NCBI RefSeq assembly: GCF_023343835.1
Contig: NC_064447.1
Coordinates: forward strand, 9,320,501-9,384,500
Source: Lagopus muta
Taxonomy: Eukaryota > Chordata > Aves > Galliformes > Phasianidae
DNA: 64,000 nucleotides
Reading direction: 5' to 3'
In this document: positions 1 through 64,000 of the stretch, piece after piece
Numbering within the stretch: the stretch's first letter is position 1
How the letters are laid out: each line of letters opens with the position of its first letter
The notes under the pieces: generated by a model
What the model saw: only the letters and a program-made list of their open reading frames with translations
Told to the model about the DNA's origin: nothing
The model's database searches: none
Translations under genes and position numbers: made by a program

Positions 1-77
1 AGGTGAGATGAATACCAGCACGACCCTGTGAGGATAGTCACACTGGGGTGGCACTGAGCTGAGTTGGTGTCCCACAG

Positions 78-3000
78 TGATGACCGCAGCCCGGAGACCT
101 TCAAGACACGCATTGAAGCTGCCACCCAGATGAAGTCAGTGCTGGGTGCTGAGGAGAAACCCAACTGCCTGATCATCGATGAGATCGACGGCGCGCCCAC
201 TGTGAGTCCTCACCTGGGCTTATGTCTTTGAATCACAGCGTGGTTGGGTTGGAAGGGACCCCAAAACCCCCCAGCCCCACCCCTGCCATGGGCTGTGTGC
301 TCTTCACCAGCTCAGGCTACCCTGGGTCTAGCTGTGGCCTGGGGCAACCACGACTCTAGGCAGCCTGTGCTTCCTCTCTATTGATGCAGCCAGGATAACT
401 ATTGGCCCATAGTTGGCTTCTCATCCATTGAACTCCCAAGTCCTACCCTGCAGGGCTGCTTCCTATGAATTCTTTTCCTGGGGTTGCCCTGGCCTAAGTG
501 CAGCACCATGTCCTTGGCTGTGTAGAACTTCATTAAGTTCATATGGGCCCATTTCTCAAGTTTACATCTGGCCACCATTTGCTTAATTATTACTCTAAAC
601 AGCAAGCACTCGCTTCTGTCCCTTCATTTCTCCCAAGGCCTCCATCACTGTGCTGCTGAACATCATCAACAGCAAGGAACCTGAGGGTGAGGCGGCTGCA
701 AGCGGAGGGCGACGGAGAAGGCGAGAGGGCAGCCTGCTGCTGCGGCCTGTCATCTGCATCTGCAATGACCAGTGCGTGTCAGGAGAGAAGCTGGGACACC
801 TGCCCTAAGGGTGGCTCAGGTGTCATAGAATCTTGGAATGGTTGGGCAGGGAGGAACCTTAAAGATCATAGAACCATAGGGTGATTGGGTTGGAAGCGAC
901 TTTATTAGAACTGTGGAATGATTGGGTTGAAGGGATCCTAAAGATCATAGAACTGTAGGGTGGTTGGCTTGGAAGGGAGCTTGTTAAAACCATGGACTCG
1001 TTGGATTGAAAGAGGCCTTGTAGGTCATTAAATCATAGAACCATAGCATGGTTGGGTTGGAAGGGACCTTGCAGACCCCCAGCCTCAACCCTCTGCCATA
1101 GGCCAGCTGCCCTCCCCTTTTGCCCCACTCCCTCAACTCAGCTCAGGCTGCCCATCCGTGGCCTCAGGCACCTCCAGGGACAGGGAGCCCACAGCTCTAG
1201 GCAGCAGCGCCAGCCCCTCACCACCCTCTGTCCCTGTGCCAGGTATGTCCCTGCGCTCCGACCACTGCGGCAGCAGGCATTCCTGCTCAGCTTCCCCCGG
1301 ACAGCCCCGTCCCGGCTGGCACAGCGCCTTGGGGAGGTATGGATTAGCCCCAGCACTGCCCCCTGCATGGCTGCGTGGCCAGGAGCAGTGCTCAGTTCCC
1401 TTCTCCTACAGATTGCCCAGCAGCAGGGCATGAGGGCGGACATGGGAGCACTGCTGGCACTGTGTGAGAAAACAGAGAATGACATCCGCTCATGCATCAA
1501 CACCCTGCAGGTATGTGTAGTGCCAGGGGCTGGGGGGAGGCAGCACAAGTGGTTGAAAGAACTGGTATGGTTCAGTCTGGAGAAGAGAAGGCTCAGAGGA
1601 GACCTTATGGCTCTCTACAACACCCCAAAGGGAGGTTGTGGCAAGGGCTGGTTGGCCTCTTCTCCCAGGTGACACCAATAGGGTTACGAAAGGGAATGGC
1701 TTTATGTAGTGCTAGGGGAGGTTCAGGTTGGATATTGGGCAACATTTCTTCTCCGAAAGAGAGCGACTGGGCACTGGCACTGCTGCCCAAGGAAAGGGTG
1801 GGATCACCATCCCTGGGAGCGTTCCGGAACTGTGGGAAATGTGGCACAGAGAGATGTGGGGAGTGAGTGAGTGTAGTGGGTTGGTATTGGACTTGCGGAT
1901 CTTAAGGGTCTTCCTCAACCACAATGATTCTGTGGTTGTATTATTTGTTTGTGTCTTGTGTTGCAGTTCCTGCACGGCCGAGGCCAGAAGGAGTTGGATG
2001 TGCGAATGGTGCAGACAATGAGGATTGGCCTGAAGGATCAGAACAAGGGACTCTTCTCCATCTGGCAGGAGATATTCCAGCTCCCACGAGTTCAGAGGTA
2101 AGAAGGGAATTTGTTGGCTGGCACATACTGCATTGTGGGCTCTTTATTCAGAAGCTGCAGCGGAAAAGCCTGAAACATCCTGGAGGCCAGGCTCTATCTC
2201 AGCAGATTTGTATGTTTCAGATGCACCTAATAATTGGGCACAGGCTGCACAAGGGAGTGGTGGGGTCACCGTCCCTGCGGGTGCTGAAGAACTGTGGAGC
2301 TGTGGCACTGAGGGACATGGGTTGGTAGGGATGGGTTGGTGGTCAGACTTGATAATCTTAGAGGGCTTTTCCAACCTTAAAGCAGCTGCCCCATACCAGC
2401 TCAGGCTGCCCAGGGCTACTAGTGCCTGGCCTTGGACACCCCTAGGGATGGGGCAGCCACAGCTATAGGCAGTCTCTGCTCACCCTGTCCCTCCTGCTCT
2501 CTGCAGGCATCACATAGGGATGGATCCCTCGCTGCCCAACCATCTGCTGGCGGATGAGGATGAACTGTCACACCTTGGTGTGAGGACAGCCCTCACTGCC
2601 TCTTCTCACCGCTTCCACCGTGTCCTTCACCTCGCCAGCTCCTCAGGGGAGCAGGAGAAGCTTGCCCAGGTTGGAAAGCTGGGCATGCCAGTTGTTTCCT
2701 TTACTGACTGGGGATGGGGTACAAGGTGCTGGGGCCGAGTTCAGTGGGATTTTCAAAATCCCACCGACTTTGATCCCACTGCTTGGCCACTTGCAGGGTC
2801 TCTATGAGAATTTCCTGAATATGAAGCTGAGGGACTCCAGTTTTGGCTCGGTGTGCCTAGCCCTGGAATGGCTGTGTTTCTCTGACATGCTGAGTAGGGC
2901 TGTGCTGCACAGGCAGAGCTTCCAGCTGATGCGCTACCTGCCCTTCCTGCCCGTGGCATTCCACCTGCTCTTTGCAGCCACCAGCATCCCACGGCTCTCT

Positions 3001-6000
3001 TACCCCAGCAGCCATCATGAGGTGAGTACTAGGAACATGCAGTGCTGGTGGTGCTTCATTCCTCCTGGGGACGTGGCTGAGCCATTTCTTCTATCCCATC
3101 CTTTTCTGTAGGCCCTAGCCAAGCTGAACCACATGCAGAACCTCATGGTATCCATGGTGTCAGGGATCACACCCAGCGCCCGCAGCCGTGCAGGGCAGCA
3201 GTCTCTTGTTCTGGAGGTGCTCTGCCTGCTGCTGGATATCATCGCACCCAAGCTGCGGCCGGTGAGTGTTCCCCTGTGTTCTCTGTGAGTGGCTCCCAGC
3301 CTAGGATGTGTCCCTGTTCTGTGCAGCCAGGCAGGGCTGCTATATGCAATACTAAATCCCATATTTGGAGTTAGCATGAAATTGCAGAATTGGAGGGGAG
3401 GTGGCGCTGGGATCCGCACACATGGGGTTAGGGGCTTGGTGTGAGTGAGGACTTTGGGGCCCCATGCTGGGTGCAGTCCTGTGCCTTTGCCCCATTGTAC
3501 CTGTACCTCTGTGCGTGTCCCCCATGGGCTGCTGGAGGAGAATCCCCTGCTCTGCACCCTATTAAGTGTCCCAAATAGGAAGCAAAACTTCTCCCTGTTC
3601 TGATCTCTGTGGGTGTATAGGGGAGCTAAACTTTCCTTCTCCCTACTGTGATCCTGGTGGGTATTCGTTGTCTGCTCTCATTCACTGAGACGCGAAGCTG
3701 CTGTGGTTTATCTTAATGCTGGGACACTGCTCAGGATGAGCTGTGCTCTCACCCCATTGCTCCTCCCAGGTGAACACACAGCTCTACAGCCTGAAGGAGA
3801 AGCAGCAGCTGGCAGCACTCATCAGCACTATGCTAGCCTATAACCTCACCTACCACCAGGAGCGCCTGCCTGAGGGCCAGTATGTCTACAAGCTCGACCC
3901 GTGAGTCCCAAGGGTTGGGAGAGGGCGTTTGGATTGAAAATAACGTTCATAGAAGATTTGGGGGCTGGTTTTTTGTTGTGTGTTTTTTTTTTTTTTTTTT
4001 TTAAAGGAAAAGCCCTGTGCCCCCTGGGTTGGCTCAGAGCTGCTTCTGGTGTGGTGTCTCCCCTGGGTCATTGGCAGGCTGGCGCCAAGGCAGGGCTGTG
4101 CTGCTGTTAATCAAGTTGGGAGAAAGGAGGCAGCTGTCCTTGGCTCTCAGCAGGGTGGTTGTAAGCTGGTAGTGGAAGAGCTGAGGCTGACAGCAAGAAA
4201 CCTGGGGTGTCACAGGCTGGGAGCACCTGTGTGCTCAGTTAGCAAGGATGGGGTAGGCAGGGTGCTGTGGGTACTGGCCCTGCTCCTGCAGGCTGCTGGG
4301 TGTTCACAGGGTGGGAGCTGCGTGGGGATGAAAATACAACTAGCAGCCTTGGGTTTATTTGCTGACTTTGTGTGTTCATAGCGTGACAGTGCCCTGCTCA
4401 ACTCCTTGCTGTGCTGGACCCACAGAGCTGTACACGCTCCTGGGTTTTTGGTGACATAGCACAGACCTGACCGGAGCTGGGAGCAATGCTAATGTCTTCC
4501 TGCTACAAAGTTAATTACAAAATTAGCCTCTGTTAAATCAAGCAGCTGTATCTAATTAGAGAACAGTGAGTTATTTTTTTTTTTTCCCCACAGAAACGCC
4601 CACAGGGCTGCTGGGGTGGGGGCATGGCCTCCCTGTGCTGCCCACCTTGCACTGCTCAGCCCACCCCATGCTGTGTTGAGCAGAGCTGTTCTAGCAGCAA
4701 CACCTCTTGTTTGCTCTGAGTTGTCACAAGTGCAAAGCCATCCGATGGCACGCTCAGCTCAGTGGAGTCTGCAGCTCATGGGAAGGGTTTCACTGCTGCT
4801 GGAGCCTGAGCTGCAGTGCTGTGACTTTGGCTTTCCCGTGCAATCTGCTCAGCACAGAGCACTGTGCGATTTCCTGTTCCTGCACTAAAACCGAGCTGAA
4901 AAGCACATAATCTCCTCGGGATTGTCATTGAGCTGTGGGGCAGCACAGCTCTGCATGTCCTATGCTATTTGCTGGGTGTCTTTGCACATTGATGTTAACT
5001 ATGCTGACCTGGAGAGGGCAGCAATGGGGAAACTGAGTCATCTCCCCCACGCTGGGGTGGGGAGAGGACAGGGCTGGAAGTCAGATCTTGCTGTGTTTAA
5101 ACCCTTCTGCAAAGGGATGGGGCAGCAAGTCCCACTGAGCTCAGTCTGCCCTGCTGATTTGTGTGTTTGTGCCCAGTGTTGGCTCTTTGTTCACGAGGGA
5201 CTGATGCTCTCCCCTCCTCCCTGCAGGAATGTGGAGGATGTGTGCAGGTTCCCTGACCTGCCAGCCCGCAAGCAGCTCACCTACCAGGCCAAGCAGCTCA
5301 TTGCCCATGAGATTGAGATGGAGAAGATGCGGAGGACTGAGGCAGTGCTGCAGGCACGGAACCTCAGCGAGGTGGGGAGGGGAAGGGAGTGGGCTGCCGG
5401 GGGGTACAGCACCTGCAGGTCCTGGCCTGGGGTGCAGGTGGGCAGTGGGATCATAAATAGGATTGTTAAGGTTGGAAAAGTCCTCTAAGATCATCGAGTC
5501 CAGCCATGAATCAAGTCCTTAGGGATGTTGAGGGGATCCTCAAAAGCAGCAGAGACCTCAAAAGGAGTCTGGGGGTGGGCGCAGCTGGAAGTTGCATGGG
5601 GTTACACAGTGCCTCTGCCCATGGATGGCAGCAGAGGTACAGCTGCAGGCTTTGTGCTCTGCACATGGAAATCCAGGATTAACCCCCCTGTCCCTCCCCC
5701 TCACCCCACATCTGCCTGGGGCTTGCAGGGCAGCACAGCTAACCCAGAAACAGGACAAAAAGACCATTCACTCTGAGTTAAATCTCAGAAACCCTCACCT
5801 TTCTCAATCAGTGATGAGGAGGGAATTTCACTTTCCCTGCCTGTACACATCTTCCCTGGGTTGCCTGGGCTCTGAGCACCTGATGGGGCTGTGGGCATTC
5901 CTGTTCAGTGCAGGCAATGTGACCAGGTGATATTTAGAGGTTCTTTCCAACTCGGCCCATGTGGCTCTGCCTGTCCTGCCTGGTGCCAGGGGATAATTGG

Positions 6001-6271
6001 TTCCTGGGAGACCCTTGTATGATTCTATGGTTCTTGTAGTTTCTCTGGGGACACCCGTGGCACAGAACCCTCTCTGGGGATTTCTTGTTTACATGGTGCC
6101 AACGTGCAGTCCCCATGCAGGATGCCCCAGGTGCTGCCTTGTGCTCATCTGGAGCTGAACCTGATGACAGATCCTTCCCATGTCCTTGAGGTACTGCAAA
6201 CCAGATAGGTGGCAAATTATAGACTCTTAGTAAGCTTTTTATCCATAGCACACACAAAAAAGCACTTATCC

Positions 6272-6326
<55 letters not shown>

Positions 6327-7564
6327 CTGAGGGCTTTTCCCTTTCCTGGTACCCCCAGAGGCTGTGCTCAGAGCTCTTCTCCCTGCAGGAGCCAGCAGAG
6401 ATGGGGGATGTGGAGATGGGGGCCGGAGGACCAGCAGCACCCCACAACCATCAGCAGCGCCTGGAGCACATTGTGAGGAGGGCAGCGGTGCAGGACAAGG
6501 TGAGGGGGCTGTGACACCCCCAGGACACTCCTGCCCCATCTCCTTCCCTACCAACTTGTGCTGTTCCATTGTTCTTCCTCTCCGTTGCTGCTGTTTTGGT
6601 TCTTTTTTTCTTTTTTTTTTTTCTGTTTCTGTTAATAGAAATGTTATAAAATAGCTGACAGTTGGGCACTCCTTGCAGAGAGAACTTAATTAGTGTTAGG
6701 GTGGAGTGGCCTTTACCTACCAGCAGCTCTGCAGCTGCCCTATGCCTGGAGATACTGGTGTCCTGCAGGGAGCTGTGGGCACGTGGTGCAACCCATGTCT
6801 GCAAAGTCGGGAGGAGTTGGGGTGCCTTCAGTGCAGTCTAAAGCACCCAAATCCTTTGGGGTTGCAGATTGCCCTGCTGGAGCCAAGCTCTGTGCCACTG
6901 CCCCATGTCCTGGGCTGAACCTGGGGCTCTGCCCATCAGCAAAGCAAACATTGCAGTTTGTTTTTTCCTCCAGGTTTTTGAATGTTGTTTGCATTTTACC
7001 AAGGCCTTCCTGCAGGATTTGCATGCGGGTCCTGCCCCATGGCTTCCTCCCATCATGGGATTTTGGATGGATCAATGAGCAGCCCACTGTGGGCAAGGAG
7101 AGGCTCCTGCAGCTGCGCTCTGCCTTGTTCACTTCTCTTTGCCTATTTCTCTGTGTGCTTTGCCCCCAGGCTCTACAGGGCAACCTGACTGCTGCTTGTT
7201 CTGTTTTTTACAGCCTGAGACTGACTTCTTTGGGCGGCCAATCCCACGGCAGCAATCAGCTCCAGTCCCAGGTAGGTGGCAGAGGGACGGGGTGGCCCCT
7301 TGTACCACCCCCTACACTGGGGTGGGGGAGCCCCACCTTGCACGAGGGGCTGTGTGGAGGGAGTGGGTGCAGCAGCATGAAGGTGCAATGGGAAAGGTCT
7401 TTGTCTCCGTGTCACCCTGCCCTGCAGAAGCTCAGCCCTCAGAGTGCGATGCCATCGAGAGCCAAATGGGCAAAGCTGTGGGGCGCAGTGATGTGTGGTT
7501 CCGCTTCAACGAGGGGGTGTCCAACGCTGTGCGGAGGAACCTCTACATCAGGGACCTGCTGTAG
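78..7564 (+). CDS. CHTF18: CHTF18, C-terminal 13 coding exons (5' part outside window)
   Basis: Subunit of the alternative clamp loader CTF18-RFC, which handles PCNA at replication forks and supports sister-chromatid cohesion in the nucleus. Exons: 78-201, 638-771, 1243-1336, 1412-1510, 1967-2097, 2507-2669, 2797-3021, 3112-3261, 3770-3900, 5227-5371, 6389-6499, 7214-7271, 7428-7564. All introns are GT-AG and all junctions keep frame, giving about 566 residues of a family near 970 in human. The first exon starts at SDDRSPETF and carries the Walker B segment LIIDEID of the AAA+ core; the next ends with ICICNDQ (sensor 1 region). Later exons give INTLQ, the RFC-like collar, and the strongly conserved end WFRFNEGVSNAVRR...LYIRDLL. 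No breaks are seen. Exon 638-771 holds an Arg-rich stretch (GGRRRRREG). CR1 fragments crowd introns 2, 4 and 5 of this part. Identification rests on close match to remembered human CHTF18. Confidence 0.96.
225..385 (-). repeat. CR1 LINE fragment
   Basis: Antisense CR1 3' region: the phrases GGTTGGGTTGGAAGGGACC and CTCAGGCTACCCTGGG are diverged CR1 tail sequence read from its 3' end. It lies in the CHTF18 intron after exon 78-201. Confidence 0.75.
824..1231 (-). repeat. CR1 LINE fragment with tandemly expanded 3' end
   Basis: The body (about 1034-1231) is an ordinary antisense CR1 tail. Its 3' end is repeated about six times, with units starting near 824, 867, 906, 946, 986 and 1034 (39-48 bp steps). 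Each unit has the pattern CATAGAAyyrTrGGrTGrTTGG followed by an AAGGGAyCTT-like segment. The element stops about 12 bp before the CHTF18 acceptor at 1242/1243. Confidence 0.8.
1566..1940 (+). repeat. CR1 LINE 3' fragment
   Basis: A sense-strand CR1 tail of about 375 bp. It contains CTGGAGAAGAGAAGGCTC, GGTTGGATATTGGGCAACAT, GGATCACCATCCCTGGGAG and a terminal TGATTCTGTGG. It ends about 25 bp before the CHTF18 acceptor at 1966/1967. Confidence 0.85.
2230..2385 (+). repeat. CR1 LINE 3' fragment
   Basis: Sense CR1 tail: AGTGGTGGGGTCACCGTCCC, then GACTTGATAATCTTAGAGGG and TTTTCCAACCTTAAA at its end. It joins head-on to the antisense CR1 piece that follows. Confidence 0.8.
2386..2492 (-). repeat. 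CR1 LINE fragment
   Basis: Antisense CR1 piece (CAGCTCAGGCTGCCCAGGG, then GGACACCCCTAGGGATGGGG). It stops about 15 bp before the CHTF18 acceptor at 2506/2507, so the pyrimidine tract sits right at its edge. Confidence 0.7.
3901..5226. other. CHTF18 intron, 1.3 kb
   Basis: The intron between coding exons 3770-3900 and 5227-5371. It holds a T20 run at 3983-4002 and otherwise unique sequence. I see no exon, RNA gene or recognisable transposon in it. Confidence 0.7.
5452..5530 (-). repeat. CR1 LINE fragment
   Basis: Short antisense CR1 tail with AGGTTGGAAAAGTCCTCTAA and GATCATCGAGTCCAGCC, inside a CHTF18 intron. Confidence 0.75.
5865..6040 (+). repeat. CR1 LINE 3' fragment
   Basis: Sense CR1 tail: GAGCACCTGATGGGGCTGTG, then TTTAGAGGTTCTTTCCAACTC and a terminal TGATTCTATGGTTCT. 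Diverged, and possibly interrupted around 5960-6010. Confidence 0.65.
6275..6323. repeat. (AC)n microsatellite
   Basis: About 24 uninterrupted AC units, ending 65 bp before the CHTF18 acceptor at 6388/6389. A short imperfect copy lies just upstream (6249-6256). Confidence 0.97.
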
Positions 7565-7663
7565 CAGTCGGGGGGTGACAGAGGGAATGGACGAGTTGAC
7601 TTCTCCCATGGGGTGAGGGGTGGTGCTGATGTGTTTGGTTTTTTTTATACATGTTGTTTAAAT

Positions 7664-7693
7664 AATAAAAATAAAGTATAAAACTTAATAAAA
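7664..7693 (+). terminator. CHTF18: CHTF18 polyadenylation signals
   Basis: Three AATAAA hexamers (7664-7669, 7670-7675, 7688-7693) lie 100-130 bp after the CHTF18 stop. They give a short 3' UTR with cleavage expected near 7690-7715. Confidence 0.8.
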
Positions 7694-7711
7694 GCAGAGC
7701 AATACGTCACG

Positions 7712-7717
7712 TTTATT
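7712..7717 (-). terminator. GNG13: GNG13 polyadenylation signal
   Basis: TTTATT on the plus strand is AATAAA on the minus strand, about 375 bp past the GNG13 stop. Cleavage is expected near 7690-7702, so GNG13 and CHTF18 transcripts would meet or overlap by a few bases. Confidence 0.65.
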
Positions 7718-8091
7718 TCATTTATAAACCCTTTGTTGGCAGATTGTGCCTGCTGTGCTGCAAAAAGCTTAGAGCCTACAGTATACAAAAAGAGTAGTGA
7801 AAAGCACTGAGAACGTTGTATAAAAGTTTTCTCCCTTTATGAGTACAGCACTTGCTCATGGGTACAGAAGGGGTAGGAGAAGAGGCAGCCCTCCCTGCCC
7901 CAGGGAATGTTTGCTATTGCCATCTCCCATGCATCCACCCCATGTATGCCTCCCCAGCTGCCCCTATAAAACCAAACACTTCTACTACTAAAATAATAAG
8001 ACGAGATGAGGGTTGAGTGTTTCAGTTAGTCATAGTAGGAAGCTAGCTAATAAAAAAGTGTACATTCAATGTTAATGCACAGCACCTGCTC

Positions 8092-8447
8092 TCAGAGGAT
8101 GCTGCATTTCCCTTTCTCCACCCAGGGGTTGTTCTTCATCAGCTCTGGGTTCAGGAAGGGGTCTTCAGGAATGCCATCCTCTATCCACTTCACAAACCTG
8201 CAGGGAGAGCACAGTGGTCACAGAGCCTTCCTTGGCCACTCACCCCCTTCCCTCCATGGCTTTGTAGCAGTGCTCAGCCCGGTGTGTGGGAAAGCTCTGC
8301 CCATCTCAGCCCCCATCACACCACCGCTCCCTGCCCTGTGCCCACTCACTCAGGTATCGTTTTGGAGGACATCTCCCGCTTGTAGGCCAGCTGGTACTTC
8401 AGGCTCTCCACCTCCTTCTTCCACTGGGGCAGGTCCCACTCATCCAT
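8092..8447 (-). CDS. GNG13: GNG13, G-protein gamma-13 subunit (67 aa, complete)
   Basis: Gamma subunit that pairs with a G-protein beta subunit at the plasma membrane; in mammals it serves taste cells, retinal bipolar cells and olfactory neurons. Two coding exons: 8350-8447 (ATG at 8447) and 8092-8197 (TGA at 8092-8094), joined by a 152-bp GT-AG intron within the codon GA|G. The protein begins MDEWDLPQWKKEVESLKYQL, the helical GGL domain. It continues with SKTIPEFVKWIEDGIPEDPF and NPELMKNNPW, and ends with a CSIL CaaX box; the final Leu predicts geranylgeranylation at that Cys. Length equals human GNG13 (67), and most residues match what I recall of it. The coding start exon has an acceptor at 8468/8469, so the 5' UTR is split. 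No defect is seen. Confidence 0.96.
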
Positions 8448-9427
8448 GGCGCTGGGGCTCGGTCGGGGCTGGAAGGCAGAGCGTCCCCATGTTCCCCATC
8501 CCACCCACGGCCCCGAGAGCTTTTGGGAAGAGTTTGGTGCCTTGGCTGGAGGTGAGGGCTGCGCTTACCATGGTAGCACAGGGACAAGTGCTTTGTGTGA
8601 CATGGAGCCTGAGAGCTCACACTAACCCTGCCCTGAGAGCTGCGCTGGATTTGCCTGCAATTTAAGTGCAAATAACAAACAGGCTGTCCAGGTGGGGGAC
8701 ACTGTTCTTCTGCCATGGCTCTGAGTGAGGGCCAGGATGGATTTTGGCCATGCACAGCCCCACAGATGGCTCAGTCCCCACCGGTGGAGCTCTATACATG
8801 TGTGGCGGGGGTGCCTTGCAGCCCCCAGGCTGATAGATGGGGCCGCAATGGGATTCCCAAGTCTCAGCCTCACTCCTGGTGGCACCAAGCATCACTCAGA
8901 GACAGCGGCCCTATGGATGTGGGGAGGGCTGGTGGGGGTATGGGTAGCACTGAACATCCTGCTGCACCGCACGGAGAGACTGACCCACAGCGGGGTGGGA
9001 TAGGGATACTGAGGCACAGCATGAGCTGTGAGCACTGCCACGACTCCAGCTCCCTTCTCCACCGCAGGGATGCATGGCACAAGAGGACGGCTCCTCCTGC
9101 CCATCCCCAACTATGACCCCAGCAACGCCGGGGCTGTGCCCTCTCCACCCTCCGGTAGCCCACAGTGAAGACCAAACCGGGGCCGACCCTCCGTCCATCT
9201 CTCATCCACCCCCATCCCAGCTCAGCCCTGCGCAGGGCACAGCTCAGCAGCTCCGTGTCTCCGCAGAGCATCCCTGGGAGAAACACTCGGCACAGCCGGG
9301 AGGAGGAGGATGAACCCAGTGCCCAGCAGCATCCCTGCTCTCCGGCCTTCCCACAGCTCTCCAGGATCACAACCGTCCCCATCCCTGCTCCATCCATTCC
9401 AGTGCCACGGCTCAGCCCTCCACTTAC

Positions 9428-9560
9428 CTCGGCTGGAAGAGGTGGCAGAGGGCGCGGGGCTGCGTCTGTCCCCGCGGCTCAGCAAGCCGGGCTGGCCTCG
9501 CCTCCTGCTAGCTCTGCCCTCGCTGCTGTCAGCGAGCCCAAATCCTCTGTGTAATCTATT
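9428..9560 (-). other. GNG13: Probable 5' non-coding exon of GNG13
   Basis: A good minus-strand donor (CCGAG|GTAAGTG) has its exon edge at 9428. It would pair with the acceptor TTCCAG at 8469 just above the coding start. The upstream limit (transcription start) is a guess. The 8469-9427 intron (about 960 bp) holds unique sequence with no repeat I recognise. Confidence 0.45.
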
Positions 9561-9819
9561 AATGCACGGCCGGTCCAGCTGCCTCCGACACGGCAAGAGC
9601 CGGATAATGAGAGCGTCCTCCCCCCTCCGCAGCTCCCGGGGGATTTGGCTCCGCTGGAACGTGAGCACCGCGGGGATGGAGAGGCAGCGTGTTGGTACCG
9701 GGGCTGCGGAGGCCGTATTGCCGAAATGGGGCTGTTAGGGGCGGGTGGGTCTCTTGGGGACGCGTGGAGAAAAGTGCTGGGACACAGCGGCACAGCAGGA
9801 GGGCTGCTCCTGTCTGCAT

Positions 9820-9945
9820 CCCCACCAACAGCCCTTCCTGCATCCCTGCAATCACATCCCTGCCTAGATCTGATTTGTGTCCCTGCCACATCCCTGCCTG
9901 CATCCGAGCTCATGTCCCTGCCCATGTTCCTGTCCAAGCTATCCA
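9820..9945. repeat. Degenerate CATCCCTGC minisatellite
   Basis: The phrase CATCCCTGC and close variants (CACATCCCTGCC, TGTCCCTGCC, CATGTTCCTGTCC) recur about eight times in 125 bp upstream of GNG13. Confidence 0.6.
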
Positions 9946-10492
9946 AGGTGCCACGAGAAGGACCCCCCCACCCCCCTAACTTCCAGCCCCTCACCGTGGC
10001 TTTACCCCCGTGCTGCTCCTGGTTTCCTTGTTTTTCCTGCTCTCCTGGTGCTGGCAGGGAGCTGCAGGTGTTCACGGGGGGTTGTAGGGATAGGGGGGGG
10101 GGAATGGGGTTATTACAGAAGAAAGACAACTTCGAAATTTGAGTGGTTAGAAACCAAATAGTGGTTAGAAACCCATCTGTGGGCAGCGTGTTGTACCCAC
10201 GCTGGGCTGTTTGCCCTCTACACTGCCCTGCAAGCAGGTTTTTTGCCATATGGTGCTCCAAGCACTAAGCTGAGCTCCTCCCCATCACAGCACTTACTCC
10301 TTCCCCCAGCACTGCTGGCTTTGCCCCATTCTACCCCAAAAAGCCAAACCTGGTGTTGCCACATCAAGGGGTTCCCAGTGAGTTGGAGCTCAGGGAGCAA
10401 ATCCTCCCTACTGCCCTGCTGCCCTGAGAGCTTGGTGAAAAGGTGAAATAAAAACATTACTTATGCAAAAATAACATAGGTAAACTGTGTTG

Positions 10493-10545
10493 CATCATGG
10501 AATATCACAAATTAGAAGGGATACATAAGAATCATCGAAGCTAAA
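10493..10545 (-). repeat. Diverged CR1 trace
   Basis: CATCATGGAATATCACAAAT, then AGAAGGGATACATAAGAATC, resembles the antisense CR1 end (catagaatat...gaagggaccc). It is too short and diverged to be sure. Confidence 0.35.
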
Positions 10546-10690
10546 TTGTAGTATAGTAAGATAATAAACCCCTAATACAATGCAATGCACATATATTTTA
10601 TGTATGTTTTACACTTTAAAATATAACTGACAAAGTAAGTAATACAGCATAACATATAGAACATGTGATATGTTAGAGATGCTTTCGCCA

Positions 10691-10818
10691 GGTTTGGTTG
10701 GGCACAGCTACTGCAAAGTCAAGAGCTAATCTTCAGAGAAAGGCATTTTCTCATCCATAAAAGATTACACCATTAGCTATAGCATAATCCTCACTACAAG
10801 GACTTTACTCTTTGCTGA
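10691..10818. repeat. Dispersed repeat copy A (unknown family)
   Basis: Matches 12671-12804 in the same orientation over about 128 bp, roughly 75% by eye. Shared islands include CATTTTCTCAT, CATAAAAGA, TATAG, ATAATCCTCACTA and TTTGCTG/ATTGCTG. The family is not recognised. Confidence 0.6.
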
Positions 10819-12670
10819 CATCTCTATTTATATGTCTATATCTAACCTATGTCTGTGCAGACACTGCCCCATCCCATATCCGCGGTCGCCTTCCACCCCA
10901 ATCAATGGCGCTGCTGTGTGCCTAATGGGCTCCTGCCGCCCTCTGCCTGCCACGGGGCTGGGATGCAGCCAGGGATCAATGGGGCGATGCTGAGCTGGCA
11001 GCACCTCACTTGGAGGCAATGGCACCGCTGCATAAGGCCCCGTGGGGCTGGTCTGTTTTGGGAACATGTTCCTTTAGGCCATCGGCCACCCATTAACGAG
11101 GCCAGCGATACTGCGCGCTGCCCCGCGGCTTATCTCGCTGTTGACATCAATGGTAATCTCCCAGCACTGCCTCCAAACAATCATGGGAAAGGCTGGGCTT
11201 TAGCAATAAAACCACACTGAAGAAGGCTGATTGGATTTCTGCGGATTTTCTGCAATCTGACTGCAGCGGGGCCAGGCACAGCCACCAGAACCCAGCACAG
11301 CAAATTTCACAGCCACCAGCTCCAAGGCAATGGTGGCCCAAGGCCTTTCTTCTATGGACAAAGCAGCCTCGGTGCTCTTGGCAGAATTTGGGCAGTGCCA
11401 CGTGCACCAAATCCCCCACTGGGGCCACGGGGGGACCTGCACAGCAGATTGCAGGGCCGCATTAGTTACCCTGCCTGGCTTTGTAGATTAAAGAATTATG
11501 AACTCCCAAAGTTTTGCAATATTAATGATTGTAGCCATCTGTTAATCTGGCAGCCAGAAACAAGCCGGGTTGTGCTTTGCTCAGTCCAGTTATTAAAACG
11601 TGGTATTTTTGGTGTGGTGGGCAGCTGGGAGAGCTGCTCCTTGGGGCTGGCCCAGCAGTGAGCTGCGTCCTGCTCTTATCACTGCTCTGGGGGCACCTAT
11701 GGGCAGTGCCAGCACTGGTTGATGCACAGTGAAGCACACCAAGAATAGCATTTTATGGTGAGAGACCCCAAAAGTACCAACCTGCAGCCCCCATCCGCCC
11801 CTGGAAGCACAGCTGCTAATTAAAGCTCTCTGTGGAATGGCATTTTAGATAAATCAGTTCTCCAGTACACACTCTGAAGGGACAAACTCATTTAGCAGGT
11901 TAATTAGCGTCCTTGGCAGAAACGATATCAGCTCTGTCCCAGCCCACAGGGCAGTGTCAGTGCTGGGAAGCTTTCCTATAAAAACCCACCTGTGCCTGCG
12001 TGGCTGAGGGGCTCCTCATTCTGCACTTGAAAGGATGGAGGCATAGTTTGTATCTATACAGATCTAGGACGATCTCAGCCACGTTGGGATAGGCAGCACT
12101 TGTGCACCTTAAACAGAGTTGAAAGAGCTCCATGACACATGACAGGTGGGCTTTCTCCTTACACATCACCCCAAGAAGTCCCCATCCATCCCACAACCGC
12201 TCAGTTCACTAGCTATGCATCCCAAAACCACCCAATGATGCACATATCCGACTCAGTCTGCTCATCACAGCCAGGCACTCCTGGTCCACACACGCATTAC
12301 CTTCCTGGGTTGGACAACAGCATTCCTATTGCACACTTCTAGAATCCCACTTTCAGCTTAAATTTTTTTGGTCAATACATGCACCCACTTGCAAATGTTC
12401 TGCTTGCTGTTTGGCACACGCTTGCAAAAAACAGAGTTCTGTTTGCTAAATACAATATCTGGATCAGGCAGCTGTAGATGCGCATTTTCTACTTCAAACT
12501 ACGTCCTTCAATTTTTAATGAGTTCTGTTCTTCTCTATTATACTTGGAGCAAAGCAAGAAAAAAAAAAAAAATAATAGAACAGATCAGCCTTCAATTTAC
12601 CTTTGGGTTTTTACACTGGCTGTAGTCCCAGGGCACCAGCACGATGTTTTCTGCTGTGGCTGATGAAGCG

Positions 12671-12804
12671 TGGGGTTGGACAGGCAGGGACAGGTATCAC
12701 AAAGCCAAGTGCTAAGTTTTAGAAAACATCATTTTCTCATACATAAAAGACCATATCAGTATCTATAGTATAATCCTCACTATAAGGGCTTCACTCATTG
12801 CTGC
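12671..12804. repeat. Dispersed repeat copy B (unknown family)
   Basis: Partner of 10691-10818, in direct orientation 2 kb away. The sequence between them is unrelated and not repeat-like, so I do not treat the pair as the ends of one element. Confidence 0.6.
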
Positions 12805-13049
12805 TGTAATTCATTAAAATTCAGCAGCAGATAAATAATGAATAGCCATGCTATTTACTTACTGCAACACAAGCAGTTCTTGCATTTCCCCGTGATGGTG
12901 AATCCAAACCAAAGGGTAACAGAGCACAGTGCCCTCAATTGCTCCCAGCTCCATGCTGGGCACCCGGGAGGATGGCACCAAGGAGCCCATGCAGCTCAAT
13001 ACACAATGGAAAACCCAACCCAACAACAAAACCACAGACCAGGCATCAT

Positions 13050-13067
13050 TTTATTAAATCTTTTATT
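13050..13067 (-). terminator. Polyadenylation signals of the 19-exon minus-strand gene
   Basis: Two TTTATT words (13050-13055, 13062-13067) read AATAAA on the minus strand, about 950 bp past the TGA at 14014-14016. The 3' UTR would thus cover about 13030-14013, within which I see no repeats. Confidence 0.65.
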
Positions 13068-14013
13068 AAACCTTTTTTCCTTTTAGATGCATGTACACTT
13101 TCTGTAGAAAAGCTGGACAATAACTTAACTGAGTTTGGACAGAATATATCAACATGTTCAAAAGTCTTACCCTGCCTTCCAAACCACAGCACACACGTAT
13201 CATGTTGGGGCAAAGAAGAGCACAACTGGGCAAGAAATACTTCCCTATTTCTACTTCCACAACTCCCAAAAAAGTCAGCTCTTACTATTATAATACTTGA
13301 AATAACACAGAGCCTTCAGCACCAGTTTAAGTCACCCATTGTAGAACGTTTAAGAAAGCCTACAATTGGAATGCCTTGAAAAAAATAGATTTTTTTATAT
13401 ACACAAACAAAACAAGCTACTGCTTTCTTCATTCTGATTTCTTAGAGTAAGAAAGCTTGAGGCAAACCAATACTAACTGGAGTGATTTTTATAATTATAC
13501 ACTATACAAACACAAGGAGTGCAAACAGCATCCTAATTTACACTGCTGTACACCTTTGGAGAGGCAGTTTTCCTAATTTAAGCAGCTTGTCTAACTGCTT
13601 TCTTAGCAGTTCTGCTGGCTTTCCACTCAGAAAACACCTGTGCAACTCGTAAGCAAAGGACTTTTGATGCTTTCCACTTTGTTTCTCTCCCCTCGTTCCT
13701 CTTGCCATTGCTGTCTCTGGTGAGCATTTCTCTATAGATCAGCTTTTCTTAAGATGTGTAGCTCCTGTCTCTAAACGACAGCTTAATACATGTGCCTGTA
13801 AAAAGGAATTTTCCAGAACACACCTACCAGGATACAAATGCTGTTCACCATCTAGATCTGAGATTTTATTATCACACTTGGTCTGAAGCCAGTTTTTAGG
13901 TGTTCATTTCAAGCGAGGGAAGAGATGACAACCAAAACAGAACACAAAAGACTCCAGGAAGAGATGTGTTGGACCAAGGCAAGTTGAAAAATACGCTTGA
14001 AAATTTGGCCAGA

Positions 14014-17000
14014 TCACAATTTTTCAAGAACATCCATGAACTTTGAGACTTCGTGATGAGTTGTGGCACCAAGGGGCAGCTGCATTAACCTCTGAACAGA
14101 GGAGGAAGAAAGAGATTAATGCACATCAGTAACTTGTCATTTTTACAATGAGCAATACTACTAAATAATTATTTCCAACATGTATCAAGTATTAACCATC
14201 ACTTAGCAAATCATCTCCTATCAATATATTTCTCAAAAGTGATGTATTTGTCATTTACACACTCTTTTGCTTAGCTCTAGAACACAGAGATACTTACTGC
14301 ATTGTGAAAGAAGTTGTAAAGGTGCTTTGCCCACGGACACCTGAAAAACAGTTTAAGAAAGTTCTCAACCCATTTTCTTACAGGGACAAATCTGCTCCCA
14401 CTTTCACCCACCCCAACTACTCCATTCAGCTTCCAAATACAGATGAATTTAGCATCAGATATACAGCTTAAAAAAAAAAACAAAACACAAAGGCAGACCA
14501 TAATAAAAAGGATCCAATCAGATCCTGTCCTTGAATGCTGCTAGAGATGCAAAAAGGCATTTATTAGAGTTGTAAATTGGCTCAGTAGAACTCAACTCAA
14601 AGAACTGAGCGAGATCAGGAATTTTATTTCCTGAAATACACACAACAAAGGCTGGTGAGAAGAGAAACAGAAGCATTTTGCAAGGAAGGTTAACTCATGT
14701 CTATGGTTTCTACTTAGGACAGTTACAAAGAAGTGAATTCTCTGCTACTACGTGTGAGCTAAAAGTGCCAGAGCAGGCAATTACTGCCTTCTGGTATCTA
14801 ACCCTTGAGTCACTGCATTTTAAGACTATCATGCCAATACATTTGTGTCTCTTACTTTACAGTGTACGATCCTTTACAGCCTAGAAGAGAAGGGAGCAAG
14901 GACTGCACTTCGGATCAGCCAGCAGTCTGAAGTGACGCGTCAAGAGTCACAGAATCACCAAGGTTGGAAAAGACCTCCAAGATCATCCAACCAGTGTGTT
15001 GCTATCATTGGCAACCTAAATACTGTACTCAGATCTTCTCAGAACTCCGTTTTCTACTCTGTGCTGCTGTAATGCAAGTGGTCCCCCTGACAAGCACAGC
15101 CTTAACCACGTCCTCAGTCTGTGTCAGCACACAGATGTTCCTGAATCTTCGGTTGAACATGGGGATCTATTTTCTCACCACTACATGAAGCATTTCTTAC
15201 AAGTTTAGAGGACATTTTGTTACCATCAGTATACCCAGCGTACTCTGATAAGTACACAACAATACTCACTTTGTGCTTTTCATAGCACAAGACTCCGGGA
15301 AGTCAGAAGGCCATTTGGTTGATCAGGAACACAGAGCAATTGCAGATCTTTTCAACTCATCACATTTGATATCTTTACTGTTGCTTATAATAAGGAAGTC
15401 CATGAAATAGGAGTGAATTGTGAGTGAAGCTTGTTAATTAAGGAAACTACTAGCACTGTTGCAACATACAGTGATTGACTATTTGGCTATGATAAAGATT
15501 AACACTTACACTTGCAAGTTCTCTGTAATTATATCCAGAGCCAACACACCAATGGATTGCAGTATCCTGTTTCTGCAAGTCAGGAACAGGCAAACAAATT
15601 CACCCACGTACTGGGGACCAAGGTTTTGCCATCTAAGTGATATAAAACCAGAAAACAGAAAGCATCAGTTCAGCAGCAGAGACAAATGGCAATATCTGTG
15701 GCTTACCTCCTGACACCGCTTTCTCACTCTTCAGTCTGCTCTAAAAGTAGGGGCATTTAATTATAGGAATTCAGATTCACAGTCCCCCCTCTGATTAGAG
15801 GGACATAGCAATGCCATGATCACATATTCTTCAGATCATCACAGTTATTTCAGACATGCCCAGCCAATAATGCATTGCTGCACAAGAAATACTAGGGCCT
15901 CACAGCTACCTGAATACAGAACTGAGTCAGATCGGTGGCCCCATCCAGTTTAGTGTCCTGGCTCTGTGACAAGTATATTTGTTTTGGCCTTCTGCAAACC
16001 AGACACATGAAGGGAGATGCCCTATATGCCCTCTGTCTGAAGGAATGGTTGCTGAGGAGCAGTGCTAGCTCATATAGATCTGAAGGAAATCATTTTCTAG
16101 ATACACTCATCTTCAAGAGCTCTTCAGCCTCCTCAGGTCTGGAGTGCTGTTTTTATGCTAGCTGTACTGTACAATCTTCCAGCAATGTTCCTGCTCTTCA
16201 ATCTATATATACCTTTCATTTTCACAGCATCCTCTGTCAACCAAATTCACAGCTCCAAGTAATACAACCTTAATCCATCTTGGTTTTGCCATATTAGATT
16301 TCCTTTAAGACTCTTGCTTAAGAGGAAACCACAAACAATTATTCCCTGGTCACCATCAGCACATCATATGAGATTTTGCAGACCACTGCCACAGCCCCAG
16401 GCTGGGATACCCAAGCCATGTCAACCAGATTCTCACAGGGATCAACCCATGTTTCAAGAACCACCACCAGGATCACACACAACATTTACATGAACTATGC
16501 ACCTGCTTCCCCCCCCCTCCCCCATTACTTTCTTATTGGCTCCTAGCATTTTCTTCACATTACCCAAAGCACTGGGCTGGTCATTTTCAAAGAGCTAAAG
16601 CTCGCATCTTTGCTAAATGTTCCTGCTGTGAGCCTGCTGTTAAATGTTTCCAAAAACAGACAGACAGATTTCAGGAAGTGTTTACTCACAGTTTCAGCAT
16701 TGTTGCTTTCTGACAATTCAGATCTCTCAAAATCAGATCGACAACGCCATGAAGGATGTGCTTATCATAGGAAAGATGATTCAGTAACAGCCTCAGAGCC
16801 CAGAAGTTGTTCTAGGAAGAGACAAAATAAGGCCACTAATTCAACTTAATTCTCAACTGTTTCTTAAACAAAATAAAACCCTAAAAACAACAGAAGAAAT
16901 TAAAGGCCAGTAAAGCTTCAGAGGAACAAAACTAGGCTAAATGCATGCAAGAATCTCCAAGTAGGTGTTACATTCATTTTAAATATAATCCACTTTAATC

Positions 17001-20000
17001 TCTTCAAACTGAAGTCCATCTCCAGGACTCACCCCAAATGCCAGGAATATCTCTAGGAAGGAAGTTAAATATGGGAGTTCACAGATAACCATCTGTTGTA
17101 CTGCTTGCACTGCAAGAATAAGACAAGCCTCCTGGTGCAACTGCAGGAAGAGATATAAAAAAAGAAGAGATTTATATTTAAAAGTCCCCTTTCCCACTAC
17201 TTGTATATTGCCTCCAGTCCAATCAGCAGTAAGCTACTACCACACTAGTCACATCTGCTGGATGACAGATACTACATTCAGAAGAATCTTACAAAGACTG
17301 AAGGAAGGGTGAATAAAACAGATACTTCTAGTTATGTAGTGTGTTTCATCTGAGGATCTCAAAGTCCACCTAGAAATATGAGGTCTCTCACCAGACAGAA
17401 GCAGAAGAATTAATGGTACAAAATGTCTGGTCCAGGAGTCGCATACTGTAAGGTAAAGCTAAACGTAGTGCCCACAGAACAACTAGGAAGAGAATGAAAT
17501 TGCTTCTTAGGTAAGTGATCATATTTAACAAACTATTTGTCTCAAAACACCTTTAAACATGCTCCATCATTCACAACAAGATGAGAAATCCCAGGCTATT
17601 CTGAGTTTTGAGACAAACAGGCTGTCAGTCTCAAAGGACAGCCTCCCATCTGAACCAAACACAAGATTACTCTGAGAAGTTACTACAGAATCACTGATAA
17701 CTAACCGTCCCACTTTAGGAGATACATAAATTTGGGCAGTGATGAATTAAAACTTTTGGATGGATTGCAGACAGTGCCAGTTCTGAACACAAAAAACCAG
17801 TCAGGGTCTGTTCAGATAACAGCTCTGACCTTTAGATTGTGCCAAGACCAGTCCTACGCCACTCCCCCAAAACTTCAAACCTTATCTCAGAAGCTCTTTA
17901 CGATAATCCAGGTGTTCTCAATACTGCAGTATCTTCAGGTACCTTGCAATAAAACAGTCAATTCCCTTGTTGACAGATGCACACTTACCTGGGAGAAAAT
18001 ACCAGGTGGGAAAGAAACGTTAAGTTTTGCCTTCAGTTCCTGGAAGAGACCATCACTGGCAACCAGCACCCCCTGCAACAGGAGTGACGAGTCAGAAGGA
18101 AGAGAAAGGGTGCCTTCACAGGCATCAAACCACACCCAGCATCTTATCTACTACTTCAGAGTGCTTTTACTTACTTTTCAGTGTCTTTACGAGTGAGGTT
18201 GAATTGTTCATCATACTCAGAGAAAGCTGAATTTCTACAGCACTAACTAAACAATGTCATACAACCTCTTAATTTTAATCCACTGTGCTTAGCAGACATT
18301 TATTTCTGTTCTTGTGGAAAAAAAAAAGATCCAGGCACTGTCTCCTAGAGCTATTTTAACACATTTAAATTTCTTTCCTATGCATTGTGCTGTTACATGA
18401 TTCATCTCAATATTAAACAATACAGAACAGGTATCTGGCACTGAGCTGCAAGCAGAGTTAATCTATTCATTGTTGCACTTGCCACTCACAAATAACAACT
18501 TCTTGTCAAGTATTTCACTTGCACATACTGTAAGAATTTGTGATGAGGTAAAGTCAGCCTTAATATTTAACTGAACAAGCCAACATGCACATGGAATGAA
18601 GCACTGCATAAAACCATACAACAGATTCTTCCATCTCAGAGCACAGCAGCAGTTATTTATTACCTGCTGAAATGTAACTGGGGGCTCTTTCACTGTCAGA
18701 GGGCGAAGGCGCCCATTTCTTTCCAGGAAACAGCTACTGCCCATAATCATGATGAAGGAACCCCAGCATTTAGGCTGAAATACAACAGAAAATTTGTTTT
18801 ACAGGATCAAATACATCTTTAGCAACTTTTAATGATCAAAGTAAGTCTCCTTGATATGCATTCTCTTCCTTCTAGCCCCTCTAACAGAACTCCCAGACAT
18901 GTTTACACAAATCACAGGTTAATGTTTGATCTGTCATCTTGAGAAACAGCCATTTTGCCTCACCTGTAGAGATGAGGCTTTTTTCCACCCCTTTTAATTC
19001 TAAGGAGTATGAACAGAAACAACAGACCTGCTGCTGGTGTAACCATTACAGCTCCACTGAAAAGATGACAGTAGCACAACTTAATAGAGAAAATTCCTCC
19101 TGAACAGCTGAGCAGTAAGAACATATCGTTCAACATATATATGGCAAATTTGCTCATCATTCCATCATTGCTATGGCACGCTGCTAAATTCACTGAAGCT
19201 ACAAGAGCTGCACACAAGCAGGATTTGTCATAGTTTTATCAGTAAAGCTCCAGCTGAGTCAATGGATCACTCACAACTCGACACGTTCTGTGAGAGCACA
19301 GAAATGCTATCTGAGGAAAACGTTTGCAGACTTATTTCCACCACGTCCCCAAACCAATCCTGCAGTGCACAAAAGCTTCACAGAGGTCTGAACTACTCAT
19401 AGGATTCTGGCAGTAAATCCTTTCATTAGATAAGCAACTGGACAAAGCAGGTAAGGTACAAAACCACTGAACAGGCCGTATAAGTAGTTCTAACATGGAC
19501 TCACATTTCTGTACAGTGACAGATTGCTGTAAAGGAGTTTGAATGCCTGCTTGATCAGAACACCATCTTTCATTGGAGACCCTGTGAGAAGAAAAAAATT
19601 AAGATGCATCTTTTATTCCTTGAGTAACCAGAGAGTATGAACAGACTCAAAATACTGCTGAAGACACACTTCTACAGAAACCTAGAGGAAAAACAAGCAT
19701 CTACAGCTATTTTACTATATTTTACAGTAGTTTTTCTATTCAGAACCTCCATCAACTGTGAAATGCTGTTCTGGAAAGCTGTAAAAAGAACCTGAGTACA
19801 GTTTAGACAAAACCATCACAGCAGGTGACCCCTAACAAAGTCTTACTATGCAAATCGGACTACAGAATCCCATGCTTCTATGAACTCTAATAACTGAACA
19901 TCTCCAAAATCAACCTTTCACTTCAGAGTACATTTGACAAGTAGATCCAGAGGTCGGTGGCTCTGCCTGTGGCAGGGAGTTTGGAACTTGTTGATCCTTG

Positions 20001-23000
20001 GGGTCCCTTCCAACCCAAGCCATTCTGTGATTCAATATACAGGTATATGCAATACAATATATATTCAGAGACCCCTTCCATCTGAAAACTTTCACTCTCG
20101 AGATACAGTACATCACAGTGCTGAGCTATGCGCTGCCATTTGTAATGCTATGATATAATAGAGAGCTTTTTGTTTTCTTTTAATGGGCTTTTCACAGCAA
20201 AAGAGCTTCACAACTGACAAAAGGCAACATTCTCTGTGCACTGTGCTACACATGCTCAAATATAAAGACACTCTACCTGCTTAATGACCTGCACTGTGCT
20301 TTAGTCCAGACAACTTACATTTGGATTCAGAGCCTCCCCCAAACATTTCTGAATTTAAAGAGCTGCAATTAAATAAGATCCTAAACATATAAGAGGAAAA
20401 AAAAAATATAATAATAATAATAAAAAAATCACTTGCCAACTGTAACCCAGGGCCCAGGGTCCTGAATATCCTTCCCAGCAGGGACACTGCCTGTTCTGAA
20501 TATCTTCAGGTAGACCTCAAACTGAAGAGGAGTTAGTCGGCACGCAGTGCAGCACGCAAGGCTATTGATGGGAAACAACAGTGAATGTGTAGCATCAGTG
20601 AAGTCTCCAGTTTTACACAAATAGAATGGGATTTTATCTCGAAGGTCTCTTAGCCTGGAAAGAAGAAATAAATGAGCACCTGATTTTTGTTCATTCAGAA
20701 GCTTTACAACATGTATGCATACACCCAGTTAATTCTGACAGCTAAGAAGTTACATCCAATAAGGCAGAACTGAGCTGCAGTGCTGTATTACTTTCACTTG
20801 GCAAACAGCTTTCAAAATCCTACTGCCTTTCATTCTGTTTGACTAGATGTAGAAAAAGAGACTGGGACACAGTTTGAGGGCAATGAAACAAACAAAAGCC
20901 ATTTACCCTTTGGTGTCACTGCATTTCACAGCTCTCAGGTAGCGAACAACTTCTTTATAGCTGGAGAAAGTGGAAGAGAAAAGAAGTGTTAGGCTGTACA
21001 CAACAGGTCAATGACTAGTCAGTTACTCAGTTACTACAGTTAATGAAGCAAAACAGCAGTCCTTCTCACATAAAAGCACTGTGAAACAGGACAGCACAAC
21101 TGGCAGAACTGCTGAAAGCTTCAAAAGCCACTTCTGAATACAGCAGATATCTAAATTAATCCACAGATTATCTCTGTGCACTAGGAACAAATAAAAGCAG
21201 GCTAAGAAAAGACAAGTCTATAAGAGGACTAAAGATCGCTTACTTTTTTATTTTTAAAACTGTCCTCCAAATTGTCAGTGTTTGATGAACTGATTTTGTT
21301 TTTAAACATCAAATTCCAAAAGCCACTGAGATTAGTGAAACAAAACAATTACCTGATTCTAACAGCTTCACAAAGCGCTGGCCTTGCTAATAAGTAATGG
21401 CAACAAACAGCTTCAAATATACCCTCTTTTGTATATTTCCCCATAATGCAAAATTCTTGCAGAGGTTAGGAAAGCACTGCATGGCAATTAGTAGCATGAA
21501 CAAATACAAAAGTTGGGGTTTGAAAATGGAAAAAACAAAGCAAGCCCAAACCGATCGTACTTTTTATTTTCGACTAATTTCTCCACTCGAGCCTCTATGA
21601 CAGGAAGCACTTCCCACAGAAACGTCTTCCTTCCCTTCTGTGTCCTTTGCCCTGTGGTGTTCTGTCCTTTCAAAACCGTGGTCAGTAACACATGATCCCA
21701 AGGCACGACATTCAAGCTGGAAGCACAAGAATGAGGAAATGCTGAGGCCTCTGGTGGTATGCACAATGCGTTTCAATGAAGTGACACTAAGACTTATTCA
21801 TAAAACATTCTGAAGTTCACAGTTCAATTTCAGGGAAAGAAAATAGAAGGATTTATACAAACAAGAGCTTAGCCATAACATCAAACAGTTTCTCACTATG
21901 CTAAGGGTGGGACACAAAGCAGAGAGTACTGAAGCCTTCCAGTGAACACCTTCAGCAAAAATCAGTGAAAGAACCATTCCCTAAGTCAGTTTACAAATTA
22001 GCCAAAGGCATAAAACCAGACTCCATAAACAAAGAACATACCTATTTGAGAAGGCAAAACAGTGACATGGAAGCGAGATGGACTGAAAAAAATTAACAAA
22101 TTTCTCATATAAACTTTTTGGGAAGTCACACAACACCAGCATCTTCTGAAGTCGTGTTGTGATCCTGTGTTTTAAAAAGAAAAGCAAAAGCAAAAATAAA
22201 AATCTGCTACCTTTAAGTGAAATAACACTCAGATTTTTGAGAAAATCCTGTGCAAAACTGCTCTGCAGAGATTACATACAGATTTCTTTGGTTAAGCTTC
22301 AGAGAGTCTGGGTTTATCTTCAAGTTCGTGCTTCAATATTTGTAGCCAATACAGGTATTAACTCTATGTAATTATTTTCATATTTCATTGTCAGTGAAAC
22401 TGAGCATTCTGTGGTCTCAGGTTTTAAAGGTGATCCCCTCCAAGTATGTGAGAAGCACTGAAGCAACACACTGTGAGCTCAGTAAGGAAGCTGCCTGACC
22501 CAAGTCAGCGAAACCATTTTTGTCTTAACTGAAAACTGGAGACAACACACTAAGGTAAAGAAGAGCTCAATTATTTTGAAAGTGGGGGGGGAAGGCAAAA
22601 AAATAAATAAGAAATAACCATTACTGTTCTTTTAAAGTAAAAAAATTAATAAATTCAAGAATAGTCGTATAAAATGAAAACTGATACAGGATTTAGGTTA
22701 TACCTGTCACAGAGGTGAGAACATTAATTGTTTTTGAGTGCTCCTAAAAAAAAATTAATTCTTAATTCATTAACCTTCTGTTGCAAGCAAATTTCAGGTT
22801 AAAGGTGAAAAGCTAAAACGAGAAATGAATTAAGCCAAGTGAGCTGGATGTCCTCATTCATTATCCTCTAGGGGAACTTCACTATGTTACATCCCTGACT
22901 GCTCCATCCCAGAGGAGGACTGCAAGGCTGCTGTTTTGACTCTGAACAGGTGCTATTTATTGTTAGGCTTACTAACCACAAGTAGCTACCCAACACCATC

Positions 23001-26000
23001 TTCTGGTCTGGCCTAAAAGAGCATTCCTGGACTCAAAGTACTTCATCATCTTGGCTTTGAGATTTCCCCCCCCCACTGTGGGAAGGCTGACTGCTTATGT
23101 GGCTGTCAAACAAGGCAGACGTGGCTCTTGTCCTTCACAAAAAGGGAGAAATTCACAACTGAGCTGCTAAACAATCTATTTGTACTATCTGCAGCAAACA
23201 GCTACAGAATACAATAGTTTGCTGAGGTCTCTGACTGGTACACACTGTTGTTTGTAACCTTGTCCATCCTTACCCACCTGCAGCCTACACATGCAGGCAG
23301 CTGGCTCTCTCTGCTCTGCTCAAACAGAGTCTAATAGAACACAGCAAGGTCCTGCTGCCTGATGCTACAGAATGAACGGAGTAAATACACTTATTTTAGA
23401 GCTCTGCAAGTTCATTTTTGTTTCTTTTAAGAGCTAAAACATTCATTTTTCCTTTATGCCTTTGAATAGAAGCCCTTTTAAGTGTGCTTCAAGTGTAGTC
23501 ACAAAGTTTGCATCCAGCAACCATCTCTTACCTTTATGTAATAAGTCAAGTCTTACCTTTGCAACAAACAAGGGACAGCAAGCTTTAGTGAAGCAGTATG
23601 ACCAAGGTTCTGCCAGCTTCTGTGGGGGGACAGGAGAAAGAAAAGCAGTTTTATTTCCTTTTGAGAAGAAAATAAAGACTAAGCACTAACTGTGGAACTG
23701 GATACTCACATAGCAGGGTCTTTATGAAGGGTTATCTCTCTAGCTGCTCCCAGAAGCATGACAGCAGCAGCTTTAGGACTCTCTCTTTCAGCCTGATTTA
23801 AAAATCTTGTTACCAGTGCATAAACTCCAGAATACCTGAGAAAGTTAAGTAGTCCATGAGATAAAGCATCTGCAGTGACATACTCCATGAACAAATGGTA
23901 ATGATGACCATTCTAGTTTGAAAGCAAACTGATTCACCTTTCCCTGAAAAGAATCTGTGAAACAGGAACGTGGCATTTGCACAGGCATTACTTTCAGAAT
24001 TTTAAGAGCACACACCATCAAGTAAAAGCCAAACTCAATTCTGACAAATCAGTAAAAACACAGGGGTTTGTTTCATGCTTTTCCAAGCTGCTGTAACCAG
24101 GAATGCTACCATCTTAGCACAGCACAACAGGTATCTTTTAAGATGCATTTAGGACGATTCTTAAAATACATCCAAGTTAAATTCAGTTCAATTGCTCACT
24201 GATCAATTAAGACCCCTCCATTACGTTGCTGTTTCAGGTGCCACGAAACTGCTTATGTTACTTAAGGAAAGAAAACCTGCAGCGACCAACATGCACTGCT
24301 AATTCTGTCATCACTTACTTGTATACAATCTCTGTGCTGCGTGATCTGCAGACACCACACTGGCCAGGAGGCAGCTTTGAGACACAAAAGCATTCTTGCT
24401 CTGTGGGAGCTATTCTCACTCCAATTAAATACTTATTATATTCCACAGAAAGCTCCTGGATAAAGCTTATTAGAAGGTTTCCTAAGAGGACAGAGAGGCG
24501 GAGATGTGAAACTTTCAGCGCAAAAAAATTATTTCAAAACCAAAATAAAGACATTCATAGGTAAAATATTTGATAAATCACTTGCACCCAATCTTAAGAG
24601 CCAGGCATGATTTGCTGCTTCTTCCAAGGGGAAGAAAGCAGGACACAAGTGTGGAACTGCAGACCTGTCTGCTCTGAGTACAGCCCAGAGGACAGCAGAA
24701 CTGAGCTGCTACGTAAATAACTCACCAAAGCTTTACAAGGACAGTTGTGGTCCAGACAAGCTGTCCTTGTAGATTACAAGTAGAGCCACAGACCGGGTAG
24801 CCACAGTGAGCCAAAGGTCTGCCAGGACAGAATGAGAACCCTTGCTTACCACCATGCCGAAGGTCTGCATCTATGTCTGTGAGCTCCAAATTGAACATGA
24901 CAAGAACGCCAGCCAAGGCAAAATCACGCCGTTCTTTCCAGAATTTGCTTTTGTTATGTGCATTGCAGTGACAGAGGGAAGAAGTTGTCCAATTCTGGCA
25001 CTGTTTCATAACAAGGGAAAGACAGAGAAAAGCATTTTATTGTCCCCAAAGTTCAGCACATCAAAAGTTAGTTCCTCTCTACAAGTGAAGGACTGGAATT
25101 CATTTTATGCCTTGCTTCTGTGGTTTTACCTGGCTTTGTAATTTGACAGGAGAGGCAAGAGGACAACATGGCAATGCCCTTCTACCATAACTTAAAAAGA
25201 ATAATAATAATAAAAAAGACTTCCTCCTCCCCTCCCCAGTAATTTACTCTAATTCCTGAATACTTATGGAGACACTTAGGTTGACATCTTCCTCACAGAA
25301 TACACTATGAGTAATCAAAGCATTGTTTCTGAACATTCACCCCAACTTTACTCACAGTTCAAAGTTTTCAGAATTCTAAAAAACAACTAAAAAAACCTAC
25401 AAAAAAATAAACCTCCAATCAAACAACAAAGCAAACAATCTTCCCCTCTTCTCAAAGCAAAACCAAAACCCACCAACCAACACATCCCTCCCCACACCTC
25501 ATCCCTCCCCTTCTTAGGGTTAGGAAAATCTAGAAATTCAATATTTGCCTAGTGCAGTGAGAAACAACCTGATTTAGTAATTACATTCCATGAAGTCCCT
25601 GGCAAACTGGATGAACATGTGTCTATATCAAGTGAATATCCTACAATACTGTACTACTGGAAATAAACCTAGATGGTGACCATACTTAACGCTGTGAAGC
25701 TGATGGATAGAAGCATTTAGAGTAGGAACTATTCAAATAATCAAACTCTACATAGCATTTATTGTTTCAGTGTGCATAAGAGTGATTTCTTTTATAGACT
25801 GTTAAATAATTCAGTTTACTCAAATTTGAGCATTTCTTGATTTCAGCTCATCCTTACCTCAGAAGCCAGCTTATCACAAATGTAGCAGTAGCACTGACTA
25901 CAAAAATCAGCATTTTTTCCAAGGGGTGAGCACGTTTCACATTCCATTCGTCTACAGAATTGAAAAACAGAGCATTATTTACAAAGCAGTTCGTGCACTT

Positions 26001-26788
26001 ACCCAACTCTACTTACACTTTCAGCTGTTAAGAGTTTTAACAAGCCTGCATGACTATATGTGGGAAAGGAAACCTCCATATTAGCCTCCACATCATTGAA
26101 CGTACTCAAATGAGTGTGATGTACAGTCATATCTTGCATGGGGCATCACATTTGCTTGTTTACAGAAAGTAACCACTAGTTCACACTCCTCATCCACAAT
26201 CTCTTCACATTTCTTCTCTTCCAGGGCAGTCTTCACTGTATAGAAGAGAAAACAGTCTGACTCAGTATGAAAAGCCTACAATGTCCTTACAAAAATCAAC
26301 CAGCTACTGATACTTATTCTTTAAAACACTTTAAGGCACAAGCTTTCTTATCATTTCACCTGGTGCAAATAAGAAAGATACACTGGCTTGGAACAAAAGA
26401 TTCCTACACACTCAAAAGGCATGTAATAACAAAAAGATCTGGTCACCACTGAAAATGGCTCAGAGAAGTTACTGATATTTTAAAACTACCCAGTAGTACT
26501 CTTTAAAACAACCTATGATGGCAAAGACAACAGCAGTTTGTTTGGTTTTTATTTATTTTTGAACTACTTTGATTTCCTCGCAGCCCAAAGCCGCATTTCA
26601 AAGGCGTCAGATCTCATATTTTACTTCAGGTTGTTTCAAAAGTTAATTTGCAGCACCTCACAGCTGAGAAGAGCACAGTACTCACCCAAGGGGTCCACTA
26701 TGAGAACTGAGTTCCCATGTGTGCTGTCGTCTTCATCGTCGCTGATCAGGATCACATCTCGCTCTTTCTCTTCTTCAGAGGGCCCCAT
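14014..26788 (-). CDS. Unrecognised 708-residue protein with SIM-like N terminus and Cys/His module
   Basis: Nineteen coding exons, all in frame: 26686-26788 (ATG), 26106-26235, 25858-25951, 24850-25000, 24319-24481, 23710-23835, 23557-23619, 22042-22164, 21561-21716, 20907-20960, 20437-20654, 19505-19581, 18664-18774, 17989-18072, 17033-17140, 16690-16811, 15510-15632, 14298-14340, 14014-14091 (TGA). One donor (after 20437) is GC; the rest are GT. Residues 12-21, [10 protein letters not shown], fit a SUMO-interacting motif. Residues about 60-125 hold [27 protein letters not shown] and [12 protein letters not shown], probably metal-binding. Residues about 140-215 include [20 protein letters not shown] and a Cys-rich piece (CGVCRS). 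The rest looks helical, repeat-like and without catalytic motifs; WQNLG occurs twice. The ATG follows a split 5' UTR. I recall similar CYCYxCD...C..W...HC.A segments in uncharacterised plant and animal proteins, but cannot name this gene. A nuclear, SUMO-linked role is inference only. Confidence 0.88.
14945..15005 (-). repeat. CR1 LINE fragment
   Basis: Antisense CR1 end: AGTCACAGAATCACCAAGG, TTGGAAAAGACCTCCAAGAT, CATCCAACC. It lies in the intron between exons 15510-15632 and 14298-14340. Confidence 0.8.
19945..20036 (+). repeat. CR1 LINE 3' fragment
   Basis: Sense CR1 tail: GGTGGCTCTGCCTGTGGCAG, TTGATCCTTGGGGTCCCTTC, then CAACCCAAGCCATTCTGTGA. It lies in the intron between exons 20437-20654 and 19505-19581 of the minus-strand gene. 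Confidence 0.8.
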
Positions 26789-27099
26789 AGTCACTGAGCT
26801 CCAAAGGAAAGGCCCAGTTCAGCAGAAAACTGCTCAGAGAAAGCAGGAAGGGTAGAAAAGGCCTCTTCCAAAGCCAAGCTCTGCGTACATCACACTATGA
26901 ATAGCAACGTTCAACACTTCAGTGGAATCAGAAGCTCAAACAACATTCCACTTTCCATCCACATTTGAGAGAACGCTAAAATAATAACGAAGAGGTGGGA
27001 AGAGAATTGGAAAGGAGAAAAAGCAAACAACAAAAAAAAAAACAAGAAGAAAAGGGTGAGACCTGGCATTCCTCTGCTGGGCCCACCGTAGTGAACTGC

Positions 27100-27600
27100 G
27101 GTTATTTCCCCTCGCAGACCCGCAGTAGCACCGCAGCCCCCCCTCCTCTCCCCGCCCCAAACGCTCCCGACCCCCCCCAGCCCCCCGCCCGCTTCGGCCC
27201 TCCTTCAACCGCCGCCCCCCAACTGTAAGCTGCGCTCCCAGAGGAGCCCCGCGCCCCCTCATCCCGCTGCCCCTCACCGCCCCGATTCTCGCCCGTTCCC
27301 CACGAGGCCCGAGGACCCCCGGCTCACCTTCAGCGCGCAGATCCGTCCTGCCCGCCGCCCCAGCCCGCCACTCTTTGAACGAACAATCACTTCCGAAGCG
27401 GCCACCCCCGGAAGGGGTTCGGGCGGCGACGCTACGCGCTCTATTTCCGCCCTGGCAGAGAGCTGGATGGTCGCTGGGGGCCGCCATCTTTGATGAGGGC
27501 AGAATGGGGCGGGGCTGTAGGGAACCGCCATCTTTGGTGAAGGCAGGGCGAAGTGGTGTCGTAGGGGGGGCCGCCATCTTTGATAAGGGCAGGACGGGGG
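27100..27600 (-). promoter_or_regulatory. CpG-island promoter and non-coding first exon of the 19-exon gene
   Basis: The region is dense in CpG and C/G runs, unlike its surroundings. A minus-strand donor (GCTGAAG|GTGAGCC) at 27327/27328 marks the end of a non-coding exon 1 starting somewhere in about 27400-27580. It would join an acceptor just upstream of the ATG at 26788. No TATA box is seen; the YY1-type motifs fit a housekeeping promoter. Confidence 0.7.
27481..27582 (-). promoter_or_regulatory. Three tandem YY1-type motifs
   Basis: CCGCCATCTTTG occurs at 27481-27492, 27525-27536 and 27571-27582. On the minus strand each reads CAAAGATGGCGG, matching the YY1 core AAGATGGCGGC in the sense direction of the gene. 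The motifs begin 44-46 bp tandem units that also share GAGGGCAG/GAAGGCAG/AAGGGCAG. Confidence 0.75.
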
Positions 27601-27650
27601 GGTTCTATACCTACTGGGGTTTACGGCTCCTCCTGCTCGTGTAGATAAAT

Positions 27651-27862
27651 GATAGAATCACTGAGGTTGTAAAGATGTGTGAGATCCCCAAGTTCAACCC
27701 ATCCCACCGTGCCCGCTGACCACATCCCTCATTGCAACACCTCCACAGTTCTTAACACCTCCAGGGATGTTGACTCCCACCTCTCCCTGGACAGCAGTGG
27801 CAGTGCCCGACTGCTCTTTCAGAGAATAAATGTTTCCTATTATCCAATGTGAAATCCTTCAC
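27651..27862 (-). repeat. CR1 LINE fragment
   Basis: Antisense CR1 tail of about 210 bp: GATAGAATCACTGAGGTTGT, CCCGCTGACCACATCCCTC, CACCTCCAGGGATGTTGACT, and GAGAATAAATGTTTCCTATT. It ends at the CpG island's right side. Confidence 0.85.
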
Positions 27863-28077
27863 CCTCTGCATAAAGGAAGGGAAATTGGCATCAGAGCATG
27901 GTGTGCTCCTGCCGGTTCTCTTGGTGTGCTGCAGAAGGGGGTGGGGAGGTCTTGGTGATCCTTTGGGGACGTGTCCCCCTACTCACTGTGACTGTGTTTG
28001 GGCACGGGTTTTCTGAGGACAACTCTTTTCCACCTCATTTCCACTGCTTGGTTACTGTTTTGGACTCACACTGCTAT

Positions 28078-28300
28078 TTCAAGGATGTTGCTCTTATTAT
28101 AGAAGCCTTGTGGTCAGGAAGGATATTTATCATATATAAGCAATACATCTGGAAGTTATAAGCAGAACTATAACTTTGGGCAAGCTCCTTAATTAGGCAC
28201 AATGGCAAATATTCAAGGATATTGCTCTTACTGTAGCATAGATAAGCAGTACATCTGGAAGTTATAAGCAGAACTGCAACTCTGAGCAAAAATGGCAAAC
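28078..28300. repeat. Imperfect direct duplication
   Basis: Unit A (28078-28211) and unit B (28212-28300) share TTCAAGGATrTTGCTCTTA, ACATCTGGAAGTTATAAGCA and AATGGCAAA in the same order. Unit B lacks two internal pieces (about 25 and 18 bp). Confidence 0.8.
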
Positions 28301-29850
28301 AGTTCTGAGACATCACAGGCGATGATCTGCAATGCAATCCCAGCAATGTGACCCTAAAACGCTTCCATTGCAGCCAGGCCCAGCCACTGCGGCCATCACC
28401 CAGATGGCAGCTTCTCACAGAGAAAGGGTTTTACTGCATTTGATTGTCCCTAATCACCAGACTGATCACAACAGGCTTTTCCTACCCCAACCCATCAGGC
28501 GATCAGTGAGGAGAGCCCACATCCAGCAGATGTTCAGGATTTCCCAGTAACACTAGATGGTACCAGAGCTCCACACTGAGGCTCAGGCGCGCTTCACCCA
28601 TCTGGACTGAAAATACTCCAAAAATGGAAATTCTGAAACATGGAAAGCTGAAGATGTAAAGCTGTAATATATTCATAAGCTGTTGGCAAAACAGTCGCCT
28701 CTTCTGTGGGAAAGAGTAGACAGGGGAATTATGAGTAAAATAAGGATGCTTTTCTGGTTTTCAGGACAAGTGTAAGACAGTAATTTTGGTTAAAACTTAT
28801 CAGCAAGGTCAAGGTATTACAGAAGCTGGTAGGAAAGCATTTGAAGGCTAACACTCAAGGAATGGGCATCTTTCATTACTAGTAGTTATTTCACAGTTTG
28901 AGGATTATCTAGCAAGAGTTTTAGTTCGAGCAGAAACTGCCACTAAGTCATAAAAATGTGATGTAAATACATTTCTTGTATTGGTAATAATAAAAACTAC
29001 TGAAACAACACTTGGAATATTGCACTTTTTGTGCAATTGGCTGCACATGCTTTTTGCTACGTGCTGCCTGAAAAATTCGTGTGTTAAAAAAATCCCTGCC
29101 TGAGAATGAATATTTATTCTATGAATAATCTTTAATGTCTTCACAGCTTTCAACACATTTGGGCAAAATGTTTCAAGTTTCTGTACTTACAATGAAAAAT
29201 TTAAACTTGACACCTAAATAGGTGGCGTGATTTCGGCTGCGTGGAGCACCTTCTGTGGAGGCATCATTTCCTTCACACAGTTGCCTCTGCAGCATGACAG
29301 CGTTTTAACAGCCCAGAGCAACTCAACACAGCCATTTAGGTGATGAAATGAAGTATTGAGATAGCAGGGAGAAATAATAAAGGCAGAACTGGCATCCGGC
29401 CAGAATAATTTCTTGAAAACTCTACTCTCATGCAGAAGCCTTGTGGGATGATGTGATGGCCAAATATGGTCAGGACTTCGTGCTGCATTTCATCCAAAAC
29501 ACAGCAAAGCTGGTGTTTCCCCTCCTTCCAGATGAAGAGTTAGCATCGTCGGCTTATTTTTAGTGGTGTGGATGTAAAGTATGCTGGTTAAATTTCATAC
29601 GGCCTGAGCTCAGTCTGCTCTACCATGCCAGGTTTCGTGCCCAGAACTAGCAAAGCTCAAGGTCTGACACCACAGGCTCCTTCTTCATAGTCTTCATCCT
29701 GTAGGTCAGTGTTAGGAGCCTTGTTCTGCTGCTTGCTGGGGCTTGTGTTTGTCAGGTGCCTGGAATGGGAATAAGGAAGATGAAGGTCTATTTGGGGATC
29801 TCTGGTAGCCTCAAAATGAAACAGTAATTAGCAGCAGGCCAGGAGGTATG
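28301..29850. other. Intergenic, AT-rich
   Basis: No gene supported. 28600-29200 is AT-rich and could be a very old transposon relic, but I find no terminal repeats or readable protein. The remainder is unique. Confidence 0.4.
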
Positions 29851-29853
29851 TAA

Positions 29854-29876
29854 TGTGCAATACACATTAATGAGCA
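29854..29876. repeat. 23-bp exact repeat, copy 1
   Basis: Begins TGTGCAATACACATT and ends AATGAGCA. It is identical to 32358-32380 in the same orientation. The upstream flanks share only patches such as GGTATGT. Confidence 0.85.
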
Positions 29877-30097
29877 CATTAAAAATGAATGTGTAACGTC
29901 GTGTAGTGGTAAAGTGGACAAGGAGCAGTCTGGAGCAGATTGGGGCATTAACTGAAGATGCAGAAGACTTCAGCTCTGTTGAATGAATTGCAGGGTCCAG
30001 AGAAATGGGTTTCCACCACCAGCTCCTGAAGCAGAAGTGCAATTTTTCTCTGACCACAACAGCAGAGCTGTAGAGCAAACAGACCATTAAAATGTCC

Positions 30098-30141
30098 AAG
30101 AAAAAAAAAATATATATATATATATTCATGTCCTATATATA
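30098..30141. repeat. A-run plus (TA)n
   Basis: An A9-10 run passes into about eight TA units, and a second TATATATAT follows a short gap. Confidence 0.9.
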
Positions 30142-31287
30142 TTTACCACTGCTTCATTCTGTTGAAAGTCAAAGGCCCGCTTCTGTTTGATGAAAGGCTT
30201 GGGATAGATCAATTGACTGGAAAAGGCTTAGAGGATTTAAATGTACAATTCCACGTGGACAGGTGCTAATCCACCAGTCTGCTGAGCCTGAGCAAGGTGC
30301 CGCAGAGCTGTCCAGGCACTCTGACTCCAGCCTGTTCTTGTTTGGCCCAGAAAAGGTTGCTCAGTGCTGGAACTGTAAAAGAGATTCTCCTAACCGAGCT
30401 GCTGGGAAAAGACTTGTGCTTATTTCTAGCTACCTTTGGCATCTCTGCAGAGTTGGTGCCTCTGTTACAGGCAAGCTTTCCATGGTGACTTTAGTCTTTG
30501 AAGTGCTTCCTAGTGCACTGCAATGAGCTGATGAAGTGTTGTCCGCCGTGTGCAAGCAGCTCTGCTCAGGTTTCATAAAGAAGCAAGGTTTGCGTGGTTA
30601 TAATGTGTGTGTGAGTGAATGAGGGGCCCAGAAGTCATTGAGATGGGAAGAAACTGTCCTTGTTCTCCAAAAGCCAGGGTCTCACTGTGAATGAGGAAAG
30701 GAACAGTAGCAGAGCAAGGAAAAAATGTGTTAGCAGCTCTGTGCCTCTATTCCTCTGTTGGAATCAGAAAAAGCTTTTCCTTGAACCTTGGTTTCGTGAG
30801 GAGATGAGATTTATGTGGTGACAGATGATATAGGAGTGCAGCCATTACTGAACTCTGATGGCAATTTCAACCAAGTGGACGGGAGGTAGAAGTCCCAAAA
30901 GCAACAAGTCCCTAAAAGTGATAAGAGGTGTGCATGTGAGAGAGGAACATTCTGTGTATGTCTTTCCTGAACAGCCATGATCCAAAAACTTCAGCTCCAG
31001 GAAGAGATGGGACAAAGTTTCTCCATCCTTGGTAGCATTCATGACTATGAGCCACCAGAGACTTCATGCAGGAGAAACAAGCTGAAGCTGAGAAGTGGAT
31101 TTGGTGGTGGCCGCTGAGGATTTGCTATGAGTGAGGTGTTCATCAGGCTGCTCTGGTACCTACAAAGTGAGACAGCCCTAGTAAAACTTGGTTTACAAAT
31201 CCATCAGCCATGAGGCATGAGCCCATTGGAAACTGAGCACCCTTTCTTCCAACACTCACAGGATGATGAGGCTTTGTAATACTTACA
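30142..31287. other. Intergenic, no feature recognised
   Basis: Unique sequence with short open frames only. Nothing resembles an exon, RNA gene or transposon. Confidence 0.5.
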
Positions 31288-31362
31288 GAATCAAAGACTC
31301 ACAAGAATGGCTTAGGTCAGAAGGGACCTTAAAGACCATCTAGTTCCAACTCCTGTGCACCA
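31288..31362 (-). repeat. CR1 LINE fragment
   Basis: Short antisense CR1 end: ACAGAATCAAAGACTCAC, GGTCAGAAGGGACCTTAAAG, CCATCTAGTTCCAACTCC. Confidence 0.75.
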
Positions 31363-31364
31363 AG

Positions 31365-32357
31365 AAAACATTTTGTTTAGCTCTTTTGCCTCCTGATTTC
31401 TTTCCATGGGACCAAGTAAAAGAGAAAAGAGATGCTGTAATAGAGACCGCTCTCAGGGTTGGGCCCCATAAATCCAGTCTGTTGGCTTTTCAGGGGGACA
31501 CTGGGACAGGAGCATGGCAAGGATGCTCCCACGCTGACTCTGACGGCCGTGAGCCAGCCCACACCGGGGTGGGAGACAGCAGAGGAGATGCTCCCTGCTG
31601 CGGCATGGCGGCAGTCAGCGGCTCGCGATTTAAGAAACAGATGAATATGAACCGCGTTGGAATGCCTTCAAAAATCTGCTAGCACTCTCCTCCCTGCAGA
31701 AAGCCGAGTAAATCCCTTTCGCATTTCAGGCTCCTAGCGAGACCCTGAAATATTATCAGTGCTCTTTGACACTCTACCTGCCCCTCATCCCACCTGGCTT
31801 TCTACAAAACACATTTCCTCTGCTCTCAGGAAGAAAAAAGTCAGGTTCATTCAAACTCTTGACACTTCACTAACACCGGGGTGATCGAGTGTCCTCCATT
31901 TTACTTTTGGTATTTTAATAGGGTTTCCTTTTAGACCCTTAATGAGTTTTTATTCCCCTTTGTGTATCAGACGCTTCAGCCTGACCGACAGTTTTACTCA
32001 CCCCATGTGCAGTAATCTGAACAGCCGGGACAACCTCTTATTCCTGTGGCAAGGCTTCCTCTGCCAACATTCCTTGTTCCTCGCAGCCAGGAGGATATTT
32101 TGACCCTTTCCTCGCCGCCATCCCATCCATCTCCCGGCCCCGAGAGAGGACCTTCCTGGGATGCAGCAACAGGAACATGCCCAGTGCACAAGTGCATGCA
32201 GCTCTAATCAAGGAAGGGAAAAAATAAATGAGATACACATAATAAATAAGTAAGATATGTGAATAAATTATTAAGATTGTTTATTATTAATAAATTTTAA
32301 CAAAACAAAAGCTCAGATGATGTGTAGGCTGGCAGCCATGCTGGGTATGTTGCAGCT
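31365..32357. other. Intergenic, no gene
   Basis: Unique sequence. 32200-32310 is very AT-rich (repeated AATAAAT/TTATTAAT words). Confidence 0.45.
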
Positions 32358-32380
32358 TGTGCAATACACATTAATGAGCA
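32358..32380. repeat. 23-bp exact repeat, copy 2
   Basis: Exact partner of 29854-29876. The downstream sequence differs at once, so only this block is shared perfectly. Confidence 0.85.
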
Positions 32381-32679
32381 AGGTCCAGCTGCAACAGCCC
32401 CATTTATTTCTGACACATCTCAGAGCTCAGCACAGTGTGAGAACAGAATGGGGATAAAGACATGAGCCCGAGCTGCATGGGAACAAGGCTGTCCCCACTG
32501 GAGCTGGCTTTTTTGCTGTCCTTTATCCATGGGCTCGAGGGATGTCACAGTGAGGGCTGCAGGACCCCTGCTGGGATGGGTACTGAAGATGTGTCCCCTG
32601 GGTGCCAACCTCTGAACAGTTTTTTTGCTCGGTTCTGCATTTGGGGACAATCTCAGTGCCCTCTCCCATCTGCAAGGTA

Positions 32680-33350
32680 AGTGGAGTGGTTTTAGGCATT
32701 TCTTGTGCTTAATTACACAGGTCCAGGAGAGTCATATAGTTTAAAAACATATGCCATTAAAGGTTACATATTAAGCATGGCCTTGGTTTTTTGATGTTGC
32801 AGAAGGCTTAGCCTCATCTGCTTAGAATTAGGAGGTTATTATTCTGCGGAAGCTAATCCAAATTGCCTGTTATCCATAGGCAGAAAATTAAAGGAATATT
32901 TAAGCCCATTCCGCAGATTACAAACTTGGTGGCATAGCTCTGCAACCAGTAGTATTAGTATCTTGCATTTGATAGCTGCCAATAACTTAAGTCAACTGTT
33001 TAACATCTGGCATTACTATATAATGTCTGGCTTAAGCTGTAACCTTTTTTTTTTTCCCCCTGCTTTTACAAAAGGTTTTTCTGCTTTGAGAGTCTTTTGA
33101 TTACTAAAGCCCTTCCCAGGACAGATTTATCCCGTGATTTAACATTTTGTGATGGAATCTCATTTTGAATCCGTTGAGTAATTGGCAGTGACTTCGGTAT
33201 TAAACTGATTCATGATGTACATCCAGGCCCTGAAATAATTCACCGTTACTGTCTTTATAATCGAAGCTCCTTTTGGCCCATTAAAAACTATTGGAAACAG
33301 CCTCCTGATCTGCTTTGATTAAAAGTAAAGCGCAGAGGATTGGTAACGAT
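32680..33350. promoter_or_regulatory. Candidate conserved non-coding element
   Basis: About 670 bp of unique AT-rich DNA with no repeats and no open frame. It is rich in homeodomain-type TAAT words and TTGATT/CTTTGATT TCF/SOX-like words (for example TGCTTTGATTAAAAG near 33310). The call rests on texture alone; no alignment was available. Confidence 0.35.
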
Positions 33351-36300
33351 TACGGATGGCCTGCCTTCCCCGCGGGCTCCTCGCGGTCCTCCTGATTCCC
33401 TCACAGTGCACATCTTAAATAACAAACAACGAGTCTGCGGGGCAGGAGGCAAACCTGGAGGGCCTCAGCGCAGGTGGTAAATGGGAAACCAGCACTAGCA
33501 GCCCTGGCACCCCATGAGCAGAGCCCTGGGATGAGCCGCTGGGAGGGCTCGGCATCCAACCCCGAGCTGTCCGCTTCACACCTCACTCTTCCCCCGGCCC
33601 TTGGCAGGGGCTATGATATAACAGGTTTTGCATAGCTGCTAGACATCTTCCTAATAGTATCCCCTGTGAATTCTAAATTTCAGTCACAGCCTCTAAATTT
33701 TCATTAAGAGCAGTCACACAGAGAGAATGATGGATTAGATTTTATTGTTGGAAAATCTCCAGATAAAATTAAAGTGCTTCTTTCTTTTCTGAAACCTTTA
33801 CCTTCCCCCTGTGGTGCCCTATAAATAAGGTATCGAATAATGTTTGTCCTTTTGAATTCTGCCATCTTACATGTTTCACGCTCGCTCCTGACCGCTTTCC
33901 TTCAGCGCCGTCACTTGGCAGCTGCAGCCCATGGACACGCTGCCTCGTGGACCTCGCTGTGTAACAAAGCAGCCTGGCATTGTGCTCCAGTAGCATTTCA
34001 GGGGCAGAAGGGTTCTCCCAGCCTGAAAGGTTCTGCCTGGCCTTGCTGAGAAGAGGAAGGGTTTCCAAGAGGGACATAGTCTTGGTGAGACACAACTGCC
34101 CTATGGGATAGTGCCAGAGCAAAGACCCCCCGGCTGACTGTCACTGTCTCTGTAACTGTTTCCCTTCTTAAAAAAATCCTCAGAACTCTTCTTGTGCTGG
34201 TGGAAAAACCATACCTCAGCCAGGAACCAAACAGAACAGGATCTGAGTCTCATCCTCTCTGTTGCATTGTAATGTCAGCCCAAAGGAAGCAGTGCTGCCT
34301 TGGCCACTTGCAGCAAAGGAAAGAATCGTCGCGGAGTTTATTGGCCGCTTTTATTGGTTTGTCTGTGCCACGTTTTGCAGGCAGCTGTGCCAAGAGAACG
34401 CTGGGGCTTGCCAGAGACGAGGCCTCAGCAAGGTAGAGGTAAGCCCAAGAGAAGAGTGAAAGGCTGAAAGGAGGAACCTTGTAAATTTGGTACCAGCGAG
34501 GATGGAGGGGGGCCAGAGCTGACCAAAATCTGCCATGAAATGAACGAGATCGCAGCCTTCCCTGTGCAGGAGTCACAACACCCACAGCTGGGAGAGCGGC
34601 CAGTGTTATTTTTGGGCAAGCTTTATCCGAGCAGAGTCCAAGCAGAGTCCCAGTGAAGAGGAAGCAAGGGGGAGAGGTGAAGGCTTCTTTTTAGTTTGGA
34701 GAATGTGGAAGTGAGAAGCCATGGAAGCGCGATGCAAAGAGCTGGAGCAGCTCCTGTGGGCCTGAATACCTGTGGGGCATATGGATGAAGCAGATTCCCC
34801 ACCTGGCTGCGGGACAGCAAGGCCAGCATTCTGCAAATTCTGCTCAGCAGGGCTGGGGGCAGGATTTGGCTGCTTCCCATAAGGTCCTCCAGGAGGCGGG
34901 GAGCAAGGGGCATAGGCTAGTGCAGGACCTTTAACTCCATTTCCATTTGGGAGGGAGGTGTTGACATTTTAAATGCCGTGAATGATAGATAATTGGCAGT
35001 GTCTTGGATTCATGAAGTCACTGCAAAGCCAAAAAAAACCCTGCTGCTCTAGCCTGTCCCTATCCCATGCCCAAACGATAGGGTGGTGGAGCAGCTGCAG
35101 TCCCACATGTTGGGCACAAAACCCCTCCTCTGCCTCCCTGGGCTGCAGTGCTCTGGGTGAGAGCTTTGCACTGTGGGGCTGAGCTCCTCACCTGTGCCAG
35201 GCACAAAGAGCCCAGCAAGGATGAGGCAGGAGCAGTTCCCAAATGCAGCGCTGAGCTTTTAGGGCTGCCCCATGCCGTTGCTCAGTGCTGTGAAGGCAGG
35301 AAGTGGTCCTGCCACAAGAGATTCACACCCTGTGGATTATGGAGCAATCTGTAAGTTGTTTTGCCAATAGATCCTAATTTTCTCTCTCTCAGGCTAATCT
35401 GAATCTGAGTTTCACTTAGATAAGCCTCAGGAAGTGACACTGAAAGGAACAGCTCAAAGAAAGCATGGCCTTATCTCCACCCTGCATTCATTAGAATACA
35501 TCTTTTCCAAAGGTACTTTACATAAATACGTTAAGGACAAACCTTGGCTCACCTATAGGGACTCCATGTTATCAGTGAAGTCAGCAGGAGGCTTTTAGCT
35601 GGCCAAGAAGAGCACTGCTGCTGCCCTTAGGAGAATGCACCGAGAGCCAGAATCCTGGGATTCTATTCCAGCAGTACTCCACCACACCAGCCGTCCTGAC
35701 ATTTTCCTGTTCTCAAAACCCAAGTGATTAATGCTGAGTAACCGCAGGGGGATTTCTCAAGCTGCTGTGAAAGACCTGCTGCTTACTAACATGTGGAAGT
35801 TCACCTTGGAGAACACCAAGTGAACGCTGTGCTGAGCGTCGTGCTCTAAGGGCATATTTCAATTCGAATAGAAACTAAATGCTTCACAGCAATAGGGAAA
35901 TTATCTTCAGGAAAACCATCAAACTGAAGTTATGCCCAGGTAATTAGCTGGAGCTGTTGCATTACTGTTTGAATATGGAGAATGGCATGAACCTAGTCCA
36001 AAGACCGCCATGTATTGATATATCAATAAGAAATATCTTTCCTCTGGAATTCCTGATGGACTTTTGGAAAAAAAAAAAAAAAAAAAGCAACACAACTCTT
36101 TAAGAAAAACCATCCCAAAAATGCACTTCCAATTTTTTTTTTTTCCTTCATCCAAAATAAGGTTCTGATTTTTACCAACAACAATAATGCTAAAAAAGAC
36201 CTGGATTACCTCGAAAGCTATTTCGCTTTCACTCCATTCCTTTTGCCCCTCCACAGGGAAATCCTCAGTGCACTGCTTCCAAACATTAATGAACACCAGT

Positions 36301-36499
36301 CCTGTCTCTGTACCTTTCAGGCCCTGATTCACGATGATCATCCATAAATATTACTTTAAAAACTTTCCTGAGGAGTTCCCAGGGGCTGTGAGAGCAGCCC
36401 ATGTCAGGAAATGTCAGATATTTCTCCCTCTCCTCCCTGAGATGCTGGTAGCATGGTTGGAAAAGAACAGATGCGTTAAATGCCGGGAGATTTACAGCC
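33351..36499. other. Intergenic, no gene
   Basis: Mixed-composition unique sequence. An A-run (A20) lies near 36068-36086 and T-rich runs near 36134. The part around 36140-36360 is AT-rich with a GACC..CAACAACAATAATG patch resembling SOX-type sites. I see no exon or transposon. Confidence 0.4.
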
Positions 36500-36665
36500 C
36501 CCCCACCACACGGGAACCATAAAACGACAATTTGTTCAATTTCAAAAGCAGACCTCTGCCCGTTGCAGGACCTTTCATCACTGTTTATAAAGCTAGGCTT
36601 AAAAAGCCCAGGGTCTTTTATGATAAAACGAACCCAAGATTCGTTTTTCAAGCATTGCAGTGCTG
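36500..36665. promoter_or_regulatory. Candidate regulatory element with CDX/HOX-like words
   Basis: Contains CATAAAACGACAATTTG, CTGTTTATAAAGC and CTTTTATGATAAAACG. TTTATAA and TTTTATG are typical of posterior HOX/CDX sites. Unique, short and gene-free; function is inferred. Confidence 0.3.
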
Positions 36666-38280
36666 GCAGGATGGAGACGTGCAGCTGCAGGAGCATCCTG
36701 CTCTGGGCTGGCTCCTCCCTCCCTTGGGCATGGAGTTGTGACTCCCCTGGGCAGATTTTGGGTAGCGGGGCCAAGAGAGGTCAGAAATCCTAGTGGGGCA
36801 GGCTGAACACACACCAAGGTTGCTCCCAAATTCTGTGTGAGCCTTGGGTGACTGAGACAGTTGCACAACAGTGTGAGGAACTGCCCAAACACTTGTAGAC
36901 TGGAAGAACCGTCCTTCCTCCTGCTCCTGACCCAGGTCCTCCACCACCTCTATGACCACCACCATGTAGCCAAGATGCCATGCAGCTTTCCTGAGCCCTG
37001 TACATCCCCAGTCACAAAGCAAAAGGAGATTTTAGTGGCTTACTCAGATAGTTTCCTCACCTTCCCAGAGCCCCGTGGGGTTTAGATTTGGCCCCAGACC
37101 AAGCCCTAGATCACCCCATGTCCATACCTGAGGCGTGTGGTCTCTGTAGCATTGATTTGGCTCTGAATTTGGGGCTGAGAGTTCTGGCATCTCAGTCAGA
37201 ACCCAAGCAAGAAGTGAAGCTGGGCTATCCATGTAATGGATGAGCAAGAGCAGAGCTCTGCATTTATTGCTTGAGCAGTTTGAAGTGATTGTAATGCAGC
37301 CAGATTTATTTCTAATATACGGTGGTGGGCTTATTAAACTTCCAAAAGAGCTCTTAAAGTTGTCCTCTGGGGTTGAATGGCTGAACACAGCTACCTGCTT
37401 CTCCCAGGCTGCTGTGGACCAGCCCTCCTTTCATGCACTTGGTCCTTCCGCTCAGAAAGAGAAGATTCCCCAAAAGCACAAAGGGTTAAACCTATGGCCT
37501 GCCTTGTCCAGTCCCCCTCCCTTCTCCTCCAGTTTGCAAATGGTAGAAAGGAAAGGATTAAGGAGGAGAGATTTATGGGGTAGCCCATCATGGAGCCTCA
37601 GTTCACACTTTGATGATGGGGGACAGCCCCTCTCCAACAAAGGGGCCGTAAAGCATGCCCACCAGTGAGCTATCTACTGGGGAGAGCCAAATCCCTCCTT
37701 GGATTATTAAGGGCTCTGTGAGTCCTTGGAAAGAAAGGCTGCACTTTTTTTTATTGCTGCATTATTAATAAAGAGCTGGTGAAATACTTACTGCTGCTCC
37801 GTAAATCTTCCCGGGGCAGCAGTAGGTTGCACAGACATTTGGGCTGCAAGGAAAGGGAGGGGCCACTGGGCTTGACCTACAGCCCCTATCCCAGCTGTGT
37901 CCAGTGCCTCAGGACAGCCCAGCTCCACTCCCAGCTGTGCACAAGGAACTGTCCTCGAGGTGTCTTCTCATCCCCAGGGTGCCAGCAAAGGTCTCCACCT
38001 CAAGCCTTGCTGGGCTACGGGGTGGCCCTGACCCAAGGGTTCTTGGAGCCAGTCTGAAGGGCTGGGAACAGCAGAGCAGCAGGGACCAGCATTGGGGATG
38101 CAAAGCTGGCTACCAAGCCCCAGTCAGTAACAAACATCCAGCTTAGAGCTGGACTGTTGTCTTGCCCTATGCAACTCACACCCTCAGAATGCCACCAGAT
38201 GTGGCAGCTCCTTAGGCTCAGTACAGCTCACCCAACAGGGAAGAATAGGATGGCTTTAAAAACAATTTTTCACCCTTATA
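36666..38280. other. Intergenic, no gene
   Basis: Unique sequence. 37235-37345 is AT-rich and could be another small conserved block. No repeats are recognised. Confidence 0.4.
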
Positions 38281-38392
38281 CATATGTGTGATATGCATGC
38301 AATTTGTATATATATAATATAAATATTATCTATATATACACACATAAACAATTATATATACAATTATATATTTATATCATATATTTTAACAA
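38281..38392. repeat. AT-rich microsatellite tract
   Basis: About 110 bp of mixed TATA/ATAT/ACAC words, including TATATATAATATAAATATT. Confidence 0.85.
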
Positions 38393-38504
38393 GAGAGAGA
38401 GGAATTCATGGGCAAACACAAGTACCACCTTTACAGTGAGAGATGGCAAACACTGAGGTCAGCCTGGCACTACCCAGCAGCTGCTGCTCACTGTGGGCTC
38501 AAAG

Positions 38505-38625
38505 CATAGAACCCTAGAATCCTAGAATCATTCAGGTTGCAAAAGACCACTAAGATCACCAAGCCCAAGCCCAAAGCATCCCCACCATGCCCATCAAACC
38601 ACGTTGCTCAGTGTCACATCACACC
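38505..38625 (-). repeat. CR1 LINE fragment
   Basis: Antisense CR1 end: three CCTAGAAT-like words, then TCATTCAGGTTGCAAAAGAC and CACCATGCCCATCAAACCAC. Confidence 0.8.
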
Positions 38626-41600
38626 AGGGGGCTTAGATGTGGACCTCTCACTTCTGTACAGATGCTTTGCTCACATCGTGGGACTGACCCAAGCCAGCAC
38701 CTAGGATCACTTACCCCTGCAATGAAATGCATTTCTGTCCTCTTCTGAAACAGCAATGGAATCTCTGCTTGCAGGAGGGTGACTGATGGAGCATGGCACA
38801 TGGTGCTGCCCCCACGCCAGCACCTGCTTGGAATGAACACCCCCAAAAAGCTGCCAAAACCTGCAGTGCTGGCTGCCTTTGGGAAACAACAAAAATGAAC
38901 AGAGCCTCGTGACTACCACTGCCATCCAACACATGACAACAACAAAAAAGTTTCCTTCCTAATTTCAGCTTCTGGTCGTAAAATTTTACTTTCATGTAAC
39001 AGCATGAAATCTGCACAACAGGAGCAGGGGATTTTAATAAAAGGCAGAGTTGATGTAATACCCAAGCCAAGGTGTTTTTATAAGCCAGAAGAAGAGAGAC
39101 AGAAACACAGAAGGAAAATAATTTTCTTGAATTCCTTCCAGAAAGGAATTTTATTTAGATTTGCTTTAACCATACTGAAATTCTCCTTTTTCTTATTGCG
39201 TAGGTTTGCTCCACTTAAAAGCTGTCCCTCTTAGCCTCTGCATTAATGCCAGCAAATCCCAGCCCCTCATTTCTCTTTGTACCTCAGCCCCAATTAGTTT
39301 AAAACGTTTGCAGACCGGGAGCCATTGCCAGTGCATGTGGGGCCGTGGCTCTGAATTGCCCCAAATCCCAAACCAGTGTGATGCAAAGAGAGGTGCAAAG
39401 ATGCAAAGTAAGGAAAGATGCACCCAGCGAGCCCAGGACAATGGTGCTGGAGGAGCAGGGAACATTCCATTGGATGTCCCAAAACATGAGGCTGGAGAAG
39501 AGAATAATGCCTGCTGAAGGGCCAGGAACAGCTCTCAGCTCGGTGAAAAATGATTTCCCAATGCCCCCTGCTCTGGGGATTTTATGAGGGAAGATGGATC
39601 TTCCTATCTGTTTTCCTTTCTTCTTCATTTTTCAACTCTTGACCTACACTGCGAACAGAAACCTCCCGAGTGCAAACCTTCAGCAGAGGAAATGCTTCCT
39701 CCAGTTCATTTGTCTTCAGTGCAGCTGAGATGCACGGGGCTGCAGTGATGCACTCCCAGCCCTGCATCATCCCACATCCTCCCTGTTTGGTTTGCAGCAC
39801 CTCTAGCTGGGATGGAAAACAAGAATCAATGCAGATCAGACATGGGTTTTAGGTGCCTTGAAACCCATGATTCCCAGTTCAAGGGAACATACTGCCACAA
39901 GATGTTTTGCTTCCAGCATCACTCATGGTCCCTGGAAACCAGCACAGCAACGAGAGTGATGGGGACAGCACAGTGTGGAGTGCAGCCATCAGGGAGTTAT
40001 CCCAAACTGGATGGTTGGGAACCATGGCTTCTGCAGGAGGAAATTTCTGCCTAGAATTATGTTTCAAGTGGAAATAAGTAACATGACTGAATCTTGTATA
40101 ATTCGGATCTATGCTAGGTTCTTTGTTGCATTTTAGACAGCCCCAAATTGACCTTGTCCTGGGTGTACAGAGCAAGGATGAGGCAAGAGGGAAGGGGAAA
40201 AAAAAAGGCATGTCCAGCCCCAGCCTTTCTCCTTTCTCCCTGTAGTTTCATTCTGTTTTTCAGCATGGCAGGGCTCAGGCACCGCTGGGTGGCACTTACA
40301 CAGCATGAATTTCAAGCTGGATGCTTTGCTGTCCATGCAAAGCAAAACTGCTCGAGCTGTGGAAATGGCCACAGCAGCATCCCGGTTGCTGTCCCCCTTT
40401 CAGCAAGATATTTCCCTTCGGTTTACAGCAGCCCATGCTCCAGGGGATAAAACAACAACCACCACTGTTATTCTTTATGAAGGCAGCGAGAGGGCTGAAT
40501 AAGACAGGCTGCATCCAAAGCACAATATGAGATGAAAAAGACATCCAAGCTCCATGGCGCTAGATAAAACAAAGTGCACACAAAAAAAGAATCAAATGCT
40601 GAAATATGTATTACTTGTGGGTATGAATAGAACTGTCTATGTTTGCCTTGGAGACAGGGGGAAGGAGGCCAAGCAGTTTCATCTCAGCAGGTATTGCTTT
40701 TCAGCACAGAGGCACTGAGTGCTGCAAAGCCCTCCTGCCAGCCCTGCAGCCCCATGTGCCGATGGGGAGAGGTCATGAGTCTGTGCCCACATGGAATTTG
40801 AGGTGGGTCCTCACCATTCTGGGGTTGGGGGCTTTGGACCTCTGAAAGCAATGGGATGACATAAGGTAAGATAGGGTGATTGGTCTTTGGGTGAGCTGGG
40901 AAGAGCAAGGAGCTGGAGAGCAGGTAGCTGTGTTAATGCTGGAGCACACAGCGTGCTCAGGAGGGGGCACATCCTTATAGAGGAACTGAGGTGCAAAGCT
41001 TTGCACCTTCGTAAATGAACAAACACCAAGAAGAGCTGGGTTTTCACTCGTGGCAAAAGTTGATGTGGAAACGATTAAAAACAAAAACAAAATAACAAAC
41101 AACAGATATTTCAACGATGAAAATGGAAGAGGCTGGAAATCCAGTGACTCTCAGAAAATGTTCTTTTAAATCAGTTCAGCGTCATTTGCAGCCACCTCCC
41201 TGGCTCCAGATATGAGCCATCTCCCAGCCTCAGCCACATGCAGAAATCTGGAGTCTGACAGTGATGGATCGTGGAAGCAGCTGATGAATGTTGCTGCCTG
41301 TGGGAGGAGTGGGAGATGCTTCCTCGTGAATCCCTTCCTCCTGAACCAGGCACAGGCCACTCCAGGGTCACCTGTCTAGTGGTTTGGGTCCCAACCTTGT
41401 GGCTGCTGACCAGTGCTGCAAAGCCAGGTGGTCTGAGGGATGTTCCTCCAGCACCACCACCGTGTGCCTCGTGCACTGGGACTGACAACGTGGCTTTAAT
41501 GATATGGTCATAAATCATTCTGCCTATGGCAGCTGACATGAGCAGTGGTGTTGGGAATAGCATTGAATTTTCCAGGTGTAGAGAAACCTACAAGGTTGAC

Positions 41601-44400
41601 CCCTTGTTGGCCAGATGCATAGCAGCTCCAGTGCCACCAGCCACATCTCAGCCCACATCTTGTAGCACAGAGGTGGATGTCAATGAGACCCAATTGCAAT
41701 AGTCACCACTGGATGAAACCCCCAGTCCATGGAAGTTCAGGGATCTCTGGTGCCACAGGAGATGCTCTGGGGGCTGCAGAACACCCAAGGAGAAGCAATT
41801 GGGCAGCAATATTATGCAGAAATGGGATATGTCTTGTGACAGATTGGTTGATCAAAATGCATCCTGTTCCCCAGCTCTAATAATTTGGGAAGCTCATTTG
41901 CAGCCCTGGGAACAACCAGATAGCAATTTACAGAGCCTGAACACACTTTTCTGCCTGCTGGTCTTCCCCAGCCTCAGGTATCCATCACTCTCTCACCTCT
42001 CTGCAAGCAATGCTGCAATAACAGACAGGGTCCTGCACTAGTGTGAGTACTAAGCTGCACACAGGGATAGTGCTCCAGCAAGGAACCTGACTGGGATGGA
42101 TTCTTCCTGCTCCCATGGAGGGGAAATTCATGTTTTGAGCTTGGAGGGCTCTGGGATAGGGAAGGAGCTCCTGCAGCAATGGGCTGGTGGCTGCAAGCCT
42201 ATTAGAGCGTCACCCATCCCTGCTGCCTGTAGCTCGCATTCAGCCTGCTTGCATTCACCTTTTCCACCACCTATTGCATCCAGCAGCAGCAAGACCTAGT
42301 AAAAAAAGGGGATAAAAACCAAAAAGACACATGCCAATGCCCCATCATCAGAGCACAAGGCCTGCTGGCTGCAGATCGAAGGCTTTTGATCTTCCCTGAC
42401 CGTTCCTTTGTCTCTGCAATAGCAGTGACAGGAAAAGCAGCTGGGCAGTGCAGGACTTCGCCTGACAGAGGGGTTTCACCTGATGCTGGAAACAATGCCA
42501 TCCATAGAAGCCCACATTGTTACCTTGACATTTGGAAGCAATTACCTGCATGTTATGTAAAACTTTTATTAAACGACTGGAGAAATTCGGTAATGTGTTA
42601 ATCATCGGTTGAATGACATCTGCTTAATACCAGAGATTTTTGAACTGCGGGAGAAGGGTTCAGCAGTTCAGAATGATTACCAAAACATATTGCTCCTTTT
42701 TTCGTTCTCCTACGTGTTAATTTTTCAGATTTATTATCTTAGGCTCCCGCGTCTCGTATTTTCACTACATGTCAACATCTGTTATATCTCTGCGTTTCGC
42801 AGCTCTTTAGTCCTTGCTCCACGAAGCCTCAGGCACTGGGATGAGAGATGCAGCCAGCCCTAGCCCAGGGCTTATGTAATTTTCCAAACCAATCCTGAGG
42901 ACAATTAACAGGGAAGTTTGGCTGGAGGAGGCAATTCTGGTGTCCAGAAGGGATCGGTAGACGGACTCAAACTCAAGGAAACCCTTGGGTTTAAAGAAAA
43001 AACCTGGCTGTCAGGATGAGTCTTGGGAACAGCAAACTGGTTCTTTGAGGAACGTGGTGGGTGGAAATGTGTCATGGAGAGATGCTCACACCTCTCCCAC
43101 TCCTTTCCTTTGATCCAGCAGACCTGGAGTCACTGCGATTTCAAGGCACACAGCAAATCCCTCCAGGGACGCTCATCTTATGGAGATGCAGTCCAAGGGA
43201 AAAGGGGGGCTCTGTGTGAGCCAAGGATCTGGTGCCGATGTGTCTGTGGAGATCTGGAGCCTACAGCCTGGGTCTGGCAGGGAATGGCTGCCCTGTGTGG
43301 ACGGGAGACTGTCCCCACTGCCACTTCTGCTGTTGGTTCACCAAAGCCTCCATCCAGTCCTTGGCCTCCTCGGGGCTGTCCTTCTGCCATCACTCCCTAC
43401 ATGGGTGAGCTGTCCTGGTTTAACACCTCTCTAAGGCAACGCTTTACTTTCTGATGACTTTGCAGATTGTGCATTGTCCCATTGGCACTCAGGTCCAGGC
43501 CAGATCCCAGCCAGATGCCTGCTGGCACTGGGATGGGCAGGGGCATCCCTTCTTCAAAGCTGTACATTCTGGCAGTGACATTGCTCCTTCTGGCTGTGAT
43601 GTTCCTGCACACGTCCAGTGATGGAGGGTCTTGGATCCATCTGCAGTGCTGTTCCATGGCACATTGCATCTTTTCCTGGGTAAATGCCAGTGGCTGCACG
43701 AGGCAGTGCATTACCTCATAGCCTAAGGCAATAAGATGGAGACCAATGCCCAGCTTTGCTGGATGGGTGCAAGAACGGGCAGCTGCCCAAAAAACATCCA
43801 GATTGTTCGTAGGGAGAAATACAGAGTGTCTCACTGGGTTTGTATTGGGCGTAGAAGATGTACTGGCCCTTCACTGTGACTTTTATCCCTTCTCTATGAA
43901 ATATATGGACGTGCTAAAGCACAGCAGCACCACAGGTGCTTGCTGTGGGATGTGGTTCAGCAGTATAGGAATCAAAGTGCAGCAACGACAAAGATGGATA
44001 TTCATCTTTGAAGCTCTTGTAGGGAGAGTCCACTCTAATATGGTTTCATAGAATGCCTTTTTGCAGGTAATTTCCATGCTCTGTGCTGGGTCATGTTCCA
44101 CAAGATATGTGTATTATATATGAGCAGAAAAACTTTCAGCTCCCAGCTATCAAGCCACGCTGCTAATTTAAGCTTTTTTTATTATTATTTTGTTCCCTCA
44201 CCCATAATCTGCTCCTTCCCCAGTAAAAATTACGGATTCCATTTATCATTTTTTTCTGAGGGCTCCTACGCATCCCTGCGCCCTGTCTCCACGTAATGCT
44301 TCACGTAATGCAACCTTTCCCTCTGCCTTCCTGAGTAGTTTGGGTTATTTCTGTAACCTTATGTATTCTATCTGGATGGGTGGGAAATAATAAAAGGCAC
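38626..44400. other. Intergenic, no gene supported
   Basis: About 5.8 kb of unique sequence. 42500-42800 is AT-rich and exon-free and might be regulatory. Short open frames (such as a 145-codon one on the minus strand at 43397-43834) lack recognisable motifs. Confidence 0.4.
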
Positions 44401-44419
44401 ATCTTGAAAGGCCAGCCTG

Positions 44420-44545
44420 TAAAAGACCAGGACCTGAGCACCTGATGGAGCAGTAGGTGCCCCTTTCATTGCTGGGAGTTGGACCAGATGGCCTTTAAAG
44501 ATCCCTTCCAACTCAAACCATTCTATGATTCTGTGGTTCTCAACT
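44420..44545 (+). repeat. CR1 LINE 3' fragment
   Basis: Sense CR1 tail: GAGCACCTGATGGAGCAG, TGGACCAGATGGCCTTTAAA, and terminal CCATTCTATGATTCTGTGG. Confidence 0.88.
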
Positions 44546-45180
44546 CCCTCCCAGTCCCTGGGAAGACAAAGCAGTTAAAAGAAGTCATAAAACTGCTGGG
44601 AGAGCTGTGCATCCCCAGGGCCGTAGCCCAGGATCCATCTTCAGACAGCAGAAAGGTGCTTTGGAGGGATGTGCAGGAGCCTGCAGCACCAGGCAGCTAT
44701 ATCTAGGGATGCCATTCCTGCATGCTGCAATTTGTTGCATTTGTTGAAAAAAAAAAAATCCCACTTTTTTAATGTTTTAGAGGGCAGTAAACCAACTGCT
44801 CAGAAAGATTTCCCATGAACAGGAGAAGAAGTTTCCTCTAGAGCATTGTGTGCCCCCCAGCTCACAATTCAAGGTCTGACCTCACTTACAGGACCATGGC
44901 CTCTCTATCCTGCAGCATCTCCAGGAGGAAGGCACAGAATTCTTCCCAGCACACTCTTTCAAAGCCTGAGAAAGAGTACAAAGAAGGAAGATTAACACCT
45001 ATGTGAAAACTCAGCCAATGGCAAGAGTTTCTGGGAGACTGCAGTTCAGCCTTTCTTTTTTAAGTCTAGCCCTCAAGGACGCTGCTCCTCACTTAGAAAG
45101 GATTTTAGAGCTCTGAGCTCTGGCAGTAGTTCTCCTAATGCACAAATGTTTGACCTTGGATGACACCGACCTGCCAAAAA
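44546..45180. other. Intergenic, no feature recognised
   Basis: Unique sequence with an A12 run near 44746-44757. No exon or transposon seen. Confidence 0.45.
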
Positions 45181-45400
45181 AGCACGAAAAAAAAAAGGTG
45201 TTGCTGATATTTATTTATTTTATGCTCTGATTCCTCATTCATCATCAGGTAAATTCGCTCTTGGCAGCACCGGCAACTTCCTTAAACGCAGCCAAGGTGA
45301 CCACTAAAATTAGCATCAAATCCCAGCGACGCTTTACATCACGCTCACGTTATTTTTCACGGGGTGTTTTGCTCTTGTTGCGGCTCCGGGGGGACAGACC
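45181..45400. promoter_or_regulatory. Candidate conserved non-coding element
   Basis: Unique sequence with CATTCATCATCAGGTAAATT, ACTAAAATTAGCATC and CACGCTCACGTTATTTTTC. The CpGs it keeps (GCGACGC, CACGC) stand out from the AT-rich surroundings. Inference only. Confidence 0.3.
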
Positions 45401-46186
45401 TCGATGGGGGCAGTGCCCCTATGGGGACTGAGTGACCGGCACAAGCAGCCCCCAGCATCCCCACAAAATTCCTGTTCCACTGGAGATGTTCTCTCGCCTC
45501 TTGCCAAGCTGCGTTACGAAAACGTCTGAAGAAACAGCATCGGCTCAGACCTCAGACAGTAAAACATGATTTTCTTTCTCTCTCATAAATTTTTGCTTAA
45601 TGAAAAGTCCTTGAGGAGCTCATTTCTCTGTCGGGGCCAAGGAAAATAACCATGTGCGTGGCTGAGCAGCGCCAATAGCCATGAACGTGAGCAACGCTCT
45701 GCATGTCCTGGTGTTACTGAACATCTGCATCTGAACTCCTCAGAGACCTCCAGAGTGCTGAGCACTTCACACTGGCTGTCTCTGATGGTGCTGTCCTTGG
45801 AGCACCCAATGCTCCATTGCCATGCTTTTCCCATGGGCAGAAAGCACAGACTTCTCAGCAGACTATCATCTTATTTGGTTATGGCAGCAAGCAGTAGGGA
45901 TGCTTGGAGAATACGGCCCAGGTTGGGTGGTGCTGGATGAATGGACACATCCCTCTCAGGTTTTGAGCTAGAGAAGCCAGGCAGGTGATGCTATTCTGCA
46001 GTGTAATTAAATGTCATGGTCTAGGAGTAATCACAGCTCATTGAAACACAGTCCTGGTAATGGTGAGTGCTTTGCAGAGCTTTATAGCATGTGCAATGCC
46101 CCAGAACCTGGCAGCACAGTGCCAGGAGGAGTGGTTTGGGATGTGCCCAAAGGCTCTGTAGGCCTCTGTACACTCACAGCCTCACT
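45401..46186. other. Intergenic, no feature recognised
   Basis: Unique sequence without supported genes or repeats. Confidence 0.45.
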
Positions 46187-46412
46187 GCTTTATCCTAGAT
46201 TGCATATAAAGAGGAAATTGTTCATGCTAAGGGTGGTGAGGAACGGCACAGGGTGCCCAGACCAGTGGCGGTGCCTCATCCCTGCAGGCACCCACAGTCA
46301 GGCTGGACAGGGCTCTGAGCACTGATGGAGCTCTGGGTGTCCCTGCTCAGTGCAGGGAATGGGACCAGATGGCCTTTAGAGATCCCTTCCAACTCAATTC
46401 TATCATTCCTCA
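46187..46412 (+). repeat. CR1 LINE 3' fragment
   Basis: Sense CR1 tail of about 225 bp: CTAAGGGTGGTGAGGAACGG, TGGAGCTCTGGGTGTCCCTG, GGACCAGATGGCCTTTAGAG, then TTCCAACTCAATTCTATCATT. Confidence 0.9.
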
Positions 46413-46524
46413 TCCTCTGAGGAAGTTGCAAGCACAGATATACTTAAGCTGGGAAACAGAAGAGGGTCTCTAATCATCCCTTGCTGATTCCCCTGGCTAC
46501 ATCTTCCTGCCCAAGGACGTAGTG

Positions 46525-46592
46525 GAGGTGGGTTAATGGTTGGACTTGATGGTCTTAGTGGTATTTTCCAATCTGAATGATTCTATGATTCA
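46525..46592 (+). repeat. CR1 LINE 3' end
   Basis: TGGTTGGACTTGATGGTCTT, then GAATGATTCTATGATTCA. It belongs to a different CR1 subfamily from the copy just before it. Confidence 0.85.
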
Positions 46593-46594
46593 TT

Positions 46595-46742
46595 CTCCCT
46601 TGTCCTATCTCTGTCTGCCCATGTAAAAAGCTGTTCTTCCTCCTCTTATTTATAAGCTCCTGAAAGGCTGCAATCAGCTCTCCTTGGAGCCTTCCTTTCC
46701 CCAGCTGAATAACTCCAGCTCCCTCAGCCTTTGTAGCAGTGA
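46595..46742 (-). repeat. CR1 LINE internal fragment
   Basis: Antisense internal CR1: CCCTTGTCCTATCTCTGTC, AAGGCTGCAATCAGCTCTCC, and GCTGAATAACTCCAGCTCCC. It meets the preceding sense copy almost head to head. Confidence 0.82.
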
Positions 46743-46754
46743 CCCTTATTTTTC

Positions 46755-46882
46755 CATTAAAAACAAAAACAAAAACAAAAACAGACTAAAAAAACCCAAA
46801 CCAACCAAAAGAAAAAAAACAAAAAACAAAAACCAAAAACAAGGAAAGAAACCAGAAACATAAAAAAAAACACCAACCCCAG
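46755..46882. repeat. A-rich (AAAAAC)n tract
   Basis: About 125 bp starting with four AAAAAC units and decaying into A/C-only sequence, right after the antisense CR1 piece. Confidence 0.9.
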
Positions 46883-47844
46883 CATTCAGCCAACAGATAC
46901 AGCCGCACTAGAGGGCAGTGCTGCCCGCCGCAAGCAGCAGTGCAGGGCATCACTCTCCTTCTCAACAGGCAGAACTAAACTGATCATAAAAATAATAGAA
47001 GTTCCTTTTGCTAAGCTGCAGCATGACTGCATAAGAAGTGCAACAGCCAAGCCTCTGCCTCAATATTGCAGTCCTCGTGCACAGACAGCTTCCCCCCACC
47101 TCACTGCACCACCCCGCAGAACCTCATGCTGGCTCTGCAGCTCCTGTCCCACTGCAGCACCCCAAAACATCCCGAGGATCTGCAGCATCTCCCATCCGGA
47201 AAGGTGAGGGCATCTCCCCTTCACGTAGCCTTGTGCTGGGTATGAACACAGCCAGGGCATTTCTTGGGCTGGTGATGCTCTGAGCTTTCCTGTGTACAGC
47301 AGGGCTGCGTCTCTCGCTCTGGGTTTCTCTGTTTCAGGTGTGACTTTTCTTCAGTTTCCTTTCACCAATAGATATCTGTTAGGAGAAGAAGAGGGAGAAT
47401 GTTTCACTTCCCTCCCTGAAACCATGACTTCCACCAGGATCTCTGTGACCCTGGTGAGGTCAACGAGGGGTGGGGGTTCATGGGCTCAGAGCACCTCTCC
47501 CACGTGGCTCACACTCACCCACCCATGGCAGTGACAGAGGGACAGACCTACCTGCACTGTGCAGACACTGCATTGTGACTGTGTGCCCCCTGGCAGCCAA
47601 CTGCCCCATTGCAGATTTGGGACCCAGGACAAACAGCTCCATGATGTTTAACCCCTGCCCTCCTGCTGCACTGCACAGCCCCCACGAACAGATCCTATCT
47701 GCTGGAGATTTATTTCCAGTCTTCTTTTCAAGACATGATGTCAGGATTACAATAACCTGACTAAGGCAAACACTGGATGGAATTACTATTGTGTTTATCA
47801 ATTTCCTACTTCTTTTCTTGTCCTGATTAATCATGGGACGGCGC
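46883..47844. other. Intergenic, no feature recognised
   Basis: Unique sequence without a supported gene or repeat. Confidence 0.45.
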
Positions 47845-48065
47845 GATGGAAAAGTCCCGTTAGAGCAACCTGTCCCCCAGCCAAGGCAGGGCTGATCTGT
47901 CCATCCACCACCATGTGTTTCATCCAGCCTATTTTTAAACAATCCCCAGCGACAGGACTTCTTGAATCACAGGAGCGAGAAATGGAAAAGACCTATTAGC
48001 TCATGCTGTCTGTCTCCTGGCCAGTGCAGGCTGTTCCCTGCAGCCCCGTTTGCAGTGTTTCAGCT
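47845..48065 (-). repeat. Two ancient CR1/L3-type fragments in series
   Basis: 47845-47960 (CAACCTGTCCCCCAGCCAAG, then CATCCAGCCTATTTTTAAAC) and 47964-48065 (GAATCACAGGAGCGAG, ATGGAAAAGACCTATTAGCT, GGCCAGTGCAGGCTGTTCCC). They resemble the older amniote CR1/L3 group rather than young avian CR1. Confidence 0.55.
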
Positions 48066-49429
48066 TCCACCTTTCCTTCCCTTGGGAGAGCACTCTGCTG
48101 GCAAGCAGCTCGCACACTCAGGTTTGCTTGATGTCATGCTGGAAAGCACAGATCTCCAGCACTGACCTCAGCTGATCAACTGCACTTTATTCCTGAGTAG
48201 GGTAAGCAAGTGTGTGCGCTGCAAATAAAAGTCAAATGCATTGTGCAACAACAGCAGAGTGATGCCACCCCACATCAATGCCCAGTGATGGGCAACACAG
48301 GGGCCTCATGGAGAAGCCCTGCTCAGTATGGAAAGGGATGGAAATGTGCAACCCTGCTTGGGGCAGAGGGGTGCTTGCACAGAGCCTGCACCCCAACAGC
48401 CCAGCTTTGTGTGCACCCAACAGCTCAGCTCTGCAGTGTGATGGAACATCAGCTTCCTTCTCCATTCCTCACCCACCATGAGAATGGATTTTGTGCAAAC
48501 AGATGACAAAAAGTAATTTGGAAGCTTCTCAATTCCTTGCCTGCTCTGACTGCTGCCAGCACTGCTGCACCAACAGGACCTGGCATGGCTTGTGCCAGCT
48601 GCCAGGACCTGCCCTGCTCAACCCCCCCACTTCCTAGTGCTGCCTCCATTCTGAGGGGTTGCAAGCAAGACAGACAGCCCAGCCATAGGCAGGCTAAAGA
48701 GCCTGCTAATTGGTTTCTAAGCAGAAAGAGCACACACCTGCCTGCAAACCCCACCAGCTTGCCTGTGGTACATGTGTGTGCCCGCTGCATCCTCTGTGCC
48801 TGCACCATTCATGTCTGCAAAGCCCCCTGCAAACCCACAGTGCTGGGGGCTGACATGGATGCTAGGGGCTCACGTAGGTGCTGGGGGCCGTGCCCTGCAG
48901 CCGTGGTTCTCGGAGCTGCCTTATCTACTTTGAGTAATCAAAAATAATTGGTTGCTCTCCAGTGGACTGATCTAATAGCAGTACGAATAAAGTTATTTTG
49001 AACAGTTGTTCATGAGTTCATCTCCTGGAAAGCCTCAGCACCAGCTGTTGCTGTGCTTTTGATTAAAAAAATAATATATATATTAAACTCAAACTGGGGA
49101 TTATCAGAGCTAAGCACGTCTCGGCTCTCCCTCCTCCCAGTGTCAGGTGCCCAGCCAGGCTATAGACTGCTCTTTGTGTGCAGCTCCTTCACCCCTTTCT
49201 CTGTGAGCTGGCAGCGGTGCAGTGCAGATTTGGCTCCTTGCAGTGTGCTGGGCAAGGGATGCTGGCACAGCCCTGGGTTTGCCAGTGCCTGGGGCTGGCA
49301 TTCATGCTGATGCAGAAGGTTTATCATGCAAATGGTCCCCGAGGCCTCCGGCCAAGTCCATTTGTTAATGGTCAAACTATGGGAAGCTGGTTAGGGAGAA
49401 GCAAATTGAATTAAGCACAACTGGGGAAA
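48066..49429. other. Intergenic, no gene
   Basis: Unique sequence. 48925-49090 is AT-rich with GTAATCAAAAATAATTGGTT and GAACAGTTGTTCATGAG words that could be regulatory. Confidence 0.4.
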
Positions 49430-49453
49430 GGGGGGGGGGGGGGGGGGGGGGGG
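49430..49453. repeat. G24 homopolymer
   Basis: Twenty-four consecutive G, followed by AGGGGTGAGGAG. It is a likely quadruplex former and assembly-sensitive. Confidence 0.95.
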
Positions 49454-49681
49454 AGGGGTGAGGAGTGAGGTCTTTGTGGAGGTTGGAGGGTACATGGGGA
49501 CAGAAGGAGACCTGCACTGGGCACCCATGCAAGGAGGTGCAAAAGGGCTGCATGAAACAGGGCATCCCCACGTCCTGAGTCACTCCATCCCTATGGAGCC
49601 CCAGCAGCGACACAGCAGCCTGAGCTGGGGCAGAACAAAGAGAGCAGACATGGGGGGAAGTTCTTGCTGAGATAATGAGAG

Positions 49682-49785
49682 AGAATCACAAAATCACAGA
49701 GCATCCCGAGTTGGAAGGGACCCATAAGGGTCACTGAGTCCAACTCCTGGCCCCACACAGGACCACTCAAAAATCAGATCATAGA
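49682..49785 (-). repeat. CR1 LINE fragment
   Basis: Antisense CR1 end: AGAATCACAAAATCACAGAG, CCCGAGTTGGAAGGGACCC, and CACTGAGTCCAACTCCTGG. Confidence 0.88.
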
Positions 49786-51340
49786 ATATGGACAATGAAG
49801 ATATAGACAACAAAGAAGAGTTTCACACTCAGCTTTCCATACCTAATTAGCTATGCAGGATCAGTTATCCCCCACATCCACTCAAGGAGCTCCCTCCCTT
49901 TGAATAAAGATAGCTGTAAAAGCAAAACGATGAACACGCACTGATAATTGTGGCAAGGTCAAGAAAGCAGTACTCAGTGACTGAGAGGTGATAAAAGGAG
50001 AACTGGCAGAAAAACATCTCAATGGTAACAAATGCTGAATACATTCAAGGCTGAACATCCAGTCTTGCAGCAACGCTGTGCACTTGTATGGAAGGGGATG
50101 TGCAGTTGGACCAGCAGTCCTTGCAGTGCCCATTGAGTTAAGATTAAGTCACAGTGTCTCAGTTTTCCCAACTCCTTTCCCTGACTGCAAAAGCCAGGCA
50201 GCAGACCCAGCTCAGAGCAGGTTTCTGGATGCACATTTTGCACTGCATCCCACTCCCTTGGCTTTCTCTCCATGGCTCTTATTTTCCTTTTCGGCATCAG
50301 CATCTAAACATCTGGGTCACGGCGGAGCTTAGAGCTGGAAGCGACACAATATTACGAGAAAGGATGTTTTTGTACTACTTCCAACCTTCCCAGAACAGAG
50401 AACTGCAGAACCCCCTCCACAAAGGCTGCTTTCTTCCTCTGCACTACTTTGAAACGATGGGTGAAATCCTCACTTATCGCCTCTACCACTGGGGACGAGA
50501 CAGAGACGATCAGAAAGGAGGGGGAAGGAACCATGAAGAACACAGCCAAGTGCTTTTCTTTCTTTTCACTCTTCTGTGTGTTTACTTATTTTAGCTTCTT
50601 TGGGTTCAAGCCACATATTTGGAGCGATTCCCACCTGCTCTGTACTTGGGGACCATTCTACAAACATCCCCACAGACAACTTTCTTCTGTTTCCCCCCTG
50701 TTAAAATGTCGGTATCTTGCTGAAATGTTGAAAGAGAACAAATCTGAGGGTTTGTAGGGATGTTTTGCTGCCCAGCACCCCACAGGCCAGGCACTGAGCG
50801 TTGCTGCCCACCCAATGGGCACAGGGATGTGTCCTGACCTGCACTCCTCCACTCAGGAGGGTTGGGGCTCATGGCACTGTGCCGACACCAGAACCGACAC
50901 AGGTCTAATCTGGCCACCTGCTGTCCTTCTCTTGTCCCCTTCTGGGACCAGAGCTCACCCCAAGCCCAAGCAGGACACACTTTGAGCCTTTATGGAGGTG
51001 TTGCCAGCTGGAGTATTGCTGCTCGTAGCAGGACGGATCTGTGCTGTGCAGCCCACACCATTGCCTGGCCCATGCTCAACTATGCTCCATGCATCTGAGT
51101 GAAGGCAGCCCTGTGCTCTGCCCCTTCTGCAGACCCCCACAGCTAATCCCCAGCTGCCCAGGGCAGGACTCAAATCAAGGATCTGAATCCTCTCTACCTC
51201 TCCCCCCTTCAGCCCATTTTTCCAGCCTTGCAGGGAAAGCCTTCAGGGTGCCCTCATCTCTCTGCATTCACTCTGTGCTGCACCAAGACCTGCATGTCCC
51301 CACACCTCATGCAGCTCCAACTATACTGCTCTGCTCCTGC
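49786..51340. other. Intergenic, no gene supported
   Basis: Unique sequence with several short open frames and no recognisable motif or repeat. Confidence 0.4.
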
Positions 51341-51465
51341 ATAGAATCATAGAACCATTCTGGTTGGAAAAGCTCTCTCAGATCACCAGTCCATCCCCAA
51401 GCCATCCCACCATGCCTACTGACCGTGCCCCTCAGTGCCACACTTCCACCTCAACACTTGCAGGG
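51341..51465 (-). repeat. CR1 LINE fragment (3' part of a split copy?)
   Basis: Antisense CR1 end: CATAGAATCATAGAACCATT, GGTTGGAAAAGCTCTCTCAG, CCCACCATGCCTACTGACC. It stops where the usual CR1 would continue. Confidence 0.88.
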
Positions 51466-51807
51466 TGTAGCAATTGGACAGATCAATATGAAAAGGTGTT
51501 TTACCAGAGGTGCAACAACAGAAGGATCAGCACCATACAAAGGTGATATTAAGAAAGGGAAGAAAATCACTTACTTGTATCAGAAGATTCAAGGTTCACA
51601 GGGGAAAGCTTCACCATGGAGGGATCTCCAGGAAAAGACCCCTCCGCAGTGGCAGTCAGCCCTTAAACGGGGTCTAAGAGAGCTGCAGCCAGATTCCACC
51701 CCTTCTGGTCACGCAGCTGAATTGCCTTTGCCTCTGCTCCCAGTGTTGACCAGGTCCTTTCCCCAGGTGCTCAATCAGTGGTTGATGCTGTGATTCAATA
51801 GTTCCCA

Positions 51808-51892
51808 TACACAGGGACATTAACCCCTCCCTCCCACCTGCCTGGGCAGCAGTGCCAGTGCCTGACCGCTCTTGGGGAGAAGCAGCTTGTCC
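51808..51892 (-). repeat. CR1 LINE fragment (upstream part of a split copy?)
   Basis: CCTGGGCAGCAGTGCCAG, TGCCTGACCGCTCTTGGGG and GAGAAGCAGCTTGTCC match the CR1 portion expected next after 51465. Confidence 0.65.
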
Positions 51893-52007
51893 TATTAAGT
51901 CTTCTCCCATCTCACTGTCTATCATGGGGTAAAATCCCATGCTAAGAAACTGGAAACACCACATTCTCTTGTTGTACAAAGCTACATCCCAGATCTATTG
52001 AAATCTG

Positions 52008-52175
52008 TCATACAATCACATAATGGTTGGGTTGGAAGGGATCTCCCAGCACAACCCCTGCCATGGGCTGGCTGCTCCCCTCCTTCCCCCCCCTCCTCGA
52101 GCTCAGGCTGCCCGGAGCCCTTCTAAGGCCTCAGGGACTTCTAGGGATAGGGCACCCACAACCTCCATAAACAGC
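52008..52175 (-). repeat. CR1 LINE fragment
   Basis: Antisense CR1: CATACAATCACATAATGGTT, GGTTGGAAGGGATCTCCCAG, CCTGCCATGGGCTGGCTGC, AGCTCAGGCTGCCCGGAG. Confidence 0.88.
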
Positions 52176-52518
52176 TACAAGGAGATCTGCACAGCACAAA
52201 TAAAGCCATGCTGAGCTTTTTGCTGCTTACAGCATCCTCACAGTAGTACCCACAAGCACAGCATCCCACTGCAGCCCAGCTCCTGCCGTGACCCCATCAG
52301 CAGAGAGGGCAGCACTGTGCATGTTCCTCCCTGTGGTTTCCATCTGTACAACTGGGATCAAACGGGGCAGAAGCCTCAAGCCCAGCCCTGCTCCTGTCCC
52401 ATCAAACAAAACTGTCCCAGGTATGGATGAACCACGCAACGTTCCTATTGCAGCACATCCCTTCTGCAAGCAGCCCAAAAGAGAGAGTCAGAAGAACATA
52501 TTTTATCATATACATAAT

Positions 52519-52521
<3 letters not shown>

Positions 52522-52551
<30 letters not shown>

Positions 52552-52559
52552 AAAAAAAA
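52522..52559. repeat. Poly(A) tract
   Basis: A26, TT, then A10. No retrogene body is visible next to it. Confidence 0.95.
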
Positions 52560-54280
52560 CACAACAAAACAGCCCTCGTCTTCTAGATTCCCAGACAGTA
52601 CACTCAGCATCCTCATGCTACTGATGTAATCTTGGAGGAAGGTCCTCTGGGCCCACACTCATGGAGCAGGAGCTGTGCTCGGAGCTCAGTGCAGCCCTGC
52701 ATGGAGGTGGGCACAGCCCCAGGCCCGCACTGGGAAGGTCCCAGTCCACCTCCACAGCTGCTGGTGGTCTGAGTGCTCTTCAGTGCCCCTGGGAACAGGC
52801 AGAGTTCAGTGCAGCTCCTCGTGAATGTCTCTATCCTCTGTGCTCAGCTGCAGGGAACGTCGGCCAGGAAGGAAAATGTCATCATCACTAATAGGAATAA
52901 AAGCATCCAAGCAGGTAACAGCGCAAGCAGTGCCCACCCTTAGCACTGAGCACTCTGCAGCCAGCTGAAAGCGCCGCAAAGCAAACCTTGAGCTGAGGTA
53001 CAGCAAGCAAAGTACGAGATAAGGCAGTGGAGTTCTGCCAGAGTGCATATTTGACCCAAATTGTTTCGGCTGCAGCTGGGTGGGTGATTCACTGCGTGCA
53101 GCTTCATCAATGGGCTTGGCCTGGCTCTGTGTTTGTGACTTGTCTCCGGAGAGACGGAGGGTTTCTGTGTTTTGTTTGTATGGATGCCTTGGTTATCCTG
53201 GGAACTGTGACACGCGCGGTGGGAACGCTGGCTGCCTGCTCCTGTGGATGATGCACGTGTTGGGCCCGGCTCAGACCTGACTGCACTGCCAGCCTGGAGC
53301 CCTCCTGCCCACACCTGACCTCAGCAGCTCACAGCTTCACATCACCCGGCCCTGAGCCTCAGCTCATCCAGCAGCAGGAATCACCAGGAGAGATCCTTGT
53401 GGTGTGTGGATAGAGAACGCAAGGGCTGTGCTGAATCCCAGGGATCCCTCAGCGCGCTCTGTGGGAGGACAGGAGGAGACAGGCATAGATAGGGATGCGT
53501 GAAGCTGGACACCCAGCAGGACTTGTTCTGCCTCAAACTCCTCGTGCCCCCGAAGGAAGCAGAATGCAGTAAGTGAGACACCTGGTCTATGCATGGGCAG
53601 AGAATGGGACAAAAATGCACCCCAGGACAGACTGGCCCCATAAGGACTCACATGGAAAAGTGCCTGCAGACTCTGTCCATACAAAGCTCAAATATTCCAC
53701 TCCCAAATATTCCTCTCTCAAGCAGCTCAAGCACGGCCTTTCTGCTTTGGCATTCCAACAGCTCAAACCCCAACATTTTGTTTTCCTGACCAGTAAATCT
53801 AGAAGTATCTTCTGCAGCATGGTGAGATGGGGACAGCAGCCACCATGGCTGGGATGCACCCCGTCACTCCCAGCTGCTTTTTGGGGCTCTCACTTTTCCT
53901 CCAGCACATCACCACCACCACCTTCCCATTGCTAAGGCAGCAGACGGCAAACAGACATGAAAAAATGCTGAAAATGCAACAAAAATGCCACAGAGTTGCT
54001 TGTCCTTTTGGATTCAGTTTTTGGTCAACTAAATTGTTACTGAATGAGAAAAGCTTTGTCAAAAATGTACTCTGATGAAGTGCAGCAGGGGCTCTGGCAC
54101 TGTTTCCTCAGACCCATGAAGGTTTTAATCCCTGGGTTCTCTAAGAAACTGAGTGACACATGCTTTAAAGAGAACATATTTGCTCCTTGGCATTTCATGG
54201 ATGTCACCTTTTAAAGGCTGCTGCCCGCTTTCAGCCTGAGCTGCTGGTACTGCTTGGGGATGGGGTGGGTCCTTCATTAC
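52560..54280. other. Intergenic, no feature recognised
   Basis: Unique sequence, no supported gene. Confidence 0.45.
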
Positions 54281-54465
54281 AGAATCACAGTCGTTCAGGT
54301 TGGAAAAGCCCTCTCAGATCCCACCATGCCCACCGACCACATCCCTGAGTGCCACATCCCTGTGGTTCTGGAACACTTCTGAGGATGGTGACCCCACCAC
54401 ATCCTGGTGCAGCAGCGACAGTGCCTGACTGCTCTTTTGGAGCAGAAAGTTTTCCAATGGGATCA
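54281..54465 (-). repeat. CR1 LINE fragment
   Basis: Antisense CR1 tail: CAGAATCACAGTCGTTCAGG, CCACCATGCCCACCGACCAC, GGATGGTGACCCCACCACAT, CTGACTGCTCTTTTGG. Confidence 0.9.
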
Positions 54466-54889
54466 GGGAAACCTGGAGCTGCCCTGGAGGAGGAGGGCAA
54501 GCAGGCACAGCTCACTGCAGTGTGCTGCTCATGGCATTAGGGAAATACACAACTTATTTACTAAAAACTCAGTGCTATGCCCAATTTTATCCATTTGCTG
54601 CAAGCAACAGAAGCAGGGCTCCCATATATCCCCTGCTAAAGAGCCTGGAAAAAAAAAGCCCCAGACCAAAACTGTGGCGGGCATCCTTGTGGCAGCTGCT
54701 GTCTCCAGCCTGACTCCGGATGCGGAGGAGGATCCCGGAGGCACGAAGGACAGACGCTGCTCATCAGCCCTTCCTTATCTCCTGCTAAAGTCCTCTCTGT
54801 TTGGATAAGCCAGGGCTGGAGAGAGCAATATCTGCGGCGGCGAGGAAAAGCCGCTGGCAGATCTCTTCTGGCCTGGGAGAGCCTCGCTC

Positions 54890-55095
54890 AGGGAGATATT
54901 AAAGGCTTTTGTTTCCAGGAGCTGTCAAAACCCTCACCTTTCACAAGCACTAAAACGACCAGGGGAAAAAATATATGCGAGTGGAATAATAATTTTTAAC
55001 TCATAAATTTGAGCTCGTAAATCAAGGATTGAAGGAGCAGTCGTTGTAATGTCTCGTGAGTTAACATTCGAGGTTTTCTTTCACCTGAGGAAAAA
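54890..55095. promoter_or_regulatory. Candidate conserved non-coding element
   Basis: AT-rich unique block with GAGATATTAAAGGCTTTTG, CCTCACCTTTCACAAG (T-box-like), AATAATAATTTTTAACTC and GAGTTAACATTCGAGG. There is no repeat and no open frame. Inference from texture. Confidence 0.33.
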
Positions 55096-56744
55096 AACAC
55101 CCGGCTCTCTGCCCTTCCACTCCAGAGTCGGCCATAAATCTCACTAATGTTACAGCCCTGCTCTTAAACAGACCCAACGCATGAGCATGGGGAGCAGATA
55201 GCGAGATGGGGCGATTTCAGAAGTATGGCATAGGGAGGAAAGCTTTAAAAAGGCAAAAATCCGACAACCCAGAGCCAGAGTGATCCCTCTCCTCTTGGAA
55301 TGGCCGAGGGCACATCCTGACCTCCGAGCAGCACTTTGCAGCTCAGGTGGTGATGAACCATATGGGTGAGCTGAGGCACCTCCTGGAGACCCCACATTTT
55401 GCTCACGCTAGGGCCAAAAGCAGAAAGGAAGCTCCACAAGCACTGAATGTTTTGTCAGCTTATCTTCATTGCAGGTGCCTCCACTGCTCTGTCAATTTGA
55501 GACCCTGTGCCGTGCATGCAGCTCCGGCAGTGCACTGGGAGGAGGGAGGCTGCAGGAGGAGGAGGAGGAGGAGGAAGGCATTGGCATGCAGAGCACAAGT
55601 GTGTGCGGGGCACTCGTCTGCCTAATCCAGAGTGTTCAAAGCGGCGGGCGCAGCTGTGGCCGTCTGAGCTCCAACAGGTGACGGCTCAGCTGTGCTTCCC
55701 TCGGGCTCTCCATCAGCCCCCGCGCACGCTGCTGGCTCCAGGGGGGGCTGCTCCCCACGTCTCCGCGGGGCCATTGGCTCCTTCCTGCCCTGCGAACCCT
55801 TCTAAGCCCAAATGAGGGCTGCCTCCTGCCCTGTGCAGAGCAATGGTCCTAAAAAGTGCTGGAAAGAGCTGCTGGAAAAGCAGGAGGGAGCTCCTGGGTC
55901 GTGCTTACGGAGCAGAGGTGGTGAGCAGCATGCTCCTGTGCAGCTGGGGAAAGGGCAGGGGATGGCTGGGGTAAGGGACGGCGCTTCCATGGCCAGCTTC
56001 GTGTGAATCCCCGTGGCTCTAATGCAAGGACAAATAGCCAGAGCAAACCCACAGCTCTGCTCAGCCCCTTCAGCTGGGAAGTGCTGTACTCCAGGTCACT
56101 GCTGCAAGCTCCCAGTGCACCCAGCAGCAGGAACACAAGAGGCTATTGGAGCAAATGCAGCCATGCAGCATGGCTGGTGCAGCCAGAGGGATTTTTTGCT
56201 CTGCTTCTAATTGCCCATTTGCTATCTGGAGGTTGCAGCAGCAGAAATGAGCATTTGGCAGCCAGGATGCTTCCAGGAGCCTCTGGCTTTGCCCAGGGCA
56301 TCCCAGCCCACACCTATGCTTGCAAGGTCAAGCGGTGGCTGCTGGAATAGGAAAATGTGGGGCCAAATTATATACCTGTGCATGGCTTAGTGGGAGCTGC
56401 ACACTGATGCCACCCCAAGAGAGACACAAATTTCCCTTATTTATATATGAAAAAGACGAAGCACAGCCTGAAATATGTCTGCCCTTGGCACAGCTCAATG
56501 CAACCTGCCAGATTGGCGGTCCTGTGAAAATACCGCTTAAAAAATAAAACAGCCCCTGAGCCATCCCTTTCCCTGTGGTGGTGGGCAGGTCTGGGGATGC
56601 TGCCATCACGGCAGGGTCCAGTGCTGACCCCCCCCTCCAGCCCCATAGCAATGCAAGCAGCCCGCTGACATCCTCCTTAATCCCTCGAGCTGCGACTGTC
56701 TGAGCAGCGCCGTTATTCAAGTGGCCTCCAGACCCCTTCCCCAC
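55096..56744. other. Intergenic, no gene
   Basis: GC-richer unique sequence with a (GGA)n run at about 55554-55576. No exon or transposon recognised. Confidence 0.45.
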
Positions 56745-57065
56745 TGCTAATTTCTACTCATCTGCATATTTTATTGAAAATTAAAATCCTTTTGCATTTT
56801 TCCCAGGGCTCAGTTGTGAAAAATCTTTTAACGGAGCCCTACTTGACTCCAATTAGTTGGGATAACAAAGCTTCCGCTGTTTGAGGATTATTGACAAATG
56901 CACGAGGAAAAGAATGCCGAGAGAATAGCCTATTAAAATGACAGCTTTTTAAGCCAGGAAACAAAAAGCCCTGACGATTAACAGTGCTGAGGAGGCACAG
57001 GAAATACCGAGCCTCAGTTTTTTGCTGGCATTTCAATTGATTAGCCTGCTCGAGCCATTCCTTTG
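56745..57065. promoter_or_regulatory. Candidate conserved non-coding element with SOX-type word
   Basis: About 320 bp of unique sequence. AACAAAG at 56864-56870 (in GGGATAACAAAGC) is a SOX/TCF core. CAATTAGTTG, GCATATTTTATTG, GGATTATTGACAAATG and TTTCAATTGATTAGCC are homeodomain or FOX-like. There are no repeats and no coding potential. Conservation was not tested. Confidence 0.38.
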
Positions 57066-57162
57066 TGTCCCACTCCTTAGTGGGTTCTTAGTGGGGGCCA
57101 ACTGGTGCCCATTGATGTGCCCAGAGCCCGGTGCCCATACGTGTGCACAGCTGGGACACAGA

Positions 57163-57420
57163 GTCCTAGAATCACTGAGTCAAAGAATGGTGTGAGTTGG
57201 AAGGGACCTCTAAAGGCTGGTCTCACTCCCTTCACTGAGCAGGGACACCCACAGCTCCATCAGCCTGACTGTAGGTGTGTGCAGAGATGGGGCACCGCCA
57301 CTGGTCTGGGCACCCTGTGCCGTTCCTCACCACCCTTAGCATTACTTTTTCCTTATACCCAATCTTAATCTCCCCTCTTTTACTTTGAAACCATTTCCCC
57401 TCATCCCATCACAGCTCCTC
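57163..57420 (-). repeat. CR1 LINE fragment
   Basis: Antisense CR1 of about 255 bp: TCCTAGAATCACTGAGTC, GAGTTGGAAGGGACCTCTAA, GTTCCTCACCACCCTTAGC and CCATTTCCCCTCATCCCATC. Confidence 0.88.
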
Positions 57421-57829
57421 ATCCTGAATCCACCCAAACCAAAGCTGGCTTCAATCCGGCTGCCCACGGGTGAGCAGTGCCAGGGCACAATGACACCAGC
57501 AATGGCTTTACCATAGCAGCGAGGGGAATCTGGGTAAGAAAATGCATCCACAGCAGCGATGCAGCCCCCGCCTTGCTGAGCCCCTGCTGTGAGGCTGCCC
57601 CCAGCCGTGGTTCCCATGGGCGCCCGCAAACCTGTGCTGTGCAGCTGCGCCCATGGCACAAAGGGACTGAGGAGCATTGAGAGCGGCACAACTCTTTCGC
57701 TGATCACTCCTTAATGGTGTTTCATATTTCCACCCCCCCTCACCCTTCCCTTATTTATTTTTTTTTAATAAAAGAATAGTGGGGTTAAAAATGAAGCGTA
57801 CTTGATAAACGGCCGTGAGTGTTATCCCC

Positions 57830-57850
57830 AAATAAATAAATAAATAAAAA
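57830..57850. repeat. (AAAT)n microsatellite
   Basis: About five AAAT units immediately left of the octamer-bearing block. Confidence 0.9.
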
Positions 57851-57879
57851 CGTGAACAGAGCTTTTTTTCTTTCCTAGG

Positions 57880-58300
57880 TGGCTCGGACAGCTGGCTCTT
57901 TAAATATTAATCAGGGGCTCATTGATATGCAAATATGCAAAGAGCGAATAATGCAGCCGCAGCTGCACAGCCCCCAGCGGCCCCGGCAGTGCTGGCCTCC
58001 TCTCCACCATGAATGGGAATATCTGAGGACACAGGTGCAGGGAGCCGACCGCGTGCTTAATAAGGTAATTTGTGAGCGATGCTCTATAGAGATGAACCGG
58101 AGCAATGGAGCAATCTTTTACCACTCGACAGTATCTGACCACCAAACAAGGTGTTAATCTTATAATTGTGCTGTTGACTGTTCCCTAGCACGGCGCTCCT
58201 GGCCTTCTGCCCTGACACTTGGCCAGTTAAAATCAACTGAACTGACACGTCGGAAGCGTGCCAACCAATTGGCGATAAATTATTTATTGTTCTATTTCCA
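57880..58300. promoter_or_regulatory. Candidate conserved enhancer with octamer (POU) motifs
   Basis: ATGCAAAT at 57927-57934 is a perfect octamer. ATGCAAAG follows directly at 57935-57942. Also present are CTTTAAATATTAATCAGG, AATAAGGTAATTTG, CAAACAAGG (FOX-like) and ATTATTTATTGTTC (SOX-like ATTGTT). The block is unique, without repeats or coding potential. Enhancer function is inferred. Confidence 0.42.
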
Positions 58301-60093
58301 AAATAACAAGTAAACAGGAAAGGCAGGGCATCCCACGGAGACAGCCCGCTGCGTCGGAGTTGGGCTTGGCTGCTCTCTGTGCCCTGTCCCCATGCACTCA
58401 CCTCCTCCTGCTGGGGAGAGACTGTGTCCCATCCCATCTGATATCCACTGCAGGGTCCAGTGGTGCCACCCCGTGTCCACTGCAGCAAGGCGGGCTCTGT
58501 TTTGGGCTCACACCTCTTGTGCAGCTCCCAATGCTCACACATGAGCTGGGGACCAAAACTGCAGAAGCAACACCAGTGCTTGCAGTGGACATTGCAGCAG
58601 GTGGCTGCTGGCTCCCTCAAGCACATGGAGCAGGGAGGACAAGAGGGTTGGGGACATGAGCTCCAGTGCAGCACTGTGCTCACTGCCATGCCCTCTCTCC
58701 TGTGCAGCTAATGGATGCCCACAGTAGGGTGAGAGGGTCACAGGGCTCAGTGCTTTGCAGCACTTCCACCCCTGTTGGTCCAGGGTACCGTGTGCCTGCA
58801 GGGCACAGCAGGCACATTTTGCTCTCTCCTGGAATTTGCTATAGCAGAGGTGCTGAGAAAGGGACAGTGCCTGCACTATGGCATCCTACCCAATCTCGAC
58901 CCCATCCCAATGCAGCCTTTGGGACGGGCCCTTCATTCCCCATTTCCACACTTCTCGCTTTGCACGGGGAAGGGATACACATCCCACTGCCTGGAGCAGT
59001 GCTGGCCCTGGCCTCAGTGGAGTCCTCGATGGGGCTGCTCTATCCCATCAACACACGAGAACGCTTCCTGCCCCAGCGGGGAGCTTCATCACCCATCTAT
59101 AGCAGCAAAGGGAAACCAGCTCAGGCAGCAGATACAATAACCACAGTCCGCATAGCGCTTTAAAATTTGCCTCCTGTGGTTGCCGTCCTCCTCTTCCCTG
59201 CCAAGCTTCCTCACCCGGTGATGAATGACCTCGTCCGGGTACCGCCGGTACCAGGCGAGCGCAGCTGCGGGGCTGCTTTCCAGGGCGGGCGCTGCAGATG
59301 GCCGCTCCGCACCGACAGCACAGCTGCACGCTGGGGCTGCCACGCCATGCCACAAAGGGACAGAACACACAATGAATGGGAGCAGGGGAACGGGCAGGGA
59401 GGGATGCTGGGGGGTCTCCAGGAGTGGGTCTGTGTGGTGAGGGCTGCACACATGGCATGGTTGTGCCCAAAGGGCTTCATGGGGATGGGGAGATGCTACT
59501 TACAGAAAGTGACAGCTTCTCATCCTCCTGGCTTCAGTTCTGGCTTTTCTGGTGCTGGTTCTCAGCCTCTGGTTCCAAGTCAAGAAGCAAGCTTGCATTG
59601 CCTATAAGCAGGTCTGTGTTGGAAATGCTGCAGACAATGCCCTCCCAACAAGATACTTTTTTGGAGAAAAACCTGCTTGAACAGTAAACCTCAGAACTTG
59701 CCCAATTACTAAGCTAAACTGGGAGCAACTCCCAGTTTCCCATGTGGAAGGAGACACAGAGCTGCCCCCACCTGCAGCCTGGCAACATTCATCCCTCCCA
59801 TCCAAGCCAGGAGTTCCTGCACTGTGAATCCAGGGCAGAAAATCTGCACCCAGGCAGCACTGGATGGCTGCCACAGAACCAAGGGCGTGATGGGCTGCAC
59901 CTTGCAAAATCATCTCAGACTGAAGTCATTTATACTCATTGTGCCACCTCAGAATTTAGTGCTTTGCAAAACCATCTCAGCCTTTTACAGCGACTATTCC
60001 AAGAGGTGAGAACACTTACTGATTTGCCTTTTGTTTCCAAAGCCTATCTACCTCCTTCAGTATTTCAGCACTATCATAACTGTTAGCATCTTT
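58301..60093. other. Intergenic, no gene supported
   Basis: GC-richer unique sequence. Several overlapping open frames occur on both strands without recognisable motifs. Confidence 0.4.
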
Positions 60094-60325
60094 CACAGAA
60101 TCACAGAACCATTCAGGTTGGAAAAGACGTCTGGGATCCTCAAGCCCAACCTCAACCTATCCCACTGAACGTGCCCCAAATGCCACATCTCCATGGTCCT
60201 TGAGCACCTCCAGGGATGGTGACCCCACCACGTCCCTGGGCAGCAGTGCCAGTGCCTGGCACCGTTCTTTCAAAGAAGTTGTTCCTCTTATCCAACCTGA
60301 ACGTCCCCTATTGGCAGCAAAACTG
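60094..60325 (-). repeat. CR1 LINE fragment
   Basis: Antisense CR1 of about 230 bp: CACAGAATCACAGAACCATT, GGTTGGAAAAGACGTCTGGG, CACCTCCAGGGATGGTGACC, CCTGGGCAGCAGTGCCAGTG, TTCCTCTTATCCAACCTGAA. Confidence 0.93.
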
Positions 60326-60929
60326 GGTCAAAAGCTGCAGCGTGGAGACCTCACATTCCCACATAGCCCCTTCCCATGACTTCAGAATGGCCACAGCCAT
60401 GGCTGGCCCAATTCCCACCGCGAGCCACTCGCCCAATGTATTGCCACCAGAAGTATTGGAAAGGAGTTAAGCATATACATCCCTAAATGCTTTTTCAGCT
60501 GACTGGATTTTGCTTGGTTAATCCAAGTTTGTGCATGTATGAAGAGCAGATATCGGCCAGACACAGTGCATACAGATCTATTTGCTCCTGTGCATCGCAG
60601 GGTGCAGCTGCTGCCAGCAGCCCTCATGCTTGGGCTCCTGAAATCCATCTGCAAATATGTGCCCAGTGGGCAATGCCTGGCTGTGGCACTGAGCTCCGCA
60701 GGATGCACTAAATGACAGACTGCTCCACCGTCTCCTTTCAGGGCTAAAATAGCTCTTCTCAAAGCAAGCAGCAAAACATGCACATTCAGCCCTAAAGCGT
60801 GGCGTGCCTCTGCGTCTGTCAGCCCAGCACCAGGGCTTCCTCCTGCTTCCCCATAAAGCTGAAAAGCACCCGGCCTGGCTGCTCCATGCTCGGTAACGAG
60901 CAATTATTTCCTTCTAAAGTAAAATGAAA
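60326..60929. other. Intergenic, no feature recognised
   Basis: Unique sequence with no supported gene. Confidence 0.4.
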
Positions 60930-61245
60930 TAGGAACCATTCCCATAATCACCTACTGGATTTTATCAGCATGTTTGGGTTATGCTTTTGCCCCTTCGGCT
61001 AATGCCTAATTGATTCTTTAATCTCTACAACGCTTTTATTGACTGATACAAGAGCGATTTGGTCGATTGGCGGCAGGAAAGCAGGCTGCAAACCCGCCGA
61101 GACTCACGACATGGTGCTGGGATGACCTCATCCGAAGCGAACGCTTTATTTGATAATCTATCACTTATTTATTATTCTAACTAACCGCTTGCAGGTGGTG
61201 TGATTTTAACGTAATTGTCTCAGCAATAGTTAACACACGCGGAAA
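60930..61245. promoter_or_regulatory. Candidate conserved non-coding element
   Basis: Unique AT-rich block with CTAATGCCTAATTGATTC, TTTATTGACTGATAC, GCTTTATTTGATAATC and CTCAGCAATAGTTAACAC. Several CpG-bearing words are kept (GCGATTTGGTCGATTGGCGG, CATCCGAAGCGAACGC). No coding potential. Confidence 0.38.
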
Positions 61246-64000
61246 AGCTCAGCGACATGCAAGCTTATCCCGAGCAGCTACTGCAGAGGAAATCGGGGGA
61301 GCGGTGTGTGGGGCAGCACTGCATCCCACAGCTGCTGCACATCCACTGTGGGCATGAGAGCACGTCCCGACGGCTGCTCTGCGGGGAGGAAACCGGAGGC
61401 TGCAGAGGATGGGGGGAGTTGGAGGTCGTTGGTTGAGTGCTTTGCTGCTAGGAGAACAGCCCCGAAATCCCTCCTGCAAAACCAGATGCCTGTCTGTAGT
61501 ATTGCTGTGGAGAGCACAGGGTCTGCCATCAGGTATAAAGGGAAACTGAGGCACTGCTGGAGCACAGCCCGGCTCCAGCAGCACTGATGCCACACGTCCA
61601 GGGCTGCCCCGTGCCAGGTGCCCACAGAAGGACAAAAGGCACCAGGAGGGGCAGAAACCCCAGTGCTGAGGAGAACATGTGGCTCTGCAGCCAGCTCCCT
61701 CCTCCCCATTGCCCTCCTGCAAAAACCTGACCCTGCAGAGCATTTTTGGCAGTGACACGTGAGGCAATGGGACATGGAGACAGCTGGGTGTCCCCTCACA
61801 TCCCTACATGTCTCCATGATGGGACTGCCAAGCAGAGCAGCATGAGGGCACAGGGAGACCCGAGGGTTCAGGCTGGCACAACCCACACGAAATCCTGCAC
61901 AAACAGTGTAGGTTTGGGGGTCATTTCTAGAAGCCACCACGTTGCTTTTTCCCTAAAACTGTGGCATTTTGAGTGGCAAGTCTCCACAACCCTCCCAGCC
62001 CCCGACTGACAGAAGGCACAAAGAAACCCTCCCTGCTTCATTTTTAATCTCGTCTGGAAATTAGGGGGGGGGGGGGTGGGGAGGTGGAGAAATAATTTTT
62101 TCACTAAAATAAAAATTGATCCATAATGAAAATAGATTTCTAATGGGAAAAGTTTAGTGCAAATGGAAGCTTTTAAAGATCCTTTTGACTGACAATAACC
62201 TGAAGACCCTCCAGGAACTCCAGACCCAGAATAATCAGATTAAATGAAAACTAATATACGATCCTGAAATTCATCCCATGCTGCTCTAAACTTATAGCAG
62301 CTGGGTAATTTAGCCTACAGGTTTCTGCCTCATGCCCAGCAGTTCACACTGAATTGTTTAGCCAAACTTAATCTACTGGGAAGGAAAAAAGCTCTTTCCT
62401 TTAATATGTGTTAAAGCAAAGCCAGCTTCTAAAGGCAGATTGGAGCAGGGGAGGTGTGCAGATAGATTTTCTGTGGGATCTCATAGACTGCAGCTTGGCT
62501 GCTTTAAAGCAAATAACCACAAGTTATACATGAAGGAGGAACGTGAGCTCTGTTTGGAGCACGGAGCTGTCAGTGCAGGTAGCACAGGGCTGCCCCTGCA
62601 CAAAGCGCTGGTGCTCAGCATTACCTTGTGCTGCTAATCTCGGCAGAGAGCTCAGCTGTCCTCCAAAGCGACCTTTCTTATGTTTGGAGACAGAACTTCA
62701 AACTATAAATCCATCATTAAAGACTTTCCAGCTGTCTGAAATTCCCGTGGGAGGGCGAGCGCTGCGTGTTAACACACAGCACAGGTTTCCATCTCACCTC
62801 CAGAAGACAGCTCTCCTGGAGGGCCTGGAGACAGGAGGGGATCTGTAATGATGTGAGAGCTCTTGCAGCTTTGTATTCAACAGAGCCTGAGCCAAAGCTT
62901 CATATGGCTATAACACAACCAAAGTGCTCCTTTCCTTCGGGGACCCCAAACAGCCTGATCCATCCTCCCACATCCCCCTCCCTTGGACACCTTCAGCTCA
63001 TGCTGAAAGCCCCACTGCTGGGTTTTCCCAAATTGCACAGGGAATGATTTATCCACTGGGGCAGCGGGAGCCCCAGAATGCCAGGATGTGACAGGCATGC
63101 AGCAGCTGCACCAACGGCTCTGGTGGGACCTCAAGAAGGAACAGGAGGGAGGAATGGGATTAGATGTAACCCCAAATCAGGGAATGGGCCAGAAGAGCAC
63201 AGCAAAGCCAAAAGAGCTATGGGGGCAGCCAGGAGCTGCCACGTATTATTGTCCAGATCCTAATCCTGGGGCCATGAGGTTGCAGACCCCTGCCCATCCC
63301 CAGCAGCACCCAAAGGACCTGGCAGCAGCGGGCTCAGAATTATCTCTCAAGATGGATTTATGGTGTGCTGATGTGGGAATGCCACAAAGCTTTATGTCCA
63401 GCACATAGCTCAAGGAAAGTAAAAACCTCTCCAAGAAAACTTCCAGTCAACAGATAACACAATGTGGTTCCGATTTCCTAACCCCCACAAAATAATTGTT
63501 TCTTTTCTTTTTTAAAAAGTTCTGTCCAAAGGGAAACGTTTCTAATTTAATCCCCTGCATCCACCTTCCTCGCTGCCTTTGAATGTATATTATCTTCCAG
63601 CCAGCACTGCAGCATGGAGCAAGAATTTTAGATTTAAAAAAAAAAAAAGCAACCTTTAAACAGCACAATGCACAGCAAACAGGAATGTAAATGACGGTCT
63701 GGGTTCCATTATCCCTGACCCAGAGGTTGGAAACCAAAAGAAATTAATTAAAGCGGGGCGGGGGGCACCCCGCGTGCTGCCGGCGAGTGGCTGCAGTGCA
63801 GAGCTGCCGTGTCCCTGCGCCCTCGCACCGTCACTCACCGGACGGACCGACCCTGCTCGTGCAGCTTGTTTGCATTAGGGCCAGCGTGGAGGGGAAGCAG
63901 CCAGCAGGGCTGGGGCAGTAAGGGGCTTTTAGAAAAAAGGAAGCTTTGGGTGGAATGAATGAGGAGGGAGCGCCGATGGCTGCAGCCATGTCAAGGGAAT
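61246..64000. other. Intergenic to window end, no gene supported
   Basis: 61250-61950 is GC-rich with long chance frames. A G13 run lies at 62064-62076. 62090-62370 is AT-rich unique DNA with GACTGACAATAACC, a possible conserved block. An A12 run sits near 63637-63648. The last 250 bp are GC-rich with CpGs, perhaps approaching a CpG island of the next gene. Confidence 0.35.

Follow-up and report, generated by a model that had tools for sequence, protein, structure and literature searches.

An intact 19-exon bird gene next to GNG13 encodes a 708-residue protein with SIM-like cores and a Cys/His module

The genome of Lagopus muta contains an intact, spliced, protein-coding gene that has GNG13 on one side and LMF1 as the next gene beyond it, and for which we found no paralog other than a retrocopy. 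The 708-residue product begins with two SIM-like cores that are followed by a Cys/His module and a long C-terminal part. From these sequence features the protein is predicted to be a SUMO-binding, zinc-binding nuclear adaptor, a reading to which we give about an even chance of being right. Being a vertebrate gene, it probably already carries an annotation as an uncharacterised locus, and no publications on it were found in the literature searched.

Gene model and transcript ends

The window, that is, the whole stretch of DNA analysed, comprises 64,000 nt of assembly GCF_023343835.1 (NC_064447.1, 9,320,501-9,384,500, forward strand), and all coordinates below are window positions unless a contig is named. 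The gene model was built on the minus strand from open frames and splice signals, as a hand-checked chain of exons. This chain was preferred to the first automatic gene models, which lacked several of the exons of the final model. The gene has 19 coding exons running from an ATG at 26788 to a stop codon that ends at 14014 (Table 1), and the coding sequence of 2127 nt, including the one stop, specifies 708 residues. These are the figures given in an earlier note on this DNA, which had described 19 exons joined in frame and which our rebuilding reproduces.

An acceptor is present at 26793, five bases ahead of the ATG, making it likely that a 5' non-coding exon, lying within the CpG island, is spliced onto exon 1. 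Besides the pair of polyadenylation signals, a likely transcript end, there is an AATAAA at 13865 and an ATTAAA at 12514. Because these signals lie past 14014, the transcript extends beyond the interval 14014..26788 to which the earlier note had assigned the gene.

The gene body is AT-rich, with a GC fraction of 0.39-0.41 in the six 2-kb blocks between 14 and 26 kb. Among the other blocks of the window, 24 of 26 have a GC fraction of 0.46-0.61, the exceptions being those at 12 and 28 kb. A segment at ~14940-15000, in the intron that separates exon 17 from exon 18, resembles a CR1 repeat.

Table 1 Features of the gene and its neighbours, in window coordinates
Feature	Position	Strand	Remarks
CHTF18-like exons	61..7561	+	One sub-threshold Pfam match
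GNG13, two coding exons	8095..8447	-	G-gamma Pfam match, E 8.5e-15, exons joined
AATAAA pair, likely transcript end	13050..13067	-	Signals at 13062 and 13050
Exon 19, with stop	14014..14091	-	
Exon 18	14298..14340	-	
Exon 17	15510..15632	-	Weak acceptor, 0.9 bits
Exon 16	16690..16811	-	
Exon 15	17033..17140	-	
Exon 14	17989..18072	-	
Exon 13	18664..18774	-	
Exon 12	19505..19581	-	
Exon 11	20437..20654	-	GC donor GCAAGT, required by frame
Exon 10	20907..20960	-	
Exon 9	21561..21716	-	Weak donor, 0.2 bits
Exon 8	22042..22164	-	
Exon 7	23557..23619	-	
Exon 6	23710..23835	-	
Exon 5, second Cys cluster C190/C192/C201/C204	24319..24481	-	
Exon 4, module end	24850..25000	-	Weak acceptor; C7 retrocopy agrees within two bases
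Exon 3, module core (MECETCSP...)	25858..25951	-	C7 retrocopy: start exact, end within two bases
Exon 2, Cys/His module begins	26106..26235	-	Weak donor GTACGT, with exact support from C7 retrocopy
Exon 1, with start codon and both SIM-like cores	26686..26788	-	Donor GTGAGT; exon-like stretch with acceptor 26793
CpG island, probable site of promoter and 5' non-coding exon	27000..27600	-	Possible donor after 27328

Neighbouring genes

The gene order is CHTF18(+), GNG13(-), the 708-residue gene(-) and LMF1(-). The exons of GNG13 are 82% and 85% identical to human GNG13, and the G-gamma domain that they encode together bears out the earlier claim that the new gene adjoins GNG13. To the left of GNG13 are plus-strand CHTF18-like exons; of five pieces of them compared with Pfam, one matches an RFC1-type AAA lid (E 0.00038, 20.3 bits, under the cut-off of 34.9). 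A search for LMF1 with an E limit of 0.001 found nothing inside the window. Its nearest exon found is on the minus strand 3 kb past the window, with the other exons further right, and the six exons together cover residues 240-564 of human LMF1 at 61-73% identity.

Between the gene and LMF1, the part of the window from 27700 to 64000 (~36 kb) has only isolated exon-like stretches, six of which are listed for each strand. The window was also scanned for Rfam families and for tRNAs, and neither turned up. The human order at 16p13.3 is CHTF18(+), GNG13(-), LMF1(-). Since LMF1 comes next on the same strand here, as in that order, the gene lies within a conserved block. The earlier note suggested that the gene may be absent or moved in mammals; a mammalian counterpart, if there is one, would be expected between GNG13 and LMF1.

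Support for the exon structure

The required reading frame is open in all 19 exons and is the sole open frame in 14 of them. In a region-wide ranking, which scored the GC donor of exon 11 without a GC penalty, 31 of the 36 splice sites fall within the top 5.0% of their kind. The five that rank lower are two donors, of exons 2 and 9, and three acceptors, of exons 4, 6 (top 5.3%) and 17. We regard five sites as doubtful, namely the exon 11 GC donor, the exon 2 donor (-1.8 bits), the exon 4 acceptor (0.1), and the two weak sites of exons 9 and 17. A GT donor is available in exon 11 four bases downstream of GCAAGT and puts the coding sequence out of frame, and frame is regained by using the GC donor together with the second of two donors of exon 17. 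The gene therefore has one GC-AG intron. The retrocopy described below backs two of the doubtful sites, the exon 2 donor and, within two bases, the exon 4 acceptor. Frame was the sole basis for choosing the other three (exon 11 GC donor, exon 9 donor and exon 17 acceptor).

An exon-chaining script that takes no homology input was run on the gene strand, with the opposite strand and 20 first-order Markov sequences drawn from the same dinucleotide chain as controls. The gene strand scored 96.8, the opposite strand 9.1 and the random sequences between 1.4 and 16.4. The script's best chain also has 19 exons and shares its start and stop with the 708-residue model; it is 1458 nt long, with 11 exons that coincide exactly with exons of the model and 8 that differ. 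As the best chain is not the model itself, the full model draws in addition on three other lines of support, namely the frame test, reading by hand and the retrocopy. The frame test, the chain score relative to controls and the retrocopy agree with one another that the gene is real and intact, as had been proposed.

A processed retrocopy on another contig

Searching the genome with the protein gave 22 matches from 26 candidates scored: 19 fall at the locus itself (contig C18), while contig C7 has 2 and contig C59 has 1. The C59 match (E 0.24) has 26% identity and an internal stop, and was set aside as chance. Beyond the copy on C7, this search of the bird's own genome returned no paralog.

The C7 copy (10876321-10876597 of that contig, minus strand) is an intronless stretch of 269 bp that is 92% identical to positions 171-438 of the coding sequence, covering exons 2-4. 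Compared with the unspliced gene it resolves into the segments 26168-26106, 25951-25858 and 25002-24890, which coincide exactly with the positions where the model ends exon 2 and begins exon 3, and leave the exon 3/4 join ambiguous by two bases; GT-AG signals settle this join at 25858/25000. That the copy lacks introns and brings exons 2, 3 and 4 together where the model predicts indicates that it was copied from spliced RNA, which would mean that an ancestor transcribed the gene in its germ line. Differences between copy and gene are spread evenly over the three codon positions (7, 7 and 6 in 268 aligned) and the frame is shifted by one base, on which grounds we take the retrocopy to be dead. 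Processed retrocopies are scarce in birds. Where RNA data are missing, such a copy can back splice sites that would otherwise be doubtful.

Features of the protein

By reading, the first SIM-like core is VILI followed by SDDEDD (residues 12-21), so that it leads into an acidic stretch, and the second is VLIV (residues 28-31). SIM-like strings are short and common. Residues 59-124 include 15 Cys or His residues (C59, H67, C72, H75, C82, C85, C95, C98, C100, C103, C110, C119, H120, C121 and H124), and about this span is likely to be a zinc module. A second Cys cluster follows at residues 190-204, and Cys accounts for 34 of the 708 residues overall. The earlier note had proposed a long helical tail. 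A crude propensity table puts helix above strand in only 6 of the 27 20-residue blocks from residue 161 on, too poor an index to decide the matter. Both the SIM-like start and the Cys/His module reported in the earlier note are present in the translation.

No Pfam match was obtained with 10 stop-to-stop pieces (E up to 1) or with the entire protein (E up to 10). When the protein was submitted as three pieces, again at E up to 10, only two models appeared, both sub-threshold: PHD_Oberon (PF07227) on the Cys/His module (E 0.075, 13.3 bits, below its cut-off of 28.8) and, in the middle of the protein, pAdhesive_8 (E 0.16, 12.1 bits, cut-off 27). With no Pfam domain above its cut-off, the protein has no known catalytic domain. 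Sequence searches of the PDB at E up to 10 gave no match to either the whole protein or the module. The earlier note could not assign the product to a named family, and neither Pfam nor the PDB has a match to the protein as a whole.

With an E limit of 10, the protein gave no hit to CANIN (PF14816), the domain of SLF2/FAM178, in a search in which the HMMER filters discard most weak matches; in this genome all 7 of its 7 rows are on contigs C8 and C30, away from the locus. Three further collections, from which vertebrates and plants are absent by design, were also searched, so that a negative outcome there carries little weight for a vertebrate gene. In viral contigs 2 stretches fitted a pattern with the module as query and none was confirmed, in prokaryote genomes 32 stretches fitted with the whole protein as query and none was confirmed, and in phages the module had no match.

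A candidate family

The Cys/His module may be that of the plant RIN13 (RPM1-interacting protein 13)-like / zebrafish zgc:112980 family, PANTHER PTHR33443. Plant RIN13-like proteins have the order H-x-R..C..H-x-F ... FCxxCYCYxCD..A..C..W ... HCxA ... W...R. A CYC[YF]xCD core with HCxA, W and R downstream is found in the 708-residue protein. The family and the bird protein would have in common the order of Cys, His, Trp and Arg, a CYCYVCD-like core, the downstream HCxA...W...R and an acidic, SIM-like N terminus. They differ in that the bird protein runs ~580 residues further past the module.

Nothing on zgc:112980, PTHR33443 or strings from the module was found in the literature searched, and no title among the matches listed dealt with a relative of RIN13 in animals. 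The zebrafish name under which PANTHER lists the family hints that it has no human member. RPM1 and PAD4 are not known from birds. In plant immunity, RIN13 can drive PAD4 into the nucleus, according to a review (PMC8831314).

Discussion

As a nuclear adaptor, the 708-residue protein would use the two hydrophobic cores near its N terminus as SUMO-interacting motifs, and its Cys/His module would fold around zinc and bind a partner, which could be a protein or a nucleic acid. The long C-terminal part would then be a scaffold linking the SIMs and the module to a third partner. The protein may belong to the RIN13-like/zgc:112980 family, which spans the eukaryotes and is not known to have a Pfam model.

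Two other functions need to be weighed against that of an adaptor. The module could be a cross-braced zinc finger of PHD-like or RING-like type that reads histones, as in a chromatin reader, or recruits an E2, as in a SUMO-targeted ubiquitin ligase. The weak PHD_Oberon match spans the module, and SIMs beside a zinc module are the layout of a SUMO-targeted ligase. We nevertheless consider a reader or ligase unlikely, as the match scores far under its curated cut-off, no other PHD, RING or B-box model hits the module at E up to 10 and the protein as a whole has no Pfam match. Less likely again is a protein of the type of SIMC1, a cofactor of SMC5/6, in which N-terminal SIMs and an Nse5-like helical C terminus would act in SMC5/6 loading via SLF2 and to which a Cys/His module would have been added. 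SIMC1 resembles the bird protein in having SIMs at the N terminus and a long C-terminal part, in the bird protein one that Pfam does not match, but the sections of its description that we could consult name no Cys/His module (PMC9708086). The CANIN search also speaks against this kinship, as the domain gave no match to the protein at E up to 10 and matches in the genome only on the two other contigs.

A different objection is that the locus is decayed or misjoined, so that the model would combine exons of more than one gene or describe a pseudogene. The five doubtful splice sites, one of them a GC donor, and the departure of the script's best chain from the model in 8 of 19 exons would fit such a locus. 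Against it stand the open frame in every exon, a chain score far above those of the controls and a retrocopy derived from a spliced transcript, and we think it very improbable. The nuclear adaptor remains the reading that we prefer for the product of the gene.

In its widest form, this reading would make the protein a SUMO-dependent nuclear adaptor of ancient eukaryotic origin that carries a zinc module, its gene being kept in birds as a single copy flanked by GNG13 and LMF1 but lost from mammals; we hold that full combination to be unlikely. Were the gene the bird member of a family common to plants and fish and missing in mammals, a conserved eukaryotic protein would have been invisible to work on human and mouse cells, and chicken DT40 cells would offer a ready system in which to study the gene.
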